Below are positions 1-64,000 of a stretch of 64,000 nt of DNA, one piece after another. Each line of letters opens with the position of its first letter. The stretch's first letter is position 1. A program made the translations under genes and the position numbers. Source of the DNA: an uncultured Bacilli bacterium (GTDB lineage: Bacteria > Bacillota_I > Bacilli_A > RFN20 > CAG-826); contig CALVUF010000005.1 of NCBI GenBank assembly GCA_944363525.1, positions 62,001 through 126,000 of the forward strand, in the 5' to 3' direction. The notes under the pieces are model-generated. The model was not told the DNA's origin. It was given only the letters and a program-made list of their open reading frames with translations, and ran no database searches.

Positions 1-2
1 AC

Positions 3-1046
3 CCTTTCCTGGAGAAGGTGTTCCTTTTGGCCATGCAAGCCTACCGCGAGATGCGGCAGGGGGGAATGGGGCAATTCGGGGTGAACGTGGCCACTTTGTC
101 CTTATACCTCGTTTCGGAGCATGCCTTCTATTTGCAGACCCGCCCGGATATCGACCGGGAAAAGCTTTACGATGACGAGGAATACCGTTCGTTCCTCGCT
201 TCAGTATCCTTAGACAAATACTTCACCAATGAGAAGCTGGCTTTCCGGATGGGAAGTTTGACTTCCAAGTATTCGCCGTTGATGTCGACCCTTGACCTCT
301 ACCTCAATTTCATTTTGGGGATGCTCTCCCGTTATAAGCGGAACGATCCGTCGCAGACTTTGATCGTCGACGTGATGAACAAAGGGTTCCAGATGGCCAA
401 ATGCGTCGCCTCCTTATTGGAGAACGGCTTCGAGACCGAGGCCTTTTCGACCTGGCGGACCTTGCATGAGAACGAATGCATCCTCCAATGCCTCATCAAA
501 TACGGGGCTAAGGTGATCGATGGGTATCTTCGCCATATGCGTTATGCCCTCGCCTTCCGCGGCGGGGTCAAATCGAAAGAGGAGACCGATGCCATCTTCG
601 CTGACATCAAAGAACGGATGCGGGCTCGGGGACTAAAGAGCAAAGATATGAAGCGGTTCATCGAGTATGGCTGGCTTTATGCCATCGATAATGTCAACGG
701 GGTCGAGAACTTCAAGCTCAACTTCCGCGATGGGGTTCAGCGGATGGCTGGCTTATCGGCCTATTCCAAAGTGTATGAGATGAGCAGCGAGATCGCCCAT
801 AGCTCGCCGTTATTGATCTATTCGAAGAAAGACTATTTCTTTTCCCTTACTTTGCTCTCCCTTTACGAATCCTTCTTCCGGCTGGAGAAGATCTTCGCCT
901 CGCTTTATATGTCGAGCGTCAGCGCCCCGGAGAAGGAACGCTACCTGCAGCTAAGGAAGGTGTATCACCGCCAGCTTGAGGAAGCCTATGAGTTCCAGAA
1001 AAAGAAGATCGCTTCCTTAAGCAAAGGCAAAGATGAAAGTAACTGA
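3..1046 (+). CDS. DUF5677-like hypothetical protein, 5' end outside window
   Basis: The frame is open to the left edge of the window, so the real start probably lies upstream; the first in-window start codon would be GTG at 18. The middle of the protein (a helix-rich stretch with the sense 'ASLLENGFETEAFSTWRTLHE') resembles DUF5677-type proteins, where repeated helices describe a cell-surface or abortive-type protein of unknown role; this is a resemblance by eye only. There is no signal peptide or membrane segment visible in the part present. Its end overlaps the next gene by 14 bases, so the two are probably co-transcribed. I cannot assign a function. Confidence 0.75.
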   Translation, partial: PFLEKVFLLAMQAYREMRQGGMGQFGVNVATLSLYLVSEHAFYLQTRPDIDREKLYDDEEYRSFLASVSLDKYFTNEKLAFRMGSLTSKYSPLMSTLDLYLNFILGMLSRYKRNDPSQTLIVDVMNKGFQMAKCVASLLENGFETEAFSTWRTLHENECILQCLIKYGAKVIDGYLRHMRYALAFRGGVKSKEETDAIFADIKERMRARGLKSKDMKRFIEYGWLYAIDNVNGVENFKLNFRDGVQRMAGLSAYSKVYEMSSEIAHSSPLLIYSKKDYFFSLTLLSLYESFFRLEKIFASLYMSSVSAPEKERYLQLRKVYHRQLEEAYEFQKKKIASLSKGKDESN

Positions 1047-1914
1047 ATTCCTCAATACCCCATTTCTTTACGCCTGCCGCCACCTCTTCTTCGGGGCAAA
1101 GGAAAGCTTTTACGCCGATCCGGAGGCAAGCTTGGAAAGAGCCTGCAAGAAGACGTTTAACCTCGATCCGGGTTTCGCTTTCTCCTGCAGGCGGATGATC
1201 TGCGAATACCCAAGCGAATTCTATCCTTACGGCGATGGCCTCGGCTGCCTTATCTATCGGCCCGAACATCCCAAAGGGGCGTTTCTCGTCGTCCCCGGCG
1301 GGGGATATGAGATATTGGCCATCGGGGAAGCCGCCCCGTTTGTTAAGCCCTTGCTTCAAGCTGGCTATATCGTTTGCTTAGCGATATATTCAACCAAGAA
1401 GGCAGCCAAGTGGCCGACCCCTTTGCTAGATATCATTCAGGCGGAGAAAATCCTTCTTTCCCATTGCCCGGAAGCGAGGGGGCAAGTGACGGTCATGGGT
1501 TTTTCCGCCGGCGGCCATCTAGCGGCGAACTTCGCCGAATGGCAGTGGGCCGAAGCCTATCATTACCCACGCCCCAACCATCTGATCCTTGGCTATCCGG
1601 TTACTAGCCTCGTCCTACCGACCCATAAGGAATCAAAGGAATTCATAACCGGGAAGGACCCGTCTTTGATCGAACTCTTAAGCGCCGAGCGGCACGTCGA
1701 TCCCGCCTTCCCCCCGACCTTCCTTTGGCGGTGCGCGAGCGACCCGATCGTCCCAACGGTCAATTCCGACGAATTCGCTGAATCCTTGCGGGAAGCGGGC
1801 GTCAAGCATGAATACCATGTCTATCCCGGCGATGGCCATGGATGGGGGATAGGCGAGGGCACGAGCGCTCACGGTTGGCTGATGGAAGCCATCCGTTTCA
1901 TCGAAGGGAAATAG
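1033..1914 (+). CDS. Alpha/beta hydrolase (esterase/lipase-like)
   Basis: A 293-residue protein of the alpha/beta hydrolase fold. It has an oxyanion-hole type HGGG-like segment (here 'VPGGGYE', about residues 84-90), the nucleophile elbow GFSAGG (Ser about residue 158), an Asp-bearing 'SDPIVPT' strand end and a catalytic-His 'GDGHGWG' near the C terminus, in the order expected for BD-FAE/acetyl-xylan-esterase-like carboxylesterases. No signal peptide, so probably cytosolic, acting on acylated sugars or similar esters. It overlaps the upstream gene by 14 bases. A strong hairpin follows immediately. Substrate cannot be told from sequence. Confidence 0.88.
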   Translation: MKVTEFLNTPFLYACRHLFFGAKESFYADPEASLERACKKTFNLDPGFAFSCRRMICEYPSEFYPYGDGLGCLIYRPEHPKGAFLVVPGGGYEILAIGEAAPFVKPLLQAGYIVCLAIYSTKKAAKWPTPLLDIIQAEKILLSHCPEARGQVTVMGFSAGGHLAANFAEWQWAEAYHYPRPNHLILGYPVTSLVLPTHKESKEFITGKDPSLIELLSAERHVDPAFPPTFLWRCASDPIVPTVNSDEFAESLREAGVKHEYHVYPGDGHGWGIGEGTSAHGWLMEAIRFIEGK

Positions 1915-1923
1915 GCAAGAAGA

Positions 1924-1952
1924 AAACCCCCAGCCAAATTGGCCGGGGGTTT
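1924..1952. terminator. Bidirectional intrinsic terminator
   Basis: The inverted repeat AAACCCCC...GGGGGTTT with inner GCC/GGC pairs lies between two convergent genes (esterase and the large lipoprotein) and has A/T tracts on both sides, so it can stop transcription from either side. Confidence 0.8.
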
Positions 1953-1972
1953 GCCTTTCGCCTGTTTTCCGC

Positions 1973-4237
1973 TTATTCGGCGACGACCGCGAATTCGATC
2001 ATGACCATGGTCTGGTCGGCGTTAAGGATATTGACGTATCCAGTGGCGCCGACTGCCGCGTTGGTGGCGTCGATGGTCAAAACCGGCAGCCCTTCAATGT
2101 AGGAGACGGTCGCGGTGTATCCTTTGCCTTGCTCGCCGTATTCCCACTGGAGGTCGTTGACTTGATCGGCGGTCACGGACCCGGTGGATTCGAGCTCCGA
2201 GCAATGAAGGATGTATTGGGTCTCCGTCTGCTTGACCTGGAGATTGTAGATCAGGTTCCCAGAACCGTCGGTCGTTCCCGCGACGGAATTGTAGTCGGTG
2301 TCGAGGAGGCCGGTGATGGTGAGCCCTTGCGAGGCGGAGGAGCCGCCGGTGCCGACGGTGCAATGGATGACAATCTCCTCAATCCCCCGGGCGGCCGCCG
2401 GGTTGGCGTTATGGATGGTGATGTCGACTTCGCCGTCATTCATGCCAAGGATTTGGAAGAGCATCATGCCGTCGCCGATGTAGAAGGAAGCCTGGGCGAT
2501 CCCTTCCTGCGAATAGGTGATTTCGATTTGATCGAACATCGCCTGGTCGGCGTTGGGGTTATCGGTCATGAAGGTCGCTTCGGCATAGGCCCATTTTGCG
2601 ACTGAGACCGCGTATTCGTCGCCGTTTTGATCCGCCGAGACGTCGGTGAAGACGCCGGTGGTGGTGTCGATGGCGGTGATGTTGGGGATGGAGGTCGAGA
2701 CGGCCTCACCAGTGACGACGACGCCTTCGATCCGGCCCATGTCGGCGTCATAGGCGTTGCCGATGGCGATGTCGTAGGTGCCGGGCTTGGCCCAGGTGGT
2801 GCCGCCGTACATGTCGGTGATGGCCGCGTCTTCGACCGGACCGCCGGTCGTCGAGTCGTAGTAGCCGGTGATTTGAAGGGTATCGGCGTCCAAGGCGGTG
2901 GCGGGCAGGTATTTGATCGTTTTCTCGTCGAGCCAAATCCGGTCGCCGACTTGGAAGACGGGGTTGCCGTCATCGTCTTTCCCGGTCGCCATCGTCATAT
3001 CGAGGGTCGCCTCGGTGACTTCGGAGACGAAATAGGCGGTTGGATCTAGCAGGAGGTCGTCTGGATCGGCGTCGGGGAGCTCGTCGACGTAGACGATGTC
3101 CTCAACCGAGTAGGTGTATTCGTAAACCGAGGAGGCATCGGCTTTCGGCGAGTGGGTCTCGAAGTCCCATTGATTGATGGCGGCCCGGGTTTCCTCGGCG
3201 TACAGGTCGAGGATCTCCATCTCGGAATTCAAGGTCGCGGTCACCAGGTAATGGACGCAGCTTTCCCACTCGTAATCCTCGTCTTGGTGCTCGTAGGCCG
3301 CTTTGTAGGTCACGATGTAGTTGCCCCTATCGACATCGACCTGGTAATCCAACTCCTTCAAGGCCCCTTCCACGTTCCGCTCGGCTTTCCAGGCGGCCAA
3401 GGCCTCGTCTTCGGCCAAAATGCCGTGGAGGTCGCCTTCATCTTGCATCATTTCCAGGTTCTGCCGGGCGACGGCTTCGCTGAACTCGGCCTCGGAATCG
3501 CCTGGGAGGATGTCCGTCCGGTTGCCCCTTCCGGAACCGTAGGTGTCGATTTCGTAATAGGTCGAGCCGATGATGGCGGTGTAGCTCGAGTGCTTTCCCT
3601 CGTCCCAGGTGCCGGTGTTGTCGTATTCCCGCAATATCTCGTCCTTGGTCATCTTCGAGACGTAACGGGTCGTCTCGGGCTCCTCGGAAGTCGGCCTGAG
3701 CTCCCGCTTCATATAGGAAATGGAGCTGACGGTCGCTTCGGCCTGCCCCTGGAGGTAGGTATGGAAAGAGGTCCCGCTGGCAAGCTCGGCCGGGATGGCC
3801 GGGGTGACGGTGATCTCGACCGTGTCGGTCGCCTCCCCGCAGGCGGCGGTGATGGTGGCGGTCCCGGCGGCGACCCCGGTCAAGACGCCGGTGTTGGCGT
3901 CGATGGTCGCGACGCTCGTGTCCCCGCTGGTCCAGGTCACCTTGTCGTCTGCGTCCCCGTTGGTGACGGCGGCGGTCAAGGTGATGGTCTTGCCGGCCTC
4001 GACGGTGGTGACGGTGCTGGTGATCTCGACCGTCAATTCCTTTTCCTCACTTGAAGACGAGCTGCTTGAAGAGCTGGAGGAGGAAGAGGATTCCGTGTCG
4101 GTAATGGAAGGGGTGGATGATCCGCTCGAGCCTGTATCAGATGTATCAGGGCTGGAGCTGGATGAAGTGTTTGTCGGTCCGCACCCTGCCAGACCTAAGG
4201 TTAAGGCGAGGGCGAGGAAGGCAATGGGCTTTTTCAT
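1973..4237 (-). CDS. Large surface lipoprotein with Ig-like (BIG_2) domain
   Basis: The start is set at the ATG ending at 4237 because it begins a classic lipoprotein signal (Met-Lys-Lys, hydrophobic core, lipobox LAGC) and has GGAGGT about 7 bases upstream; the frame stays open for 27 more codons upstream but without a signal. The mature 754-residue precursor starts Cys-Gly-Pro, followed by a Ser/Thr/Asp linker of about 45 residues, then a bacterial Ig-like BIG_2 domain (about residues 65-145, with 'VTWTSGDTSVATID' and 'GVAAGTATIT'). The remaining 600 residues are acidic, beta-rich and unrecognised. It is transcribed divergently from a four-gene exported-protein operon, and a cre box lies between them, so carbon-source control is likely. 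Probably membrane-anchored and surface exposed. Confidence 0.9.
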   Translation of the reverse strand: MKKPIAFLALALTLGLAGCGPTNTSSSSSPDTSDTGSSGSSTPSITDTESSSSSSSSSSSSSSEEKELTVEITSTVTTVEAGKTITLTAAVTNGDADDKVTWTSGDTSVATIDANTGVLTGVAAGTATITAACGEATDTVEITVTPAIPAELASGTSFHTYLQGQAEATVSSISYMKRELRPTSEEPETTRYVSKMTKDEILREYDNTGTWDEGKHSSYTAIIGSTYYEIDTYGSGRGNRTDILPGDSEAEFSEAVARQNLEMMQDEGDLHGILAEDEALAAWKAERNVEGALKELDYQVDVDRGNYIVTYKAAYEHQDEDYEWESCVHYLVTATLNSEMEILDLYAEETRAAINQWDFETHSPKADASSVYEYTYSVEDIVYVDELPDADPDDLLLDPTAYFVSEVTEATLDMTMATGKDDDGNPVFQVGDRIWLDEKTIKYLPATALDADTLQITGYYDSTTGGPVEDAAITDMYGGTTWAKPGTYDIAIGNAYDADMGRIEGVVVTGEAVSTSIPNITAIDTTTGVFTDVSADQNGDEYAVSVAKWAYAEATFMTDNPNADQAMFDQIEITYSQEGIAQASFYIGDGMMLFQILGMNDGEVDITIHNANPAAARGIEEIVIHCTVGTGGSSASQGLTITGLLDTDYNSVAGTTDGSGNLIYNLQVKQTETQYILHCSELESTGSVTADQVNDLQWEYGEQGKGYTATVSYIEGLPVLTIDATNAAVGATGYVNILNADQTMVMIEFAVVAE

Positions 4238-4302
4238 TTGTTTTACCTCCGATTGGATGACGTTATTAAACGGGCAAACCAAAAAAGGAAAACAATTTTT
4301 TG

Positions 4303-4318
4303 ATGTAAGCGCTTTCAA
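4303..4318. promoter_or_regulatory. Perfect cre box (CcpA-type operator)
   Basis: ATGTAAGCGCTTTCAA matches the catabolite-responsive element consensus WTGNAARCGNWWNCA at every defined position. It lies in the 163-base gap between the divergently transcribed lipoprotein genes, so it could control both. The window also encodes a CcpA-like LacI regulator (58676-59677). Confidence 0.85.
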
Positions 4319-4400
4319 AAAAATCGACTATACAAATTTTTTCTCTTTGATATGGTGTTTGAGCCTTAAAATTAAGGAATCTTTCAAGGAGCAGATTACC

Positions 4401-5900
4401 ATGTCAACCAAAACCAAAAATCATGGCCTTCTCTGCCTTCCGATTGCGGTCACGGCCCTGATTCTGACTGGCTGTGGACCGAAGGGAACTTCCTCCGTCT
4501 CGTCCGAGCAGAGTGAAGAGAGCACCCCTTCGATCACCGATTCGAGCAAGCCGACCCCGGCCCCGATCGATCCGACCGCCATCATGAAGTTAGAGCAAAG
4601 TCAAGGACACGCGGTCTTGCCTTCAGCCGGAACAGTCAAATCCGTCATCGTCCCGCTGAACTTCGCCGACGTCGAGCCGTTCGACATCATGACCACCCAA
4701 ACCGTCGAAAAGCAGATGTCGGGCAGCAGCGCCTCCCCCTATAACGTCGAGCAGTATTTCGAGACCGCCTCCAACGGGAAATTCCATCTCGGCACCTTCG
4801 TTTCCAAACCCATTACCTTAGATAAGGAAGCCTCCGTGGTCCTATCGTCTTTAGGGACCGACTTCACCACCGGGCTCGAGGATCTTTTGGATGAGGTTGC
4901 CGACGCCTTCATCGATTCGAAGCAGCTTAGCGAAAGCGAATATGACGCCGACGGGGACGGGAAGATCGATAGCCTCATCCTCCTCCATGGCTATCCCGAA
5001 TGGAATGGCTATTGGACTTATGGGGATGATGACCTCGATTCGATGGCCGCTTCCCTTTTCGTCAATACCATCGGCGAATCCGATAAAACCGCTATCGGAG
5101 CCTGGATCTCCGGCTCGACCCAAACCCAAGCCGCCCAGGAAAGCACTTATCAAAACCGGATCATCCGGACCATCACGTCGATGATGGGCGTCCCGGAATA
5201 CAAAGACACCACCGGCGACATCAATGGCTATACCCGGGCCCCGCTTGGCTATAGCGACGTCAGCGAAGGCGCCTCCGCCGACCTTAACCCCTTCACCAAA
5301 TACCTATTGGGCTGGGTTAACCCCCAAGCCATCTACGCCGATACGCTAACCGGCGAGGCCACCGTCTCGCTTACCCTTGACGGGGAGGGCTCAACCCTTT
5401 TGCTGGCCCCTTCCTCAACCGAGCTTTTCGGCGAATACCTCCTTATCGATATGGTCGCCCCGAGCGGCCTCGATAAAGCCGGTTCCTTCGCCGCCCCCGG
5501 CGTCCGGATCTACCAAGTCGATTCAAGGCTTATCTCCGGCGGGGAAGAAGGCTTGTACTTAGACAACGACCCCAACCTCGATGACGGCAAGGTCTATGAC
5601 TTCGCCTTCACCAATTCCGGGCGGAATATGTACTCGGCCTACGGGGTCCCCGGCAACTTCCCGCTACTGGAATTGCTCGACTCGACCGGGGCCAACCGTC
5701 ATATGGCCAACGCCCTTCAATTAACCGATAATAACTTGTTCCACCAAGGCGACGTTTTCGGCGGGCCCTCGGAATTCAGCGAGTTCTATGAAGGCTTCGC
5801 TTTCCATGGCAATGGTTTCAATGGGGCCAAGCTTGGGCTAAGCGTCGAAGTGAGCGAGCTTTCCGCCACCGGGGCGACTTTAAAGATTGCGAGGAAGTAA
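4401..5900 (+). CDS. M6-peptidase-like lipoprotein lacking the zinc site
   Basis: The start at 4401 begins a lipoprotein signal ending in the lipobox LTGC, with AAGGAG upstream; the longer open frame before it is antisense to the neighbouring gene. The 499-residue precursor shows the order of elements seen in M6 (immune inhibitor A-like) peptidases: a YF/YY-type 'NVEQYFETASNGKF' strand, a Ca-binding-like 'DADGDGKID', the 'MGVPEYKD' segment after the zinc helix, 'TKYLLGWV', and 'PGVRIYQVDSR'. However, where the family has HExxHxxGLPDxYD this protein has R-T-I-T-S-M-M-G-V-P-E-Y-K-D (from residue 256), so all zinc ligands and the catalytic Glu are gone. It is therefore probably a binding or structural protein rather than a protease. 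First gene of a four-gene exported-protein operon. Confidence 0.88.
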   Translation: MSTKTKNHGLLCLPIAVTALILTGCGPKGTSSVSSEQSEESTPSITDSSKPTPAPIDPTAIMKLEQSQGHAVLPSAGTVKSVIVPLNFADVEPFDIMTTQTVEKQMSGSSASPYNVEQYFETASNGKFHLGTFVSKPITLDKEASVVLSSLGTDFTTGLEDLLDEVADAFIDSKQLSESEYDADGDGKIDSLILLHGYPEWNGYWTYGDDDLDSMAASLFVNTIGESDKTAIGAWISGSTQTQAAQESTYQNRIIRTITSMMGVPEYKDTTGDINGYTRAPLGYSDVSEGASADLNPFTKYLLGWVNPQAIYADTLTGEATVSLTLDGEGSTLLLAPSSTELFGEYLLIDMVAPSGLDKAGSFAAPGVRIYQVDSRLISGGEEGLYLDNDPNLDDGKVYDFAFTNSGRNMYSAYGVPGNFPLLELLDSTGANRHMANALQLTDNNLFHQGDVFGGPSEFSEFYEGFAFHGNGFNGAKLGLSVEVSELSATGATLKIARK

Positions 5901-5902
5901 CG

Positions 5903-7375
5903 ATGAAAAAACCCGTTTTGCTATTAACCGCCTTGCTCGCCGCTAGCTGCAACCCGGCTATGGTCAACGCCGAAGGCGCCGCTAGCTGGACCGATGAGCA
6001 GGCCCAGGAGTTCGCCTCCTTCTTCGAGTCCCCGCTTAAATCGGTCTCGACCATCACCCCGAATTACTCGGCTTTCACCGTCGAGACCTTCACCGCCACC
6101 GAGGAAATAAGCTCCACCGCCCGTTCCTCGATCCTCTCCGCCGGTGATCAGCAGGTGCTCCGCAACGACATCAGCGCCCCCGACGGCAACGTCAAGATCC
6201 TTTCACTCAACATCTCCAACGAGGTGGTCGAGACGGCGGTGGTCGACGATTCCCGCAACCCCGTCCCCTTCAGAGGCAATTACGATTCCGGCTACCTCCC
6301 CTTAGCCGACCTCGATAAGGCCGAGAGCCTCGCCGCTTATTTCGATATCGCCAAAACCGAGGCGGGCTATACTTTGACCGGGAAGGAATCGGCCACTGGG
6401 CTATTAAGCGCGAAGATGGGGCAATTCCTCTTCACCGTCAACCCCTATAACTTCGACGCGCTTTCCGCCTATAAATACGTCGATGACATCGTCATTTCAA
6501 CCGATGATGCCGGTACCCCGTCGCATATGGATTTCCGCTTCGTCAGCGCCGATCGTTACGGGGCGATGAGCGAATCCTATTCGGTGGAGCTCTCCGCCAT
6601 TGGCTCGGTCAACCTCTTATCCCCGGTCGAAGCGAAGATGAGCGAGGAGGAAGCCGCTCCGCTAAAAACCGCGCTTTCCGAATTGAAGACGGCGATCGAT
6701 GGGCTGAACTTCACTAGCCACGTGACGATCGAAGCGGCCGGTGCCGAGAAGCCGCTTCACGACTATAACTCCTATTACAACTACGATGATCCGAGCTTGC
6801 GCCTCATGCTCTCCGACAACGCCCAAACCGACGCCACCCGGGGCAAGACCTACACCGGGATGGCCTATATGCCGGCGGCCGGCGGATACGTCGCGGTCGG
6901 CGTCTCGCCGGCCTCGGATTACGCCGCCAACCTCAATCTGGATGTCTTGGGATTAGAAACCGGGGCGCTCCCCAACATCGGGCTTCTGACCACCGATTTC
7001 TTTGAGAAAGACGCTTCGGTCGAAGGGCGTTACGTCTTCGACCTCGACGCCTTCGATTACAACGACTACAGCTTCTCCTTCGACGCGATGGAGGCGATCC
7101 TTGGGGCCGGGGACTGGCTCTCCCGGGCTTCCGGGGTGTATCTCGGGGATTCGAACTCGTTCGAATTCGACTTCCATTCCCTATCCATCACCGTCCCGAG
7201 CCAAGGCTATCCGAGCTTCGAATTGAACTTCAGCTCTGACACCTTAGGCAATGACGTTACCACGACCGTCACCTTCTCCGACTTCGGGACCACCGACATC
7301 GAGACGGTTAAGGAATTCGTCGACAACAACGTCATCGAAACCTTCAAGAACGTGATTTACGAGGAGGGCGAATAA
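5903..7375 (+). CDS. Exported protein of unknown function
   Basis: A 490-residue protein with a short N-terminal signal (MKKPVLLLTALLAASC). The Cys could be a lipid-attachment site, although the residue at -3 is Ala rather than the usual Leu; an Ala-x-Ala-type cut after 'VNA' is the alternative. The rest is acidic, rich in Ser, Asp and aromatic beta strands; no known domain is recognised. It starts 2 bases after the M6-like gene stops and its stop codon overlaps the start of the next gene by one base (TAATG), so it belongs to the same transcript. Probably acts outside the membrane with its operon partners. Confidence 0.85.
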   Translation: MKKPVLLLTALLAASCNPAMVNAEGAASWTDEQAQEFASFFESPLKSVSTITPNYSAFTVETFTATEEISSTARSSILSAGDQQVLRNDISAPDGNVKILSLNISNEVVETAVVDDSRNPVPFRGNYDSGYLPLADLDKAESLAAYFDIAKTEAGYTLTGKESATGLLSAKMGQFLFTVNPYNFDALSAYKYVDDIVISTDDAGTPSHMDFRFVSADRYGAMSESYSVELSAIGSVNLLSPVEAKMSEEEAAPLKTALSELKTAIDGLNFTSHVTIEAAGAEKPLHDYNSYYNYDDPSLRLMLSDNAQTDATRGKTYTGMAYMPAAGGYVAVGVSPASDYAANLNLDVLGLETGALPNIGLLTTDFFEKDASVEGRYVFDLDAFDYNDYSFSFDAMEAILGAGDWLSRASGVYLGDSNSFEFDFHSLSITVPSQGYPSFELNFSSDTLGNDVTTTVTFSDFGTTDIETVKEFVDNNVIETFKNVIYEEGE

Positions 7376-8616
7376 TGAAAAAACTATTGCTTCTTGCGGC
7401 GCCTTTAACGGCCTTATCGATCGGCGTGGCGCTTCCTGCCACCCCGGCTTCGGCCAGCGAGCAGATCGATTACTCGAGGGCTTTCCTCCTCCCTTATAAC
7501 GTCAAGGGGGAAGCGATCCTTTCGACCCATTTCGAGGAATCGAGTAGCCTCGATAGCCAAATTGCCTATTCGGTCGATCGGGATTATGGCCAAATCGAGG
7601 TCGACGGGTCCGTCCGCGACGCCGTCCGCGACAACGGGGGCGCCTCGAGTTTGATCCATTACGAGGGATTGGACGGGAGGAGCTACTACGACACGCTGAA
7701 TTACCAAAACAAATTGGAGTCGGTGAGCGAATCCGCCCTCGCCATGGACGTCATCTACGCCGACACCTATTTCGATCCCTGGGATTACATCGACGTCAGC
7801 GATTTCTCCGGGACCGCGCTCGAATCGAAGAAGGCGGAGCTGCTCATTTCCGCTTACTTCGGCCTCGACTTCCCGGTCGTCTCGGCCACCATCGTCCCTA
7901 ATAAGTCCAACCCTGGGCTCGTCGATTCGATCGACTTCACCTGCGGGGTCCGACCGGATGGCTATGAAGTCGATGGCATGGGCGCCATCCTAGTCGGAGA
8001 CTCGACGTTGGAGGTCAGCCTTTCCTTCGCTTTCTACGAGGAATCCTTCTCCCGGATCGCCCCGGGGGGAGAGGAGAACCCGGCTCTCGCCGCCGCCTTG
8101 TCTTCGCTTGGGACCAATTACACCGTCTATCTAACCGAGAACGATCTCTCTTTCTCCCAGGTCTATTACTACGTCGGCGATTCCTTATTGATCCACCAAG
8201 ACGCCTACGCCCCTTACCCCGTCGATGGCGATACCTTCATCACCCCTTATGGATCGACGACCCGAACTTACGAGTATTCCTCCTCCAGAGGATGGGAACG
8301 GGTTTCCAGCAGCGACACCGTCGAGGCTTCCCTCCCCTTGTTCCCCAAGATGTCAGCCGCCTTGTTCCGTGACGAAGGCGACGGCACCTATTCGGTCATC
8401 GAAAGCGGCCTAGCTTTGCTGACCCGCGATTTGGTGCCTGCGGATTTTGGCGCCGGGGACACCGAGCCTTATTACGCCTATGCCCGCTTAGACGGCGACG
8501 CCTTAGCGGAAATAAGCCTCGGCTATTACGATTTCCAATACGGGCCTTATGCCATCACCGCCGCCTATGATGCGGTCGGGACCACCGCCTTCCCCGGCTG
8601 GTTCGTCCGTCCGTAA
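7375..8616 (+). CDS. Secreted protein with PWDYI motif, unknown function
   Basis: A 413-residue protein with a signal peptide ending in Ala-Ser-Ala (cleavage near residue 28) and no lipobox. The centre carries 'DPWDYIDVSDF' and later 'NPALAAALSSLG'; both features recur in the same order in the next gene product, so the two are likely diverged paralogues. GAGGAGG precedes the start inside the upstream gene. No known domain is recognised. Third gene of the cre-associated exported-protein operon. Confidence 0.85.
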   Translation: MKKLLLLAAPLTALSIGVALPATPASASEQIDYSRAFLLPYNVKGEAILSTHFEESSSLDSQIAYSVDRDYGQIEVDGSVRDAVRDNGGASSLIHYEGLDGRSYYDTLNYQNKLESVSESALAMDVIYADTYFDPWDYIDVSDFSGTALESKKAELLISAYFGLDFPVVSATIVPNKSNPGLVDSIDFTCGVRPDGYEVDGMGAILVGDSTLEVSLSFAFYEESFSRIAPGGEENPALAAALSSLGTNYTVYLTENDLSFSQVYYYVGDSLLIHQDAYAPYPVDGDTFITPYGSTTRTYEYSSSRGWERVSSSDTVEASLPLFPKMSAALFRDEGDGTYSVIESGLALLTRDLVPADFGAGDTEPYYAYARLDGDALAEISLGYYDFQYGPYAITAAYDAVGTTAFPGWFVRP

Positions 8617-8630
8617 GAAAGGAGCCCATT

Positions 8631-10211
8631 ATGAACAAAACTGCTTTCCTTTTACCGCTTATCGCCTTCTCCTTGGTCGCCTGCGGCCCGAAGGATAACT
8701 CGTCTTCTTCGAGCCAGCCGAGCGAGCAATCGACCCCGGAATCCACCCCGAGCGATTCTTCCTCCTCTTCATCCTCTAGCGAAGGCCCGGTCTATGGGGA
8801 TATCAGCATCCCCGAAAAGCCCTCCGCCAGCCAAAAAGCTGTTACCGCTTTGGCTTCGCTGAAAGGCAAGACCCATGCCGCCCATATCGAGATGAACACC
8901 GACGTTTACCGGACTTCCGCTTCGGAAGTCGGGATCCATCAAGGGCGGATCATCGATTTGGCCCATCAATACGGGGAGGTCAGGAGCTACCGCGAATCGC
9001 TAACCTATACATACTGGGACTATAAGCTCAACGTCGAGACCGGGGAGCAGGAGAAAGTCGAAACCACCGAATGGAGCTATTCCGACCCGACCGCCTATTA
9101 CTACCGCGACGCCGAAACCGGCTTAGCCACGGTCGAGAAGATCACCAATCAGAACACCGTCACCACCTCCTGGCTTTCCGAATACAGCGACGTCTTCGGC
9201 TCCTATATCCCTTATGCCTTCGACGCCTTGTTCCGGAATCCCTGGGATTACATTTCCGCGAGCGACTTAACCGAAGACGAGGACGGGATATTGCATTTAT
9301 CGGCCGATAAGTGCCAATTCATCGTCGATTGCTACGGCGGCACCTCGATCAACTACGTCGAGGACATCGTCTTAAGCCTCGGGGAAGACGGGGGCATCGA
9401 CGAGCTGAACTTCGTTATCCCCGATCTCGATGACGACGAGCGTTACGTCCGAACCAACACCTTCACCATCACCTATTACCGGGACATCGGGGACAACCCA
9501 ATCCCCCATCTAGCCCCCTTTACCAACGACAACCCGGATTTGGCCGCCGCCCTCAATTGCCTCGATGGGGTCAATTCCTATACCTATCTGAAGGAATTCT
9601 TCTCCGATCCGGAACGGCAGCAACGGACCACCTGGACCAAAGGCTACTTCATCCGGGACGACATCGCCTATTTCCGTCAACGGGCCGCCGAAGACGATTC
9701 GGACACCGCACCCTATCGGATGGGCGATGACTACGATTATCGCTGCATTTACGATGCGGAGAATAAGCTCTACCGGGTCCAGGATTGCGAGTTCTACACC
9801 TCGAGCTGGGAATGGGCGGTCGTCATGCTTTCCGGGACCACCCCCTATACCATCGATACCTTCGAGGAGATCGGGCCGAATTTCAACGCCTTGAACCCGG
9901 CGCTGTTCAAAAAGACCGGCGAGCTCACCTATGAAGCTGAGGAGCTGGTCCTCCCGACCCTCGGCGGCTATTTCGACAACGGGATGCAAGGGGTCCATTC
10001 CATGGCCCTCACCACCTCGACCAGCGAATGCAAGATCACCCTCACCGCCGATAAGAAGGCCATCTCGACCGTCGACACCGGCTTCTCCTTGCAAGGGAAG
10101 AAGTATTACATCCGCTTCACCCTCGATGACATCAACTCGGTCGTGAAGCAGAATTACTGGTCCGCGGAGGAAGGGTATCCCCCCCTTCCGGGATCGGGGG
10201 CCGAAGCCTAA
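8631..10211 (+). CDS. Lipoprotein with PWDYI motif, unknown function
   Basis: A 526-residue lipoprotein: signal with lipobox LVAC, mature start Cys-Gly-Pro-Lys, then a Ser/Pro/Thr linker of about 35 residues rich in poly-Ser. The body contains 'NPWDYISASDL' and 'NPDLAAALNCLDG', shared with the preceding gene product, so it is a lipid-anchored paralogue of that secreted protein. AGAAAGGAG precedes the ATG. It ends the operon, just before a strong terminator. No enzyme motif is visible. Confidence 0.87.
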   Translation: MNKTAFLLPLIAFSLVACGPKDNSSSSSQPSEQSTPESTPSDSSSSSSSSEGPVYGDISIPEKPSASQKAVTALASLKGKTHAAHIEMNTDVYRTSASEVGIHQGRIIDLAHQYGEVRSYRESLTYTYWDYKLNVETGEQEKVETTEWSYSDPTAYYYRDAETGLATVEKITNQNTVTTSWLSEYSDVFGSYIPYAFDALFRNPWDYISASDLTEDEDGILHLSADKCQFIVDCYGGTSINYVEDIVLSLGEDGGIDELNFVIPDLDDDERYVRTNTFTITYYRDIGDNPIPHLAPFTNDNPDLAAALNCLDGVNSYTYLKEFFSDPERQQRTTWTKGYFIRDDIAYFRQRAAEDDSDTAPYRMGDDYDYRCIYDAENKLYRVQDCEFYTSSWEWAVVMLSGTTPYTIDTFEEIGPNFNALNPALFKKTGELTYEAEELVLPTLGGYFDNGMQGVHSMALTTSTSECKITLTADKKAISTVDTGFSLQGKKYYIRFTLDDINSVVKQNYWSAEEGYPPLPGSGAEA

Positions 10212-10229
10212 TCGCTTCCATTCATAAGA

Positions 10230-10262
10230 AAAACGGAGATCCTAAGGTGGTCTCCGTTTTCT
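10230..10262. terminator. Bidirectional intrinsic terminator
   Basis: AAAACGGAGA and TCTCCGTTTT form a 10-bp stem with an 11-base loop, followed by T-rich sequence, between the convergent exported-protein operon and the nucleoside kinase gene. Confidence 0.85.
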
Positions 10263-10296
10263 TTATCTAGGGAGCCTAAGCGCTCGATAGAACGTT

Positions 10297-11946
10297 TTAT
10301 ACGTCGGCGTAGCAGGAGCCGCCGATGAACTCGCGCATGAGCGAGTTGCTCGGAACCCAGTCGTCGGGCATGTCGATGAAGAATTTCAGCATCCGCATCA
10401 GCCGCAAGGCGGTCGGGAAGCAGGGCGATTGCTCGTCGATTTGCTTAAGCAAGGGCATGGCGTACTTCCTCATGACCGGAAGTTCGTAACTAAGCATCGA
10501 GTTATAGACGTAATCCGATCCTTCCTGGGTATCGTAAATCCATTTGAATTCGCCCGCCCGGACGCTCGGCCACATTTCAATCGTCTCCTCGGCCGAGGCG
10601 TTGCGGAATTTATAATCCCGCACGATCCGGCGGATCAGCCGTAAGTCGGTTAAGGAGACGGGGTTATGGTCATCGAGGTTCATCTGGGCCTGGGGGGCGA
10701 TGAAGATTTTGAACTTGGCTGATTTGGGGATGTCATGGGTTAACCGGTCATTGAGGGCGTGGATCCCTTCGATGATGATCGGCTGCCCATGCTGGACTTT
10801 TAAGGTCCGGCCCGGGACTGATTTGCCGGACTGGAAATCAAAACGGGGCAAGGTCACCTCTTCCCCGGCGATGAGGTCGACCATGTTCTGGTTGAAAAGT
10901 GGGATATTGAGGGCCTCGATCGATTCGAGGTCGATGTTCCCGTCTTTGTCCTTGGGGATAAGATGCTTCTCTAAGTAATAATCATCGATTGAGATGCGGA
11001 TCGGCTTGATGCCGCGAGCCAATAGTTCAATCCGAAGTCGGTTGGCGAAGGTGGTTTTTCCGCTGGAGGAGGGGCCGGCGACGCAGATTAAAGAGACATC
11101 ATCGATCGAATCCTCGATAAGCTGGCCGAGCTCGCAAAGCATCCGGTTGTGACGGGCTTCGCATATATTGATGAATTCGACCGTCCCGTTTTGTTTGATT
11201 GAGTCGTTGATGCCGGCGACGGTGTCGCTGCCGACGATCTTCGACCAGTCATGGCTTTCTTTTAAAGTCCGTCCGAAAGTCGGGGCGTCTTGGAAAGGCG
11301 GGATCTCGCCCCCGGTTTCGGCCCGGGGATATTGGAGAAGGAAGCCCGGGGCATAAAGCCGGAGCTTGTATTTCTTGATATAGCCGGTCGAGGGGACCAT
11401 GTGGTTATACATGTAATCGTAGAAGCCATCGCATTCATAGAGGTGGACGGTCTTCTCTGGCCGGTAGGGCAATAGGCCTAATTTATCTTTATAGCCAAGT
11501 TTCTCATAGACCGGCTTGGCCTCATCGATCGGCAGGACCATCCGCTTCAAGGGATAGTCGGCGTTGATGATCTCCTCGATCTCGTGGCTGACTTTGAGCA
11601 GCATCGCCGTATTGGCGGTATAGCCCGGGGTCAAAAGATGGATCGAGACGCAGCGGGAGACGTTATAGGCGAAGCGGATCTTCAACTCCGGATAAGCCCG
11701 GTGGAAAGCCATCGCCACCACGTAACGGAGGGAGGCTTCATAGGTTTTGACCGCGTCGGAATCCTTGACGGTCAGCCATTCGATCTCGCAGTCGTAATTG
11801 ACCTCGTAGGTTAATTCTCTAACCCGGTTGTTGACTCTAGCGGCGACGATTTCGCGGTCGGGGTTTTGATCGCCGAGTATTTCCAATAGGCTGGTCTTTT
11901 TATTGAAGGCGAGGGTGTCTTTATTCGTCTTAACGGTGAATTGCAT
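10297..11946 (-). CDS. TGS-domain uridine kinase-like nucleoside kinase
   Basis: A 549-residue protein with three parts: an N-terminal TGS/ubiquitin-like part (about 1-60), a threonyl-tRNA-synthetase-type second additional domain (about 60-200), and a C-terminal P-loop kinase of the uridine kinase/phosphoribulokinase family. The P loop GPSSSGKTT is near residue 295, followed by 'ISIDDYY' and 'IIEGIHALND'. Full-length members of this architecture are common in Firmicutes and Bacteroidetes and are annotated as nucleoside kinases; the exact substrate is unproven. An AGGAG lies about 13 bases upstream of the start. A palindromic cre-like site is 49 bases upstream, so carbon control is possible. 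Cytosolic. Confidence 0.88.
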   Translation of the reverse strand: MQFTVKTNKDTLAFNKKTSLLEILGDQNPDREIVAARVNNRVRELTYEVNYDCEIEWLTVKDSDAVKTYEASLRYVVAMAFHRAYPELKIRFAYNVSRCVSIHLLTPGYTANTAMLLKVSHEIEEIINADYPLKRMVLPIDEAKPVYEKLGYKDKLGLLPYRPEKTVHLYECDGFYDYMYNHMVPSTGYIKKYKLRLYAPGFLLQYPRAETGGEIPPFQDAPTFGRTLKESHDWSKIVGSDTVAGINDSIKQNGTVEFINICEARHNRMLCELGQLIEDSIDDVSLICVAGPSSSGKTTFANRLRIELLARGIKPIRISIDDYYLEKHLIPKDKDGNIDLESIEALNIPLFNQNMVDLIAGEEVTLPRFDFQSGKSVPGRTLKVQHGQPIIIEGIHALNDRLTHDIPKSAKFKIFIAPQAQMNLDDHNPVSLTDLRLIRRIVRDYKFRNASAEETIEMWPSVRAGEFKWIYDTQEGSDYVYNSMLSYELPVMRKYAMPLLKQIDEQSPCFPTALRLMRMLKFFIDMPDDWVPSNSLMREFIGGSCYADV

Positions 11947-11994
11947 AGGTCGATGCGGGACTCCTGTTCGGTGACCCTAGCCCTTAATCGTACA

Positions 11995-12010
11995 ATGTAA
12001 GGGCTTACAT
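11995..12010. promoter_or_regulatory. cre-like palindrome upstream of the nucleoside kinase
   Basis: ATGTAAGGGCTTACAT is a perfect inverted repeat (7-base arms around GG). It matches the cre consensus except for G in place of the central conserved C. It lies 49 bases upstream of the minus-strand kinase start, within promoter distance. Confidence 0.5.
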
Positions 12011-12242
12011 ATCAAGATTTATCGGGTTTTCCGAATTTGCCTCATAATAGCCTAATAGATGGACGGGCAGGACATAGAGCTCCTATTTTTACAACATTTT
12101 TTGTTGAAAATGGGGTGAAGCCGCATCGTTTTTTTGTTTCCTGACTCGAGGCCTTTATCGACTGGCGAGTCTTCGGTTGCACGGAAAATCAGGAGAGTGC
12201 TCGGCGAAATTCTTCCGATGAATCCTTAAGTATCTTGTCACT

Positions 12243-12278
12243 CCGATTAAATGACGAACGCGTTCGCCATTTAATCGG
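12243..12278. repeat. 36-base palindrome
   Basis: Outer arms CCGATTAAATG/CATTTAATCGG and inner core CGAACGCGTTCG form an almost perfect palindrome, with a single A/C mismatch pair between them. There is no T tract, so it is not a normal terminator. It lies 50 bases before the isochorismatase-like gene and could be an operator or a cruciform-forming site. Confidence 0.8.
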
Positions 12279-12316
12279 AACTGGCTTCTCCGCTTGCTTT
12301 CTCCGAACCATCACCC

Positions 12317-12322
12317 CATAAT
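12317..12322 (+). promoter_or_regulatory. -10 hexamer for a leaderless start
   Basis: CATAAT lies 6 bases before the ATG at 12329 and no Shine-Dalgarno sequence is present. Transcription would begin at or next to the start codon. Confidence 0.55.
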
Positions 12323-12328
12323 TTTGCC

Positions 12329-12859
12329 ATGCAAACGAAAGCCATCGTGGTCATCGACATGCAAGTCGATTTCGTCAAAGGGGCTTTAGGCTTCCCGGGG
12401 GCGGTGGGGCTCGACGAGAAGATCGTCTCCCTTTTAAACCGCCTCGCTGGGTACGATATCTACTTCACTCTCGATACGCATCATTCCGATTATCTAGATA
12501 CCGAGGAGGGGGAGCGCCTCCCGATTCCCCATTGTCTTGAGGGAACCCCGGGCTATGAGCTTATGCCCCCGTTGCAGCCTTTTGCCAATAAGGGCAACAC
12601 CTTTAAGAAAGAAACCTTCGGGAGTCTCGATTTAGCCTTTAGATTAAAGGAAAAGGGCTACCAAGAAGTCCTTTTCTGCGGGATTGACTCCGCCATCTGC
12701 GTCTTTTCCAACGCCGTCTTAGCCAAAGCCGCCCTTCCTAATGCGAAGATCAAGGTTTTGCGCCGATATTGCGCTTCTTCCAATTCGGAAGCCGAGCAAA
12801 ATGCCTATAAATCATTGCAATACACACATATTGATGTCATTGAAGGAGAACCCGCATGA
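12329..12859 (+). CDS. Isochorismatase-family hydrolase (nicotinamidase-like)
   Basis: A 176-residue cysteine hydrolase. The triad expected for nicotinamidase/isochorismatase enzymes is present: Asp in 'VIDMQVDF' (residue 10), Lys in 'TFKKETFGS', and Cys in 'GIDSAICV' (about residue 125), with metal-binding-like Asp/His in 'DTHHSDY'. Nicotinamide to nicotinate is a plausible reaction because a nicotinate phosphoribosyltransferase is encoded at 57395-58498, which would complete a salvage route, but other amides are possible. The start has no Shine-Dalgarno and a -10 box 6 bases upstream. It overlaps the phosphofructokinase gene by 4 bases. Confidence 0.85.
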   Translation: MQTKAIVVIDMQVDFVKGALGFPGAVGLDEKIVSLLNRLAGYDIYFTLDTHHSDYLDTEEGERLPIPHCLEGTPGYELMPPLQPFANKGNTFKKETFGSLDLAFRLKEKGYQEVLFCGIDSAICVFSNAVLAKAALPNAKIKVLRRYCASSNSEAEQNAYKSLQYTHIDVIEGEPA

Positions 12860-14046
12860 AAAACCTCGTCTATCTGCAGTCCGGCGGCCCGACCGCCGTC
12901 ATCAACTCCTCTCTCTATGGGGCCATTAAGGAAGCGAAGGCCCAGGGCATCCCCCATATCTATGGGTCGCGGAACGGGGTGGAAGGGTTATTGAACGATG
13001 ACCTCTTCGATATCAACAAGGAAGATGACGAGCAGATCGAATTGCTTTTGCAAACCCCGGGGGCCATCCTCGGCTCGACCCGTTATAAGCTCCCCTCGGA
13101 TTTAGATGACGAACGGTATAGCAAGATCGTCGAGACGATTGAAACCAACGACATCGGCTTAGTTCTGGTCAACGGGGGCAACGACTCGATGGATACCTGC
13201 GCCAAGCTCTCGCGCCTCTTCGCCAAGAAAGGGCTTAACGTCAAAGTCATCGGGGTCCCGAAGACCGTCGATAACGACCTTTCGGCCACCGACCATTGCA
13301 TCGGCTATGGCTCGGCCGCCAAATATGTCATCAACACCGTCAAATCGGTCTGTGTCGACGCCGCCTGCTATAAAAAAGGCAAGGTATTCGTGGTCGAGAT
13401 CATGGGTCGGAACGCCGGCTGGCTGACCGCTTCGGTTGATCTATTGCCCGCGCCTTACCGTCCCGATTTGATTTATCTCCCCGAGGATGCCTTCGACCTT
13501 GAATCCTTCTATTCCGAGGTTAAGGCTATCCACGAGAAGAAGGGCCACTGCGTCGTCGGCATCAGCGAAGGCATCATCTTCCCCCGCGACACCAGTGCCG
13601 CCCGGGTCGATGCTTTCGGCCATATCCAACTCGGTGGGGCGGCCGATGATTTAACTAGGTTAGTCGAGAAGAACCTCGGCCTCCCGACCCGTTCGATCGA
13701 ACTCTCCTTACCCCAACGGGCCGATCCGATTCTTATTAGCAAAGTCGACCGCGACGAGGCCATCGAATGTGGGCGCCTAGCCGTCAAGGCCGGATTATCC
13801 GGCCAGACCGGCTGCATGGTCGCCCTCCATCGGGTGTCCTCCTCTCCTTATAAGGTCGAATATGAGCTTAAGCCGGTCGAGGGGATCGCCAACGTCGAGA
13901 AGAAGATCCCGAGCGATTTCCTCGATTCGGTCTACCACCTGACCCCGGCCTTTAGGGAATACCTTTATCCTCTGATCCAAGGCGAGGTCGACATCAAATT
14001 CGTAGACGGCATCTACGCGGTGGCGAAATTCCGATACACCCGTTAA
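12856..14046 (+). CDS. Phosphofructokinase, probably pyrophosphate-dependent
   Basis: A 396-residue PfkA-superfamily enzyme converting fructose 6-phosphate to fructose 1,6-bisphosphate. The N terminus has the 'SGGPTAVINSS' nucleotide loop. The phosphoryl-donor site reads GGNDSMDT (about residue 107), where ATP enzymes have GGDGS, and is followed by PKTVDND (about 135) rather than PGTIDND; this combination is typical of PPi-dependent or related non-ATP enzymes. 'MGRNAGWL' is the substrate loop. GAAGGAG precedes the start, which overlaps the upstream gene (ATGA). Donor choice is an inference from these motifs. Confidence 0.88.
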   Translation: MKNLVYLQSGGPTAVINSSLYGAIKEAKAQGIPHIYGSRNGVEGLLNDDLFDINKEDDEQIELLLQTPGAILGSTRYKLPSDLDDERYSKIVETIETNDIGLVLVNGGNDSMDTCAKLSRLFAKKGLNVKVIGVPKTVDNDLSATDHCIGYGSAAKYVINTVKSVCVDAACYKKGKVFVVEIMGRNAGWLTASVDLLPAPYRPDLIYLPEDAFDLESFYSEVKAIHEKKGHCVVGISEGIIFPRDTSAARVDAFGHIQLGGAADDLTRLVEKNLGLPTRSIELSLPQRADPILISKVDRDEAIECGRLAVKAGLSGQTGCMVALHRVSSSPYKVEYELKPVEGIANVEKKIPSDFLDSVYHLTPAFREYLYPLIQGEVDIKFVDGIYAVAKFRYTR

Positions 14047-14084
14047 ATATTTTTGCCTCTTTGTTCCCATTCCCCTTTAGGGGA

Positions 14085-14113
14085 TTGCAAATATTCGTTA
14101 AGGCGTTTACCAT
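14085..14113 (+). promoter_or_regulatory. Putative sigma-A promoter of the ATP synthase operon
   Basis: TTGCAA (14085-14090) and TACCAT (14108-14113) are separated by 17 bases, 27 bases before the first gene of the operon. Both boxes deviate by two positions from consensus. Confidence 0.45.
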
Positions 14114-14139
14114 TTAGCGGTCTCCTTTAGGAAGCGCGT

Positions 14140-14568
14140 ATGAAGAAGTTCGTCGATTGGCCGGAAACCCATAAGATCATCCTCGCCCTGCTAGTCTGCT
14201 TTCTGCTCGGATTTCTGACTTTCCTATTCGGTTTCTTCACCGGTAATCCGGGCTATCCTTTGGGCTGGCTGCTCGGTGGGGCGGTCGGGACTTTCACCTA
14301 TTGGTCGATCGTCTATACCTCGAAATCGGTCCTTGACCCCAACGGGGCCAAAGGGGGAAGGATGGCTTTGACCGTCTTATTCATGCTGCTGCGTTTTATT
14401 CTATTGGTCGCGGCCGTCGTCGGGGCGGCCCTCGTCACCTATACTTTTAAGTCTCATTGGCTCAACGTCTGGACCACGGTGGGAGGCTATCTCCCGATGC
14501 CGGTTATCTGCATTATCGCCGGGTTCATCAACAAGAAGGGGTCGAAGCGGGAGGAAAGCCATGAATAA
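14140..14568 (+). CDS. Small membrane protein at head of ATP synthase operon (AtpI-like position)
   Basis: A 142-residue protein with four predicted membrane segments (about 14-34, 42-60, 74-100 and 112-132) and a charged C-terminal tail. By size, topology and position immediately before subunit a it is in the place of AtpI, the assembly factor of the c ring and Mg uptake in other bacteria; sequence identity to AtpI is not obvious to me. AGGAAG precedes the start. It overlaps the subunit a gene by 8 bases. Confidence 0.75.
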   Translation: MKKFVDWPETHKIILALLVCFLLGFLTFLFGFFTGNPGYPLGWLLGGAVGTFTYWSIVYTSKSVLDPNGAKGGRMALTVLFMLLRFILLVAAVVGAALVTYTFKSHWLNVWTTVGGYLPMPVICIIAGFINKKGSKREESHE

Positions 14569-15352
14569 GTCGCCGATTGACAACATGATCGAGCATTTCC
14601 TCGACCTCGATATTTCCGGCCCGATCATTTCCTCTTTGGCCGTCATGACCATCGTTTTGATCCTCGCCATTATCGTTGGGGTCAAAGCGAGAAGAGCCGA
14701 CTATAAGCAAGCCCCGAGAGGGATATTGCTTTTAGCCGAAATGGGGGTTGGCTACGTCGATGAGTGGACCGTCTCGATGATGGGCCACAAAAACGTCGGA
14801 AGATGGCCGGGTTATTTCTGCGGCCTTTGGATTTACCTCTTCCTCGCCTTTAACTGGTCCTTGACCGGCTTCCCCTCGATCGTGGATTACCTAGTCGTCC
14901 CGTTCTCGCTGTCGCTAGTCATGTTCATCCTGATCCAAGCGACAGCCATCCGTTATTCTCACTGGGGCTATTTCCATCGCTATATCGAGCCGCTTAAGAT
15001 CTGGCTCCCGATCAATTTGGTCACCATGTGGACCCCGATCATCTCCACTTGCCTCCGTATGTTCGGCAATTGCTTGTCGGGCTCGGTCATCATCGGCATC
15101 GTCTCTTGGTGCTTGAAGAGCTTATCCTATGCCTTGTTTGGCGCTATGGGCCCCTGGGGTCAGATATTTATCGCCCCCTTCGCCATCGGGGTCCTCAATC
15201 TTTACTTCAGCTTATTCTCCGGGTTTGTCCAAACCTTGGTTTTCGCTTCCCTTAACGCCGTCTGGATTGGGGCTGAGATGCCCGAGGAGGACGACTTGAT
15301 GGGGATCGAGGGGCAAATCACCCGCGGGGATAAGGAAGCAGTTGCCCAATAG
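14561..15352 (+). CDS. atpB: ATP synthase Fo subunit a
   Basis: A 263-residue multi-spanning membrane protein. The conserved helix carrying the essential Arg reads 'TCLRMFGNCLSG' (Arg about residue 166; usual form SLRLFGN), and the last helices contain 'NLYFSLFSGFVQTLVFASLNAVWIG', matching the subunit a C terminus with its conserved Gln. It forms the ion half-channels that face the c ring. Length and order within the operon are normal. Confidence 0.93.
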   Translation: MNKSPIDNMIEHFLDLDISGPIISSLAVMTIVLILAIIVGVKARRADYKQAPRGILLLAEMGVGYVDEWTVSMMGHKNVGRWPGYFCGLWIYLFLAFNWSLTGFPSIVDYLVVPFSLSLVMFILIQATAIRYSHWGYFHRYIEPLKIWLPINLVTMWTPIISTCLRMFGNCLSGSVIIGIVSWCLKSLSYALFGAMGPWGQIFIAPFAIGVLNLYFSLFSGFVQTLVFASLNAVWIGAEMPEEDDLMGIEGQITRGDKEAVAQ

Positions 15353-15364
15353 GAGGTTATTACC

Positions 15365-15646
15365 ATGGGTTTTCTCACTAATGTGGTCCTACCGGCCCTT
15401 GAAGCCGTCGACCAGATGGGGCTTGTCGCCATCGGCGCTGGCCTCTGCGCCTGCACCGGCACCTTCTCGGCCGTCGGCGAAGCGCTGATCTGCTCGCACG
15501 CCATCGACGGGATCGCCCGGAATCCGGAGATGTATGGCAAGCTCCGCTCGACGATGATCCTCGCCGTCGCCCTTGACGAATCGACCGGCATTTACGCCCT
15601 CATCGTCGCCATCCTCATCATCTTCGCCTTGCCGAGCATGTTCTAA
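15365..15646 (+). CDS. atpE: ATP synthase Fo subunit c, two-carboxylate Na+-type motif
   Basis: A 93-residue hairpin of two membrane helices joined by the loop 'GIARNPE' (R52-N53-P54). Helix 2 has the ion site L70-D71-E72-S73-T74 followed by 'GIYALIVAILI', like Na+-coupled c subunits (E-S-T-G-I-Y). Helix 1 has Glu39, exactly 33 residues before Glu72, the same spacing as Gln32/Glu65 of Ilyobacter and Glu32/Glu65 of Fusobacterium nucleatum. The rotor therefore looks like the two-carboxylate Na+ type, with an extra Asp71. A strong AGGAGGT ribosome site fits the high copy number of c. Confidence 0.94.
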   Translation: MGFLTNVVLPALEAVDQMGLVAIGAGLCACTGTFSAVGEALICSHAIDGIARNPEMYGKLRSTMILAVALDESTGIYALIVAILIIFALPSMF

Positions 15647-15656
15647 AGGGGAAATG

Positions 15657-16229
15657 ATGGATAGGCTCTATCTATTCCTCATCACTTTAAGCGACTCCGG
15701 CCCCGATGATCGGCCCTTTGATGGGGATGACTTCACCAGCAAGATCTTCCCGAACGGGATCATCGATTTCGTCGTCCAGCTTTTGGGCTTCGTGGTCTTA
15801 TTGGTTTTGGTCTACTTCATCGCCTATAAGCCGGTCCATAAGCTTTTGATCAGGCGGAAAGAGTACATCGAAGGCAATATCAAGGAGTCGGAGAGCAAAC
15901 TCGCCGAAGCCAAGGAAGCGGCCCTCCATAAAGACGAATTGATCAAGGAAGGGCAAGCGGAGGCGGCCAAGATCGTCGAGGAGGCGCGAAAGCAAGCCCA
16001 AAGCGAAACCGCCGCTAGCATTGCCCAAGCCGAAGAAGCCATCGCCAAAAAGAAGCAGGCGGCCGATGAAGACATCGCCTTGCAGATGGAGAAGGCCAAG
16101 AAACAATTAAAAGGCGAAGTGGTCGACATGGCCCTTTCGGCCTCGAGCGCTTTGCTTTCCCGGGAAGTCGATGGCGAAGACGAGCGGAAGCTACTCAATG
16201 ACTTCTTAGCTAAATTGGAGGAGAAGTGA
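15657..16229 (+). CDS. atpF: ATP synthase Fo subunit b
   Basis: Start chosen at 15657 (Met-Asp-Arg-Leu), which sits 5 bases after AAAGGGG; ATG at 15654 is an alternative, and the longer open frame before it overlaps subunit c. The 190-residue protein has one membrane helix (about 38-58, 'FVVQLLGFVVLLVLVYFIAY'), then a long charged, Ala/Lys/Glu-rich helix that forms the peripheral stalk. The extended N terminus with acidic residues before the helix is longer than in most b subunits. Overlaps the delta gene by one base. Confidence 0.92.
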   Translation: MDRLYLFLITLSDSGPDDRPFDGDDFTSKIFPNGIIDFVVQLLGFVVLLVLVYFIAYKPVHKLLIRRKEYIEGNIKESESKLAEAKEAALHKDELIKEGQAEAAKIVEEARKQAQSETAASIAQAEEAIAKKKQAADEDIALQMEKAKKQLKGEVVDMALSASSALLSREVDGEDERKLLNDFLAKLEEK

Positions 16230-16762
16230 TGGATAAGCGCGGCCTCGCTTATGGAAAAGCCCTCTATTCCTGTGTTCAGGAATCGGAGCTTTCCTCGTAT
16301 GCCGAATTTAGCGAAGCCTTGTTGCGCTTATTGAAAAAGACCCCGGAGGCTATGGATTTCCTTTCCTCCCCTAAGGTCGATAAGGAGGAGAAGAAAAAGG
16401 TTTTAGGCGAACTGACCAAAACCGTTAATCTCCCGATCTTGACCGACTTCCTCTTCGTCATGGCCGACCATAGCGATTTAAAGGAACTCATCGATTCCTT
16501 GGATTCCTTCCTTTCTTTGGCCTATAAGGCCTTGGGCATTTGCCAAGGGACCGTCTATTCATCTAGGGCGATGAAGGAAGATGATATCGCTAAGCTGTCT
16601 CAAGCCTTAGAGAAGAAACTCGGGGGGGCGGTCCGGCTTCATAACAAGGTCGATTCCTCGTTGCTCGGGGGCTATAAGGTCGCCCTCGGGGAAAAGACTT
16701 ATGACTACACCTTAAAATCCCAGCTCAACGCTTTGCGGACCCGACTCAAAGGAGGCCAATAG
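16229..16762 (+). CDS. atpH: ATP synthase F1 subunit delta
   Basis: ATG at 16229 is preferred over GTG at 16226 because it follows GGAGGAG with good spacing and overlaps the b stop codon. The 177-residue protein has the helical N-terminal domain and the C-terminal signature region '[25 protein letters not shown]' typical of delta/OSCP (usual 'vdpsllGG'). It links the peripheral stalk to the F1 head. Confidence 0.92.
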
Positions 16763-16763
16763 C

Positions 16764-18266
16764 ATGAAAATCGATACCGAAGGCTTAAGCGCGTTGCTTA
16801 AAGCCGAAATCAAGAATTACCAAAAGGATATCAAACAGGATGACGTCGGAACCGTCGTCTCGGTTGGCGACGGGATCGCCGGCATCTATGGACTAAAAGA
16901 CGCGATGCTTGGTGAGTTGCTCCTTTTCCCCGGCGATGTCTACGGGATGGCGATGAACCTAAACCTCGATGACGTCGGGGCGGTTTTGCTTGGCGATGAC
17001 GAGGAAATCAAAGAAGGCGACGAGGTCAAGCGGACCGGCAAAGTCGTCGAAGTCCCGGTTGGGGATGGCTTATTGGGCCGGATCGTCAATGCCCTGGGCC
17101 AGCCGATCGACGAGAAAGGGCCGATTAGCTATAAGAACACCCGACCGATCGAACGGATCGCCCCCGGGGTCATGAAGCGGAAATCGGTCGATACTCCTTT
17201 GATGACCGGCATTAAGGCGATCGATGCCATGATCCCGATTGGAAGGGGCCAACGGGAATTGATCATTGGCGACCGCCAAACCGGCAAGACCGCGATTGCC
17301 TTAGACGCCATCATTAATCAGAAGCATACCGGCGTTAAATGCGTCTACTGCGCCATTGGGCAGAAGAACTCGAGCGTCGCCGCCTTGGTGGAGAAACTTC
17401 GCACCCTCGATTGCCTTTCCTATACCACCGTCGTCTCGGCGTCGGCCAGCGAGGCGGCTCCTTTGCTTTATATCGCGCCTTTCGCCGCCATGGCGATGGC
17501 TGAGGAATGGATGGAAGCAGGCCAAGACGTCCTGATCGTCTTCGATGACCTATCCAAACATGCAGTCGCTTATCGGGCTTTGTCTTTGCTCCTTAAACGG
17601 TCTCCGGGCCGGGAAGCTTATCCTGGCGATATCTTCTACCTCCATTCGAGGCTTCTAGAACGGGCCTGCCGGTTAAACGAAGAAAACGGCGGGGGCTCGA
17701 TCACCGCCCTTCCGATCGTTGAGACCCAGGCCGGCGATATATCGGCTTATATCCCGACTAACATCATCTCCATCACTGATGGTCAGATCTTCTTATTGAC
17801 CGACTATTTCAACGCCGGCCAACGCCCGGCGGTCGACTCGGGCTTCTCCGTCTCTCGGGTCGGCTCCTCGGCTCAGTTCAAGGCGATGAAGAAAGCCAGC
17901 GCCTCCTTGAAGATCGAACTCGCTTCTTACCGCGAGATGCTTTCCTTCTCCCAGTTTGGCAGCGACCTTGATGAATCGACCAAGAAGATCCTCCGGCATG
18001 GCGGGATCTTGATGGAGATCTTAAAGCAGAAGAATTACGATCCTTATCCTTTGGCTAGACAAGTCATTGAACTATACGCCGCTAAAACCGGACTCCTCGA
18101 TGATAAGAAGATTGAGGATATCCGACCCTTGCTTGACGATTTCTACGCTAAACTCAGCTCTTTGCATAAAAACCTTATCGATTCGATTGAGGAAAGCCAT
18201 GATTTAAGCGATGAGGTTTCCGCGCAAATCAAGGACGCTTTGATCGAATTCCTCAAAGGACGGTAA
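16764..18266 (+). CDS. atpA: ATP synthase F1 subunit alpha
   Basis: A 500-residue F1 alpha subunit. It has the N-terminal beta barrel, the P loop GDRQTGKT (about residue 169) that binds the non-catalytic nucleotide, '[17 protein letters not shown]' and the '[19 protein letters not shown]' segment, with the family's usual length. AAAGGAGG lies upstream. Fifth structural gene of the operon. Confidence 0.96.
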
Positions 18267-18269
18267 AAG

Positions 18270-20919
<2,650 letters not shown>

Positions 20920-20926
20920 CAACTCT

Positions 20927-20962
20927 AGCCCATTGTCTACAAGCAAACGATGGGCTTTTTTG
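20927..20962 (+). terminator. Terminator of the ATP synthase operon
   Basis: AGCCCAT and ATGGGCT form a stem with a 16-base loop, followed by a run of six T. Confidence 0.85.
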
Positions 20963-20990
20963 ATACGTAAAAGGCTGGGATAGATTGGGC

Positions 20991-20996
20991 TATAAT
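20991..20996 (+). promoter_or_regulatory. TATAAT hexamer before the 23-base repeat array
   Basis: A consensus -10 box sits 4 bases before the first of four direct repeats; no good -35 box is found at 16-18 bases. Whether it drives the reductase gene 220 bases downstream is uncertain. Confidence 0.35.
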
Positions 20997-21000
20997 CCAG

Positions 21001-21092
21001 CGAAAGTGTTAAGCAGAATACCACGAAAGTGTTAAGTAAAAACCAACGAAAGTGTTAAGTAAAACGCCACGAAAGTGTTAAGCCAAATGAGC
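21001..21092. repeat. Four 23-base tandem repeats (core CGAAAGTGTTAAG)
   Basis: The 13-base core CGAAAGTGTTAAG occurs without change at 21001, 21024, 21047 and 21070, a strict 23-base period; the remaining 10 bases are A-rich and vary. Noncoding. The pattern resembles multi-repeat transposon ends (as in IS21-type elements) or a multi-site operator, but no transposase is nearby. Confidence 0.85.
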
Positions 21093-21217
21093 TGTTATCA
21101 AAAATCTTTCGATCAAAGCGAATATCTCCTAAAGACGTTTTTGCCGCGGCTTTCCCCGAATATGCATAACGCGAATTAAGCCTTTCTTTTCTACTCTAAT
21201 TGGCGAACAATAAGCCC

Positions 21218-22288
21218 ATGGACCGAATCAAGAAAAAATTAGGCTTTGGAATGATGCGCCTGCCGATGAACGGCGAAGACATCGATATCGAGCAGACCAA
21301 AAAGATGGTCGATGCTTTCATGGCGGCGGGATTCAATTATTTCGATACCGCCCACGGGTATATCAATGAGAAGAGTGAGAGGGCCGTCAAAGAGGCTCTG
21401 ACCTCCCGTTATCCCCGGGAGGCTTATGTTTTAACCGATAAGCTTTCCTCCAATTACTTCAATAAAGAAGAGGACATCGAGCCGATGCTTGACACCCAGC
21501 TCGCTTGGTGCGGAGTTTCCTATTTCGACTTCTACCTCATGCATGCCCAGGGGCGGAACAATTACCAGCATTATATGGATTGCCACGCCTATGAAGTGGC
21601 GAAGAAGATGAAGGAGAAAGGCAAGATCCGCCATATCGGCATCTCCTTCCATGATTCCGCCGAGTTCCTCGATAAGATCTTGACCGAGCATCCGGAGATC
21701 GAGATCGTGCAGCTCCAGTTCAATTACTTAGACGAGGATGACCCGAACGTCCAGAGCTTAGCCTGCTATAAAGTGGCGGAGAAGCATGGTCTCCCGGTCA
21801 TCGTCATGGAACCGGTTAAGGGTGGGCGGCTCGCCAAAGTCAGCGCCCCGGTCGCCTCCTTATTCAAATCCCTATCCTCGGCTTCCCCGGCCTCTTTCGC
21901 CATTAGATATGCCGCCTCCTTCCCTAACGTCAAAATGGTCCTCTCCGGCATGAGCGATACTTCCCAAATGGAAGATAACATCGCGACCATGAAGGACTTC
22001 GTCCCCTTAAACGAGAAAGAGCAATCGGTCATCGCCAAAGCCCGTTCCTACTTGCGGACCGAAGGCTTGATCGAATGTACCCATTGCGAATATTGCGAGG
22101 CCGTCTGCCCGGTCAAGATGCCGATCCCCGATATCTTCGCCGCTTTAAACGAAGAACGGGCCGCCGGGAAAAAGATCGATGTTTCCTTATCGGAGAAATC
22201 GGCTGAGTGCCTCGCCTGCGGGGCCTGCGAATCGATGTGCCCCCAGCATTTGCCCATCCGCGATCTATTGACGAAGGCGAATCGGTAA
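21218..22288 (+). CDS. Aldo/keto reductase with C-terminal 4Fe-4S domain
   Basis: ATG at 21218 is chosen over TTG at 21200 because the fold starts there ('KLGFGMMRLPM'). The first 270 residues form an aldo/keto reductase barrel with 'FDTAHGYINEKSE' (catalytic Asp/Tyr) , 'KLSSNYF' and 'HIGISFHD'. The last 80 carry two ferredoxin-like cysteine sets, C-x2-C-x2-C-x3-CP and C-x2-C-x2-C-x3-CP. This fused architecture is common in anaerobes and is annotated as predicted oxidoreductase; substrate unknown. No Shine-Dalgarno is visible. Single gene. Confidence 0.88.
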   Translation: MDRIKKKLGFGMMRLPMNGEDIDIEQTKKMVDAFMAAGFNYFDTAHGYINEKSERAVKEALTSRYPREAYVLTDKLSSNYFNKEEDIEPMLDTQLAWCGVSYFDFYLMHAQGRNNYQHYMDCHAYEVAKKMKEKGKIRHIGISFHDSAEFLDKILTEHPEIEIVQLQFNYLDEDDPNVQSLACYKVAEKHGLPVIVMEPVKGGRLAKVSAPVASLFKSLSSASPASFAIRYAASFPNVKMVLSGMSDTSQMEDNIATMKDFVPLNEKEQSVIAKARSYLRTEGLIECTHCEYCEAVCPVKMPIPDIFAALNEERAAGKKIDVSLSEKSAECLACGACESMCPQHLPIRDLLTKANR

Positions 22289-22318
22289 AAAAGCGGTGGA
22301 ACTTTAACCGTGCCTTAC

Positions 22319-22324
22319 TATAAT
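22319..22324 (+). promoter_or_regulatory. -10 box of the ATP-grasp gene
   Basis: Consensus TATAAT 23 bases before the ATG at 22348, followed by a normal GAGGA ribosome site; the -35 region is weak. Confidence 0.5.
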
Positions 22325-22347
22325 TTCCTCGTTTAGAGGAAAAGCGC

Positions 22348-23565
22348 ATGAATTTCATCTTCGTCTCCCCCAACTTCCCGACCAACTATTATCTCTGGGT
22401 CGAGGCTTTGAAACGCCATGGGGTCAATGTCTTAGGCATCGGCGATTCGCCTTATTGGGATCTCCATCCCCGGCTGAAGGAATCGCTTACCGAATACTAT
22501 TACGCCGATCTTTCGGATATGGGGCAACTTGAAGCCGCCTGCCGTTATTACCAAGACAAGTACGGTAAGATCGATTACATTGAATCCGACAATGAGTGGT
22601 GGCTATATTCCGATGCTTTGCTTCGGGAGAAGTTTGGCGTCGACACCGGTTTCCATCCGGCCGATATGAACAAGATCAAAGCCAAGTCGGCGATGAAGGA
22701 ATACTTCAATAAAGCCGGGGCCAAAACCATGCGTTATATCCTCGTTGATGGGGAGCAGGACAAAGCCAAAGCCCAAGCTTTCCGCGATGAAGTCGGCTAC
22801 CCCCTCTTCGTCAAGCCGAATATCGGCGTGGGGGCCGCCTCCTCTTATGCCCTCCATGACGATAAGGAATTCGACGAATTCTTCAAGCAGCGCCTCCCCG
22901 AGACCTACATCATGGAGGAATACGTCGAAGGGTTCATCGTCTCTTATGATGGGATCTGCGATTCGAAGTCCAACGTCGTCTTCGATGCCGCCGACCATTT
23001 CCTGACCCCGATCGCTGACATCGTCAATGAGAAGGAAGATTACTATTACTACAACACTCCCTTTGAATTGCCTTTCTTCGATATCGACAAGAAGAAGTTC
23101 CGGGAACTCGGGCGGAAGGCGGTCAAAGCCTTCGGCATCAAGAAGCGGTTCTTCCACATCGAGTTCTTCGTCTTGACCAAAGACCGGCCCGGTCTTGCTA
23201 AAAAAGGCGAGTTCGTCGCCCTTGAATGCAATATGCGCCCGGCCGGCGGCTATACCCCGGACTTAATCGACTTCGCCAACTCGGTCTCGGTCTATGACAT
23301 CTATGCCGACGTCATCTGCTTCGATGAGAATCGGCAGAAGATGGATTATCCTAAATATTACGCCTTTGCCTCGGCTAGGCGCGATGGGGTCAATTACCTC
23401 CATAGCGAGGATGAGATCCTCTCCCATTATCAAAACCACCTTTGCTTGCATGGCCGTTACCCAGCCCATATGGCCATCGCGATGGGCGATAGCTTCTACT
23501 ACGCCAAATTCGATTCCTTTGAGGAAGGGCAAGCGTTCGATCGGTTCGTTCGGACTAGGAAATAA
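22348..23565 (+). CDS. ATP-grasp family ligase, substrate unknown
   Basis: A 405-residue protein with an N-terminal Rossmann-like pre-ATP-grasp part (about 1-95), an ATP-grasp core with 'YPLFVKPNIGVGAASS' (Lys and Gly-rich loop), 'YIMEEYVEGFIVSYDG', and the metal-binding pair 'FHIEFFV' and 'ALECNMRPAGGYTPD' (Glu...Asn-x-Arg). These are the residues expected for ATP-dependent carboxylate-amine or carboxylate-thiol ligation. No neighbour suggests the substrate. GAGGA precedes the start; a strong terminator follows. Confidence 0.87.
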   Translation: MNFIFVSPNFPTNYYLWVEALKRHGVNVLGIGDSPYWDLHPRLKESLTEYYYADLSDMGQLEAACRYYQDKYGKIDYIESDNEWWLYSDALLREKFGVDTGFHPADMNKIKAKSAMKEYFNKAGAKTMRYILVDGEQDKAKAQAFRDEVGYPLFVKPNIGVGAASSYALHDDKEFDEFFKQRLPETYIMEEYVEGFIVSYDGICDSKSNVVFDAADHFLTPIADIVNEKEDYYYYNTPFELPFFDIDKKKFRELGRKAVKAFGIKKRFFHIEFFVLTKDRPGLAKKGEFVALECNMRPAGGYTPDLIDFANSVSVYDIYADVICFDENRQKMDYPKYYAFASARRDGVNYLHSEDEILSHYQNHLCLHGRYPAHMAIAMGDSFYYAKFDSFEEGQAFDRFVRTRK

Positions 23566-23585
23566 GAGGCTCTGGCCTCTTTTTT
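23564..23585. terminator. Intrinsic terminator between convergent genes
   Basis: AAGAGGC/GCCTCTT stem with a 4-base loop followed by six T; serves the ATP-grasp gene and may also act on the opposite strand. Confidence 0.85.
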
Positions 23586-24261
23586 AGTTGAGTGCTTCCT
23601 GACTGATTAAGAAGTAGGGCTCTTTATCGTCTTTGACGTCAGGATAGATCTCCTGATAGAACTTTTCGTATTCATCATTATTGGAATAGACGTATTGTCG
23701 GGAACTGTCTTTCGCGAATTCGTAGGCTTCCGGGGTCCGGACGTTATAGATCTCGACGTAATTGGCCGCGTCCCCGAGTTTCTTGGCCAAGCCATCCTCA
23801 TCTCGATATAACCCCTTCAGATCAATGGATTCGGCCTTTTCAAAAGAAGAGCATAGCAATAGCATCGGGGTGTATAGATCGCTTAGGATTTCGGCGTAAC
23901 TATCGGATAAAGCCCGCAGAAAGGGGACATAGAGGGTGATTTCTTGGTCGTGGATGCCATAGCATTCGACTCCGTATTGCTTGGTGACGGAAGCAAAAGT
24001 CGGTTCGAGGGTGGCGCAGTGGGAACAGCTGGCCTGGGTCAAAAGGATTAAGGAGGCGGAGCCATATTCGAGCTTGATTTGAAACTGCTCGAAATCAAAG
24101 GGGACGAGGGCGCTTTCGTAATTGAGCCCCTTGGCCGTCGACGTATCAAAGCTTTTCTCGACATAGGCATAGCCTTCCCCTTTATGGGTATCGAAGGCGA
24201 TACTCCTTCCGCAGGAGGCTAAGCAGAGGGGAAGAAGGGCGAGGAGGGCTAAGTGTTTCAT
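23584..24261 (-). CDS. Thioredoxin-like lipoprotein
   Basis: A 225-residue protein with a lipoprotein signal (lipobox LASC, Cys17). The mature part includes a strand followed by 'TQASCSHCATLEPTF', a C-x2-C redox motif in the position of the thioredoxin active site, so it probably takes part in thiol/disulfide exchange or acts as a transport bait outside the membrane. The C-terminal half is unrecognised. On the minus strand TATAAT lies 7 bases before the ATG with no Shine-Dalgarno, suggesting a leaderless mRNA. Confidence 0.85.
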   Translation of the reverse strand: MKHLALLALLPLCLASCGRSIAFDTHKGEGYAYVEKSFDTSTAKGLNYESALVPFDFEQFQIKLEYGSASLILLTQASCSHCATLEPTFASVTKQYGVECYGIHDQEITLYVPFLRALSDSYAEILSDLYTPMLLLCSSFEKAESIDLKGLYRDEDGLAKKLGDAANYVEIYNVRTPEAYEFAKDSSRQYVYSNNDEYEKFYQEIYPDVKDDKEPYFLISQEALN

Positions 24262-24268
24262 CGGGGCG

Positions 24269-24274
24269 ATTATA
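24269..24274 (-). promoter_or_regulatory. -10 box for a leaderless start (minus strand)
   Basis: TATAAT (plus-strand ATTATA) ends 7 bases before the ATG of the thioredoxin-like lipoprotein. Confidence 0.6.
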
Positions 24275-24317
24275 CCCTAACTTGCGGCTATACAGTGCAA
24301 AGCCCCGTCTTTGCCTC

Positions 24318-24323
24318 TATACT
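24318..24323 (+). promoter_or_regulatory. -10 box for a leaderless start (ppa)
   Basis: TATACT lies 7 bases before the chosen ATG at 24331; no ribosome-binding site. Confidence 0.5.
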
Positions 24324-24330
24324 TATGGAC

Positions 24331-24870
24331 ATGAACTTAATCCACTCGGTCCCTTCCGCTTACCAAACCCCCTCTTCCTTCTATGCCGTGGTCGAGATTT
24401 CCAGCGGCTCCTCGGCCAAATACGAGATCGATCATGAGTCGGGGGCCTTGGTCTTAGACCGCTTCCTCTATACCTCAACCCATTATCCCCATAACTACGG
24501 GTTCATCCCCAAGACCTGGGGCGGGGATGAGGATCCGCTCGACGTCTTAATCGTCTCCTCGGGCCCGATCGTCCCGTTAGCCATGGTCAAGTGCTATCCG
24601 ATCGGGGTGCTGACCATGATCGATTCGGGGAAAGAGGACGTCAAGATCATCGCCATCCCCGAGAAAGACCCCTTCTACAACGCCTTCCATTCGGTCGATG
24701 CCTTGCCCGACCATGTCGAAGAGGAAATCCGTCACTTCTTCACCGTCTATAAGGAACTAGAGCACGGCAAGAAGACCGTCGTCCAAGGCTATGGCGGGGT
24801 CAAGGAAGCCGAGGAAGCGATTGAAAAAGGGCTCCTCCGTTATCAAGAGAAATTCCCGTCGAGGGAATAA
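24331..24870 (+). CDS. ppa: Inorganic pyrophosphatase, family I
   Basis: A family I soluble pyrophosphatase of 179 residues hydrolysing PPi to phosphate. The signature is complete: 'KYEIDHESGALVLDR' with the substrate Lys/Glu, 'YPHNYGFIPKTWGGDEDPLDVLI' with D-x-D-P-x-D metal ligands, and the later 'DPFY' and 'YKELE' elements. The start is set at 24331, 7 bases after the TATACT box; ATG at 24325 would sit one base after it. Useful for pulling reactions such as ADP-glucose and aminoacyl-tRNA formation that are also encoded in this window. Confidence 0.92.
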   Translation: MNLIHSVPSAYQTPSSFYAVVEISSGSSAKYEIDHESGALVLDRFLYTSTHYPHNYGFIPKTWGGDEDPLDVLIVSSGPIVPLAMVKCYPIGVLTMIDSGKEDVKIIAIPEKDPFYNAFHSVDALPDHVEEEIRHFFTVYKELEHGKKTVVQGYGGVKEAEEAIEKGLLRYQEKFPSRE

Positions 24871-24939
24871 AAGGCTTAAAAATCGTTGGTTCCTTGGGCG
24901 AATAAAGGGGCTTTTTGTTCTTGAATTTAGCCCAAAACG

Positions 24940-25005
24940 AGAATTTTCGGGATTGGATGCACGGAAATTCCAGAATTTTCGGGAAAATATGCACGAAAAT
25001 TCTGG
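24940..25005. repeat. Double palindromic repeat before a DUF4143 ATPase gene
   Basis: Two related units of about 33 bases start AGAATTTTCGGG and contain ATGCACG. The second is flanked by exact 12-base arms CCAGAATTTTCG (24970-24981) and CGAAAATTCTGG (24994-25005). The right arm reaches into the -35 region of the ATPase gene, so the array is placed to act as an operator. Confidence 0.8.
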
Positions 25006-25023
25006 AACATAAGCTTTCTGTGC

Positions 25024-25029
25024 TATGAT
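25024..25029 (+). promoter_or_regulatory. -10 box for a leaderless start (DUF4143 ATPase)
   Basis: TATGAT lies 6 bases before the ATG at 25036; no ribosome-binding site. Confidence 0.6.
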
Positions 25030-25035
25030 AAGCCC

Positions 25036-26466
25036 ATGATTAAGCGAAAAATCGAAGACAATATCCGCCGATTCATCGATGAAACCCCCATGCGGGAGGA
25101 GAAGGGCATCCATAAATGCCTGCTTATCGACGGGATGCGACAAATCGGCAAAACCTATTCCATCCGCCGGGCCTTGGGCTTTATGGAAAACGATCTTTCC
25201 CAGCCTTTCGCCACCTATCCAGGCGAGGGCTTTTCCGCCACCGCCCTTTACCTCGATTTCCATTCGCGGAAGGAGATAAGGGATATCTTTAGTTTCAGCC
25301 TTCAACCTAAGCATTTGCTTCAATCGCTTTCCTTGCTGCCGGAATTCCGCTCCCTTGACCTTCGGCCTCGGCCTGACAATCGGATCATCCTCGCCCTTGA
25401 TGAGATTCAGGACAGCGAAGACGGGCAAGGGATCGATGCTTTGAAGTATCTGACCTATCAGCCTTACCTCACCGTCATTGCCTCCGGGTCTCTGGTCGGG
25501 GTGGCCCTAAAGAAAGCCCATAGTTTCCCAGTTGGCTATCTCGATTCCCGCCGGATGTATCCGCTCGATTTCGAGGAGTTCATGTGGGCAAAAGGGTATA
25601 AGGAATCCTTCATCGATAGCCTCGTCGATGCGGCTTGCGCTTTCCGCCCATTGCCGCCTTCGGTTCATGAGGAGCTCTCGATCCTCTACCGGGAGTTCCT
25701 ATTGGTCGGGGGGATGCCGGAAGTCGTCTCCTTTTATCTGGGGCAGTCGAAATTCGATCCGGCCTCGATTTACGTGGTGGCCCGGAACCTGCTTTCTTCC
25801 TTAGAGAACGATTTGGGGAAATACGCTTCGCCTTTAATCGGCCGGCGGGCCCGGATGGTGTTGGAGTCGTTGCCGCGGGCCATCGCCAAGGAACGGACCC
25901 GGTTCTTCTATTCCGACGTCGATAAGAACGCCAAAGCCCGCGACTATGAGGCTTCGCTCGACTATCTGAAGGATTCGGGCATGGTCATCCACGCCGATAA
26001 CCTGACCCATTGCGATATCCCCCTCAAAGCCTTTGAACGGGTTGATTCGGAAAAGCTTTACGTTGCCGACAATGGTTTGTTCTTCGCCTTGTCGGGCTTG
26101 GACTTCGCTTACGCCTTAACCCCTGGCGAGAACCATATGGGCAAAGGGCCGATCTACGAGAATGGGGCGGCCACCGTCTTAAGCCCCTTGTTCGATGGCC
26201 TCCATTACTATTCCAATGCCAAAGGGGTGGAGATCGATTTCGTCACCTCCTATGAAAATAGGGTTGTCTTGTTGGAAATCAAAAGCTCAGCGAATAAGAA
26301 AAGCAAATCGCTGCCCGAGCTGAGACGGCAGAACCCGAAGGCTATAGCTATCCACTCGGGATTCCGCAATATCGGCTATATCGACAATCTCTTCAGCCTC
26401 CCGGCTTATCTTCTTCCCTTCCTCGACCGGATTCTGCCCAGTTTGCTGACGCTATCTGATCAATAG
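25036..26466 (+). CDS. AAA ATPase with DUF4143
   Basis: A 476-residue protein of the widespread AAA_14/DUF4143 ATPase family. It has a P loop GMRQIGKT (about residue 38), Walker B 'RIILALDEIQD' (about 117), the sensor-like 'VIASGSLVG', and the C-terminal DUF4143 nuclease-like part with 'VEIDFVTSYENRVVLLEIKSS' (E-D...E-I-K), similar to PD-(D/E)xK folds. The family's biological role is unknown. Its leader contains a palindromic repeat array and it appears leaderless. A second family member is at 49457-50791. Its end overlaps the convergent gene by 7 bases. Confidence 0.9.
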   Translation: MIKRKIEDNIRRFIDETPMREEKGIHKCLLIDGMRQIGKTYSIRRALGFMENDLSQPFATYPGEGFSATALYLDFHSRKEIRDIFSFSLQPKHLLQSLSLLPEFRSLDLRPRPDNRIILALDEIQDSEDGQGIDALKYLTYQPYLTVIASGSLVGVALKKAHSFPVGYLDSRRMYPLDFEEFMWAKGYKESFIDSLVDAACAFRPLPPSVHEELSILYREFLLVGGMPEVVSFYLGQSKFDPASIYVVARNLLSSLENDLGKYASPLIGRRARMVLESLPRAIAKERTRFFYSDVDKNAKARDYEASLDYLKDSGMVIHADNLTHCDIPLKAFERVDSEKLYVADNGLFFALSGLDFAYALTPGENHMGKGPIYENGAATVLSPLFDGLHYYSNAKGVEIDFVTSYENRVVLLEIKSSANKKSKSLPELRRQNPKAIAIHSGFRNIGYIDNLFSLPAYLLPFLDRILPSLLTLSDQ

Positions 26467-27263
26467 CCTAGATACCGCTTTATCGTTTCCTTCCCTTTTT
26501 GGAAGCGGGCGATCTTGCTGTCAAATATCGCTTTCCCGGCTTCGCAGCCTTGAAGGTAACGGGCTTTGGCCCAATAGGCCCATAAAATATCCAGGCAATA
26601 GCTTAAGGCCAAAGTTTTTTCCTTATCCGCCGGCCCGAAATCGAAGTTTAGGTCGATGTCATTTTCCTCGACGAAGGAAAGATAATCGAGGATCGAGGGG
26701 GCGTCGGCGGCAAACTCCAAATCCAGGAAAAAGGCTTGGCCCTCGCTAAAGAGGATATTCCCGGCCCAGAGGTCATTATGGGAATAGACGGAAGGATAGG
26801 ATTCGATTTCCTTGATGGCTTTGATTTGGTATTGCCGGCTCATCTCCCCTTCGATCTCGGGGATATCCCCGGCTTGGGCGTGGTAGAAACTGATCCGCTT
26901 GGCTAAATCGAACTCGATGCCGATGAGGGGGCAATGATGCAACTGCTTGATTGACCGCTCGACGGCTTGGATATCCTCGATGGTGAACTTTTCTTTGACC
27001 GTTCCCTTAAGCCGTTGCTCGACTTTATGTCCTTCTTTGGAAAAGTAAGCGACCTTCGGAAGGATAGGGCAATGGGCGCCTTTCGCGATGGCGAGCCTTT
27101 CTTTCTCGGGGGTATCGAGGAAGTCGATGGGGTAGGGGGTCTTATAACGATAGATATGCTTGCTAGTCCCATAGATTTGATTGGAGGTTCCGCCTTTTAA
27201 AAGAACAGGTTTTTCCTCGTCTTTGGCTTGGGCGAAAAGGAAGGAGAGTTCCCGTTCGTTCAT
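26460..27263 (-). CDS. Choline/ethanolamine kinase-like phosphotransferase
   Basis: A 267-residue aminoglycoside phosphotransferase/choline kinase-fold protein. The catalytic loop 'VYSHNDLWAGNILF' (His-x-Asp...Asn) and the metal-binding 'AFFLDLEFA' are present; N-terminal 'GGTSNQIYG' acts as the nucleotide loop. Similar proteins (LicA-like, thiamine kinase-like) phosphorylate choline or small alcohols. It is co-transcribed with RqcH through a 4-base overlap, a pairing that gives no hint about substrate. Confidence 0.82.
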   Translation of the reverse strand: MNERELSFLFAQAKDEEKPVLLKGGTSNQIYGTSKHIYRYKTPYPIDFLDTPEKERLAIAKGAHCPILPKVAYFSKEGHKVEQRLKGTVKEKFTIEDIQAVERSIKQLHHCPLIGIEFDLAKRISFYHAQAGDIPEIEGEMSRQYQIKAIKEIESYPSVYSHNDLWAGNILFSEGQAFFLDLEFAADAPSILDYLSFVEENDIDLNFDFGPADKEKTLALSYCLDILWAYWAKARYLQGCEAGKAIFDSKIARFQKGKETIKRYLGY

Positions 27264-28636
27264 TTAACCTTCTCCCGTAATGCATAGGCTTCTTTCGCTT
27301 CGGGGGATATCCGCCGAATCAAAGCCGACTGGTATTCGCCTAAGACCACTTGGCCTTTCTCTTTGCCTTTCCTTATATTCCCCCTCGGGCAATAGATGAC
27401 CTCCCCTTCTTCCAGGTGAGAGGCAAGCAAGGTCAACTCGCAGCCGTATTGGATCTGCTTATCGCTCGGGTTATCGGCTTGGATCAATAAGTGGGCCCCA
27501 TGGGTATCCTTGACGTGGAGCCAATAATGGGACTTCCTGGTATCGTAAACGAAAGAAAGGAAATCGTTCATCGCCGCGTTATGGCCAAACAGATAGACGG
27601 TCCCGTCGATCTCTACTTTATAAGGATATAAGGCCGGGCTCAGCTTCTCTTTCTTCTCTTTGGCTTTCCGGTCCAAAATCGAATAACGATCCAATAGTTC
27701 TTTGATCGCTTCCTCCGAGGCATTTTGGATGATAGGCAATAAGGAGGCGGCCTCTTCTCCTTCTTGTCTAGCCAATTCGATGTATTTATCGGCGTTTTCG
27801 ATGGTTGCCCGGGCTTTCTTGGCCCGTTTGAAGAAGGCTTCGGCGTTCTCGGTCAAGGACTTGGCTTTGTTTAAGGCCACCTTCTCCCCGTAATAATCCA
27901 TAAAGCCGGAATCTAAATCAATCGAGTCGAGGTTCATGAAGATGAAGTTGCCTTTCTCGCCGTCGTTAAGATGGCTTTCGGCCTCCAATTTATCCTGGGT
28001 CAATTGGCTGACCTTCTTTTGGCTGGCCTTGATCTTCCGTTTGCAAAGGTTTAGTAGGGGGCCCGCCAAAGCGGCTGCCTTCTGGCGGAAGATGATCGTT
28101 TCCCTTGCAATCATCTCTTGGTTATAGGCTTCCAAATCGAAAGGCGAGGGATCGATCTCCTCGGTCAGCTTTCTTTCCGGGGGGAGGTAACTGGCCCCTT
28201 TGAGCAAAAGGCGCCCGGCTTCCCCGTGGTAACTGGCGACGATTTGATGGGAATTCTCACAAAGGACCATGTTGCCTCGTCCGGGCATCAATTCGATATA
28301 AAGGTCATAGACGGTGGGGTGGAATACCTCATTGACCCCTTCTAACTGGAAAACGATGATCCGGTCATCGTTAAAGGGCGAGACATCGATGACCAAAGCA
28401 TCGGATAGCCTTTTCTTCAAGGCCTCGAGGAACGGCGATGACAAAGATGGGCTAAAAGAAGTGGGGGAAAGGTAGCACCCCATCTCCCCTTTGAGGTTAA
28501 TGACCAAACTCGTCCCCTTATTGATCGAGGCCGAAAGATGGCCGGGGGCGAATTCCTTGAAAAGCCGGAGCTTTTTATTGAACAAGGCCGTCTTCAAGGC
28601 GGCGACGTAACTAGGGAAATGGCGGAGGCGGATCAT
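27260..28636 (-). CDS. rqcH: NFACT-family ribosome rescue factor RqcH
   Basis: A 458-residue NFACT protein (Rqc2/FbpA family) that binds stalled 50S subunits and adds alanine tails in other Bacilli. The NFACT-N domain is recognisable from 'DRIIVFQLEG' and 'ELMPGRGNMVL', a coiled-coil middle region spans about 185-330, and the NFACT-R domain contains 'HYWLHVKDTHGAHLLIQ'. It is about 100 residues shorter than typical FbpA, mainly at the N terminus and in the coiled coil, and the D-R pair used for tRNA/ribosome contact seems reduced to 'DDRII'. The minus-strand TATAAT is 8 bases before ATG. Confidence 0.88.
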   Translation of the reverse strand: MIRLRHFPSYVAALKTALFNKKLRLFKEFAPGHLSASINKGTSLVINLKGEMGCYLSPTSFSPSLSSPFLEALKKRLSDALVIDVSPFNDDRIIVFQLEGVNEVFHPTVYDLYIELMPGRGNMVLCENSHQIVASYHGEAGRLLLKGASYLPPERKLTEEIDPSPFDLEAYNQEMIARETIIFRQKAAALAGPLLNLCKRKIKASQKKVSQLTQDKLEAESHLNDGEKGNFIFMNLDSIDLDSGFMDYYGEKVALNKAKSLTENAEAFFKRAKKARATIENADKYIELARQEGEEAASLLPIIQNASEEAIKELLDRYSILDRKAKEKKEKLSPALYPYKVEIDGTVYLFGHNAAMNDFLSFVYDTRKSHYWLHVKDTHGAHLLIQADNPSDKQIQYGCELTLLASHLEEGEVIYCPRGNIRKGKEKGQVVLGEYQSALIRRISPEAKEAYALREKVK

Positions 28637-28644
28637 ACCGGGCG

Positions 28645-28650
28645 ATTATA
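28645..28650 (-). promoter_or_regulatory. -10 box for a leaderless start (rqcH)
   Basis: TATAAT on the minus strand, 8 bases before the ATG; no ribosome-binding site. Confidence 0.6.
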
Positions 28651-28667
28651 GCATTGTCGACGTGGGG

Positions 28668-28694
28668 TTTAAAAAGCCGTTCATTTGAACGGCT
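28668..28694 (-). terminator. Terminator of the methyltransferase gene
   Basis: AGCCGTTC/GAACGGCT with a 4-base loop; read on the minus strand it is followed by a T run, directly after the methyltransferase stop codon. Confidence 0.85.
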
Positions 28695-28699
28695 GGTAG

Positions 28700-29965
28700 T
28701 TATTTTGATTCGCTATCGATAATGACATTTATTTGCGCGCCCATGGTCTTAATCAGGCCAGTAACCAGGGCGTTGCCGGCGATAAAGTAGCGGAACTTCT
28801 GTGGCATCCCGGTATTGGTCCAGTTGTCGGGGAATTCATCCATTCGTTCGCACTCGACAGGGGTTAATATTCTGAACTGGCCGGATTTTGGATCTTGAAT
28901 GTAATGGGAACTACGGTTGGTTGTGCCTTCGCTGGTGAGCATGGTTCGTCCGGGTTCATCTAGTTTGTCAGGGAAAGGAATAGCTCCTTCGGAATAGATG
29001 TATTCGTGGCCGTTTTTGGCGATTCGGACGATTTTCTTCGAGCCTTTGAGATATTTGAATTTGTCGTAATCCGCTTTATAGCAGAAATCGGGGACGTTAT
29101 TCGAGTCTAGAATCTCGCCTAGGGTTTTCGGAGCGATGGTTTGGCTGGGGACGACATCTAGGGTATAGAAATCATAGCTAAGGAGGTAACCGCTATTGCC
29201 GAATGGGAAGGCAAACTTATTGGAGACTTCGACTAGGTCGTGGAAAGTTTTCTTACTTAAATTGCCTTGGGAAAGTTTGGCTTCGTTCTTTTCTTTGCAA
29301 GGGAATCCCTTGGCAAAGATAGTATCCGATAAAATCGTCGCATCCGGCTTTTGTTTCCTTCCAGCTTTGGAAAAATTGGCGTAATAGTCGGTTGAATTAT
29401 GGAAAGCGAAAATAAAGGTTCTGCGGCGTTTTTGGGGATGACCGTAGTCGGCGGCGTTGATCACGCGCCACTGAACACCATAACCGGCATCAGCGAAGCA
29501 GCGGAGGATGATGCCAAAGGCCTGCCCTCTCTGGCTTGAGGGTGCCTTTAACAAACGGTCGACATTTTCCAATAAGACGAATTTGGGCTGCTTGACTTTC
29601 AGGATTTCGTCGATTTGCCACCAAAGGACGCCCTTTTTTCCTTCGATGCCCTTTTCGCTGTTCTTTGGATGAGCGACAGAATAATCCTGACAAGGGAATC
29701 CGCCGGTTAACAAGGTGTGGTCGGGGATATCGGCTTTGTTGACTTGTGCGATGTCGACATTGGAAGAATCGTCTTTCCCAAAACGAGTGGCGTAGCACTC
29801 GAAGGCGTGCTGGGCTTTTGTCGCCGGTTCCCATTGGTTGGCCCAAACGAATTTCCAAGGTCCGTTCTCAATCGCCCGCCCATTTTCATCGAAGGCGGTG
29901 ATGTCGTTTAAACCAACGCGGAAACCCCCGACGCCAGCAAATAATTCAACAGCCGTTTTTTCCAT
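28700..29965 (-). CDS. DNA (cytosine-5) methyltransferase, type II
   Basis: A 421-residue C5 methyltransferase. Motif I 'ELFAGVGGFRVGL' (residues 7-19), motif IV 'GGFPCQDYS' with catalytic Cys (about 92), motif VI 'LLENVDRLL', and motif VIII 'QKRRRTFIFAF' are all intact. The variable region before motif IX gives target specificity; the partner nuclease suggests methylation within GATC. It is divergent from the nuclease gene with a 115-base gap. The sequence is more AT-rich than its neighbours, as is common for acquired restriction-modification genes. CGGAG precedes the start. Confidence 0.94.
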   Translation of the reverse strand: MEKTAVELFAGVGGFRVGLNDITAFDENGRAIENGPWKFVWANQWEPATKAQHAFECYATRFGKDDSSNVDIAQVNKADIPDHTLLTGGFPCQDYSVAHPKNSEKGIEGKKGVLWWQIDEILKVKQPKFVLLENVDRLLKAPSSQRGQAFGIILRCFADAGYGVQWRVINAADYGHPQKRRRTFIFAFHNSTDYYANFSKAGRKQKPDATILSDTIFAKGFPCKEKNEAKLSQGNLSKKTFHDLVEVSNKFAFPFGNSGYLLSYDFYTLDVVPSQTIAPKTLGEILDSNNVPDFCYKADYDKFKYLKGSKKIVRIAKNGHEYIYSEGAIPFPDKLDEPGRTMLTSEGTTNRSSHYIQDPKSGQFRILTPVECERMDEFPDNWTNTGMPQKFRYFIAGNALVTGLIKTMGAQINVIIDSESK

Positions 29966-30080
29966 AATCTATCTCCGAGGTGACAATACCCAATTTGGTC
30001 TTGGGGATCAACTACATTCTACTTTTTTGACCGGTGGAAATAAAGATCAAAAATCAGTAAAATTCGCTGTGGTGCCAAAA

Positions 30081-31496
30081 ATGCCAAGAGACACGAAGGA
30101 ACCTAACATATTCGCTGCTACTTATAAGAGCGCCGAAGAGGTTTTAGAAGCTTTGCGCTCGGCGGCCGGTCACCGGATTAAAGAGTTCGATATCAACCAT
30201 CGTTTGGAACAGTCGGGTAACAAGGGTGCTATCGGTCAAGTAGTGGAGGAGGGTGTTTTAGGCATCCCCGTCAATAGTAGGGCTGAACCTGATATCGCTA
30301 ATCTCGATTTAGAGCTGAAGACAATAGGACTGATTAAAAAAGGCAGTACTTATGTAGCTAAGGAGCGTCTGACGATTGATACTCTTAATTATTCGGACGT
30401 CTGCCAGCAGGATTTCTATTCTTCCTCGGTTTGGAAAAAACTTCGGAACATGGTCATTATGACTTATTTGTACGACCCGGATTCCGACAGAGGGGATTTC
30501 GTTTTCGGTAAGCCATTTATCAACAAGTTTTCCAATTACGAAATTCAGCAGTTTAAACGTGATTACGAATATATATCCTATTTGTCTTCCGCCGGGCATG
30601 CCGAAGACATATCCGAAGGCGATACGATGATTTTAGCCGCTTGTACCGCTGGAACCGGGGCACTGGTAAATCAACCTTTTTCGAGTGTGAAGGTCAAACA
30701 AAGGAAATTTGCACTCAAACCAGCCGCCGTTAATTTCATGATTCGCAAATATCTCGGGGCCATCGGTCAAATTGAAAATATATTTGTTCCGCACGAGGTC
30801 CATAATTATAGCTTTGAGGTTGAAATCGAGAATAAGGTTAGGCCTTATGTTGGCATGACCGAGGCGGAATTGCGTTCGCGGTTTAGCCTATCCTCTAACG
30901 AGACAATGAAGAATCGTTACGAGCGTTATGTGGCGGCGATGCTCGGAATCAAAGGCCGGGTCTCTGACACCAGCGAATTCTCCCAGGCCGGAATTCAAGT
31001 AAAAACCATTCGAGTCGAAGCCAATGGTCGGATTAAAGAAAGTCTTTCTTTCCCGGCTTTCAAGTTCACCGATATAGCGAAAGAGGATTGGGAATCGAGC
31101 AAGCTTCGCGAGATGTTTGTCAACACTCGTTATTGCTTTGCCGTGTTTACAAACGATGGGCATGAATATAAGTTTAGCGGACTCAAATTTTGGAACTTCA
31201 AGGAACGTGATATCGATCAATACGTGAAGCCGGTCTTCGAAAAGCTCAAATCGGTACTTTCGGATGGTTATATCGTTAAGGAAGTCAACCAACTCTCAAA
31301 TGGGCGGGTTATTCGCAAAACCAACTTCCCCGGAATGTCGGAGAATCCCATCGTCCATGTTCGGCCACATGGGCAGGATGCTAATGACACCTACCCCCTT
31401 CCGGCGCCCGATCGGCTGACTGGGGCTACCGCGTACACTAAACAATGCTTCTGGATAAATAACTCCTATTTAGTCAAAATCATCAAAGGAAAATAA
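30081..31496 (+). CDS. Sau3AI/MutH-type restriction endonuclease (predicted GATC)
   Basis: ATG at 30081 gives a 471-residue protein, close to the 489 of Sau3AI; earlier in-frame codons lie inside the divergent methyltransferase gene. The N-terminal MutH-like catalytic domain contains 'GAIGQVVEEGVLGIP' and 'EPDIANLDLELKTIG', giving Asp71, Glu78 and Lys80 as the D...ExK metal site. The C-terminal half is a second, MutH-like DNA-binding domain, as in Sau3AI. Together with the adjacent C5 methyltransferase this predicts a type II system cutting unmethylated GATC. The next gene starts 2 bases after the stop. Confidence 0.88.
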   Translation: MPRDTKEPNIFAATYKSAEEVLEALRSAAGHRIKEFDINHRLEQSGNKGAIGQVVEEGVLGIPVNSRAEPDIANLDLELKTIGLIKKGSTYVAKERLTIDTLNYSDVCQQDFYSSSVWKKLRNMVIMTYLYDPDSDRGDFVFGKPFINKFSNYEIQQFKRDYEYISYLSSAGHAEDISEGDTMILAACTAGTGALVNQPFSSVKVKQRKFALKPAAVNFMIRKYLGAIGQIENIFVPHEVHNYSFEVEIENKVRPYVGMTEAELRSRFSLSSNETMKNRYERYVAAMLGIKGRVSDTSEFSQAGIQVKTIRVEANGRIKESLSFPAFKFTDIAKEDWESSKLREMFVNTRYCFAVFTNDGHEYKFSGLKFWNFKERDIDQYVKPVFEKLKSVLSDGYIVKEVNQLSNGRVIRKTNFPGMSENPIVHVRPHGQDANDTYPLPAPDRLTGATAYTKQCFWINNSYLVKIIKGK

Positions 31497-31497
31497 A

Positions 31498-32118
31498 ATG
31501 AACACCACCACCTTATTGACCATCAACGCCGAGAAAGCCGTGGAGGCCTTTCCCAGGTACATCGCATTTGATTTCGAGACCACCGGCTTCTCCAACCTAA
31601 AAGACCGGATCATCGAGATCGGGGCGGTCTATTTCGAGAATGGGACCCCGGTTAAACAATTCGGGACCTTGGTCAATCCGGGGATGATGATTCCGCCAGC
31701 CGCTTCCTCGGTCAACGGCATCACCGACGCCATGGTGGCCGAGGCTCCTAGTGAAGCGGAGGCGGCCGCCGCCTTCGTCGATTTCTTAGGCGAGGCGGTT
31801 AACGGAACAATCCCTTTAGTTGCCCATAACGCCAGTTTTGACTTAGGATTCTTGCTTGCTATGCTCAAACGGCATGGCTATGACTGCGACCTCCGCTCCT
31901 ACGACACCTTGACCATCTCCCGTTGTTATTTGAAATTGGAATCGCATAAGCAGAATGACGTCGCCGCCCATTTCGGACTGATCAACGAGAACGCCCACCG
32001 GGCGTTGGACGACGCGCTTACGTGCGGCAAGATCTTCGCCTGCCTATTGCCGATCGTCCAAACCGCCAAGCCGAAGCCCAAGAAGAAAAGCACTTATCCG
32101 TGGTGGAAATACCGTTAA
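31498..32118 (+). CDS. DEDDh 3'-5' exonuclease (DnaQ/PolC-epsilon-like)
   Basis: A 206-residue exonuclease domain protein. Exo I 'FDFETTGF' (Asp/Glu about 24-26), Exo II 'VAHNASFDLGFL', and Exo III 'NAHRALDDALTC' (His-x4-Asp) are complete, so it should be active on DNA or RNA 3' ends. It lacks a polymerase domain. It begins immediately after the restriction nuclease gene (GGAAAA ribosome site within it), so it is probably co-transcribed with the nuclease; its G+C content is closer to the host average, so the link may be accidental. Confidence 0.9.
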   Translation: MNTTTLLTINAEKAVEAFPRYIAFDFETTGFSNLKDRIIEIGAVYFENGTPVKQFGTLVNPGMMIPPAASSVNGITDAMVAEAPSEAEAAAAFVDFLGEAVNGTIPLVAHNASFDLGFLLAMLKRHGYDCDLRSYDTLTISRCYLKLESHKQNDVAAHFGLINENAHRALDDALTCGKIFACLLPIVQTAKPKPKKKSTYPWWKYR

Positions 32119-32138
32119 CCTTAAGTTAGTTCCAAAAA

Positions 32139-32144
32139 TAGAAT
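32139..32144 (+). promoter_or_regulatory. -10 box for a leaderless start (DUF3737)
   Basis: TAGAAT lies 8 bases before the ATG at 32153; no ribosome-binding site. Confidence 0.5.
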
Positions 32145-32152
32145 ACGAAGTT

Positions 32153-33004
32153 ATGAAGATTATTAAGAACCAGACCTTCCCGCATGAACGCGACCTCTAT
32201 GGCGAAAAGGACATCGAATTGATCGATTGCCGTTTCGAGGGCCCGGAAGACGGGGAATCGGCTTTGAAGGAAGCGAGTAGTGTCACCCTCGACCATTGCT
32301 ATATGGACCTCCGTTATCCCTTTTGGCATGTCGATGGGTTGAAGATAACCGATTCCGAATTGACCCCCAATTGCCGGGCGGCCATATGGTATAGCCGCGA
32401 CATCGACATCTCCCATACCCATATGTTCGGGATCAAGGCCTTGCGGGAATGCTCCAATATCAAACTATCCAACCTCGAGGTCCTCTCCCCGGAATTCGGC
32501 TGGCGATCCAATGATTTCTCTATTTCCTCATCTAAAATCGAATCGGAATACGCTTTCTTCGAGGCTAAGAACATCCAGGCCGATAACCTCCATTTCGCTG
32601 GGAAATACGCTTTTCAATACACTAAGGACGTGACCATAACCAATTCTGAGTTCCATACCAAGGATTGCTTCTGGCATAGCCGTAACGTGGTGGTGAGGGA
32701 TTCATTCATCGATGGGGAATACCTCGCTTGGTATTCCGATGGCTTAACCCTTATCAACTGTCGGATCAAAGGGACCCAGCCTTTCTGCTATTGCAAGAAC
32801 CTTAAGCTCATCGACTGCGTCTTCCTCGGGGCCGACTTAGCCTTCGAGTATAGCGACGTCGAAGCGACGATCTCCGGGGAGATAATTTCCATTAAGAATC
32901 CCCGCAGCGGAACGATAAAGCTCGCAAAACCTACGGAAATAATTTTGACTGAAGATAGCAAATATCCCTGCGATTGCCAAATCTCAGTTGTGGAAAACCG
33001 CTAG
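32153..33004 (+). CDS. DUF3737 right-handed beta-helix protein
   Basis: A 283-residue protein made of short repeated strands ('CRFEG', 'CYMDLRYPFWH', 'SELTPNCRAAIWYS', 'SKIESEYAFFEAKN', 'SEFHTKDCFWHSRN'), the pattern of DUF3737 proteins, which are predicted to form a right-handed beta helix. The family is common in Firmicutes and its function is unknown. No signal peptide, so probably cytosolic. It stands alone between the exonuclease gene and the OB-fold lipoprotein. Confidence 0.88.
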   Translation: MKIIKNQTFPHERDLYGEKDIELIDCRFEGPEDGESALKEASSVTLDHCYMDLRYPFWHVDGLKITDSELTPNCRAAIWYSRDIDISHTHMFGIKALRECSNIKLSNLEVLSPEFGWRSNDFSISSSKIESEYAFFEAKNIQADNLHFAGKYAFQYTKDVTITNSEFHTKDCFWHSRNVVVRDSFIDGEYLAWYSDGLTLINCRIKGTQPFCYCKNLKLIDCVFLGADLAFEYSDVEATISGEIISIKNPRSGTIKLAKPTEIILTEDSKYPCDCQISVVENR

Positions 33005-33059
33005 GAAAATAAGGTTTTTGCGTTTGTTTTCGGCGAAACATCTTTTTTGGTTTTGGACA

Positions 33060-33089
33060 TTGAAAAGAATGTTCGGCGGGGGTTAAAAT
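33060..33089 (+). promoter_or_regulatory. Sigma-A-type promoter of the OB-fold lipoprotein
   Basis: TTGAAA (33060-33065) and TAAAAT (33084-33089) with an 18-base spacer, followed by GGAGGG before the ATG at 33128. Confidence 0.6.
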
Positions 33090-33127
33090 AAATGGCACCA
33101 GATAGGGGTGCCGTTAGTGGAGGGTTT

Positions 33128-35284
33128 ATGAAAACCAAGAGCCTTTTCTATGGGTTCGCGGCGGCCTTGCTATTGGCCGGCTGCGGGCCTACCACCACCT
33201 CAAGTCAGTCGGCGAGCCCGTCCGAATCCGAGACACCAACGGAAACCTCGACCCCAACTTCCTCGTCCCCGACTTCTTCCTCTTCGTCTAGCAGCGAGGA
33301 AGAAGATGGCCTAAATGAAGAAGGCTTCCCCAAAGAATGGGAATCCTATGATCTGAAGACCGCCTCGGAATTACTTACCATCGGGAACGCCTTAACCGGC
33401 GAGGATCCGACGAGTGAATCCTATTACATGGCGGCTTACATTGACTCGGTCACCAACCCAACCTACGGCAACATGGATATTTCCGACTCGACTGGGGAAT
33501 TGGAGATCTACGGTCTTTATTCGAAAGACGGCTCGGTTCGTTACGATAAGTTGGAGACCAAACCGGTCGCCGGCGATTTCATTCTTATCTCTGGCCCGAT
33601 CAAGAACTTTAACGGGACAATCGAATTCGAAAACGCCCATTTGCTCGATATTTATACTCCGGTTCCGAGCGTCGATCCTGATGATTACGAATTCTCGACC
33701 ATCGCCGAAGCCCGGGATGTCAAGAAAGGAACCGCGGTTAAGGTCAAAGGGACCGTTCTCCGCTTCACCTACAACACCAATCTAAGCGCCACCGGCTTCG
33801 TCATGGCCGATAGCACCGCCTCGATTTACGTTTACGATTCGCAGATCGCCCCGCAGGTCAACGAGGGGGAGGAAGTGACCTTAATTGCTTCCAAGGATTA
33901 TTGGATCCTCGATGACGAAGTCTCTTTTGCCGAAAAGCACGGCTATGCCGGCTGCAACCAATTGACCGCCTGCACCTTGGTTGAACACAAAGCGGCGGAG
34001 CAATTCGACTATGACTCCATCGCCAAGGAAGCCACGGTCAAAGAGGTTTTAGAGACCCCCTTCACCACCGACATCACCAGCGTCCTCTACAAATCCCAAG
34101 CCTACATCGGCAAGAGCGAAGGCGGGAATTTCGTTAATTATTACATCAATGACCTCGATGAGAAGACTGGCCAATACGTCTACACCCAGGCCAGCGGACG
34201 CGACTTCGAATGGATGGATGAATACGTCGATAAATTCGTCAACATCTATTACGTAGCCCTCAACGCCAAGATGACCGAATCCGGCGGCAATTGGCGATTG
34301 CTCCCGATCGCCGTCAGCGACGAACCGTTCGTCTTCGATATGGGCTATGCCACCGAGTTCGCCGTCGAATACTTTGCGGCCCCTCAATTCGGAAGCCTTT
34401 ACGCTGGCGATCCGAAGCTCAAGGTCATCACCTCGGTTTCCTCCGAGAAGCTTAATTTCGGCACGGTCAACTTGACTTACACCTCTTCCAACGAGGACGT
34501 CGCCTATTTCGCCACCGAAGAGGGAGGCACCGTCTTCCATGTGAACTATCAGGCCAATAGCGAGGCCACCATCACCATCAAGGCGACCCTCGACGGGCAG
34601 AAGGAATATACTCGCAGCATCGACATTAAGGCCGTCGATTACGAAACCATGGATGCCGTCACGGTGAAGGAGGCGATCGAAGCCAAAGATGGGGATAAAC
34701 TGACTATTCGAGCCTATGTCGGCCCGAGCGTGGTCAATAAGAACGGGTTCTACCTCATCGACGAAACCGGCGTCATCGCGACCGAGCTTCTTGGGTCCGA
34801 TGCTTTCGACGGGACTTTCACCATCGGCGACCGCGTCGTGGTGGAAGCGACCCGCGGTTTCTACGGCAACGGGAATACCCAAATCCGGCTTTATGATGCG
34901 ACCATCGTCGGCAATCTCTATGGCGATGGGGCTTATCCGACCGACTCGTTCGTCACCGGCAAGACCATCGCCGATCTCCAAGCGATGGATTTAAGCGCGG
35001 ACATGACCGCGCGGGCTTATGTCCTAACCGACGTCACCATCTCCAAAAGCTCGGGTATGTATCCGACCTATTATCTAAACCAAGCGGGCAATGACCAGGG
35101 CATTCAGCTTTATTCCAGCAGCGCCGCCCAATACGCTTGGCTGGACGCTTTCGACGGCAAGCAGGTCGAAGTGACGATGGCCCCTTGCAACTGGAACGCC
35201 AAAACCTATGTTCGCGGCTGCGTCCTCTCGGTCAAGGATGGCGAGCAGGTCACCTACAATACCTTGAACTTCCCCTCGAAGTAA
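33128..35284 (+). CDS. Large lipoprotein with repeated OB-fold domains
   Basis: Start at 33128 (GGAGGG upstream) begins a lipoprotein signal with lipobox LAGC; an in-frame ATG at 33092 has no signal and is rejected. The 718-residue precursor begins Cys-Gly-Pro, then a 40-residue Ser/Thr/Glu linker. Several segments look like YhcR-type OB-fold domains: 'MAAYIDSV...YGNMDISDSTGELEIYG', 'VKVKGTVLRF...GFVMADSTASIYVYD', 'LTIRAYVGPSV...GFYLIDETGVIAT' and a final 'ADMTARAYVLTDV...YYLNQAGNDQGIQLY'. In known proteins this domain accompanies extracellular nucleases, but no nuclease motif is present here. Surface anchored; function unknown. Confidence 0.88.
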   Translation: MKTKSLFYGFAAALLLAGCGPTTTSSQSASPSESETPTETSTPTSSSPTSSSSSSSEEEDGLNEEGFPKEWESYDLKTASELLTIGNALTGEDPTSESYYMAAYIDSVTNPTYGNMDISDSTGELEIYGLYSKDGSVRYDKLETKPVAGDFILISGPIKNFNGTIEFENAHLLDIYTPVPSVDPDDYEFSTIAEARDVKKGTAVKVKGTVLRFTYNTNLSATGFVMADSTASIYVYDSQIAPQVNEGEEVTLIASKDYWILDDEVSFAEKHGYAGCNQLTACTLVEHKAAEQFDYDSIAKEATVKEVLETPFTTDITSVLYKSQAYIGKSEGGNFVNYYINDLDEKTGQYVYTQASGRDFEWMDEYVDKFVNIYYVALNAKMTESGGNWRLLPIAVSDEPFVFDMGYATEFAVEYFAAPQFGSLYAGDPKLKVITSVSSEKLNFGTVNLTYTSSNEDVAYFATEEGGTVFHVNYQANSEATITIKATLDGQKEYTRSIDIKAVDYETMDAVTVKEAIEAKDGDKLTIRAYVGPSVVNKNGFYLIDETGVIATELLGSDAFDGTFTIGDRVVVEATRGFYGNGNTQIRLYDATIVGNLYGDGAYPTDSFVTGKTIADLQAMDLSADMTARAYVLTDVTISKSSGMYPTYYLNQAGNDQGIQLYSSSAAQYAWLDAFDGKQVEVTMAPCNWNAKTYVRGCVLSVKDGEQVTYNTLNFPSK

Positions 35285-35302
35285 TTCCGAGTAACCGACT
35301 CC

Positions 35303-35326
35303 AGGGCAGGGTAACCTGCCCTTTTT
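35303..35326 (+). terminator. Terminator of the OB-fold lipoprotein gene
   Basis: AGGGCAGG/CCTGCCCT stem with a 4-base loop, followed by TTTTT. Confidence 0.88.
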
Positions 35327-35389
35327 CGGCGAATTTATCGATAAAACTTGCCACTTGCTTTTAAGGCGTATTAATATTCCCCTTATATT

Positions 35390-35956
35390 ATGGTACGTAA
35401 AGGGTTGCTCATTATTCTATCCGGTCCCTCCGGGGTCGGCAAAGGGACGGTTCGGAAAGAACTGATGAAGGATCCTAGCCTGAATCTTTATTACTCCGTC
35501 TCCATGACCACCCGGGCGATGCGCCCTGGCGAGGTCAATGGCAGGGAATACTATTTCGTCAGCCAAGAGGAATTCGAGAAGAACCTCGCCGAGGGCAACT
35601 TGCTTGAGCACGCCGAGTTCGTCGGCAATTGCTATGGCACCCCGAAGGATAAGGTCGAGCAGATGCGGGACGAGGGTAAGAACGTCCTGCTCGAGATCGA
35701 GGTCTCGGGGACGATGAAGGTTTTGGAGCAATGCCCCGACGCCTTATCGATTTTCCTTATGCCCCCCTCGATCAAGGAACTCGAGGATCGGATCAGGGGA
35801 AGAAAGACCGAAAGCGAAGAAACGATCGCCGAGCGGCTCGAGAAAGCCCGGTCGGAGCTCACCATGTCCCATCTATACTCCCACGTCGTCTTAAACGATT
35901 CGGTTGAAAGAGCGGCCCACGAGATCGCCGATATCATCAAAAACGCCTCTAAGTAG
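35390..35956 (+). CDS. gmk: Guanylate kinase
   Basis: A 188-residue enzyme phosphorylating GMP to GDP. P loop SGPSGVGKGT (residues 11-20), the GMP-binding 'SMTTRAMRPGEVNGREYYFVS', 'LLEIEVSGTMKVLE' and the lid 'RGRKTESEETIAERL' are all present. TAATAT lies 12 bases before the ATG and no ribosome site is visible, so the leader is very short. The usual rpoZ gene does not follow; priA begins 15 bases later. Confidence 0.95.
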   Translation: MVRKGLLIILSGPSGVGKGTVRKELMKDPSLNLYYSVSMTTRAMRPGEVNGREYYFVSQEEFEKNLAEGNLLEHAEFVGNCYGTPKDKVEQMRDEGKNVLLEIEVSGTMKVLEQCPDALSIFLMPPSIKELEDRIRGRKTESEETIAERLEKARSELTMSHLYSHVVLNDSVERAAHEIADIIKNASK

Positions 35957-35958
35957 TT

Positions 35959-35964
35959 TACAAT
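35959..35964 (+). promoter_or_regulatory. -10 box for a leaderless start (priA)
   Basis: TACAAT lies 6 bases before the ATG at 35971, in the 14-base gap after gmk; no ribosome-binding site. Confidence 0.5.
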
Positions 35965-35970
35965 ATCCTC

Positions 35971-38172
35971 ATGCAGCTGCTCGAGGTTTTGCTTGAACTC
36001 CCGTCGTCTTCCCTCGACCGGCCTTTTGATTACCTTTGTTCCGATGAAGCGAAAGTCGGGGTCGGCTTTCGGGTCTTGATCCATTTCGGCCATAACCCCC
36101 GGCCCTTGGTCGGCTTCGTGACCAAGGTCACCCCGACGAACTTAAGCCAGAAAGAACTCGAGGAGACCAAAGGCTATCCCATCGCCTGGATCGATTCGGT
36201 CATCGATAACGAATGCTTGCTTAAGCCGGATCTTTTCACGTTGTCGGATGCCCTGGCCAGTTATTACCTTTGCCCGCGGATCAGCTTGTTGCAAGCGATG
36301 CTGCCATCTTCTCTAAAGCCAGCCAGAAGCTCGCTTAAGGGGCCGAAGGTCGCCTATGAGTCCTACGTCGAATTGCTTAAAGACGACGAAGAGGGTTTGA
36401 CCCCCAAGCAGATCGAGGCGGTGCGGTTATTGAAGGAAAGAAAACGCTGCAAAAAGAAGGAAGCCGGAAGCCCGTCAATCGTAAAAGCCCTCATAGATAA
36501 GGGGTATTTGCGCCTTTATCGGGAGGAAATCAACCGTTTGCAGCTAACCGAGGTCCCCCGAACCGAACCCTTCCCCTTAACTAGCGCCCAGCAAGCGGTT
36601 TTCGAAAAAATCACTTCTGGCGACAAGGAAGTTTATTTGCTTCAAGGGGTCACTGGGTCAGGGAAGACCGAGGTCTATCTCCATCTCTCCTCATTCTATT
36701 TGGAGCAAGGCAAAACCATCCTTATGTTGGTCCCGGAGATCTCGCTGACCCCGGCGATGGTTCGGTATTTCCTCTCCCGTTTTGGGAAGGAGGTGGCGAT
36801 CCTTCATTCTTCGCTGACCCCAGCCGAGAAATACGATGAATACCGCCGGATCGCTCGGGGCGAGGCCAAAGTGGTGGTCGGGGCACGAAGCGCCATCTTC
36901 GCGCCGCTCGACAACCTCGGCCTCATCATCCTCGACGAGGAGCACGTCGAATCGTATAAGCAAGACAGCGCCCCTTATTACCATGCCCGGGAGGTGGCCA
37001 TCCTCCGCGGCCGTCAAAGCGGGGCCAAGGTGGTTTTAGGCTCGGCTACCCCGACGCTAGAGACCCGGGCCAAAGCCGAGGCTGGGATTTATGGCTTTTG
37101 CCGGCTCAACCAACGAGTCAACGCCAAGCCCTTGCCGACCACTTCGATCATCGATTTATCGCGTCCTTCAAACCTATTGCCCTCGGCTCGGATGTTCTCT
37201 AAACAACTCGTCGAGAAGATCAAGGACCGGCTGAATAAAGGGGAGCAGACGATATTGCTCTTGAACCGGCGGGGCTATGCCTCCTATTCGACTTGCGGTT
37301 CTTGCGGCTATGTCTTCGTCTGCCCTAGCTGCGGTTCCCACTTAACCCTCCATAAGGCCGACATGATGCTCAAATGCCATCATTGCGGCTACGTCGCCCC
37401 CTTTGACGGGACCTGCCCCGAATGCCATTCGCCTAATATCGCCAGGGCCGGTTACGGGACCGAACGGGTGTGTAAGTATTTGGCTGAGTTCTTCCCTTCG
37501 GCCCGGATCGCCAGGCTAGACAGCGACGTCTCCCGGATCAAAGACGAGGCTGAGGACATCACTTTCAAGATGAAAGGCGGGGAATACGACATTCTCGTTG
37601 GGACCCAGATGATCGCCAAGGGCCATGACTTCCCTCTATGCACCTTAGTCGGGGTCTTGTTGGCTGACGTGGGTTTATCGATCCCATCGTTCCGCTCCGC
37701 CGAATCCTCCTTCTCCCTCATCGCCCAGGCGGTGGGGCGGGCCGGCCGGGGCCAGACTTTAGGGGAAGCCATCATCCAGACCTTCAACCCGACCAATCCG
37801 GCGATCACGCTTGGGGCCAAGCAGGATTACGACGCCTTCTTCCGGGTCGAGATGCAGAATCGGCGGGCTGGGAATTACCCGCCTTATAGCCATCTGGCCA
37901 ACCTCATCATCGGGGCGGCGAAGCAAGAGAAGGCCATCGAGGCCTCGGGGGCCATCAAGGCCGCCCTACGGAGCCAAAACTTCCCCGGGGTCGATTGTTT
38001 GGGGCCTTTGATCCCTTATTACGAGCTGGAAGGTGGGCTCTACCGGCGAGAGCTGCTCGTCAAGTTCAAAACCGCCGTCCTCATCAAGCCCTATCTCAAG
38101 AAATTGGTCGAGACCCTATCCGGCAAAGGCGGGGTCCGCCTCTACATCGACGTCGACCCGCTTGATTATTGA
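35971..38172 (+). CDS. priA: Primosomal replication protein N' (PriA helicase)
   Basis: A 733-residue superfamily 2 helicase that restarts stalled replication forks. The 3'-end-binding N-terminal domain, P loop GVTGSGKTEVY (about residue 226), 'LDEEHVESYKQ' (DEEH box), and the zinc ribbon with paired C-x2-C motifs ('CGSCGYVFVCPSCGSH' and 'CHHCGY...CPECH', about 446-490) are in normal order. The downstream def and fmt genes that often follow priA are absent here. Confidence 0.95.
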   Translation: MQLLEVLLELPSSSLDRPFDYLCSDEAKVGVGFRVLIHFGHNPRPLVGFVTKVTPTNLSQKELEETKGYPIAWIDSVIDNECLLKPDLFTLSDALASYYLCPRISLLQAMLPSSLKPARSSLKGPKVAYESYVELLKDDEEGLTPKQIEAVRLLKERKRCKKKEAGSPSIVKALIDKGYLRLYREEINRLQLTEVPRTEPFPLTSAQQAVFEKITSGDKEVYLLQGVTGSGKTEVYLHLSSFYLEQGKTILMLVPEISLTPAMVRYFLSRFGKEVAILHSSLTPAEKYDEYRRIARGEAKVVVGARSAIFAPLDNLGLIILDEEHVESYKQDSAPYYHAREVAILRGRQSGAKVVLGSATPTLETRAKAEAGIYGFCRLNQRVNAKPLPTTSIIDLSRPSNLLPSARMFSKQLVEKIKDRLNKGEQTILLLNRRGYASYSTCGSCGYVFVCPSCGSHLTLHKADMMLKCHHCGYVAPFDGTCPECHSPNIARAGYGTERVCKYLAEFFPSARIARLDSDVSRIKDEAEDITFKMKGGEYDILVGTQMIAKGHDFPLCTLVGVLLADVGLSIPSFRSAESSFSLIAQAVGRAGRGQTLGEAIIQTFNPTNPAITLGAKQDYDAFFRVEMQNRRAGNYPPYSHLANLIIGAAKQEKAIEASGAIKAALRSQNFPGVDCLGPLIPYYELEGGLYRRELLVKFKTAVLIKPYLKKLVETLSGKGGVRLYIDVDPLDY

Positions 38173-38202
38173 TTGTAAGTAAAACCATTTATGGTTTATA
38201 CT
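38173..38202 (+). promoter_or_regulatory. Promoter of the RsmB-like/rlmN operon
   Basis: TTGTAA (38173-38178) and TATACT (38197-38202) with an 18-base spacer, 21 bases before the ATG at 38224; only a weak AAGAG could serve as ribosome site. Confidence 0.45.
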
Positions 38203-38223
38203 TCCCTTCCGTAAGAGCACTTT

Positions 38224-38763
38224 ATGATCACTATCTCCATCCTCGGCCTTGACCAATTCGTGGTCGGCCATTACTCCAAAGACCATACGGCCAAGCTGGC
38301 CGATATCTACGCCGTCCCCGAAGCGGCCATCAATTTCTTCGCCCCCAATTCGATGATCTTCCACGCCGGGGCCGAGCAGACGAGCTGGAATACCCTCGTC
38401 ATCGTCCGGGCGCCGAAGCAATTTAAGGAACGGGAGCACGAAGCCGCCCATTATCTGCTTGATACGTTGTCACTATTCTCGATTAACGTCGAATTGGAAT
38501 TCGAGTACTTCGATTCCAGTTCCCGTTATGAGAAGATCAACGACCAATACCCCCGTTACCTCGCCGAGGACAACATCAAGGAGGCCGACCTCTCCTTCTC
38601 CTATGGCGATGAGGAGGCAGAGGAGGACGAGGAGGGCGATCATGACCACGACGCCCCCAACCCGGCCGATCGGGCCGACCTCGATCCCAATGACCCCAAC
38701 CAGATATTCCTCGGCAACGCCTTCGCCGGCTTCGAAGAGGAATTGGCCAAGAAAAGCAAATAG
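38224..38763 (+). CDS. Acidic hypothetical protein at the def/fmt position
   Basis: A 179-residue soluble protein I do not recognise. The first 110 residues look like an alpha/beta fold ('MITISILGLDQFVVGHYSKDH', 'NTLVIVRAPKQF'), and the C-terminal 60 are very acidic with a His/Asp-rich run ('GDHDHDAPN'), which could bind metal or be disordered. It opens the operon that continues with the RsmB-like gene 14 bases downstream, the place often held by def and fmt. Function unknown. Confidence 0.8.
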   Translation: MITISILGLDQFVVGHYSKDHTAKLADIYAVPEAAINFFAPNSMIFHAGAEQTSWNTLVIVRAPKQFKEREHEAAHYLLDTLSLFSINVELEFEYFDSSSRYEKINDQYPRYLAEDNIKEADLSFSYGDEEAEEDEEGDHDHDAPNPADRADLDPNDPNQIFLGNAFAGFEEELAKKSK

Positions 38764-38777
38764 GAGGATTTCACCCC

Positions 38778-40103
38778 ATGCGTAAAGAATTCGAATTGGC
38801 TTTGCAGATCCTGCATAGCGTCACAGCCGACCACCTCTACTTCGGCGAGGCTTTGAAGGCGATGTTCCAGAAAAACATCGAACTCCGTCCCCTCCGGAAG
38901 GAAGTGGCGGGCTTGGTTGGCTGCGAACTCCGTCATGACATCTTGTTCACCAAGCTCTTCGGCTCGATCGAAGGATTAGAGGACGCCGACAAGGAACTCC
39001 TATCTTTGGTTTTGGCCAATGATTTTTATTTCCGTCATTTCCCGCAAGAAGAAATCGACGCCGAGTTCAAGGAAGCCATCGGGGAAGAGAAATTCGCCCT
39101 CTGCCTCCCTTTATTGGAAAAAGCCGGCCATGCCGAGTCCTATATCCCGGAAGGCATCGACCATTCCTCGCTTGAATATCTTTCCCTCCGTTATAACGTT
39201 CCCATTTGGGCTTTGAAGATCATGCACCATTTCGGTTATTCGAATACGTACAAGACCATCAAGCGGTTCGCCCGGCCCTATCAGCCTTATGTGCGGCTCC
39301 GCTCGGTCCCGGAGGCCGACGAACTTCGGAACAATCCCGATTTCGCCGCCACTTCGGTTCCTGATGTCTATGCCTATTCGGGCAAAGCGGCTTTAAGGAC
39401 CTATGAGCAAATCAAAGACCGCCACGCCTTCGAGATCCGCCCGATCGTCAAGAAACTATTAGACGACAACAAAGTCGTCGCCCCGGCCTCGGTCGTCCTA
39501 TATTGCGGGAAGTCCAATGGCGGGGCCGATAAGGAAGTCATCTCCTCTTACCTAAACGAGGTCCCGGTCAACATCGCCACCCCGAACGAGGACGATCTAT
39601 TGGAGGCCAAGCGGCTCATCAAGCAACTAGGGCTCCGCAACATCAACCTCTTCTCGGTCGCCGACCCGACCTCGATGGAAGCCTATATCTCCTGCAAGGC
39701 CGAATTGGTGTTCTGCCTCCCGGAATCGACTGGCTTCGACGCCGTCCCGACCACCCCGGATTTCTTCCTCCATTACGACAAGGAGAAGATGGACGAGATC
39801 ATCGCTAATCAAGCCAAAGCCTTAGAAGGCTGCGCCTCCTACGTCGAAGAGGGCGGGACCCTCATCTATTGCGTCCTCACCATCTCGAAGAAAGAAGGCC
39901 ATAACACCGTCGCCGAATTCCTCTCTAAGCATCCAGAATTCACCCTCGTCGAGGAGAAGCAGCACTTCCCCTATGACGAATATGGCTGCGCCGCCTATTA
40001 CGCTAAACTCTCGCTCGGGCCCAAAGTCGCCTCGATCGCCGTTCCTTTCGGCGAGATGAACGCCTTATCCACTGAGCCCGTCCACTGCGCTTCCGCCAAG
40101 TAG
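38778..40103 (+). CDS. RsmB-like protein lacking both catalytic cysteines
   Basis: A 441-residue protein with the layout of 16S rRNA m5C967 methyltransferase RsmB: a NusB-like N-terminal domain (about 1-135), a linker with 'YNVPIWALKIMHHFGY', and a Rossmann-type C-terminal domain. Position just before rlmN supports this. However, motif I (DLCAAPGGK) is reduced to 'LYCGKSNGGADKE', motif IV (DAPCSG) reads C-L-P-E-S-T (residues 313-318), and motif VI (YSTCTI) reads Y-C-V-L-T-I (Leu367). Both cysteines needed for methyl transfer and product release are gone, so it is probably not a methyltransferase; an RNA-binding or ribosome-assembly role is possible. AGGAGG precedes the start. Confidence 0.85.
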   Translation: MRKEFELALQILHSVTADHLYFGEALKAMFQKNIELRPLRKEVAGLVGCELRHDILFTKLFGSIEGLEDADKELLSLVLANDFYFRHFPQEEIDAEFKEAIGEEKFALCLPLLEKAGHAESYIPEGIDHSSLEYLSLRYNVPIWALKIMHHFGYSNTYKTIKRFARPYQPYVRLRSVPEADELRNNPDFAATSVPDVYAYSGKAALRTYEQIKDRHAFEIRPIVKKLLDDNKVVAPASVVLYCGKSNGGADKEVISSYLNEVPVNIATPNEDDLLEAKRLIKQLGLRNINLFSVADPTSMEAYISCKAELVFCLPESTGFDAVPTTPDFFLHYDKEKMDEIIANQAKALEGCASYVEEGGTLIYCVLTISKKEGHNTVAEFLSKHPEFTLVEEKQHFPYDEYGCAAYYAKLSLGPKVASIAVPFGEMNALSTEPVHCASAK

Positions 40104-40112
40104 GAGGAATGA

Positions 40113-41156
40113 ATGGAAAACCTCCTCGGCTATTCCCTTGAAAGGATGACCGACTGCTTCGTCGCCCGGGGCCAAAGCAAGTTCCGGGCCAAGCAGGTTT
40201 TCGGCTGGATATACGGCAAAGGGGTCCTCGATTTCGACAAGATGACCGATGTCTCGCTTTCTTTCCGCGAGGAGTTGAAGCGGGACTTTTGCCTATCCCT
40301 TCCCTCCATTATCGCTAAGCAGGTGGCAAGCGACGGCACCGTCAAGCTTTTGCTCCGATTAGAAGACGGGGCCAAGGTCGAGGAAGTCATGATGCCTTAC
40401 GACTATGGGTGTCCCATCTGCGTCTCTAGCGAAGTCGGCTGCTCGATGGGGTGCGCTTTCTGCGCCTCCGGGTTGCTCAAGAAAGAAAGAGGATTGACCA
40501 GCGCCGAAATGGTAGGGCAGCTTTTGGTCATGAATCAGGTCCTTTCCGAATATGGCCTTCGGGTCACCCACATCAACGTCATGGGGACCGGGGAGCCGTT
40601 CGATAATTACGATAACGTGATGGAATTCATCCGGATCGCCAATTGCCAGGCTGGCCTTGCCATCGGGGCCCGCCATATCACCGTCTCGACCTGCGGCTTG
40701 CCCGAGGGGATCAGGCGGTATGGGAAAGAAGGGCTGCAGACCAATCTCGCCCTCTCCCTCCACGCCCCGAACGATAAAATCCGGAATAAGATCATGCCGG
40801 TCTCGCTGAAATACCCGATGAAAGAGCTGATCGCCGCGATCAAGGATTACCTTTCGACTTCCGGGAGGCGGGTCACCTTCGAATACATCCTTTTGTCTGG
40901 GGTCAACGATACTCTGGAATGCGCCGACGAATTGGCCCGTCTAATCCGGGATAATGACTTATTCGCCTACGTCAACCTCATCCCCTATAACGAAGTGAAG
41001 GAGATGAAATGGAAACGCTCCTCCAAAAGTAGCGTTTCCGCTTTCCATAACGCCTTGCTTAAGAAAGGGATCAACGCCACGGTCAGAAAGGAATTCGGGG
41101 GCGACATCGACGCCGCCTGCGGCCAACTCCGGGTCAAATACGAGAAGCAACAATGA
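40113..41156 (+). CDS. rlmN: Dual-specificity 23S rRNA/tRNA adenine-C2 methyltransferase RlmN
   Basis: A 347-residue radical SAM enzyme that methylates A2503 of 23S rRNA and A37 of some tRNAs. The iron-sulfur cysteines C-x3-C-x2-C are at 110, 114 and 117 ('CSMGCAFC'), 'VMGTGEPFDNYDNV' and 'SLHAPND' are conserved, and the second, methyl-carrying Cys lies in 'DIDAACGQL' near the C terminus. TAGGAGGAATG precedes the start; the end overlaps the phosphatase gene by 4 bases. Confidence 0.95.
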   Translation: MENLLGYSLERMTDCFVARGQSKFRAKQVFGWIYGKGVLDFDKMTDVSLSFREELKRDFCLSLPSIIAKQVASDGTVKLLLRLEDGAKVEEVMMPYDYGCPICVSSEVGCSMGCAFCASGLLKKERGLTSAEMVGQLLVMNQVLSEYGLRVTHINVMGTGEPFDNYDNVMEFIRIANCQAGLAIGARHITVSTCGLPEGIRRYGKEGLQTNLALSLHAPNDKIRNKIMPVSLKYPMKELIAAIKDYLSTSGRRVTFEYILLSGVNDTLECADELARLIRDNDLFAYVNLIPYNEVKEMKWKRSSKSSVSAFHNALLKKGINATVRKEFGGDIDAACGQLRVKYEKQQ

Positions 41157-41899
41157 AACAGTACAAAGGGGCCTTTGAATCGAAAACCGACGTCGGGAGA
41201 GTCCGAATCGCCAACGAGGACCAAGCGGCCAGCCTCACCAATAGTCAGGGCGAGATATTTCTCTTAGTCTGCGATGGGATGGGTGGCCAAAACAAAGGCG
41301 ACTGCGCCTCCAAACTGGCCCGCGACTATTTAGTTGAGGCCTTCACCAAGAAGCCGAAACTCCCGTCCTTTTTGCTGAAGATGTGGCTCTCGCGAATCAT
41401 CAAAGGGGCCAATAAGCTCATCTATAGCGAAGCCAACCATAACGAGCGTTATCACGATATGGGCACCACTTGCTGCCTCGCTTTGATAAGCGGCGAGAAA
41501 CTATTCATCGCCAATGTCGGGGATTCGCGGGCCTATTGGCTCAAAGGCCATGAATTGACCCGCCTTTCCAACGACCAAACCTACGTCGATTACCTTTACC
41601 GGACCGGCAAGATCAGCTTCGAGGAGACTTCGAAGCGCGAAGACCGGCACGTCCTGCTCAACGCTTTAGGCATCTATCCTTCCTCCTCGGCCGAGATCGA
41701 GGTTAAGCCCTATGCGGGCGAAGCGGTTTTGGTCTGCTCCGATGGCTTATACAATAACCTCCCCGAATCGGAGATCCGGGCGATCCTTTCCGGCGACGAA
41801 AGGCCGGATGAGAAAGTCGCCTCCCTCATCGAGGAAGCCAACGCCTCCGGGGGTTCGGATAACATCGCCATCGCCTATTTCGAGGCTTGCAAATCATGA
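41153..41899 (+). CDS. PP2C-type Ser/Thr protein phosphatase
   Basis: A 248-residue PPM-family phosphatase. Metal-binding motifs are intact: 'RIANEDQA', 'LLVCDGMGGQNKG', 'FIANVGDSRAYW', 'VLVCSDGLYNNL' and 'GGSDNIAIAY'. It removes phosphate from Ser/Thr, most likely opposing the kinase encoded by the next, overlapping gene, as PrpC/Stp do for PrkC in other Firmicutes. Cytosolic, no membrane segment. Confidence 0.94.
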   Translation: MKQYKGAFESKTDVGRVRIANEDQAASLTNSQGEIFLLVCDGMGGQNKGDCASKLARDYLVEAFTKKPKLPSFLLKMWLSRIIKGANKLIYSEANHNERYHDMGTTCCLALISGEKLFIANVGDSRAYWLKGHELTRLSNDQTYVDYLYRTGKISFEETSKREDRHVLLNALGIYPSSSAEIEVKPYAGEAVLVCSDGLYNNLPESEIRAILSGDERPDEKVASLIEEANASGGSDNIAIAYFEACKS

Positions 41900-42771
41900 T
41901 CAAGATCGGCGATCGGATCGATTCCCGTTATCGGATAACCTCCCGCATCGCCTCCGGCGGCATGGCCGATATCTACGAGGCCAACGACCTCATCTATCGG
42001 CGGATCGTCTCGTTGAAGGTCATGAAGGAAGAATTATTGAAGGACCCGGTCAATTTGGCCCGGTTCAACAATGAGACGGCGGCCGCCGCCAGTTTGAACC
42101 ACCCCAATATCGTCAAGGTCTATGGCCGGGGGTTCGTCGATAACCGGCCCTATATGGCCAATGAATACATCAAAGGGCAGACGTTAAGGGATAAGCTTAA
42201 TTTCTCGATGTCGCTTTCGCTGACCGACGCCTGCGACGTCATGCTGCAATTAACCGCCGGGATCGACTATATCCATCGGCACGGGATCATCCATCGCGAC
42301 ATCAAGCCCGATAACCTGTTCTATCTAAGCGATGGGACCATCAAGATCAGCGACTTCGGCATCGCCGCGCCCATCGGCACCCCGGAGGAAGGGGACGCGA
42401 TTCAAGGGACCATCTATTACTGCGCCCCCGAGGTTCTAACCGGGGCCCCGGCCAGTATCGCTAATGACATTTACTCGATGGGGGTCGTCTTCTATGAATG
42501 TCTGACCGGGCAAGTGCCCTTTGACGGGGAGACGTTAGAGGAAGTGGCCTTAAAGCAAATCAAGAAACGGTTCCCCGAACCGAGCAAATTGGTTCCCTCT
42601 TTGCCTAAATCGATCGAGTGGATCATCATCACCGCCTGCCGGAAGCGCCCCGAGGAGCGTTACCTCACGTCCTCGGCGATGCATGAGGCGATACTCGAGG
42701 CAATGAAGGACAAAGAGAGTTTTCGGGGTGAAAGGAGAGGTCTGCTGTCGCGGATCTTCGGCTTCAAATGA
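41896..42771 (+). CDS. Soluble Hanks-type Ser/Thr kinase without PASTA domains
   Basis: ATG at 41896 overlaps the phosphatase stop and is preferred over TTG at 41887. The 291-residue protein is a complete kinase domain: Gly loop 'IASGGMADIYEA', 'VSLKVMKEE' Lys, 'HRDIKPDN' catalytic loop, 'ISDFGIA' and 'GTIYYCAPEV'. It ends about 20 residues after the fold in a basic tail, with no membrane helix and no PASTA repeats, unlike PrkC/PknB of most Firmicutes, so it cannot sense peptidoglycan directly. The rsgA gene usually found next is missing; rpe follows by overlap. Confidence 0.93.
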   Translation: MIKIGDRIDSRYRITSRIASGGMADIYEANDLIYRRIVSLKVMKEELLKDPVNLARFNNETAAAASLNHPNIVKVYGRGFVDNRPYMANEYIKGQTLRDKLNFSMSLSLTDACDVMLQLTAGIDYIHRHGIIHRDIKPDNLFYLSDGTIKISDFGIAAPIGTPEEGDAIQGTIYYCAPEVLTGAPASIANDIYSMGVVFYECLTGQVPFDGETLEEVALKQIKKRFPEPSKLVPSLPKSIEWIIITACRKRPEERYLTSSAMHEAILEAMKDKESFRGERRGLLSRIFGFK

Positions 42772-43406
42772 TCGTCGCCCCCAGTGTGCTTTCGGCCGAT
42801 AAGTCCCGTTTCCGGGACGAGGTCCTCAAGGTTAAGGACGCTGGGGCCGAGTTCATCCACCTCGACGTGATGGACGGAAAGTTCGTGCCCAATGTTACTT
42901 CCTTAATCGAATATTTGCCTTCGATCCAAGACATCGATATTTTCAAAGACGCCCATATCATGGTTATGGATATCCGGGGCTATGCTAAGGCTTATGCCCC
43001 TTATTCCTCCCTCATCACCTTTCATCTTGAGGCCAGTGAGGACGTCAAAGGGGATATCGACTTTATCCGGAGCTTAGGCTGCAAGGTGGGGCTATCGATC
43101 AAGCCGGCGACTCCTCCTGAGGCCCTTATCCCTTATTTGCCTTATCTCGACCTGGTCTTGGTCATGTCGGTTGAGCCCGGAAAAGGGGGGCAAGCCTATT
43201 TAGATGAGGCGAACGGCAAAATCGCTTATTTAAAGAAGGCGATAAAAGAAAGAGGATATAATTGCCTCGTCGAGGTCGACGGGGGGATCAACGGCGAAAC
43301 CGGGAAAATCGCCGCCAGTTATGGGGCCGACGTCTTAGTCGCCGGTTCCTACATCTACGGCCACGCCGATTACCGAGAAAGGATAGAGGCTTTGCGGAGA
43401 TTATGA
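42768..43406 (+). CDS. rpe: Ribulose-phosphate 3-epimerase
   Basis: A 212-residue TIM-barrel enzyme of the pentose phosphate pathway. Conserved segments are present: 'APSVLSAD', 'FIHLDVMDGKFVPNVT', 'FHLEASED', 'LSIKPATP', 'VLVMSVEPGKGGQ' and 'EVDGGI'. It overlaps the kinase gene by 4 bases and the following membrane-protein gene by 4 bases. Confidence 0.95.
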   Translation: MIVAPSVLSADKSRFRDEVLKVKDAGAEFIHLDVMDGKFVPNVTSLIEYLPSIQDIDIFKDAHIMVMDIRGYAKAYAPYSSLITFHLEASEDVKGDIDFIRSLGCKVGLSIKPATPPEALIPYLPYLDLVLVMSVEPGKGGQAYLDEANGKIAYLKKAIKERGYNCLVEVDGGINGETGKIAASYGADVLVAGSYIYGHADYRERIEALRRL

Positions 43407-44092
43407 ACACCACGATCATCTTAGCGGTTTCCATTGGGGGCTATTTGCTCTTCCTCGCCCTTTATTTCCTTTTATCCTCAATCGATCAGAAGCAGTCGGG
43501 CAAGAAGTACGATTTCCTGACCGATTTCATGTTCGAGTTCGGCTCGATCTCAAGAAAGCCCGGGATCGCGGCCAAGACCTGCTTGTCCTTGGCCTATGCC
43601 TGCGCGACGCTCGGCTGCCTCCTTTTGACTTTCGTCCCCGGGTCGGGCTCGTTATTCGGATTATCGGTGTTCATGGCGGTCTTTTCCTTTTTGTCGGCGG
43701 CCGCCATCGTCTCGGTCTCAATCGTCCCGGCCTATATGTTCCGGAGCCATCTCATCTCGACCGTCGTCTTCTTCGTCGCCCAGATCATGGTCGACGTCAC
43801 CGCTTCCATCATCCTGCTTAACGTCTATTCGGCCATCCATGAGCCGGTGTCTTTATTGATACTCGCCATCATCTTCGTCGTCTTAGCGGTCGCCAAGGCC
43901 TCGATATTGCTTAATCCCAAATTGTCCCGCTGGACCGAGTTAAGCGCCTATATGGACGAAACCGGGGCCATCACCACCAAGCGTCCCCGGCCGTTCCCGT
44001 TAGCTTTCTCCCAGTGGCTTTGCCTCTTCTTGTCGATCCTGACTTCGGTCTTAGTCCCGGTCAGTTTATATTTAGTCAGCATCGCCTTATGA
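43403..44092 (+). CDS. Membrane protein of unknown function
   Basis: Start at 43403 overlaps the rpe stop (ATGA); the longer frame upstream is a shadow of rpe. The 229-residue protein has about six hydrophobic segments (about 5-25, 53-73, 78-100, 112-135, 140-158 and 205-227) and a short cytosolic loop with 'KYDFLTDFMFEFGSISRKPG'. No family is recognised. It is the last gene of the rlmN-kinase-rpe operon. Confidence 0.82.
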   Translation: MNTTIILAVSIGGYLLFLALYFLLSSIDQKQSGKKYDFLTDFMFEFGSISRKPGIAAKTCLSLAYACATLGCLLLTFVPGSGSLFGLSVFMAVFSFLSAAAIVSVSIVPAYMFRSHLISTVVFFVAQIMVDVTASIILLNVYSAIHEPVSLLILAIIFVVLAVAKASILLNPKLSRWTELSAYMDETGAITTKRPRPFPLAFSQWLCLFLSILTSVLVPVSLYLVSIAL

Positions 44093-44097
44093 AAAAG

Positions 44098-44156
44098 CCG
44101 TCCTAGTTGGACGGGAGATAGGCCAAAAGAAAACCCCGATCATCGGGGGTGTTTCT
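44098..44156. terminator. Two terminator hairpins between convergent units
   Basis: CCGTCC/GGACGG (44098-44114), followed on the minus strand by a T run, suits rpmB; CCCCG/CGGGG (44134-44148), followed on the plus strand by T-rich sequence, suits the membrane-protein operon. Confidence 0.75.
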
Positions 44157-44354
44157 TTACTTGCCGGCTTTGACGGTTTTGTTGAGGCTGCGGAAGGCCC
44201 GGGCGGACATTCTGACTTCAACGGTCTGACCGTTGATGTTGATCTTGTACTTCTGGAGATTGACGTTCCACTTCCTGCGGGTAGCCCGTTCGGAGTGGCT
44301 TCTCGCGTTGCCGGACATCGGTCCTTTGCCGGTTATGGGGCAGTATCTAGACAT
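44157..44354 (-). CDS. rpmB: 50S ribosomal protein L28
   Basis: A 65-residue basic protein with the L28 pattern 'CPITGKGPMSGNARSHSERATRRKW' and 'MSARAFRSLNK'. Two Cys pairs of the zinc-binding form are not present (only one Cys). AGAGGTGAT precedes the start. It is on the strand opposite to rpe, a common arrangement in Bacilli. Confidence 0.95.
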   Translation of the reverse strand: MSRYCPITGKGPMSGNARSHSERATRRKWNVNLQKYKININGQTVEVRMSARAFRSLNKTVKAGK

Positions 44355-44527
44355 AGCTAATCACCTCTTTCGCGTTGGCGCGTGAGCAAATATAGCATAG
44401 GGGGTAGCAAGAAGCAATTGTTTTCCTTTGCTTGCCGAAACTTGGTGAGTCGAGGCCTTTATAAGCCGGGAAAAGCCCTCTATTGATAGAGTTCAGAAGT
44501 CATAAATCTCTGCGTTTATAAAGAAAG

Positions 44528-44552
44528 TCAGATTGTTAGAGGCAATCTGACA
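44528..44552. repeat. Exact 9-base inverted repeat
   Basis: GTCAGATTG and CAATCTGAC flank a 7-base loop; no T tract follows, so it is more likely part of an RNA structure or mobile-element end than a terminator. Confidence 0.65.
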
Positions 44553-44818
44553 TTCGTAGCATTGAGCGTTCGGCGGGCGATCCTCAACACCCATTGGCTG
44601 TCGCGTTGGCATTGACCAAACCCGCGCGATAGGGCTTCCGGCTCCCTTTAATTATTTTATGAAGAAGGACATCGGGCAAATATCGACTAATTTCCATAAG
44701 TGCATCATCCTAAAAAAGTTTCTATTTGTGCAAACGGGCTGACCCTGGGACGCCTTATCATCTGTTATTTTTCTCCAAAATAACTATTTTTTAGAAAGTT
44801 GGCTTTTCATCGGCGCTT

Positions 44819-44872
44819 GTTACATTTTTGGGACGAGTTTTTCAGCTTTCGTTACGTTTTTCCGACGAGTTT
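44819..44872. repeat. Pair of 22-base direct repeats
   Basis: Copies at 44819-44840 and 44851-44872 both read GTTAC-TTTTT--GACGAGTTT with three differences, 32 bases apart. The layout resembles the repeated ends of some insertion sequences. Confidence 0.7.
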
Positions 44873-44957
44873 GGCTTCTCAAATCCGATAAATTTTGGTT
44901 TTGTCTTAGTCAAAAAGAAAGCCGCCTTGACGGCGACGAAACGAGTATCGCGGCCAA

Positions 44958-45209
44958 TTAAGCGATGGCGGCTAAGGCGATGATGTAGAGAATCGCGCAG
45001 ATAGCTCCGAGGACGATGGCGATGATGCCGGTGATTAAGCCGGCGATTCCCATCCCGCTAAGCGAACCGGAATCCTTTTTGGCTTTGACGGCGAAGACGA
45101 CGGCGAGGATGCCGAGCACCAAGCCGATGAAGCTTAGCCATCCGGCGAAGAAGATGGAGATGAACGACAATACGCATCCGACGATGCCGAGGACCATGGC
45201 GGTGATCAT
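44958..45209 (-). CDS. Small DUF4190-like membrane protein
   Basis: An 83-residue protein with three hydrophobic stretches (about 3-22, 25-44 and 55-80) joined by a basic loop 'AVKAKKDSGSLSG', the layout of DUF4190 and related small membrane proteins of unknown role. AGGAGGG lies upstream, with a good spacing. Single gene; a GCCG/CGGC hairpin with a T-rich tail on the minus strand follows. Confidence 0.82.
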   Translation of the reverse strand: MITAMVLGIVGCVLSFISIFFAGWLSFIGLVLGILAVVFAVKAKKDSGSLSGMGIAGLITGIIAIVLGAICAILYIIALAAIA

Positions 45210-45452
45210 GATTGACCCTCCTTTCGGTGTTGATTGTCCTCTCTCTCTCTCTCTTAGTCAACCATTGATGAATGGAGGGCTTGCCATTTCCAACGACCTT
45301 AAATCAGCCATTTACGATCGATTTTTTGCGCAAATTCAAGCTAATCTGCGGCAAATTCTTTTTTGGTTTGCGCGTTTCTTGGCCTTTCTTTTGTTTTCCC
45401 ACCGACGAAAAATCTAGGGGATTTGCGGCTTTGTTTATCATCGCCGGCTTGG

Positions 45453-45521
45453 CCGAATATTCGGTATGCTGGCTCGCGATTTCGCCCTTTTGCCTATTTA
45501 CTCTATGTGCCGGAATATTCC
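45453..45521. promoter_or_regulatory. Two perfect palindromes upstream of glgC
   Basis: CCGAATATTCGG and GGAATATTCC have their centres 58 bases apart and lie 52-120 bases before the -10 box; they share a GAATATTC core, as expected for two sites of one regulator. Confidence 0.6.
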
Positions 45522-45572
45522 ATATGGATAAAAAAGGATAAAAAGGGTTTCCCACTTTCGGGGGCGGACGCT

Positions 45573-45578
45573 TATAAT
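45573..45578 (+). promoter_or_regulatory. -10 box of the glgCDA operon
   Basis: TATAAT 36 bases before the glgC start; no good -35 box is apparent, so activation by a regulator is possible. Confidence 0.55.
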
Positions 45579-45614
45579 TTATAGGAAATCCCAAATACAT
45601 CGAAGGAGGAGCGA

Positions 45615-46751
45615 ATGGGCATAAAAATCGCCGCGATGATCCTGGCCGGGGGCAAAGGGACCCGGTTGAAGGCTTTGACGCGCAAAACGGCCAAGCCGGC
45701 CGTTGGCTATGGCGGGAAGTACCGCATCATCGATTTCCCTTTATCCAACTGCGCCAATTCCGGCATCAACCACGTCGCCGTCTTGACCCAATACGAGTCG
45801 AGCGACCTGAACACCTATGTCGGTAACGGCAAGAACTGGGGGCTTAACGGCGTCAACAGTTTAACCGCCGTCTTGACCCCGAAGGAGACCGAGGAAGGGT
45901 CCAACTGGTACCGGGGCACGGCCGACGCCATTTATCAGAACCTCGATTGGCTCGATAACCTCGACCCCGAATACGTCCTGATCCTCTCCGGCGACCATAT
46001 TTACGCCACCACCTATGACGGGATGCTTTCCCGTCACCGGGAGGCCAACGCCGAATGCACCATCTCGGTCTATCAGGTCCCCTTGGAAGAGGCGTCCCGC
46101 TTCGGGATCCTCGAGACCGATGAGGACGGGGTCATCACCGCCTTCAAGGAAAAACCCAAGGTCCCGAAGAGCAACCTCGCCTCGATGGGCATCTATATCT
46201 TCAATTACAAGACCTTAAGGGCCGCGCTTATCGAAGACGCCAAGGACGAGCAAAGCGACCACGACTTCGGGAAGAACATCATCCCGAACCTCATGGCCAA
46301 AGGGAAAAAGCTCGTCGCCTATACCTATAAAGGCTATTGGAAGGACGTCGGGACCATCCCCTCGCTCCATGAAGCCAATATGGACCTGCTTATGTCGGGC
46401 GATCCGAACGTCAACCTCTTCACCATCCAGGGGAAGAACAAGATCTATACCGAGGATAACCACGCCACCCCGCAATACATCGGCCCAATCGGGACCGCCA
46501 AGGATTCCCTGATCAACCAAGGGGCCGTCATCCGGGGCGAGGTCGACCACTGCGTCATCTCTTCCGACGTCTACGTCGACGATGGGGCCAAAGCCATCAA
46601 CTGCGTCCTCATGAACGGGGCCCACATCAAGAAAGGGGCTAGGGTATTCGACGCCATCGTCGGCCCCGACGCGGTCGTTGAGGAATCCGAGGTCATCAAC
46701 GCCGATCGCAAGGAAATAATCCTCGTCACCAATGGGAGGAACGACAAATGA
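45615..46751 (+). CDS. glgC: Glucose-1-phosphate adenylyltransferase
   Basis: A 378-residue enzyme making ADP-glucose and PPi from ATP and glucose 1-phosphate. It has the nucleotide loop 'LAGGKGTRLKALTRKTAKPAVGYGGKYR', 'LSGDHIY', substrate-binding 'FKEKPK', 'YWKDVGT' and the C-terminal left-handed beta helix with hexapeptide repeats. AAGGAGGAG precedes the start; 4-base overlap with glgD. Confidence 0.96.
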   Translation: MGIKIAAMILAGGKGTRLKALTRKTAKPAVGYGGKYRIIDFPLSNCANSGINHVAVLTQYESSDLNTYVGNGKNWGLNGVNSLTAVLTPKETEEGSNWYRGTADAIYQNLDWLDNLDPEYVLILSGDHIYATTYDGMLSRHREANAECTISVYQVPLEEASRFGILETDEDGVITAFKEKPKVPKSNLASMGIYIFNYKTLRAALIEDAKDEQSDHDFGKNIIPNLMAKGKKLVAYTYKGYWKDVGTIPSLHEANMDLLMSGDPNVNLFTIQGKNKIYTEDNHATPQYIGPIGTAKDSLINQGAVIRGEVDHCVISSDVYVDDGAKAINCVLMNGAHIKKGARVFDAIVGPDAVVEESEVINADRKEIILVTNGRNDK

Positions 46752-47872
46752 ACAACGTCATCGGCATCGTCAATCTCCACGCCGACCCGGAAATCAGCCC
46801 GCTTACCGATAACCGGCCGCTCGGCTCCTTCTCCTTCCTCGGCCGTTACGCCTTCGTCGACTTCCCCCTCTCGGCTTTCTGCAATGCCGGCATCGAGACG
46901 GTCGGGATCTTGGTCAAAGACCACCTTCGCTCGGTCATGAAGCACCTCGGCTCGATGGATGCTTGGGTCAACAACACCAAGATAGGGCAAGAGATCGTCA
47001 TGTACAACGAACCAGCCCATCTCCATCCCGAGACCAATACCGACATCAACAACATAAGGGAGAACGATTGGGTCCTCTATGACTCCGACGCCTCCTATAT
47101 CCTCATCGCCCCGTCCCACATCGTCGGCTCGATCGATGTCCGACCGATTTTAGCCGAGCATATTAAGCGGAAAGACAAAGTGACGGTCGTCGCCACCCGT
47201 TGCCTCGATGCCCGGAAGGAATTCTTGAAAGAATCGATCATTTCGATCGGCTCCTCGGGCTACGTCGAGGATGTTCGGGATAACGATGGGACCATTGAAG
47301 GACCATGCCTCGCCAGTTTAGGCATCTATGTGGTCAATCGGACCGTCTTAGCCGATATGATTCATCGTTATGCCCCGAAGAACCCGACCTTAAGTCTGGA
47401 TTCCTTAATCTATGCGGTCGGGCGGGAATCGGGCGGCACCCGGCCTCATGTCTATATCTACGATGGCTTCGTCCGGGCGATCGATAGCTTCAAGCATTAC
47501 ATGGACTATTCGTTCGAGCTCTTCGATGAGGCCAATTCCAAAGCTTTGTTCCGACCCGATTGGCCGATTTACACCTTGACCCATGACACCCCGCCGGCGA
47601 TGTATGGGAAAGAGGCGGTCGTCTCGAATTCCTTCATCGCCAATGGGGCGGTGGTCGAGGGGACGGTCATCAACTCGATCATCGGCCGTAACGTCAAAGT
47701 CGCGAAGACCGCCGTCGTCAAGGATTCGATCATCCTCTCCTCCTCGATGATCGGCGATGGGGCGATGGTGAGCAACGCCTTAGTCGATAAATACGCCATT
47801 ATCACCAGATCGCATAAAGTCACCGGGACCCCCAATAGCCCGGTCTACGTCGCCCAAGGAGCCATTCTATGA
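46748..47872 (+). CDS. glgD: GlgD, glucose-1-phosphate adenylyltransferase partner subunit
   Basis: A 374-residue homologue of GlgC. The N-terminal nucleotide loop is altered ('NRPLGSFSFLGRYAFVDFPLS'; the GG-x-G-T-R-L signature is missing), as in GlgD of Bacilli, where it boosts activity of GlgC rather than acting alone. The C-terminal beta helix is present. It overlaps glgC and glgA by 4 bases each, so all three are translated as a coupled unit. Confidence 0.95.
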   Translation: MNNVIGIVNLHADPEISPLTDNRPLGSFSFLGRYAFVDFPLSAFCNAGIETVGILVKDHLRSVMKHLGSMDAWVNNTKIGQEIVMYNEPAHLHPETNTDINNIRENDWVLYDSDASYILIAPSHIVGSIDVRPILAEHIKRKDKVTVVATRCLDARKEFLKESIISIGSSGYVEDVRDNDGTIEGPCLASLGIYVVNRTVLADMIHRYAPKNPTLSLDSLIYAVGRESGGTRPHVYIYDGFVRAIDSFKHYMDYSFELFDEANSKALFRPDWPIYTLTHDTPPAMYGKEAVVSNSFIANGAVVEGTVINSIIGRNVKVAKTAVVKDSIILSSSMIGDGAMVSNALVDKYAIITRSHKVTGTPNSPVYVAQGAIL

Positions 47873-49287
47873 AAATCGCCATGATCGCCTCCGAGATCAA
47901 CCCGCTGGCCAAGTCGGGGGGTCTTGCCGACGTCGTCTTTGCCTTATCGAAGGAACTGGTCGAAGAAGGCCATGAGGTCATCTGCATCCTCCCCTTCTAC
48001 CAGTCGATCCGGAACAAAGGAAAACGTTTCAATTACGTCGGGAGCTATCCGGTGTCGCTCTCATGGCGGCACCAAAACGCCGATATCTACTCGACCTCGA
48101 TCGATGGGATTTCCTTCTATCTGATCGATAACCAATATTACTTCGGCCGTTCCTCCTTATATGGCTATATGGACGATGGCGAGCGGTTCGCCTTCTTCCA
48201 GACGGCCGCCCGAGGCTTATTCGGCTACATTGGCTTCCAAGCCGACGTCATCCATTGCCATGACTGGCAGACCGGCATGATCCCCTGCCTGATCAAGGAG
48301 CAGAACGCCTTCGACCCGACGTTTAGCAAGGCCAAATTCATCTATACCATCCATAACCCGGCCTTCAAAGGGATCATCGACCGTTACTTCCTCCACGATT
48401 TCTATGAACTCTCCGATGAGCTCTACTTCAACGGGAAGGTCCGCTTCGAGGGGATGGTCTCGACCTTAAAGACCGGCATCGTCTATAGCGATTACGTCAC
48501 CACCGTCTCGCCCAATCACGCCAAGGAACTCCTAACCTCGGTCGGAGGCTTTGGCCTCGACACGGTCTTGGCAATGAAGGGCGACCATTTCGTCGGCATC
48601 GCCAACGGCATCGATTATGACGAGTGGGACCCCCTCCATGACGAGTTGGTGTATAAGAACTTCTCGGTCAATAACGTCACGACCGGCAAGAAGGAATGCC
48701 GTAAACGGCTCTTCGACGTCGCGATGTTTGAGGATAAGGGCGGCCCGGTCTTTGGCTTGGTCTCTCGCCTCACCTTCCAAAAAGGCATCGACTTGGTCTT
48801 GTCCTTAGCCCATGAGATCGTCGATCAAGGGGGCTATCTCTTCGTCCTGGGCTCGGGCGAATATGGCTTGGAGCAGGGTTTAGAGGATCTGCGAAGGACT
48901 TATCCGGATAACGTCTGCATCTACATCGGCTATTCCAATGAAAGGGCCCATTTGATCTATTCGGGCTCTGACTTCTTCTTGATGCCATCGCTTTTCGAGC
49001 CGTGCGGCATCGGGCAGATGGTGGCGATGCGCTATGGGACCCTCCCGATCGCCCGCTCCGTCGGGGGCTTAGTCGATACCATTGAGGACCCCAATACCTC
49101 CGATAAGCCGGACGGGTTCTTGTTCAACGACTATGACGTCGGCGGGCTCCGTTATGGGGTCAGCCGGGCCTTCGAGGTCTATAAGGACAAGTCGCAGCTG
49201 CTCAAGATGCGGCGCAACGCCATGAAGAGCGACCATTCCTGGAAGAAAGCGGCCGCCGCTTACCTCCGTCTTTATAGCAGCAAGTAA
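47869..49287 (+). CDS. glgA: Glycogen synthase (ADP-glucose type)
   Basis: A 472-residue GT5 glycosyltransferase extending alpha-1,4-glucan. The ADP-glucose loop 'EINPLAKSGGLADVV' (Lys-x-Gly-Gly), 'VIHCHDWQTGMIP', 'TIHNPAFKG', 'GIDYDEWDP' and 'PSLFEPCGIGQM' (E-x7-E region) are all present. Last gene of glgCDA; no branching enzyme or phosphorylase is nearby. Confidence 0.96.
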   Translation: MKIAMIASEINPLAKSGGLADVVFALSKELVEEGHEVICILPFYQSIRNKGKRFNYVGSYPVSLSWRHQNADIYSTSIDGISFYLIDNQYYFGRSSLYGYMDDGERFAFFQTAARGLFGYIGFQADVIHCHDWQTGMIPCLIKEQNAFDPTFSKAKFIYTIHNPAFKGIIDRYFLHDFYELSDELYFNGKVRFEGMVSTLKTGIVYSDYVTTVSPNHAKELLTSVGGFGLDTVLAMKGDHFVGIANGIDYDEWDPLHDELVYKNFSVNNVTTGKKECRKRLFDVAMFEDKGGPVFGLVSRLTFQKGIDLVLSLAHEIVDQGGYLFVLGSGEYGLEQGLEDLRRTYPDNVCIYIGYSNERAHLIYSGSDFFLMPSLFEPCGIGQMVAMRYGTLPIARSVGGLVDTIEDPNTSDKPDGFLFNDYDVGGLRYGVSRAFEVYKDKSQLLKMRRNAMKSDHSWKKAAAAYLRLYSSK

Positions 49288-49306
49288 AGCTTTAACTCAT
49301 CAGCTT

Positions 49307-49333
49307 AGCCTCGGGCTTGGCCCGAGGCTTTTA
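49307..49333 (+). terminator. Terminator of the glgCDA operon
   Basis: AGCCTCGGGC/GCCCGAGGCT stem with a 3-base loop, followed by a T run. Confidence 0.9.
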
Positions 49334-49412
49334 ATATCTAGGATTCGGCGGCTTTGTGGTTGTTTTCTCAAATCCACGAAAAACCCGCTTGATATTATTT
49401 TTTGCCTAGATT

Positions 49413-49429
49413 TTAAAAGCGCCTTTTAA
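49413..49429. promoter_or_regulatory. Palindrome over the -35 region of the second DUF4143 gene
   Basis: TTAAAAG-CGC-CTTTTAA overlaps the expected -35 position for the TATAAT at 49442-49447; typical placement for a repressor site. Confidence 0.5.
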
Positions 49430-49441
49430 GGTTAAAAATGG

Positions 49442-49447
49442 TATAAT
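49442..49447 (+). promoter_or_regulatory. -10 box for a near-leaderless start (second DUF4143 ATPase)
   Basis: TATAAT lies 9 bases before the ATG at 49457; no ribosome-binding site. Confidence 0.6.
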
Positions 49448-49456
49448 TATTTCTAG

Positions 49457-50791
49457 ATGGATATATTCGAAAGAAAAGCCTATCAGACGCTTCTCGACTT
49501 CAAACAAGACCAAGGCCGCTATGGCTTGCTGATCGAAGGAGCCCCCGGAGTTGGGAAGACGGCTTTGGCGGGGGAATTCGCCAAACGGGAATATCGCTCC
49601 CATATTCTTTTGGATTTCCGGCAGGATCGGGGACGGGCTACTTCCGCTTTTGAGTATTTGCCTGACCTTGACTATTTCTTTTCGGCTTTAATGGCCAATT
49701 ACGGGACCGAACTCTTTCCCCGGGAATCGCTTATCATTTTTGATGAAGTTCAGGAATTTCCCCTCGCTAGGAGTTATATCAAGTATTTCGTTAAGGACGG
49801 GCGTTATGATTTTATCGAAACCGGTTCTTTGATTAGTATTCACAAGAAAACAGATACGCAGTTTATTCCCAGCGAAGAAGATGCCTTTACTCTTCATCCG
49901 ATGGACTTTGAGGAATTCCTTTGGGCTCGGGGCAAGAAGATTCTCGCTGATTTTATCCGGCAATGCTATGCGAATAAACGAAGCTTAGGCCCTGCGCTTC
50001 ATAAACAGGCCATTCAAGAATATCGCCATTACTTAGTCACTGGGGGCATGCCCCAGGTGGCCGCGGCTTTTTTGGCCAACTCCTCACATTTCGTCGCTGA
50101 CCGCGAAAAGCAGCTTATCCTTCGAGTTTATCGCCAGGATATGGCGAAACTTGACGAGGAATTCGGGTTAAAGGCTGGCGATATATTCGATATGGCCGCT
50201 TCAAATCTAGGTTTGACCAATTCCCGGTTTCGCGTTTCATCGTTAAGAGGGGTGAGCGATTCGACTATTCGCATGACTTTCAAAGCTTTGGAGGATTCGC
50301 AAATCTTCCTCCGGGCTTTTGACCTTACCGAACTTAACATCAATATGAAACAGCTTCGCGACGACAGCCGGTTCAAGCTTTATTTCTCCGACGCCGGTTT
50401 GCTTATCTCCGATATCTACAATGACCAAGACGGCGGGGGAAGCGATATTTACCGTTCGATCATCTCCGATAGGCTCTCAACCAACCAAGGCTATATCTAT
50501 GAAAACGCCGTCGCCCAGGCTTTCGCCGCGGCCGGCCGGCGGCTTTATTACTACACCTTTCATGACAATTCCGACCACCGTTACGAATTGGATTTCCTAC
50601 TCCGTCGGGGCAAGAAGCTTATCCCAGTCGAGGTCAAGTCTTCGGACGCCTATAGCCTTTCTTCCTTGAAACGGGCGATGAAGGAGTATTCCTCGATACT
50701 TGTTTCCCCAACCGTCCTCTGGACTAAAGACAGCAAAAAGGAAGAGGGCATCACCTACTTGCCGGTCTATATGGCCGGTCTATTGGAATGA
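49457..50791 (+). CDS. AAA ATPase with DUF4143 (second copy)
   Basis: A 444-residue AAA_14/DUF4143 ATPase. P loop GAPGVGKT (about residue 30), Walker B 'LIIFDEVQEF' (about 95), 'FIETGSLISI', and the C-terminal 'YELDFLLRRGKKLIPVEVKSS' (E-x-D...E-V-K) are present. It is of the same family as the protein at 25036-26466 but clearly diverged, with a different nucleotide loop. More AT-rich codon use than the flanking glg and leuS genes suggests later arrival. Role unknown. Confidence 0.9.
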   Translation: MDIFERKAYQTLLDFKQDQGRYGLLIEGAPGVGKTALAGEFAKREYRSHILLDFRQDRGRATSAFEYLPDLDYFFSALMANYGTELFPRESLIIFDEVQEFPLARSYIKYFVKDGRYDFIETGSLISIHKKTDTQFIPSEEDAFTLHPMDFEEFLWARGKKILADFIRQCYANKRSLGPALHKQAIQEYRHYLVTGGMPQVAAAFLANSSHFVADREKQLILRVYRQDMAKLDEEFGLKAGDIFDMAASNLGLTNSRFRVSSLRGVSDSTIRMTFKALEDSQIFLRAFDLTELNINMKQLRDDSRFKLYFSDAGLLISDIYNDQDGGGSDIYRSIISDRLSTNQGYIYENAVAQAFAAAGRRLYYYTFHDNSDHRYELDFLLRRGKKLIPVEVKSSDAYSLSSLKRAMKEYSSILVSPTVLWTKDSKKEEGITYLPVYMAGLLE

Positions 50792-50816
50792 CCTTCACCC
50801 GCGACCGCATAAAGGC

Positions 50817-50822
50817 TATAAT
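50817..50822 (+). promoter_or_regulatory. -10 box for a leaderless start (leuS)
   Basis: TATAAT lies 8 bases before the leuS ATG; no ribosome-binding site. Confidence 0.6.
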
Positions 50823-50830
50823 CGCCGCGT

Positions 50831-53239
50831 ATGAGCTACGATTTCACTCTAATTGAGAACAAATGGAAAAAAGCATGGGAGGAAAAGGACGCCTTCTACT
50901 GCGATACCCATGATTTCTCCCGTCCCAAGTATTACGTCCTCGACATGTTCCCTTATCCCTCGGGCCAAGGGCTCCACGTCGGCCACCCCGAAGGCTACAC
51001 CGCGACCGATATCATCGCTAGGATGAAGCGGATGCAAGGCTATAACGTCCTCCATCCGATGGGCTGGGATGCCTTTGGCTTGCCAGCCGAGCAATTCGCC
51101 ATCAAAAACAACGTCCACCCGGAAGGATTCACCCGGCAGAACATCGCCCATTTCAAACAGCAGATCAAAGACCTCGGCTTCTCCTATGACTGGAGCAAGG
51201 AGATCGCGACCATCGATCCGAGTTATTACAAATGGACCCAATGGATTTTTGCTCAGATGCTCCGTCATGACCTAGCCTACGTCTCCAACGTCCCGGTCAA
51301 TTATTGCCCGGAGTTAGGGACGGTCCTCGCCAATGAGGAAGTCAAAGACGGGGTCTCCGAACGGGGCGGGTATCCGGTCATAAGGATGCCGATGCGGCAA
51401 TGGATGCTGAAGATCACCGCCTATGCCGAAAGATTGGAGGAGGACCTCTCCCTCCTTGACTGGCCGAAGTCGACTTTGGACATGCAGAAAAACTGGATTG
51501 GCAAATCGATCGGGGCCGAGATCGAGTTCGACTTAGTTGGTGGGCACGGTTCCTTCAAAGTCTTCACCACCCGGGCCGATACCTTATTCGGCTGCACTTA
51601 TTGCTGCCTCGCCCCGGAGCATCCCTTAATTGAGAAGATCACCACCCCGGAGCAGAAAGAAGCGGTTGAAGCCTACGTTAAGGAAGCGAAATCTAGAAGC
51701 GACCTTGCCCGGAGCAAAGACGTCAAAGGGAAAACCGGCGTCTTCACCGGGGCCTATGCCGTCAACCCCATCAACGGGAAGGAAGTCCCGGTCTATGTCG
51801 CTGATTATGTCTTAGGTTCTTATGGTTCGGGCGCCGTCATGGCTGTCCCAGCCCACGATGAACGGGACTATGAATTCGCCAAGAAGCATGGCCTCCCGCT
51901 GATCCAGGTCTTAGAAGGCGACATCAGTGAAACCGCCTACGTCGAGGATGGGAAGCACATCAATTCCGACTATGCCGACGGGCTCAATATCGAAGAGGCC
52001 AAAGCCGCGATCATTTCTCACCTCGAGGAAATGGGGAAGGGCAAGAAAGTCATCAATTACAAGCTTCGCGACTGGATTTTCTCGCGTCAGCGTTATTGGG
52101 GTGAGCCGATCCCGGTCGTCCGGCTTGACGACGGGACCGAATATCCCTTACCGGATGATCAATTGCCGCTGGTCCTGCCGGAGCTCGATTCCTATGAGCC
52201 GACTAAAGACGGGAAGCCTCCCTTAGCCAAAGCCGGGGAGGAATGGCTTTCCTATACCGCCGAAGACGGAAGGCATGGGCAGCGGGAGACCAATACCATG
52301 CCCCAATGGGCCGGCTCCTGCTGGTATTACATCCGTTATATCGATCCCCATAACGATAAGGCTTTGGCAGACAAGCAGCTATTGGACCACTGGCTCCCGG
52401 TCGACCTTTACGTCGGCGGGGCCGAGCACGCGGTCCTCCATCTCCTCTACGCCCGTTTCTGGCATAAGTTCCTTTATGACATCGGCGTCGTCTCCTGCAA
52501 AGAGCCTTTCAAAAAACTGTTCCATCAAGGGATGATCCTCGGGGCCAACGGGGAGAAGATGTCGAAATCCCGGGGCAACGTCGTCAATCCGGATGACATC
52601 GTCAAAAGCCATGGGGCCGATGCCCTCCGCTTATTCGAGATGTTCGCCGGGCCCTTAGAGGAAGCCAAGCCCTGGTCGACCACCGGCTTAGACGGGGCCA
52701 AGCGCTTCATCGAACGGGTTTACCGTCTTGTCGATGACGAGAACATGGTCAAGCTAATCAGCGAGACCAACGACGGATCCTTGGATTTCGCCTACGCCTG
52801 CATGGTTAAGAAATGCACCGAAGATTACGAAGCCCTCGCCTTCAACACCGCCATCTCGGCCATGATGGTGTTCGTGAATGAATGCTATAAGGCCAAGTCG
52901 ATCTATAAGAGTTACCTCGAAGGGTTCGTCAAGGTCTTCTCCTGCGTCTGCCCCTTCGTCGGTGAGGAGATGTGGCATCGTCTCGGCCATGAAGACCTCA
53001 TCACCTATGAGGCCTGGCCGACTTACGAGCCGAAGCATCTGATCATCGCCAAAAAGAAGATCGCCGTCTCGATCAACGGCAAGACCCGCGACGTCATCGA
53101 GATGGACGCCGAGATCGACCAAGACGGAGCCTTGAAGGAAGCCAGCGCCTCTTCCAAGATCAAGCCTTACCTTGAAGGGAAGACCATCAAGAAAGTCATC
53201 TTCGTCCCCGGCCGGATCCTTAATATCGTCGTCGCTTAA
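50831..53239 (+). CDS. leuS: Leucyl-tRNA synthetase
   Basis: An 802-residue class Ia synthetase charging tRNA-Leu. The HIGH-type motif '[10 protein letters not shown]' (about 49), the editing (CP1) domain with '[19 protein letters not shown]' and '[12 protein letters not shown]', the second catalytic half '[11 protein letters not shown]' and the KMSKS loop (EKMSKSRGN, about 577) are in order. Normal bacterial length. There is no T-box leader, since the promoter abuts the start codon. Confidence 0.97.
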
Positions 53240-53244
53240 TCGCT

Positions 53245-53277
53245 AGCCGTCAGTTCACTCGGATTGACGGCTTTTTT
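53245..53277 (+). terminator. Terminator of leuS
   Basis: AGCCGTCA/TGACGGCT stem with a 12-base loop, followed by six T. Confidence 0.88.
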
Positions 53278-53300
53278 GTGCCCTTTTGCTTTGAAAAGGG

Positions 53301-53306
53301 TATGAT
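53301..53306 (+). promoter_or_regulatory. -10 box of the coaX operon
   Basis: TATGAT 49 bases before the coaX ATG, followed by a normal GGAGGT ribosome site. Confidence 0.45.
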
Positions 53307-53355
53307 AGGCCCGCTAGGCACCGTCATGGGCCGAAGCCGGAGGTAGCGAAAACCA

Positions 53356-54114
53356 ATGATCATCTGCATCGACGTCGGCAATACTTTGACCGACATCGGC
53401 TTCTTCGAAAAGGGGAAGCTTGTTCAAGTCGCCCGGTTCAAGGAAGGGGGGACCCTCGACGAGGAACGGACTCGTCTGTCCCTCTATTGCAAAGACCAGG
53501 GCATTAATCATCAAGAAATCAATGGGGCGATATTATGTTCGGTCGTCCCCTTATATACCGATATCTACACCGATGTCTTGCGGGGGCTTTTCCGTATCGA
53601 GCCCCTGATTCTTGGCCGGAAACTCAAGACCGGGATCCGGATCGACGTCCCGGTGCCCAGCGAAGTCGGGAACGATTTAGTCGCCGATTGCGCCGGTGCC
53701 AAAGCGACTTACCAGTCCGACTGCGTCATCGCCGACCTCGGGACCGCGACCAAGATCATCGCCTATTCCTTGGAGAAAGGGTTCATCGGGGTCTCGATCA
53801 TGCCCGGATTAGGACTTGGGATGAACGCCTTAAGCCAGGGGACGGCGGCTTTGCCGAAAGTCGCTTACCAAGTGCCCGCCTCCCCCTTAGGAAGGAACAC
53901 GGTCGAAGCCATCCAATCGGGCTTATTGTATGGGACGGCGGCCGCCATTAAGGACATCGGGGCCTCGATTGGGAAAGAATTGAATTCCCCGCGGTTTATC
54001 TTAACCGGCGGCTATGCCGAGTTCGCGAAGGAGCTATTGCCCTCTTTCACCTATGACCGGGAGCTTTTGCTCCGCGGCCTCCAATCTATTTACGCGAGGA
54101 ATGACCATGAATAA
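53356..54114 (+). CDS. coaX: Type III pantothenate kinase
   Basis: A 252-residue ASKHA-fold kinase for the first step of coenzyme A synthesis. 'IDVGNTLTDIG' (phosphate loop), 'VIADLGTATKI' (adenosine loop, Asp), 'PGLGLGMNAL' and 'GRNTVEAIQSGLLYG' are conserved. GGAGG lies 12 bases upstream. The next gene starts inside its 3' end and may bring in its substrate. Confidence 0.94.
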   Translation: MIICIDVGNTLTDIGFFEKGKLVQVARFKEGGTLDEERTRLSLYCKDQGINHQEINGAILCSVVPLYTDIYTDVLRGLFRIEPLILGRKLKTGIRIDVPVPSEVGNDLVADCAGAKATYQSDCVIADLGTATKIIAYSLEKGFIGVSIMPGLGLGMNALSQGTAALPKVAYQVPASPLGRNTVEAIQSGLLYGTAAAIKDIGASIGKELNSPRFILTGGYAEFAKELLPSFTYDRELLLRGLQSIYARNDHE

Positions 54115-54829
54115 CTATCTTCAGCTCTCGGGACTGATTCTGCTTTGCGTCTTATTGCTCTTGACCGCGGTCTTCTTCACCCAATCCTTCCCCAAGGAGA
54201 AAGATAAAGGGCAAACCATTCGCCGCATGAGCGCCGATGCGGTCCTCATCGCCCTGATCGTCATCATGACCTTTGTGCCGAACATGGGGTTCATCTTCGT
54301 CACTCCTTTCCTCTCTTTCACCTTGCTCCATATCCCCGTCTTGGTCGGGGCTTGTCTATTCGGGGCCAAGCGGGGCGCCTTCTACGGCTTGGTCTTCGGG
54401 GTCTGTTCGATGATCCAGGCGATGTTACAAGGCGCCGGGTTCAACCTTCTTTTCATCTATCCCTGGACCGCCATCCCGCCCCGGCTCCTATTTGGGTTCA
54501 TCGCCGGGCTGGTGTTTTCCTTTATAAGGAAAATTTCCCATTCGGGGAAAGAAAGCCTATACTTAGCCTTGGCCGCGGCCGGGCTCACGATTTTGCATAC
54601 CGGCCTCGTCTTCCTCGACCTCTATATCTTCTTCCCGACTGAGGTCGCGGGATACCTTAGCAGCAGCTCTCCCTTAGGGCAGGGGACGGCCTTGACCTTC
54701 CTCACCTGCATCCTTCTAGGGGCGGCGGGCGAGACCGGATTGGCCGCATTCTTGACGCCTGCCCTCTATCTGGCCCTAAGGAAAGCCGGCCTTACTGAGA
54801 AAACAGAGGAGAACCACCATCATGCCTAA
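54107..54829 (+). CDS. ECF transporter S component, probably pantothenate
   Basis: The start at 54107 has GAGGA 6 bases upstream and overlaps coaX; ATG at 54101 is possible. The 240-residue protein has six hydrophobic segments and 'FTLLHIPVLVGACLFGAKRGAFYGLVFGVCSM', the loop pattern of ECF-type S components. Position directly after coaX suggests pantothenate as the vitamin taken up (PanT-like), which is an inference from context. The energising module EcfAT must be encoded elsewhere. Confidence 0.85.
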   Translation: MNNYLQLSGLILLCVLLLLTAVFFTQSFPKEKDKGQTIRRMSADAVLIALIVIMTFVPNMGFIFVTPFLSFTLLHIPVLVGACLFGAKRGAFYGLVFGVCSMIQAMLQGAGFNLLFIYPWTAIPPRLLFGFIAGLVFSFIRKISHSGKESLYLALAAAGLTILHTGLVFLDLYIFFPTEVAGYLSSSSPLGQGTALTFLTCILLGAAGETGLAAFLTPALYLALRKAGLTEKTEENHHHA

Positions 54830-56198
54830 TTTCAAGAAACTCGCCAAAAACTATGAGCATAACGCCGTGCTCACCCTCCAGGATTTAGTGAAGATCAATT
54901 CGGTCTACGATGAAAAGACCGTCACCCCGGCTAGTCCTTATGGGAAAGGGGTCGACGAGGCTTTATCAGCTTTCTTAACCTTAGCCAAAGAACATGGCTT
55001 TAAGACCGAGAAGACCTTAAATCGCTGCGCTGAGGTCGCTTATGGCGAGAAGGGCCCGCTTATCGGCGTCTATGCCCACCTCGATGTCGTGCCGGCGACC
55101 GGGAAATGGGACAACCCGCCCTTTGAAGCGAAAATCATCGGCGAAGGGAAAGAAAAGAAGATGATTGGCCGCGGGACAAGCGATGACAAAGGCCCCTTGG
55201 TGGCGGCCTATTACGCGATGAAATTGCTTAAAGACAATGGGCTCATCGATGGTTACCGGGTCCGGTTAGTGGCCGGGGGCGATGAGGAACGGGGCTCCTC
55301 CTGCTTAGAGCATTATTTTGGCGAAGCGAAAAAAGAGGAATGCGCCCTCGGGTTCACCCCCGATGCCGATTTCCCCCTTATTTATGCTGAGAAAGGCATC
55401 GTCCATGGCCATTTCCTCAAATCGATCGATCTAAGCCCGATCGTCGCCATCGAAGGCGGGGCCGCTTATAACGCCGTCTGCGATAAGGTCATGGTCACGC
55501 TTTCCGCCAATAAGAAAGTGAAGGCCGCCTTCAAAGCCGATCCTTCCTTAGGCGATTATAGCGAGGAAGGGATGCTTGGCATCGCCGTCTTCAAAGGCAA
55601 GAGCGCCCACGCCTCGACCCCGGAACTTGGAGAATCGGCCATCGCCAAGGCCTTCCTGACCTTAGGGACCGCCCTCGACAACCCGTTCTTATCCAAACTC
55701 GGCTTATTCGTTTCCTCGACCGATGGCTCGGTGTTTGGCGGGGAACATACGGCGACTGAACTGGGTAAATCGACTTATTGCTCCGGCATGGTCAAATACG
55801 ATTGCTCGAAGCATAGCATTTCCTTTTCTTTTGATTACCGGTTCGGGGAGAAGGTCGATTACGAAGCCAATATCAAGAAAGCCGAGGATTACCTCGACAT
55901 GAACTTCGCCAAAGCGAGCTATACTGCGCCGCTTCTTTACGATAAGAAGTCGACTTTGGTCGCGACCTTGATGAAGAGCTACCGCCATATGACCCATAAG
56001 CTATTCGATAAGCCGATGGCCATCGGTGGGGGAACCTATGCCAAAGAAGCCAAAAACACCGTCGCCTACGGGTCGGCCTTCAAAAACCATCCGGGCGATA
56101 TCCATTCACCGAACGAATATATTTACCTTTCGGACTTCTTGGCCCAGATCGCCATTTACGCCGACGCCATCTATCGGCTCGGGAAGGCGGCCCAGTGA
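54822..56198 (+). CDS. pepV: M20-family dipeptidase PepV
   Basis: A 458-residue zinc dipeptidase. Metal ligands appear in 'GVYAHLDVVPA' (His/Asp), 'GRGTSDDKGP' (bridging Asp), 'GDEERGS' (catalytic Glu and ligand) and 'PDADFP'; 'GGGTYAKEAKN' near the end is typical of PepV, with an inserted lid domain between. It releases amino acids from dipeptides in the cytosol. It overlaps the ECF gene by 8 bases and trmB by 4. Confidence 0.93.
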   Translation: MPNFKKLAKNYEHNAVLTLQDLVKINSVYDEKTVTPASPYGKGVDEALSAFLTLAKEHGFKTEKTLNRCAEVAYGEKGPLIGVYAHLDVVPATGKWDNPPFEAKIIGEGKEKKMIGRGTSDDKGPLVAAYYAMKLLKDNGLIDGYRVRLVAGGDEERGSSCLEHYFGEAKKEECALGFTPDADFPLIYAEKGIVHGHFLKSIDLSPIVAIEGGAAYNAVCDKVMVTLSANKKVKAAFKADPSLGDYSEEGMLGIAVFKGKSAHASTPELGESAIAKAFLTLGTALDNPFLSKLGLFVSSTDGSVFGGEHTATELGKSTYCSGMVKYDCSKHSISFSFDYRFGEKVDYEANIKKAEDYLDMNFAKASYTAPLLYDKKSTLVATLMKSYRHMTHKLFDKPMAIGGGTYAKEAKNTVAYGSAFKNHPGDIHSPNEYIYLSDFLAQIAIYADAIYRLGKAAQ

Positions 56199-56809
56199 GA
56201 AGTCGAAAGAAGAAGTGGGCCGACCCCTTTATCTCCGTCCACCCCGACCTCTTCCCCTCGCCCCAAGGGCTCGACTTAAATAAACCCAGTTATCTCGAGA
56301 TCGGCTGCGGCAAAGGCGACTTCCTGCTCGGAATGGCCAGTAAGCAAAAAGGCGATTACCTCGCCATCGAGAAAGACCATTCAATCGCGGCCGTGGCCGG
56401 CAAGAAAGCCTTAAACGCCGGGCTGAATAACGTTCGGCTGTTTGCTTCCGACTTCGATGAGCTGGCCCCTATCTTCCTCGAGTCCGGTTACCGGTTCGCC
56501 AAGATCTACGTCAACTTCCCTGACCCCTGGCCCAAGCTTCGCCACCACAAGAGGCGGCTAACCGAGACCTCACGCTTAACGATGATGGCCAAGTTATTGG
56601 ACGAAGGTGGGGAGATCCGTTTCAAGACCGATAACGCCGACCTCTTCGAGTATTCGAAGGAGCAAGCCCCCTTGGCTAACCTCCATATCGTCTATTCCGA
56701 CGACGATTACGCCTTGAAAGAGGATGATGCCTTAACCGAATACGAATCCCAGTTCCGCCAATACGGCATCCCCATCCATTACCTGATCCTGAATAAAGAG
56801 GAGAAATGA
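56195..56809 (+). CDS. trmB: tRNA (guanine-N7)-methyltransferase
   Basis: A 204-residue SAM methyltransferase for m7G46 in tRNA. 'YLEIGCGKGDFLLGMA' (SAM loop), 'YVNFPDPWPKLRHHKRRL' and 'GGEIRFKTDN' are the family signatures. It lies between pepV and ytpR by 4-base overlaps. Confidence 0.95.
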   Translation: MRSRKKKWADPFISVHPDLFPSPQGLDLNKPSYLEIGCGKGDFLLGMASKQKGDYLAIEKDHSIAAVAGKKALNAGLNNVRLFASDFDELAPIFLESGYRFAKIYVNFPDPWPKLRHHKRRLTETSRLTMMAKLLDEGGEIRFKTDNADLFEYSKEQAPLANLHIVYSDDDYALKEDDALTEYESQFRQYGIPIHYLILNKEEK

Positions 56810-57390
56810 ACATGATCGCTATCTTCTACAATCCGACCCTCGATTGCCTCTTTCTTACCGATTCGGCGGCTACTAAGCCCGAGAAGGCGGTGAAGGTCGG
56901 GGACCTAACCGTCTTATTGAAAGGCGAGGAGGTCATCGGCTATAACCTCTTTAACCCCCAGTCCCACGGGATCAAGCCGGTCGAGGGGTATAACGCCCAG
57001 CTCGTAGGCTATGATAAGTTAGTCGAATTAGCCCAAGCGGCCGGCTATCCGATCAATAATGAACCGATTGGTTCGGGATACACCGTCTGCTTAATCCAGA
57101 GCACCGAAGAGCATCCGCTTTATGAGAATGCCCGGATCCTCTATCTGAGTGATGGGAAGCGGAAACTCACCACCGTCACCCGTTACCAAAACTGCCAAAA
57201 GGGCGACCGCATCGTCGTCAAAACCGGCGGTTATCGGTTAGATGGGACCATATTCAACCCGCGGGTGGAGAAAAACATCGCCATTGATGGTGAAGTTTGC
57301 TCACCCTTCGATCTCAAGATCGGGGAGGAAAGCAAAGCCGCCTATATCGAGAAAGCCAAAAAGGAGGGCGAGGATTATTTCCGCGCGTAA
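56806..57390 (+). CDS. ytpR: YtpR-like tRNA-binding domain protein
   Basis: A 194-residue protein with an N-terminal DUF4479-like part and a C-terminal OB-fold resembling the tRNA-binding domain ('YTVCLIQSTEEHPLYENARILYLSDGK'). The order trmB-ytpR is common in Bacilli and supports the name. The tRNA-binding core lacks the usual 'HP.AD.L' pattern in full (has 'EHPLYENARIL'), so binding may be weak. Function in other bacteria is unclear. Confidence 0.85.
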   Translation: MNMIAIFYNPTLDCLFLTDSAATKPEKAVKVGDLTVLLKGEEVIGYNLFNPQSHGIKPVEGYNAQLVGYDKLVELAQAAGYPINNEPIGSGYTVCLIQSTEEHPLYENARILYLSDGKRKLTTVTRYQNCQKGDRIVVKTGGYRLDGTIFNPRVEKNIAIDGEVCSPFDLKIGEESKAAYIEKAKKEGEDYFRA

Positions 57391-57394
57391 AACT

Positions 57395-58498
57395 ATGGAA
57401 CAACTCGAAATCCAGTTGAAGGAAGAGGGAAAGATCAAACGGCTGACCGACAAGACCTTTAAGCTCGATCCGCGGATTGGGGAAGGGTATTACTCGGCTA
57501 ACTATTTCCTTAAATCCCGAGAGATCGTCGCCAAATTCGCCCCCGGCCATATCGTCACTGAACAATGGTTCCAGCGGACCGATGACGCCATGGTCTGCGG
57601 GATCGACGAATCGCTGGCGGTCTTGCGTAAATTTGCCGTCCATCCGGAAGACCTCGTTATTGAGGCCTTGAACGACGGCGATCTGATTTCCGCCAATGAG
57701 CCGGTTTTAAAGGTCACTGGGCGTTATGAGGACTTCGGTTTCCTTGAATCCCTAATCGATGGGATATTGGCTAGGCGGAGCTCGGTCGCGACCAATACCA
57801 TGCGAACAGTTAGAGCCTTAGCTGGGGCTAAAACCTTCTCGATGGCCGACCGACAGGATGATTATCTGACCCAGCCGGGCGATGGCTATGCCACCTACGT
57901 CGGGGGGATCAAGGCCTTCTCGACCGATGCCCAAGGGGCTTGGGTCGGGGTCAAGGGGATGGGGACCATGCCCCATGCTTTGATCGAGGTCAGCGGGGGC
58001 GATGTCTGCCAAGCCGCCGACCTATATTTAAAAGCCTATCCCGATGCCCCGGTTACCTGCTTAATCGATTACCATAACAACGTCACCGTCGATGCCGTCA
58101 CTTTGGCCAAGCATCTCGGCCATAAGCTCAAGGCCATCCGGGTCGATACCTCAAAATCGCTCATCGACCATTATTTCGATGATAAGGACACCAGCGGCTT
58201 CGATCCCCATGGGGTGTGCAAGGAACTGATCTTCGCCTTGCGGAAAGCCCTCGATGACCATGGCTTTGATTTCGTCCAGATCGTCGTCTCCTCTGGCTTC
58301 ACCCCGGAGAAAATCGCCGAGTGGGTCAAGCTTGGGGTTCCGGTCGATATGTACGGGGTTGGGACGTATCTAGTCAACAACACCACCTGCGGCTTCACCG
58401 GCGACCTTGTCGAGCTCGATGGCCGTCCCGAAGCCAAAGAAGGGCGGCATAACATCCCCTCCTCGCGGCTGGAAAAAGTCGACCTGATGGCTTTGTAA
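57395..58498 (+). CDS. Nicotinate phosphoribosyltransferase
   Basis: Start at 57395; the long frame before it overlaps ytpR. The 367-residue enzyme makes nicotinate mononucleotide from nicotinate and PRPP. It has 'YYSANYFLKSREI' (substrate Tyr), 'SSVATNTMRTVRALAG', 'ADRQDDYLTQPGDGYATYVGG', 'GTMPHALIEV' (conserved His) and the PRPP site 'VVSSGFTPEKIAEW'. It is of the shorter form found in archaea and many Firmicutes. Together with the nicotinamidase-like protein (12329) it would allow NAD salvage. Last gene of the coaX operon. Confidence 0.92.
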   Translation: MEQLEIQLKEEGKIKRLTDKTFKLDPRIGEGYYSANYFLKSREIVAKFAPGHIVTEQWFQRTDDAMVCGIDESLAVLRKFAVHPEDLVIEALNDGDLISANEPVLKVTGRYEDFGFLESLIDGILARRSSVATNTMRTVRALAGAKTFSMADRQDDYLTQPGDGYATYVGGIKAFSTDAQGAWVGVKGMGTMPHALIEVSGGDVCQAADLYLKAYPDAPVTCLIDYHNNVTVDAVTLAKHLGHKLKAIRVDTSKSLIDHYFDDKDTSGFDPHGVCKELIFALRKALDDHGFDFVQIVVSSGFTPEKIAEWVKLGVPVDMYGVGTYLVNNTTCGFTGDLVELDGRPEAKEGRHNIPSSRLEKVDLMAL

Positions 58499-58508
58499 GC
58501 GTTTTCCT
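58493..58508. promoter_or_regulatory. cre-like site upstream of the LacI-family gene
   Basis: TTGTAAGCGTTTTCCT fits the cre consensus at all but the last A (C instead). It lies about 130 bases before the -35 box of the regulator gene and over the stop codon of the preceding gene, so autoregulation is possible but not certain. Confidence 0.5.
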
Positions 58509-58537
58509 TTCATACATTTAATTCGCTTAGCGAACTA

Positions 58538-58565
58538 AATCCGGGCCATAAAACCCGGATTTTTG
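58538..58565 (+). terminator. Terminator of the coaX operon
   Basis: AATCCGGG/CCCGGATT stem with an 8-base loop, followed by TTTT. Confidence 0.88.
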
Positions 58566-58622
58566 TTTATTTCCATGAAATTGTCTATGAAAACTTCTTG
58601 AAAATTTAAGAAAAGATTTACA

Positions 58623-58650
58623 TTTACATTTTCATACGCCTGTGTAAAAT
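58623..58650 (+). promoter_or_regulatory. Promoter of the LacI-family regulator
   Basis: TTTACA (58623-58628) and TAAAAT (58645-58650) with a 16-base spacer; a second TTTACA lies 6 bases further upstream. Confidence 0.6.
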
Positions 58651-58675
58651 GGGGTCATCCACAGGGGGTAAAAGA

Positions 58676-59677
58676 ATGAAAAATCTGAAAGACCGGGTCA
58701 CCATCTACCAAGTGGCCCAAGCGGCCGGCGTGTCCTTGGCCACCGTCTCCCGCGTCATCAATAAATCCGGTTCCGTCACCGAGGCCACCAAGCAGCGGGT
58801 CGAGGAGACCATCGCCGCCTTAGGCTATAAGCCGAGCGCCTTAGCCCAGGCCCTAGCCACCAACCGGACGACCAACATCGGGGTCATCATCCCGAGCGCC
58901 AACTACGTCTACATCTCTAACTTCCTTAACGGCATCGCCTCAATCGGAAGGGAGAAGGGCTATGTCTTAACTTTGTTCTCCACCTCCCATTCAAGGGAAG
59001 AGGCCTTATCGATGATTGATAAGGTCATCACCGCCCACGTCGACGGGGCCATCATCTTCGATGACCAGTTGGGGCAAGATGACGTTTCCCGTATCTCGAG
59101 CTACAACGTCCCGACCGTCGTGATCGACGCCAAAGTCAATGGGGAGAAGATCGGCGACGTCTTGCTTGATTACGATTCCAACGTCTCGCGGTTAGTCGCC
59201 TCCTACTGCGCCTCCCCCGACCATAAGGAGATGACCTTCCTCCACGTCCATAACGGGGGCCGGTTGCTCGATCGGTGCGAACGCTCCTTCATTAAGATGC
59301 ACCAAAAGCTCGGGGCCTCCTATAAGATCGTCAATTGCGATGATTCCTATTCAAGGACCTACGCCGATTTCGTCCAGTATTTCAAAAACACCAAGACCGG
59401 TTATTTCCTTTGCTACCGGGATTCGATCGCGGCCGCGATCATGAACGCCGCGACCGATTCGGGGCTCAAAGTCCCCGAGGACATCGAGGTCGTATCCATC
59501 GTCGGGACCAAATACGCCGCCATCGTGCGGCCGACCCTCTCTTCCTTCCACATCGATATGGCGGAAGTCGGGAAGCGGTCGATGTACATGCTGACCGATC
59601 TGCTCAATCAAAATCTCGTCGATAAGACGTACCGCTTCGAGGCGAGCTTCGTTAAAGGCGCCTCGACCATCAATTAA
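58676..59677 (+). CDS. LacI-family regulator, CcpA-like
   Basis: ATG at 58676 follows AGGGGG and starts 8 residues before the HTH; ATG at 58649 is too close to the -10 box. The 333-residue protein has an N-terminal LacI helix-turn-helix 'TIYQVAQAAGVSLATVSRVIN' and hinge helix 'KPSALAQALA', then a periplasmic-binding-like core ('VGVIIPSAN', 'HVDGAIIF', 'VRPTLSSFHIDMAEVGKRSMYML'), colinear with CcpA. The window contains a perfect cre box (4303) and cre-like sites (11995, 58493), which supports a CcpA role; a sugar-specific LacI repressor is the alternative. Confidence 0.88.
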   Translation: MKNLKDRVTIYQVAQAAGVSLATVSRVINKSGSVTEATKQRVEETIAALGYKPSALAQALATNRTTNIGVIIPSANYVYISNFLNGIASIGREKGYVLTLFSTSHSREEALSMIDKVITAHVDGAIIFDDQLGQDDVSRISSYNVPTVVIDAKVNGEKIGDVLLDYDSNVSRLVASYCASPDHKEMTFLHVHNGGRLLDRCERSFIKMHQKLGASYKIVNCDDSYSRTYADFVQYFKNTKTGYFLCYRDSIAAAIMNAATDSGLKVPEDIEVVSIVGTKYAAIVRPTLSSFHIDMAEVGKRSMYMLTDLLNQNLVDKTYRFEASFVKGASTIN

Positions 59678-59697
59678 GGACCCGCGGGTCCTTTTTT
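59676..59697. terminator. Bidirectional terminator
   Basis: AAGGACCC/GGGTCCTT with a 2-base GC centre and a following T run, between the LacI-family gene and the convergent acetyltransferase remnant. Confidence 0.85.
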
Positions 59698-60031
59698 AGT
59701 ATTCGACTTTATCCGCGTCGGTAATGGGGCGGAGGACTTTGGCCGGGACCCCAACCGCCAAACTCATGGCCGGGATGTCCTTGGTGACGACCGTCCCGGC
59801 CCCGATGACCGAGCCTTTCCCGATCTTGACCGTTTTGCCCATCGCGACCGTTAAGGGCGGCTCAATCCAGACCGAAGGGCCGCAAAAACCGAATATCTTT
59901 TGCAAAAGTCCCTTCCTTTTGGCGATTTCCGTCGGTTTGGTGGCGTTATATTCTTGGGCCAGCCCCCGGGCTTGGGCTTGTTCTTTTGGGTTTTTTCGGC
60001 GTGGAGGCAAAGCAATCCCTTCGCCCGCCAT
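59696..60031 (-). CDS. Maltose/galactoside O-acetyltransferase remnant with internal deletion
   Basis: A 111-residue frame. Its N-terminal 60 residues match the maltose/galactoside acetyltransferase start ('ARGLAQEYNATKP', 'LLQKIFGFCG', 'VWIEPP'), and its last 45 match the family C terminus ('IGKGSVIGAGTVVTKDIP', 'AVGVPAKVLRPI'). The roughly 80 residues in between, holding most of the left-handed beta-helix coils and the catalytic His, are missing, while the frame is kept. Normal enzymes are near 185 residues. Probably inactive. The N terminus is also irregular (an upstream frame has MVMDK), suggesting decay there too. Confidence 0.75.
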   Translation of the reverse strand: MAGEGIALPPRRKNPKEQAQARGLAQEYNATKPTEIAKRKGLLQKIFGFCGPSVWIEPPLTVAMGKTVKIGKGSVIGAGTVVTKDIPAMSLAVGVPAKVLRPITDADKVEY

Positions 60032-60117
60032 TTATCCATCACCATAGTCTGTGTCTCTTATTTACAAAAGGATTATCCCGGCTTCCCTAAGCAAAGAAAA
60101 AGGAGCGGCAAAAATAT

Positions 60118-60144
60118 TTAGCACTCTAGCCTTGACAGTGCCAA
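60118..60144 (+). promoter_or_regulatory. CIRCE element (HrcA operator) of groESL
   Basis: TTAGCACTC, a 9-base spacer and CAGTGCCAA match the CIRCE inverted repeat TTAGCACTC-N9-GAGTGCTAA at 16 of 18 arm positions. It overlaps the promoter, implying HrcA repression. Confidence 0.88.
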
Positions 60145-60159
60145 AAACCTCATTATCAT
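60132..60159 (+). promoter_or_regulatory. Sigma-A promoter of groESL
   Basis: Consensus TTGACA (60132-60137) and TATCAT (60154-60159), spacer 16; the -35 box starts inside the CIRCE spacer. Confidence 0.8.
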
Positions 60160-60190
60160 TTACTTGCACCACAAAGGAGCATGCACAGAA

Positions 60191-60469
60191 ATGATTAAAC
60201 CATTGAATGATTACCTCTTGCTCGAGAAGACCCCGAGCGAGAAGAAAGTCGGCTCGATCGTCTTGACCACCGAGAAGAAGTCGGGCAATGTCGCGACCGT
60301 CGTCGCCGTCGGCCCGGGCAAGAAAGACGAGAAGGGCAACCTCATCGCCATCACCCTCAAAGTCGGGGACAAAGTCGTCTACCGGGAATACTCCGGCACC
60401 GACGTCGAAGAGGATGGGAAGAAATACATCCTCATCAAGGACGAGGACATCCTCGCCACCATCGAATAA
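60191..60469 (+). CDS. groES: Co-chaperonin GroES
   Basis: ATG at 60191 lies 10 bases after AAAGGAGC. The 92-residue protein starts 'MIKPLNDYLLLEK' and has the mobile-loop region 'KSGNVATVVAVGPG', plus 'DKVVYREYSGTDVEEDGKKYILIKDEDILATIE' C-terminally. It caps the GroEL cage; the mobile loop appears shorter than in E. coli. CIRCE controls it together with groEL. Confidence 0.95.
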   Translation: MIKPLNDYLLLEKTPSEKKVGSIVLTTEKKSGNVATVVAVGPGKKDEKGNLIAITLKVGDKVVYREYSGTDVEEDGKKYILIKDEDILATIE

Positions 60470-62110
<1,641 letters not shown>

Positions 62111-62128
62111 TCTAATCCCAACCTCTCA

Positions 62129-62158
62129 ACCGTCTAGTCTTAGGGCTAGGCGGTTTTT
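62129..62158 (+). terminator. Terminator of groESL
   Basis: ACCGTCTAG/CTAGGCGGT (one G-T pair) with an 8-base loop, followed by TTTTT. Confidence 0.88.
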
Positions 62159-62226
62159 CGTACCCGAACGGGTATTATTTTGGAAATGAAAATTGCCTAG
62201 GGGCCTTTGGAAGATATGTAAACCTA

Positions 62227-62343
62227 TTATATGAAAGTGTGTGCCCACACATTTTTATCCAATAGGATTTTTCGAAAGTGCCCATTTCATCTTGTGGCTG
62301 TTATATGAAAGTGTGTGCCCACACAGTTTTATTCATTAGGATT
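62227..62343. repeat. Two 43-base direct repeats with inner hairpins
   Basis: Copies at 62227-62269 and 62301-62343 start TTATATGAAAGTGTGTG and end TAGGATT, with four differences, 74 bases apart. Each contains GTGTG-TGCC-CACAC. The bases between contain another CGAAAGTG. The core GAAAGTG also occurs in the 21001 array. Noncoding; they may be mobile-element ends. Confidence 0.8.
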
Positions 62344-62393
62344 GATTGTAAAATTGCTCGGTGGGGAGATGGCATGAGCCTATGATTCGGCTT

Positions 62394-62755
62394 TTAATGT
62401 AAAACGGCTCTTTTCCTTCGGTTATAGATGCCGGAATGACCAGCCCAGTTTAAGACCCACCAAGTCCGGTCCCCTTTCTGAATGAAAGAGATGGCAGGGA
62501 GACGGAACTCGTTATCGAGGCGACGGAAGATTGAATAGGTGGGGCTTGGTGGATATGTTTTTTTACCGGCTTGATGAAAGAGGCAATTTGCTTCTTGGTT
62601 TCTTCTTCGGCTTAGGCGATATTCCTAGTCTGCCCGTTGATGCCGAAATAAAAGACACCGCTTTCGGTATTGGCCATGGCCGCCACTGTGCTTAGTCACC
62701 GATAAGCTGATTCATCATTCGGCAAACAATAGAAAACCTCGGAATCGTAGTACAT
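62394..62755 (-). pseudogene. Decayed AlbA_2-domain (Schlafen/RecG-like) gene fragment
   Basis: Reading the minus strand from ATG at 62755 gives a protein with two in-frame stops and one frameshift. Its pieces are coherent: 'STVAAMANTESGVFYFGINGQ' matches the AlbA_2 DNA-binding domain ('A.ANT.GG...IGV'), then 'EEETKKQIASFIKPV', and after the frameshift 'FRLPAISFIQKGDRTWWVLNWAG' up to a stop at 62394. It lies 67 bases from the intact AlbA_2/RecG-like gene on the same strand, so it may be a duplicated or replaced relative. Confidence 0.65.
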
Positions 62756-62821
62756 GAGGTGTGTTTAATTCCTATGATCTAAAAAGCGGAAAAGTTCTTT
62801 CGGCTTATTTATTCCACAGAT

Positions 62822-64000: not shown

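Follow-up and report, generated by a model that had tools for sequence, protein, structure and literature searches.

A catalytically dead RsmB orthologue retained across three families of Bacilli, with a co-inherited DUF1904-like gene upstream

The locus and its genes

We analysed a stretch of 64,000 nucleotides from the genome of an uncultured Bacilli bacterium (the window), which encodes an RsmB-family protein that has lost its catalytic motifs. We refer to this protein as RsmBx and to the product of the gene directly upstream as X179. The genes and features of the locus, in window positions, are:

35971..38172, plus strand: priA, conserved neighbour upstream
38224..38763, plus strand: X179, a DUF1904/tautomerase-fold protein of 179 aa without Pro-1, co-inherited with RsmBx
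38762..38767, plus strand: AGGAGG ribosome-binding site, overlapping the X179 stop codon, with the ATG 10 nt further on
38778..40103, plus strand: RsmBx, catalytically dead RsmB orthologue, 441 aa, ATG start
38778..39167, plus strand: NusB-like N-terminal domain of RsmBx, residues ~1-130 (full-length alignment to 1sqf)
39498..39527, plus strand: motif I (SAM-binding) of RsmBx, eroded, residues 241-250
39711..39740, plus strand: motif IV of RsmBx, eroded, residues 312-321; catalytic Cys column occupied by Ser317
39867..39881, plus strand: motif VI of RsmBx, eroded, residues 364-368, Y-C-V-L-T; nucleophile column occupied by Leu367
40113..41156, plus strand: rlmN, conserved neighbour downstream of rsmB

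The gene has kept its operon place, as a sequence-only reading of this DNA had proposed: it lies beside rlmN, with priA upstream, in the order priA-rsmB-rlmN-stp-prkC-rpe that it shares with RsmB. At intact rsmB loci, priA is mostly upstream and stp, prkC, and rpe are mostly downstream; unlike these, the locus studied here has one gene more, X179, which separates priA from the RsmBx gene. The same reading had pointed to a strong ribosome site, which is the AGGAGG listed above, and from its overlap with the X179 stop codon we consider translational coupling of X179 and RsmBx likely. Further along, the window also encodes a PrkC-like kinase (41887-42771, 294 aa) that consists of the kinase domain alone, PASTA repeats being absent in a Pfam scan.

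Identity and fold of RsmBx

RsmB (Fmu/Sun) is the methyltransferase that makes m5C967 in 16S rRNA. RsmBx is a positional orthologue of this enzyme, and is recognizable as such over its whole length. The NCBIfam RsmB model matched residues 6-395 (E=5.8e-16) at 58.3 bits, which does not reach the equivalog cut-off of 319, and the Pfam RsmB/F match was weak (E=1.3e-5). The protein is nevertheless nearer to RsmB than to RsmF, the methyltransferase for m5C1407 in 16S rRNA, for which the best model scored 22.6 bits. A profile built from the RsmBx family aligned with E. coli Fmu/RsmB (PDB 1sqf) over positions 6-414 (E=1.9e-13), starting in the NusB-like domain and running through to the end, and the AlphaFold model (pLDDT 90.6) had 1sqf as its best PDB fold match, again at full length (439 columns, E=7.5e-22). 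The RsmB fold including the N-terminal NusB-like domain is thus present, and the earlier view that domain and length have been kept holds by both profile and fold.

RsmBx was the sole PF01189 match found in the window's genome assembly, and no RsmF-type protein was found in assembly G000 (94.9% complete). A genome whose RsmBx is 98% identical to that of G000 (G028) has an intact RsmF-type protein, and the absence in G000 is either an assembly gap or a recent loss.

Selective loss of the SAM and catalytic motifs

We scored motif columns in 100 distinct RsmBx orthologues, 91 of them at less than 95% identity, which come from three families within a single order of Bacilli. The reference was a set of 29 intact RsmB, drawn from other orders and from sister families. 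The loss of both catalytic cysteines, first noticed from the window alone, is borne out by this alignment. In motif IV, RsmBx reads L-P-E-S-T-G where RsmB has DAPCSG, placing Ser317 in the cysteine column, and in motif VI it reads Y-C-V-L-T where RsmB has YSTCT, placing Leu367 in the nucleophile column; C313 and C365, visible in these motifs, fall outside the catalytic columns. The SAM loop, described earlier as eroded, has lost its motif, with LYCGKSNGGA where RsmB has DxCAAPGxK. Across the family, the motif VI nucleophile is found in 0/100 orthologues and a cysteine at the motif IV column in just 5, and both cysteines are present in 29/29 intact RsmB. More generally, SAM-binding and catalytic columns are conserved at 93-100% in intact RsmB and at 0-13% in the RsmBx family, in which the structural columns P142, G360, Y364, T368, and E373, also shared with RsmB, are conserved at 97-99%. 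Since catalytic and SAM columns were lost as structural columns stayed, the erosion is selective, and its conservation over 100 distinct sequences excludes chance.

These data bear on two alternatives. It is very improbable that RsmBx retains methyltransferase activity through unusual residues: the five orthologues with a motif IV cysteine would fit such an enzyme, but the SAM motif and the motif VI nucleophile are gone in 100/100, the replacements vary (Y, F, P, L, N) and so do not form a substituted active site, and the U968 pattern of the 16S rRNA (see below) is that of genomes without RsmB. A second alternative, that RsmBx is kept by an old moonlighting contact of RsmB, for instance one between the NusB-like domain and translation or transcription factors, and has no direct role on rRNA, would account for the retention of that domain and for the conservation of R37, R40, R52, and H53 in the genus; we consider it quite unlikely, as the C-terminal domain has been maintained just as well (G360, Y364, T368, and E373 at 97-99%).

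Distribution, origin, and selection

All 30 of the other genomes in the window's genus have an RsmBx orthologue, and the motifs are lost in 29/29 that are readable whole (motif scoring left out the copy in G008, whose two parts lie on separate contigs). Dead RsmB is also found in the other sampled genera of the same family (f1) and in families f3 and f5, and we found no earlier description of it in the literature searched, which left out most subscription journals. An intact RsmB adjoining rlmN is found in families f2, f6, f7, and f8 of this order and elsewhere in the class, in other orders. No orthologue with intact motifs occurs in the three families, intact RsmB being confined to other families, and a merely local loss is therefore rejected; the motif loss is much broader than the sequence-only reading had noted.

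In a species tree from four neighbouring markers, f1, f3, and f5 form one clade (support 100/99), and in the RsmB gene tree, made by a quick method and containing long branches, a single branch parts dead from intact forms. The simplest account, supported by both trees, is that catalysis was lost once, in the common ancestor of the three families; several independent losses would be unneeded. A clade that also joins f4 to these families was not rejected (p-AU 0.21).

Comparing RsmBx of the window with its two nearest relatives gave dN/dS of 0.085 and 0.115. In most other close pairs the ratio was 0.03-0.14, similar to priA. Higher ratios came from two more distant pairs, 0.21 in one and 0.49 in the other, which has 49% identity and a near-saturated dS; in one pair dS was saturated. 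Values so close to those of neighbouring housekeeping genes indicate that this is not a decaying gene: RsmBx is retained as a folded protein under purifying selection. That it should be a decaying pseudogene, its frame intact by chance, is hardly credible. Its loss in a few members would agree with decay, but the dN/dS of most pairs refutes it, as do frames that stay open over three families and a single deep origin. Some members can dispense with RsmBx: rsmB is deleted in G035, which keeps X179, RsmBx was not found in G060, where X179 is present, and family f4 has no rsmB.

Conserved loss together with purifying selection was what the earlier reading had expected of a repurposed protein, and both are seen; the non-enzymatic job that it proposed is strongly supported, at the level of sequence, by clade-wide motif loss and selection. 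RsmBx is a clade-wide pseudoenzyme derived from a bacterial rRNA methyltransferase, and roughly a hundred of the species sampled carry it, within a large group that lives mostly in gut and rumen.

A signature in helix 31 of 16S rRNA

Helix 31 offers a view of the substrate, which, like X179, the earlier reading had missed. Positions follow E. coli numbering, verified against an annotated 16S gene. Helices were counted if they had ACGCG at 969-973, which excludes more divergent ones, and RsmB was scored as intact where a genome with a readable helix 31 had a full-length match to profile A5. Most MAGs have no 16S gene. In the class sample, genomes with full-length intact RsmB have C967-A968 in 40/40 cases. 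Genomes without a full-length RsmB match have U968 in 23/25 and C967 in just 6/25. Verified RsmBx genomes have U968 in 16/19 and C967 in 19/19. At the level of genomes, which are not independent, U968 separates RsmBx from intact-RsmB genomes (Fisher 9e-12); counted per family, U968 is found in 7/9 families without active RsmB versus 0/9 with it (p=0.002). Because RsmBx genomes share U968 with RsmB-less ones, the pattern supports the view that m5C967 has been lost in the RsmBx clade. The signature is not strict, as A968 is kept in some RsmBx genomes (G137 of genus g29, G032 of g3, and G030). As a relationship between base 968 and the state of RsmB, it offers a means of predicting m5C967 loss from sequence alone.

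The second half of the signature concerns C967 itself. Its retention with RsmBx differs from RsmB-less genomes (1.6e-7, genome-level, the RsmBx genomes being one clade) and suggests continued binding by RsmBx. As RsmBx genomes form one clade, retention is no proof of such binding; f4 (G051), without rsmB, also keeps C967, and the retention may reflect shared ancestry. We also considered whether the target had been lost first and the enzyme had decayed in consequence, which is rejected since every RsmBx genome sampled has C967, and whether RsmD, which makes m2G966 at the adjacent base, had been lost, of which there is no sign (PF03602 matches in 61/61 genomes, a family that catches other methyltransferases too).

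The helix also bears on a Trm6/Trm61-like arrangement, in which RsmBx would be a subunit without catalysis of its own and would offer rRNA to a second methyltransferase, for instance RsmF. Most relatives have an intact RsmF-type protein that could fill this place, but RsmBx is kept where no intact RsmB/F was found at all, for example in G022 (97% complete) and G032 (96%), and the U968 of the clade points to m5C967 loss; we regard this arrangement as unlikely.

Two other observations on helix 31 were made. In the window's genus (L105, L103, L106) and in genus g33, helix 31 has A968U plus A974G and G976A (GCTACGCGGAAAACC), and the latter two changes would mismatch 967F-type 16S primers. In families f16, f17, f19, f26, and f27 of the class sample, from which full-length RsmB is absent, 16S position 967 is mostly A, with U968, possibly a general signature of RsmB loss.

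X179, the co-inherited gene

The gene between priA and dead rsmB encodes a DUF1904/tautomerase-fold protein. Pfam PF08921 (DUF1904) is matched by 31/37 X179 homologues (best E=6.2e-9), the window's own copy scoring 14.5 bits, under the curated 24.1, and the model of X179 has the tautomerase beta-alpha-beta fold, with a DUF1904 structure, 4m1a, as top PDB match (E=6e-7). Active tautomerases use a catalytic Pro-1. X179 shares the fold of the superfamily (PDB 4m1a, 1u9d), but Pro-1 is absent in 37/37 homologues, in which the second residue is Ile or Val, and its tail is acidic, often His/Cys-rich. Many homologues, and weak relatives in f4, carry long C-terminal tails rich in His, Cys, and Asp that look metal-binding (L211:5698-6381, L214-L216, L175:5396-6001); the window's X179 has an acidic tail instead. 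A conserved tail motif as the docking site for RsmBx is unsupported, as G035 kept the motif after losing rsmB.

X179 is present in every RsmBx genome with a readable upstream region (adjacency is unreadable in G029, at a contig end, and in G040, with the genes on different contigs). It was found in 0/9 genomes of the order with intact rsmB. In the class-wide sample it occurs in 39 f1 and f3 genomes, all with RsmBx, and in 0/257 others; at the corresponding site, f4 has a weak relative. RsmBx is never seen without X179, and X179 persists without RsmBx in G035 and G060. Since both arise on about the same stem, this co-occurrence amounts to about one event plus asymmetric loss, not many. In L171 (CASEWT010000020.1, 80-1984) the two read as one 635-aa ORF. 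They are separate genes in the near-identical L176, and the fusion, which could be an assembly error, is weak support for the pair.

This linkage could also mean that the two proteins work as a complex outside ribosome assembly, in a new function for which RsmBx is only a scaffold. In favour of such a complex are the lack of any case of RsmBx seen without X179, the novelty of X179 at this locus in the clade, the one natural fusion ORF, and the survival of X179 after RsmBx loss, which indicates a function of its own. Set against these are the C967 kept with RsmBx, the conservation of the RsmB structural core and of the site adjoining rlmN, and the lack of any hint of another process in either fold, and so we see it as possible, if rather doubtful.

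A proposed role in 30S assembly

Our preferred reading is that RsmBx, having lost SAM binding and both catalytic cysteines, is now a catalysis-free 30S assembly factor, probably together with X179; we give it a probability of about 0.5. The placement in ribosome assembly or translation is one that we infer from known RsmB biology and from C967 retention. The E. coli enzyme works on an early 30S intermediate to which S19 has yet to be added, and deletion of rsmB leads to accumulation of the 17S precursor (PMC7056703). Like RsmB in early 30S assembly, RsmBx would still bind nascent 16S rRNA around helix 31, and would be an assembly chaperone or checkpoint there, leaving C967 unmethylated and probably acting in physical partnership with the X179 encoded just upstream. 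Most economically, RsmBx would have kept the binding and assembly share of RsmB's work and dropped the chemistry. A more specific version, which we put forward tentatively and hold to be somewhat less probable, is a dedicated rRNA-assembly pseudoenzyme in which RsmB has turned from writer into helix 31 reader or chaperone, paired with a dead tautomerase-fold protein, and in which the surroundings of the 16S target have co-evolved, with A968 released and C967 kept.

Two mitochondrial proteins offer parallels. NSUN4 has an assembly role that is separable from methylation and a partner, MTERF4 (PMC3916286), and so resembles RsmBx in combining an m5C methyltransferase fold with a separable assembly function and a partner protein; unlike RsmBx, NSUN4 is still an active enzyme, and MTERF4 is unrelated to DUF1904. 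METTL15 serves small-subunit biogenesis of the mitoribosome with catalysis dispensable (PMC11197891), so that, as proposed here, the protein itself is chaperone-like and the mark dispensable. METTL15 is an m4C enzyme and naturally active, whereas RsmBx is dead in nature.

For X179, the association is a first clue to the function of a DUF1904 protein, from a family that a single paper mentions in the literature searched. For RsmB, it touches on the long-standing question of whether the importance of rRNA methyltransferases lies in the modification itself or in their binding in assembly. In three families of Bacilli, the mark appears to have gone in the course of evolution and the protein to have stayed, and the sister families with an active enzyme are natural controls.
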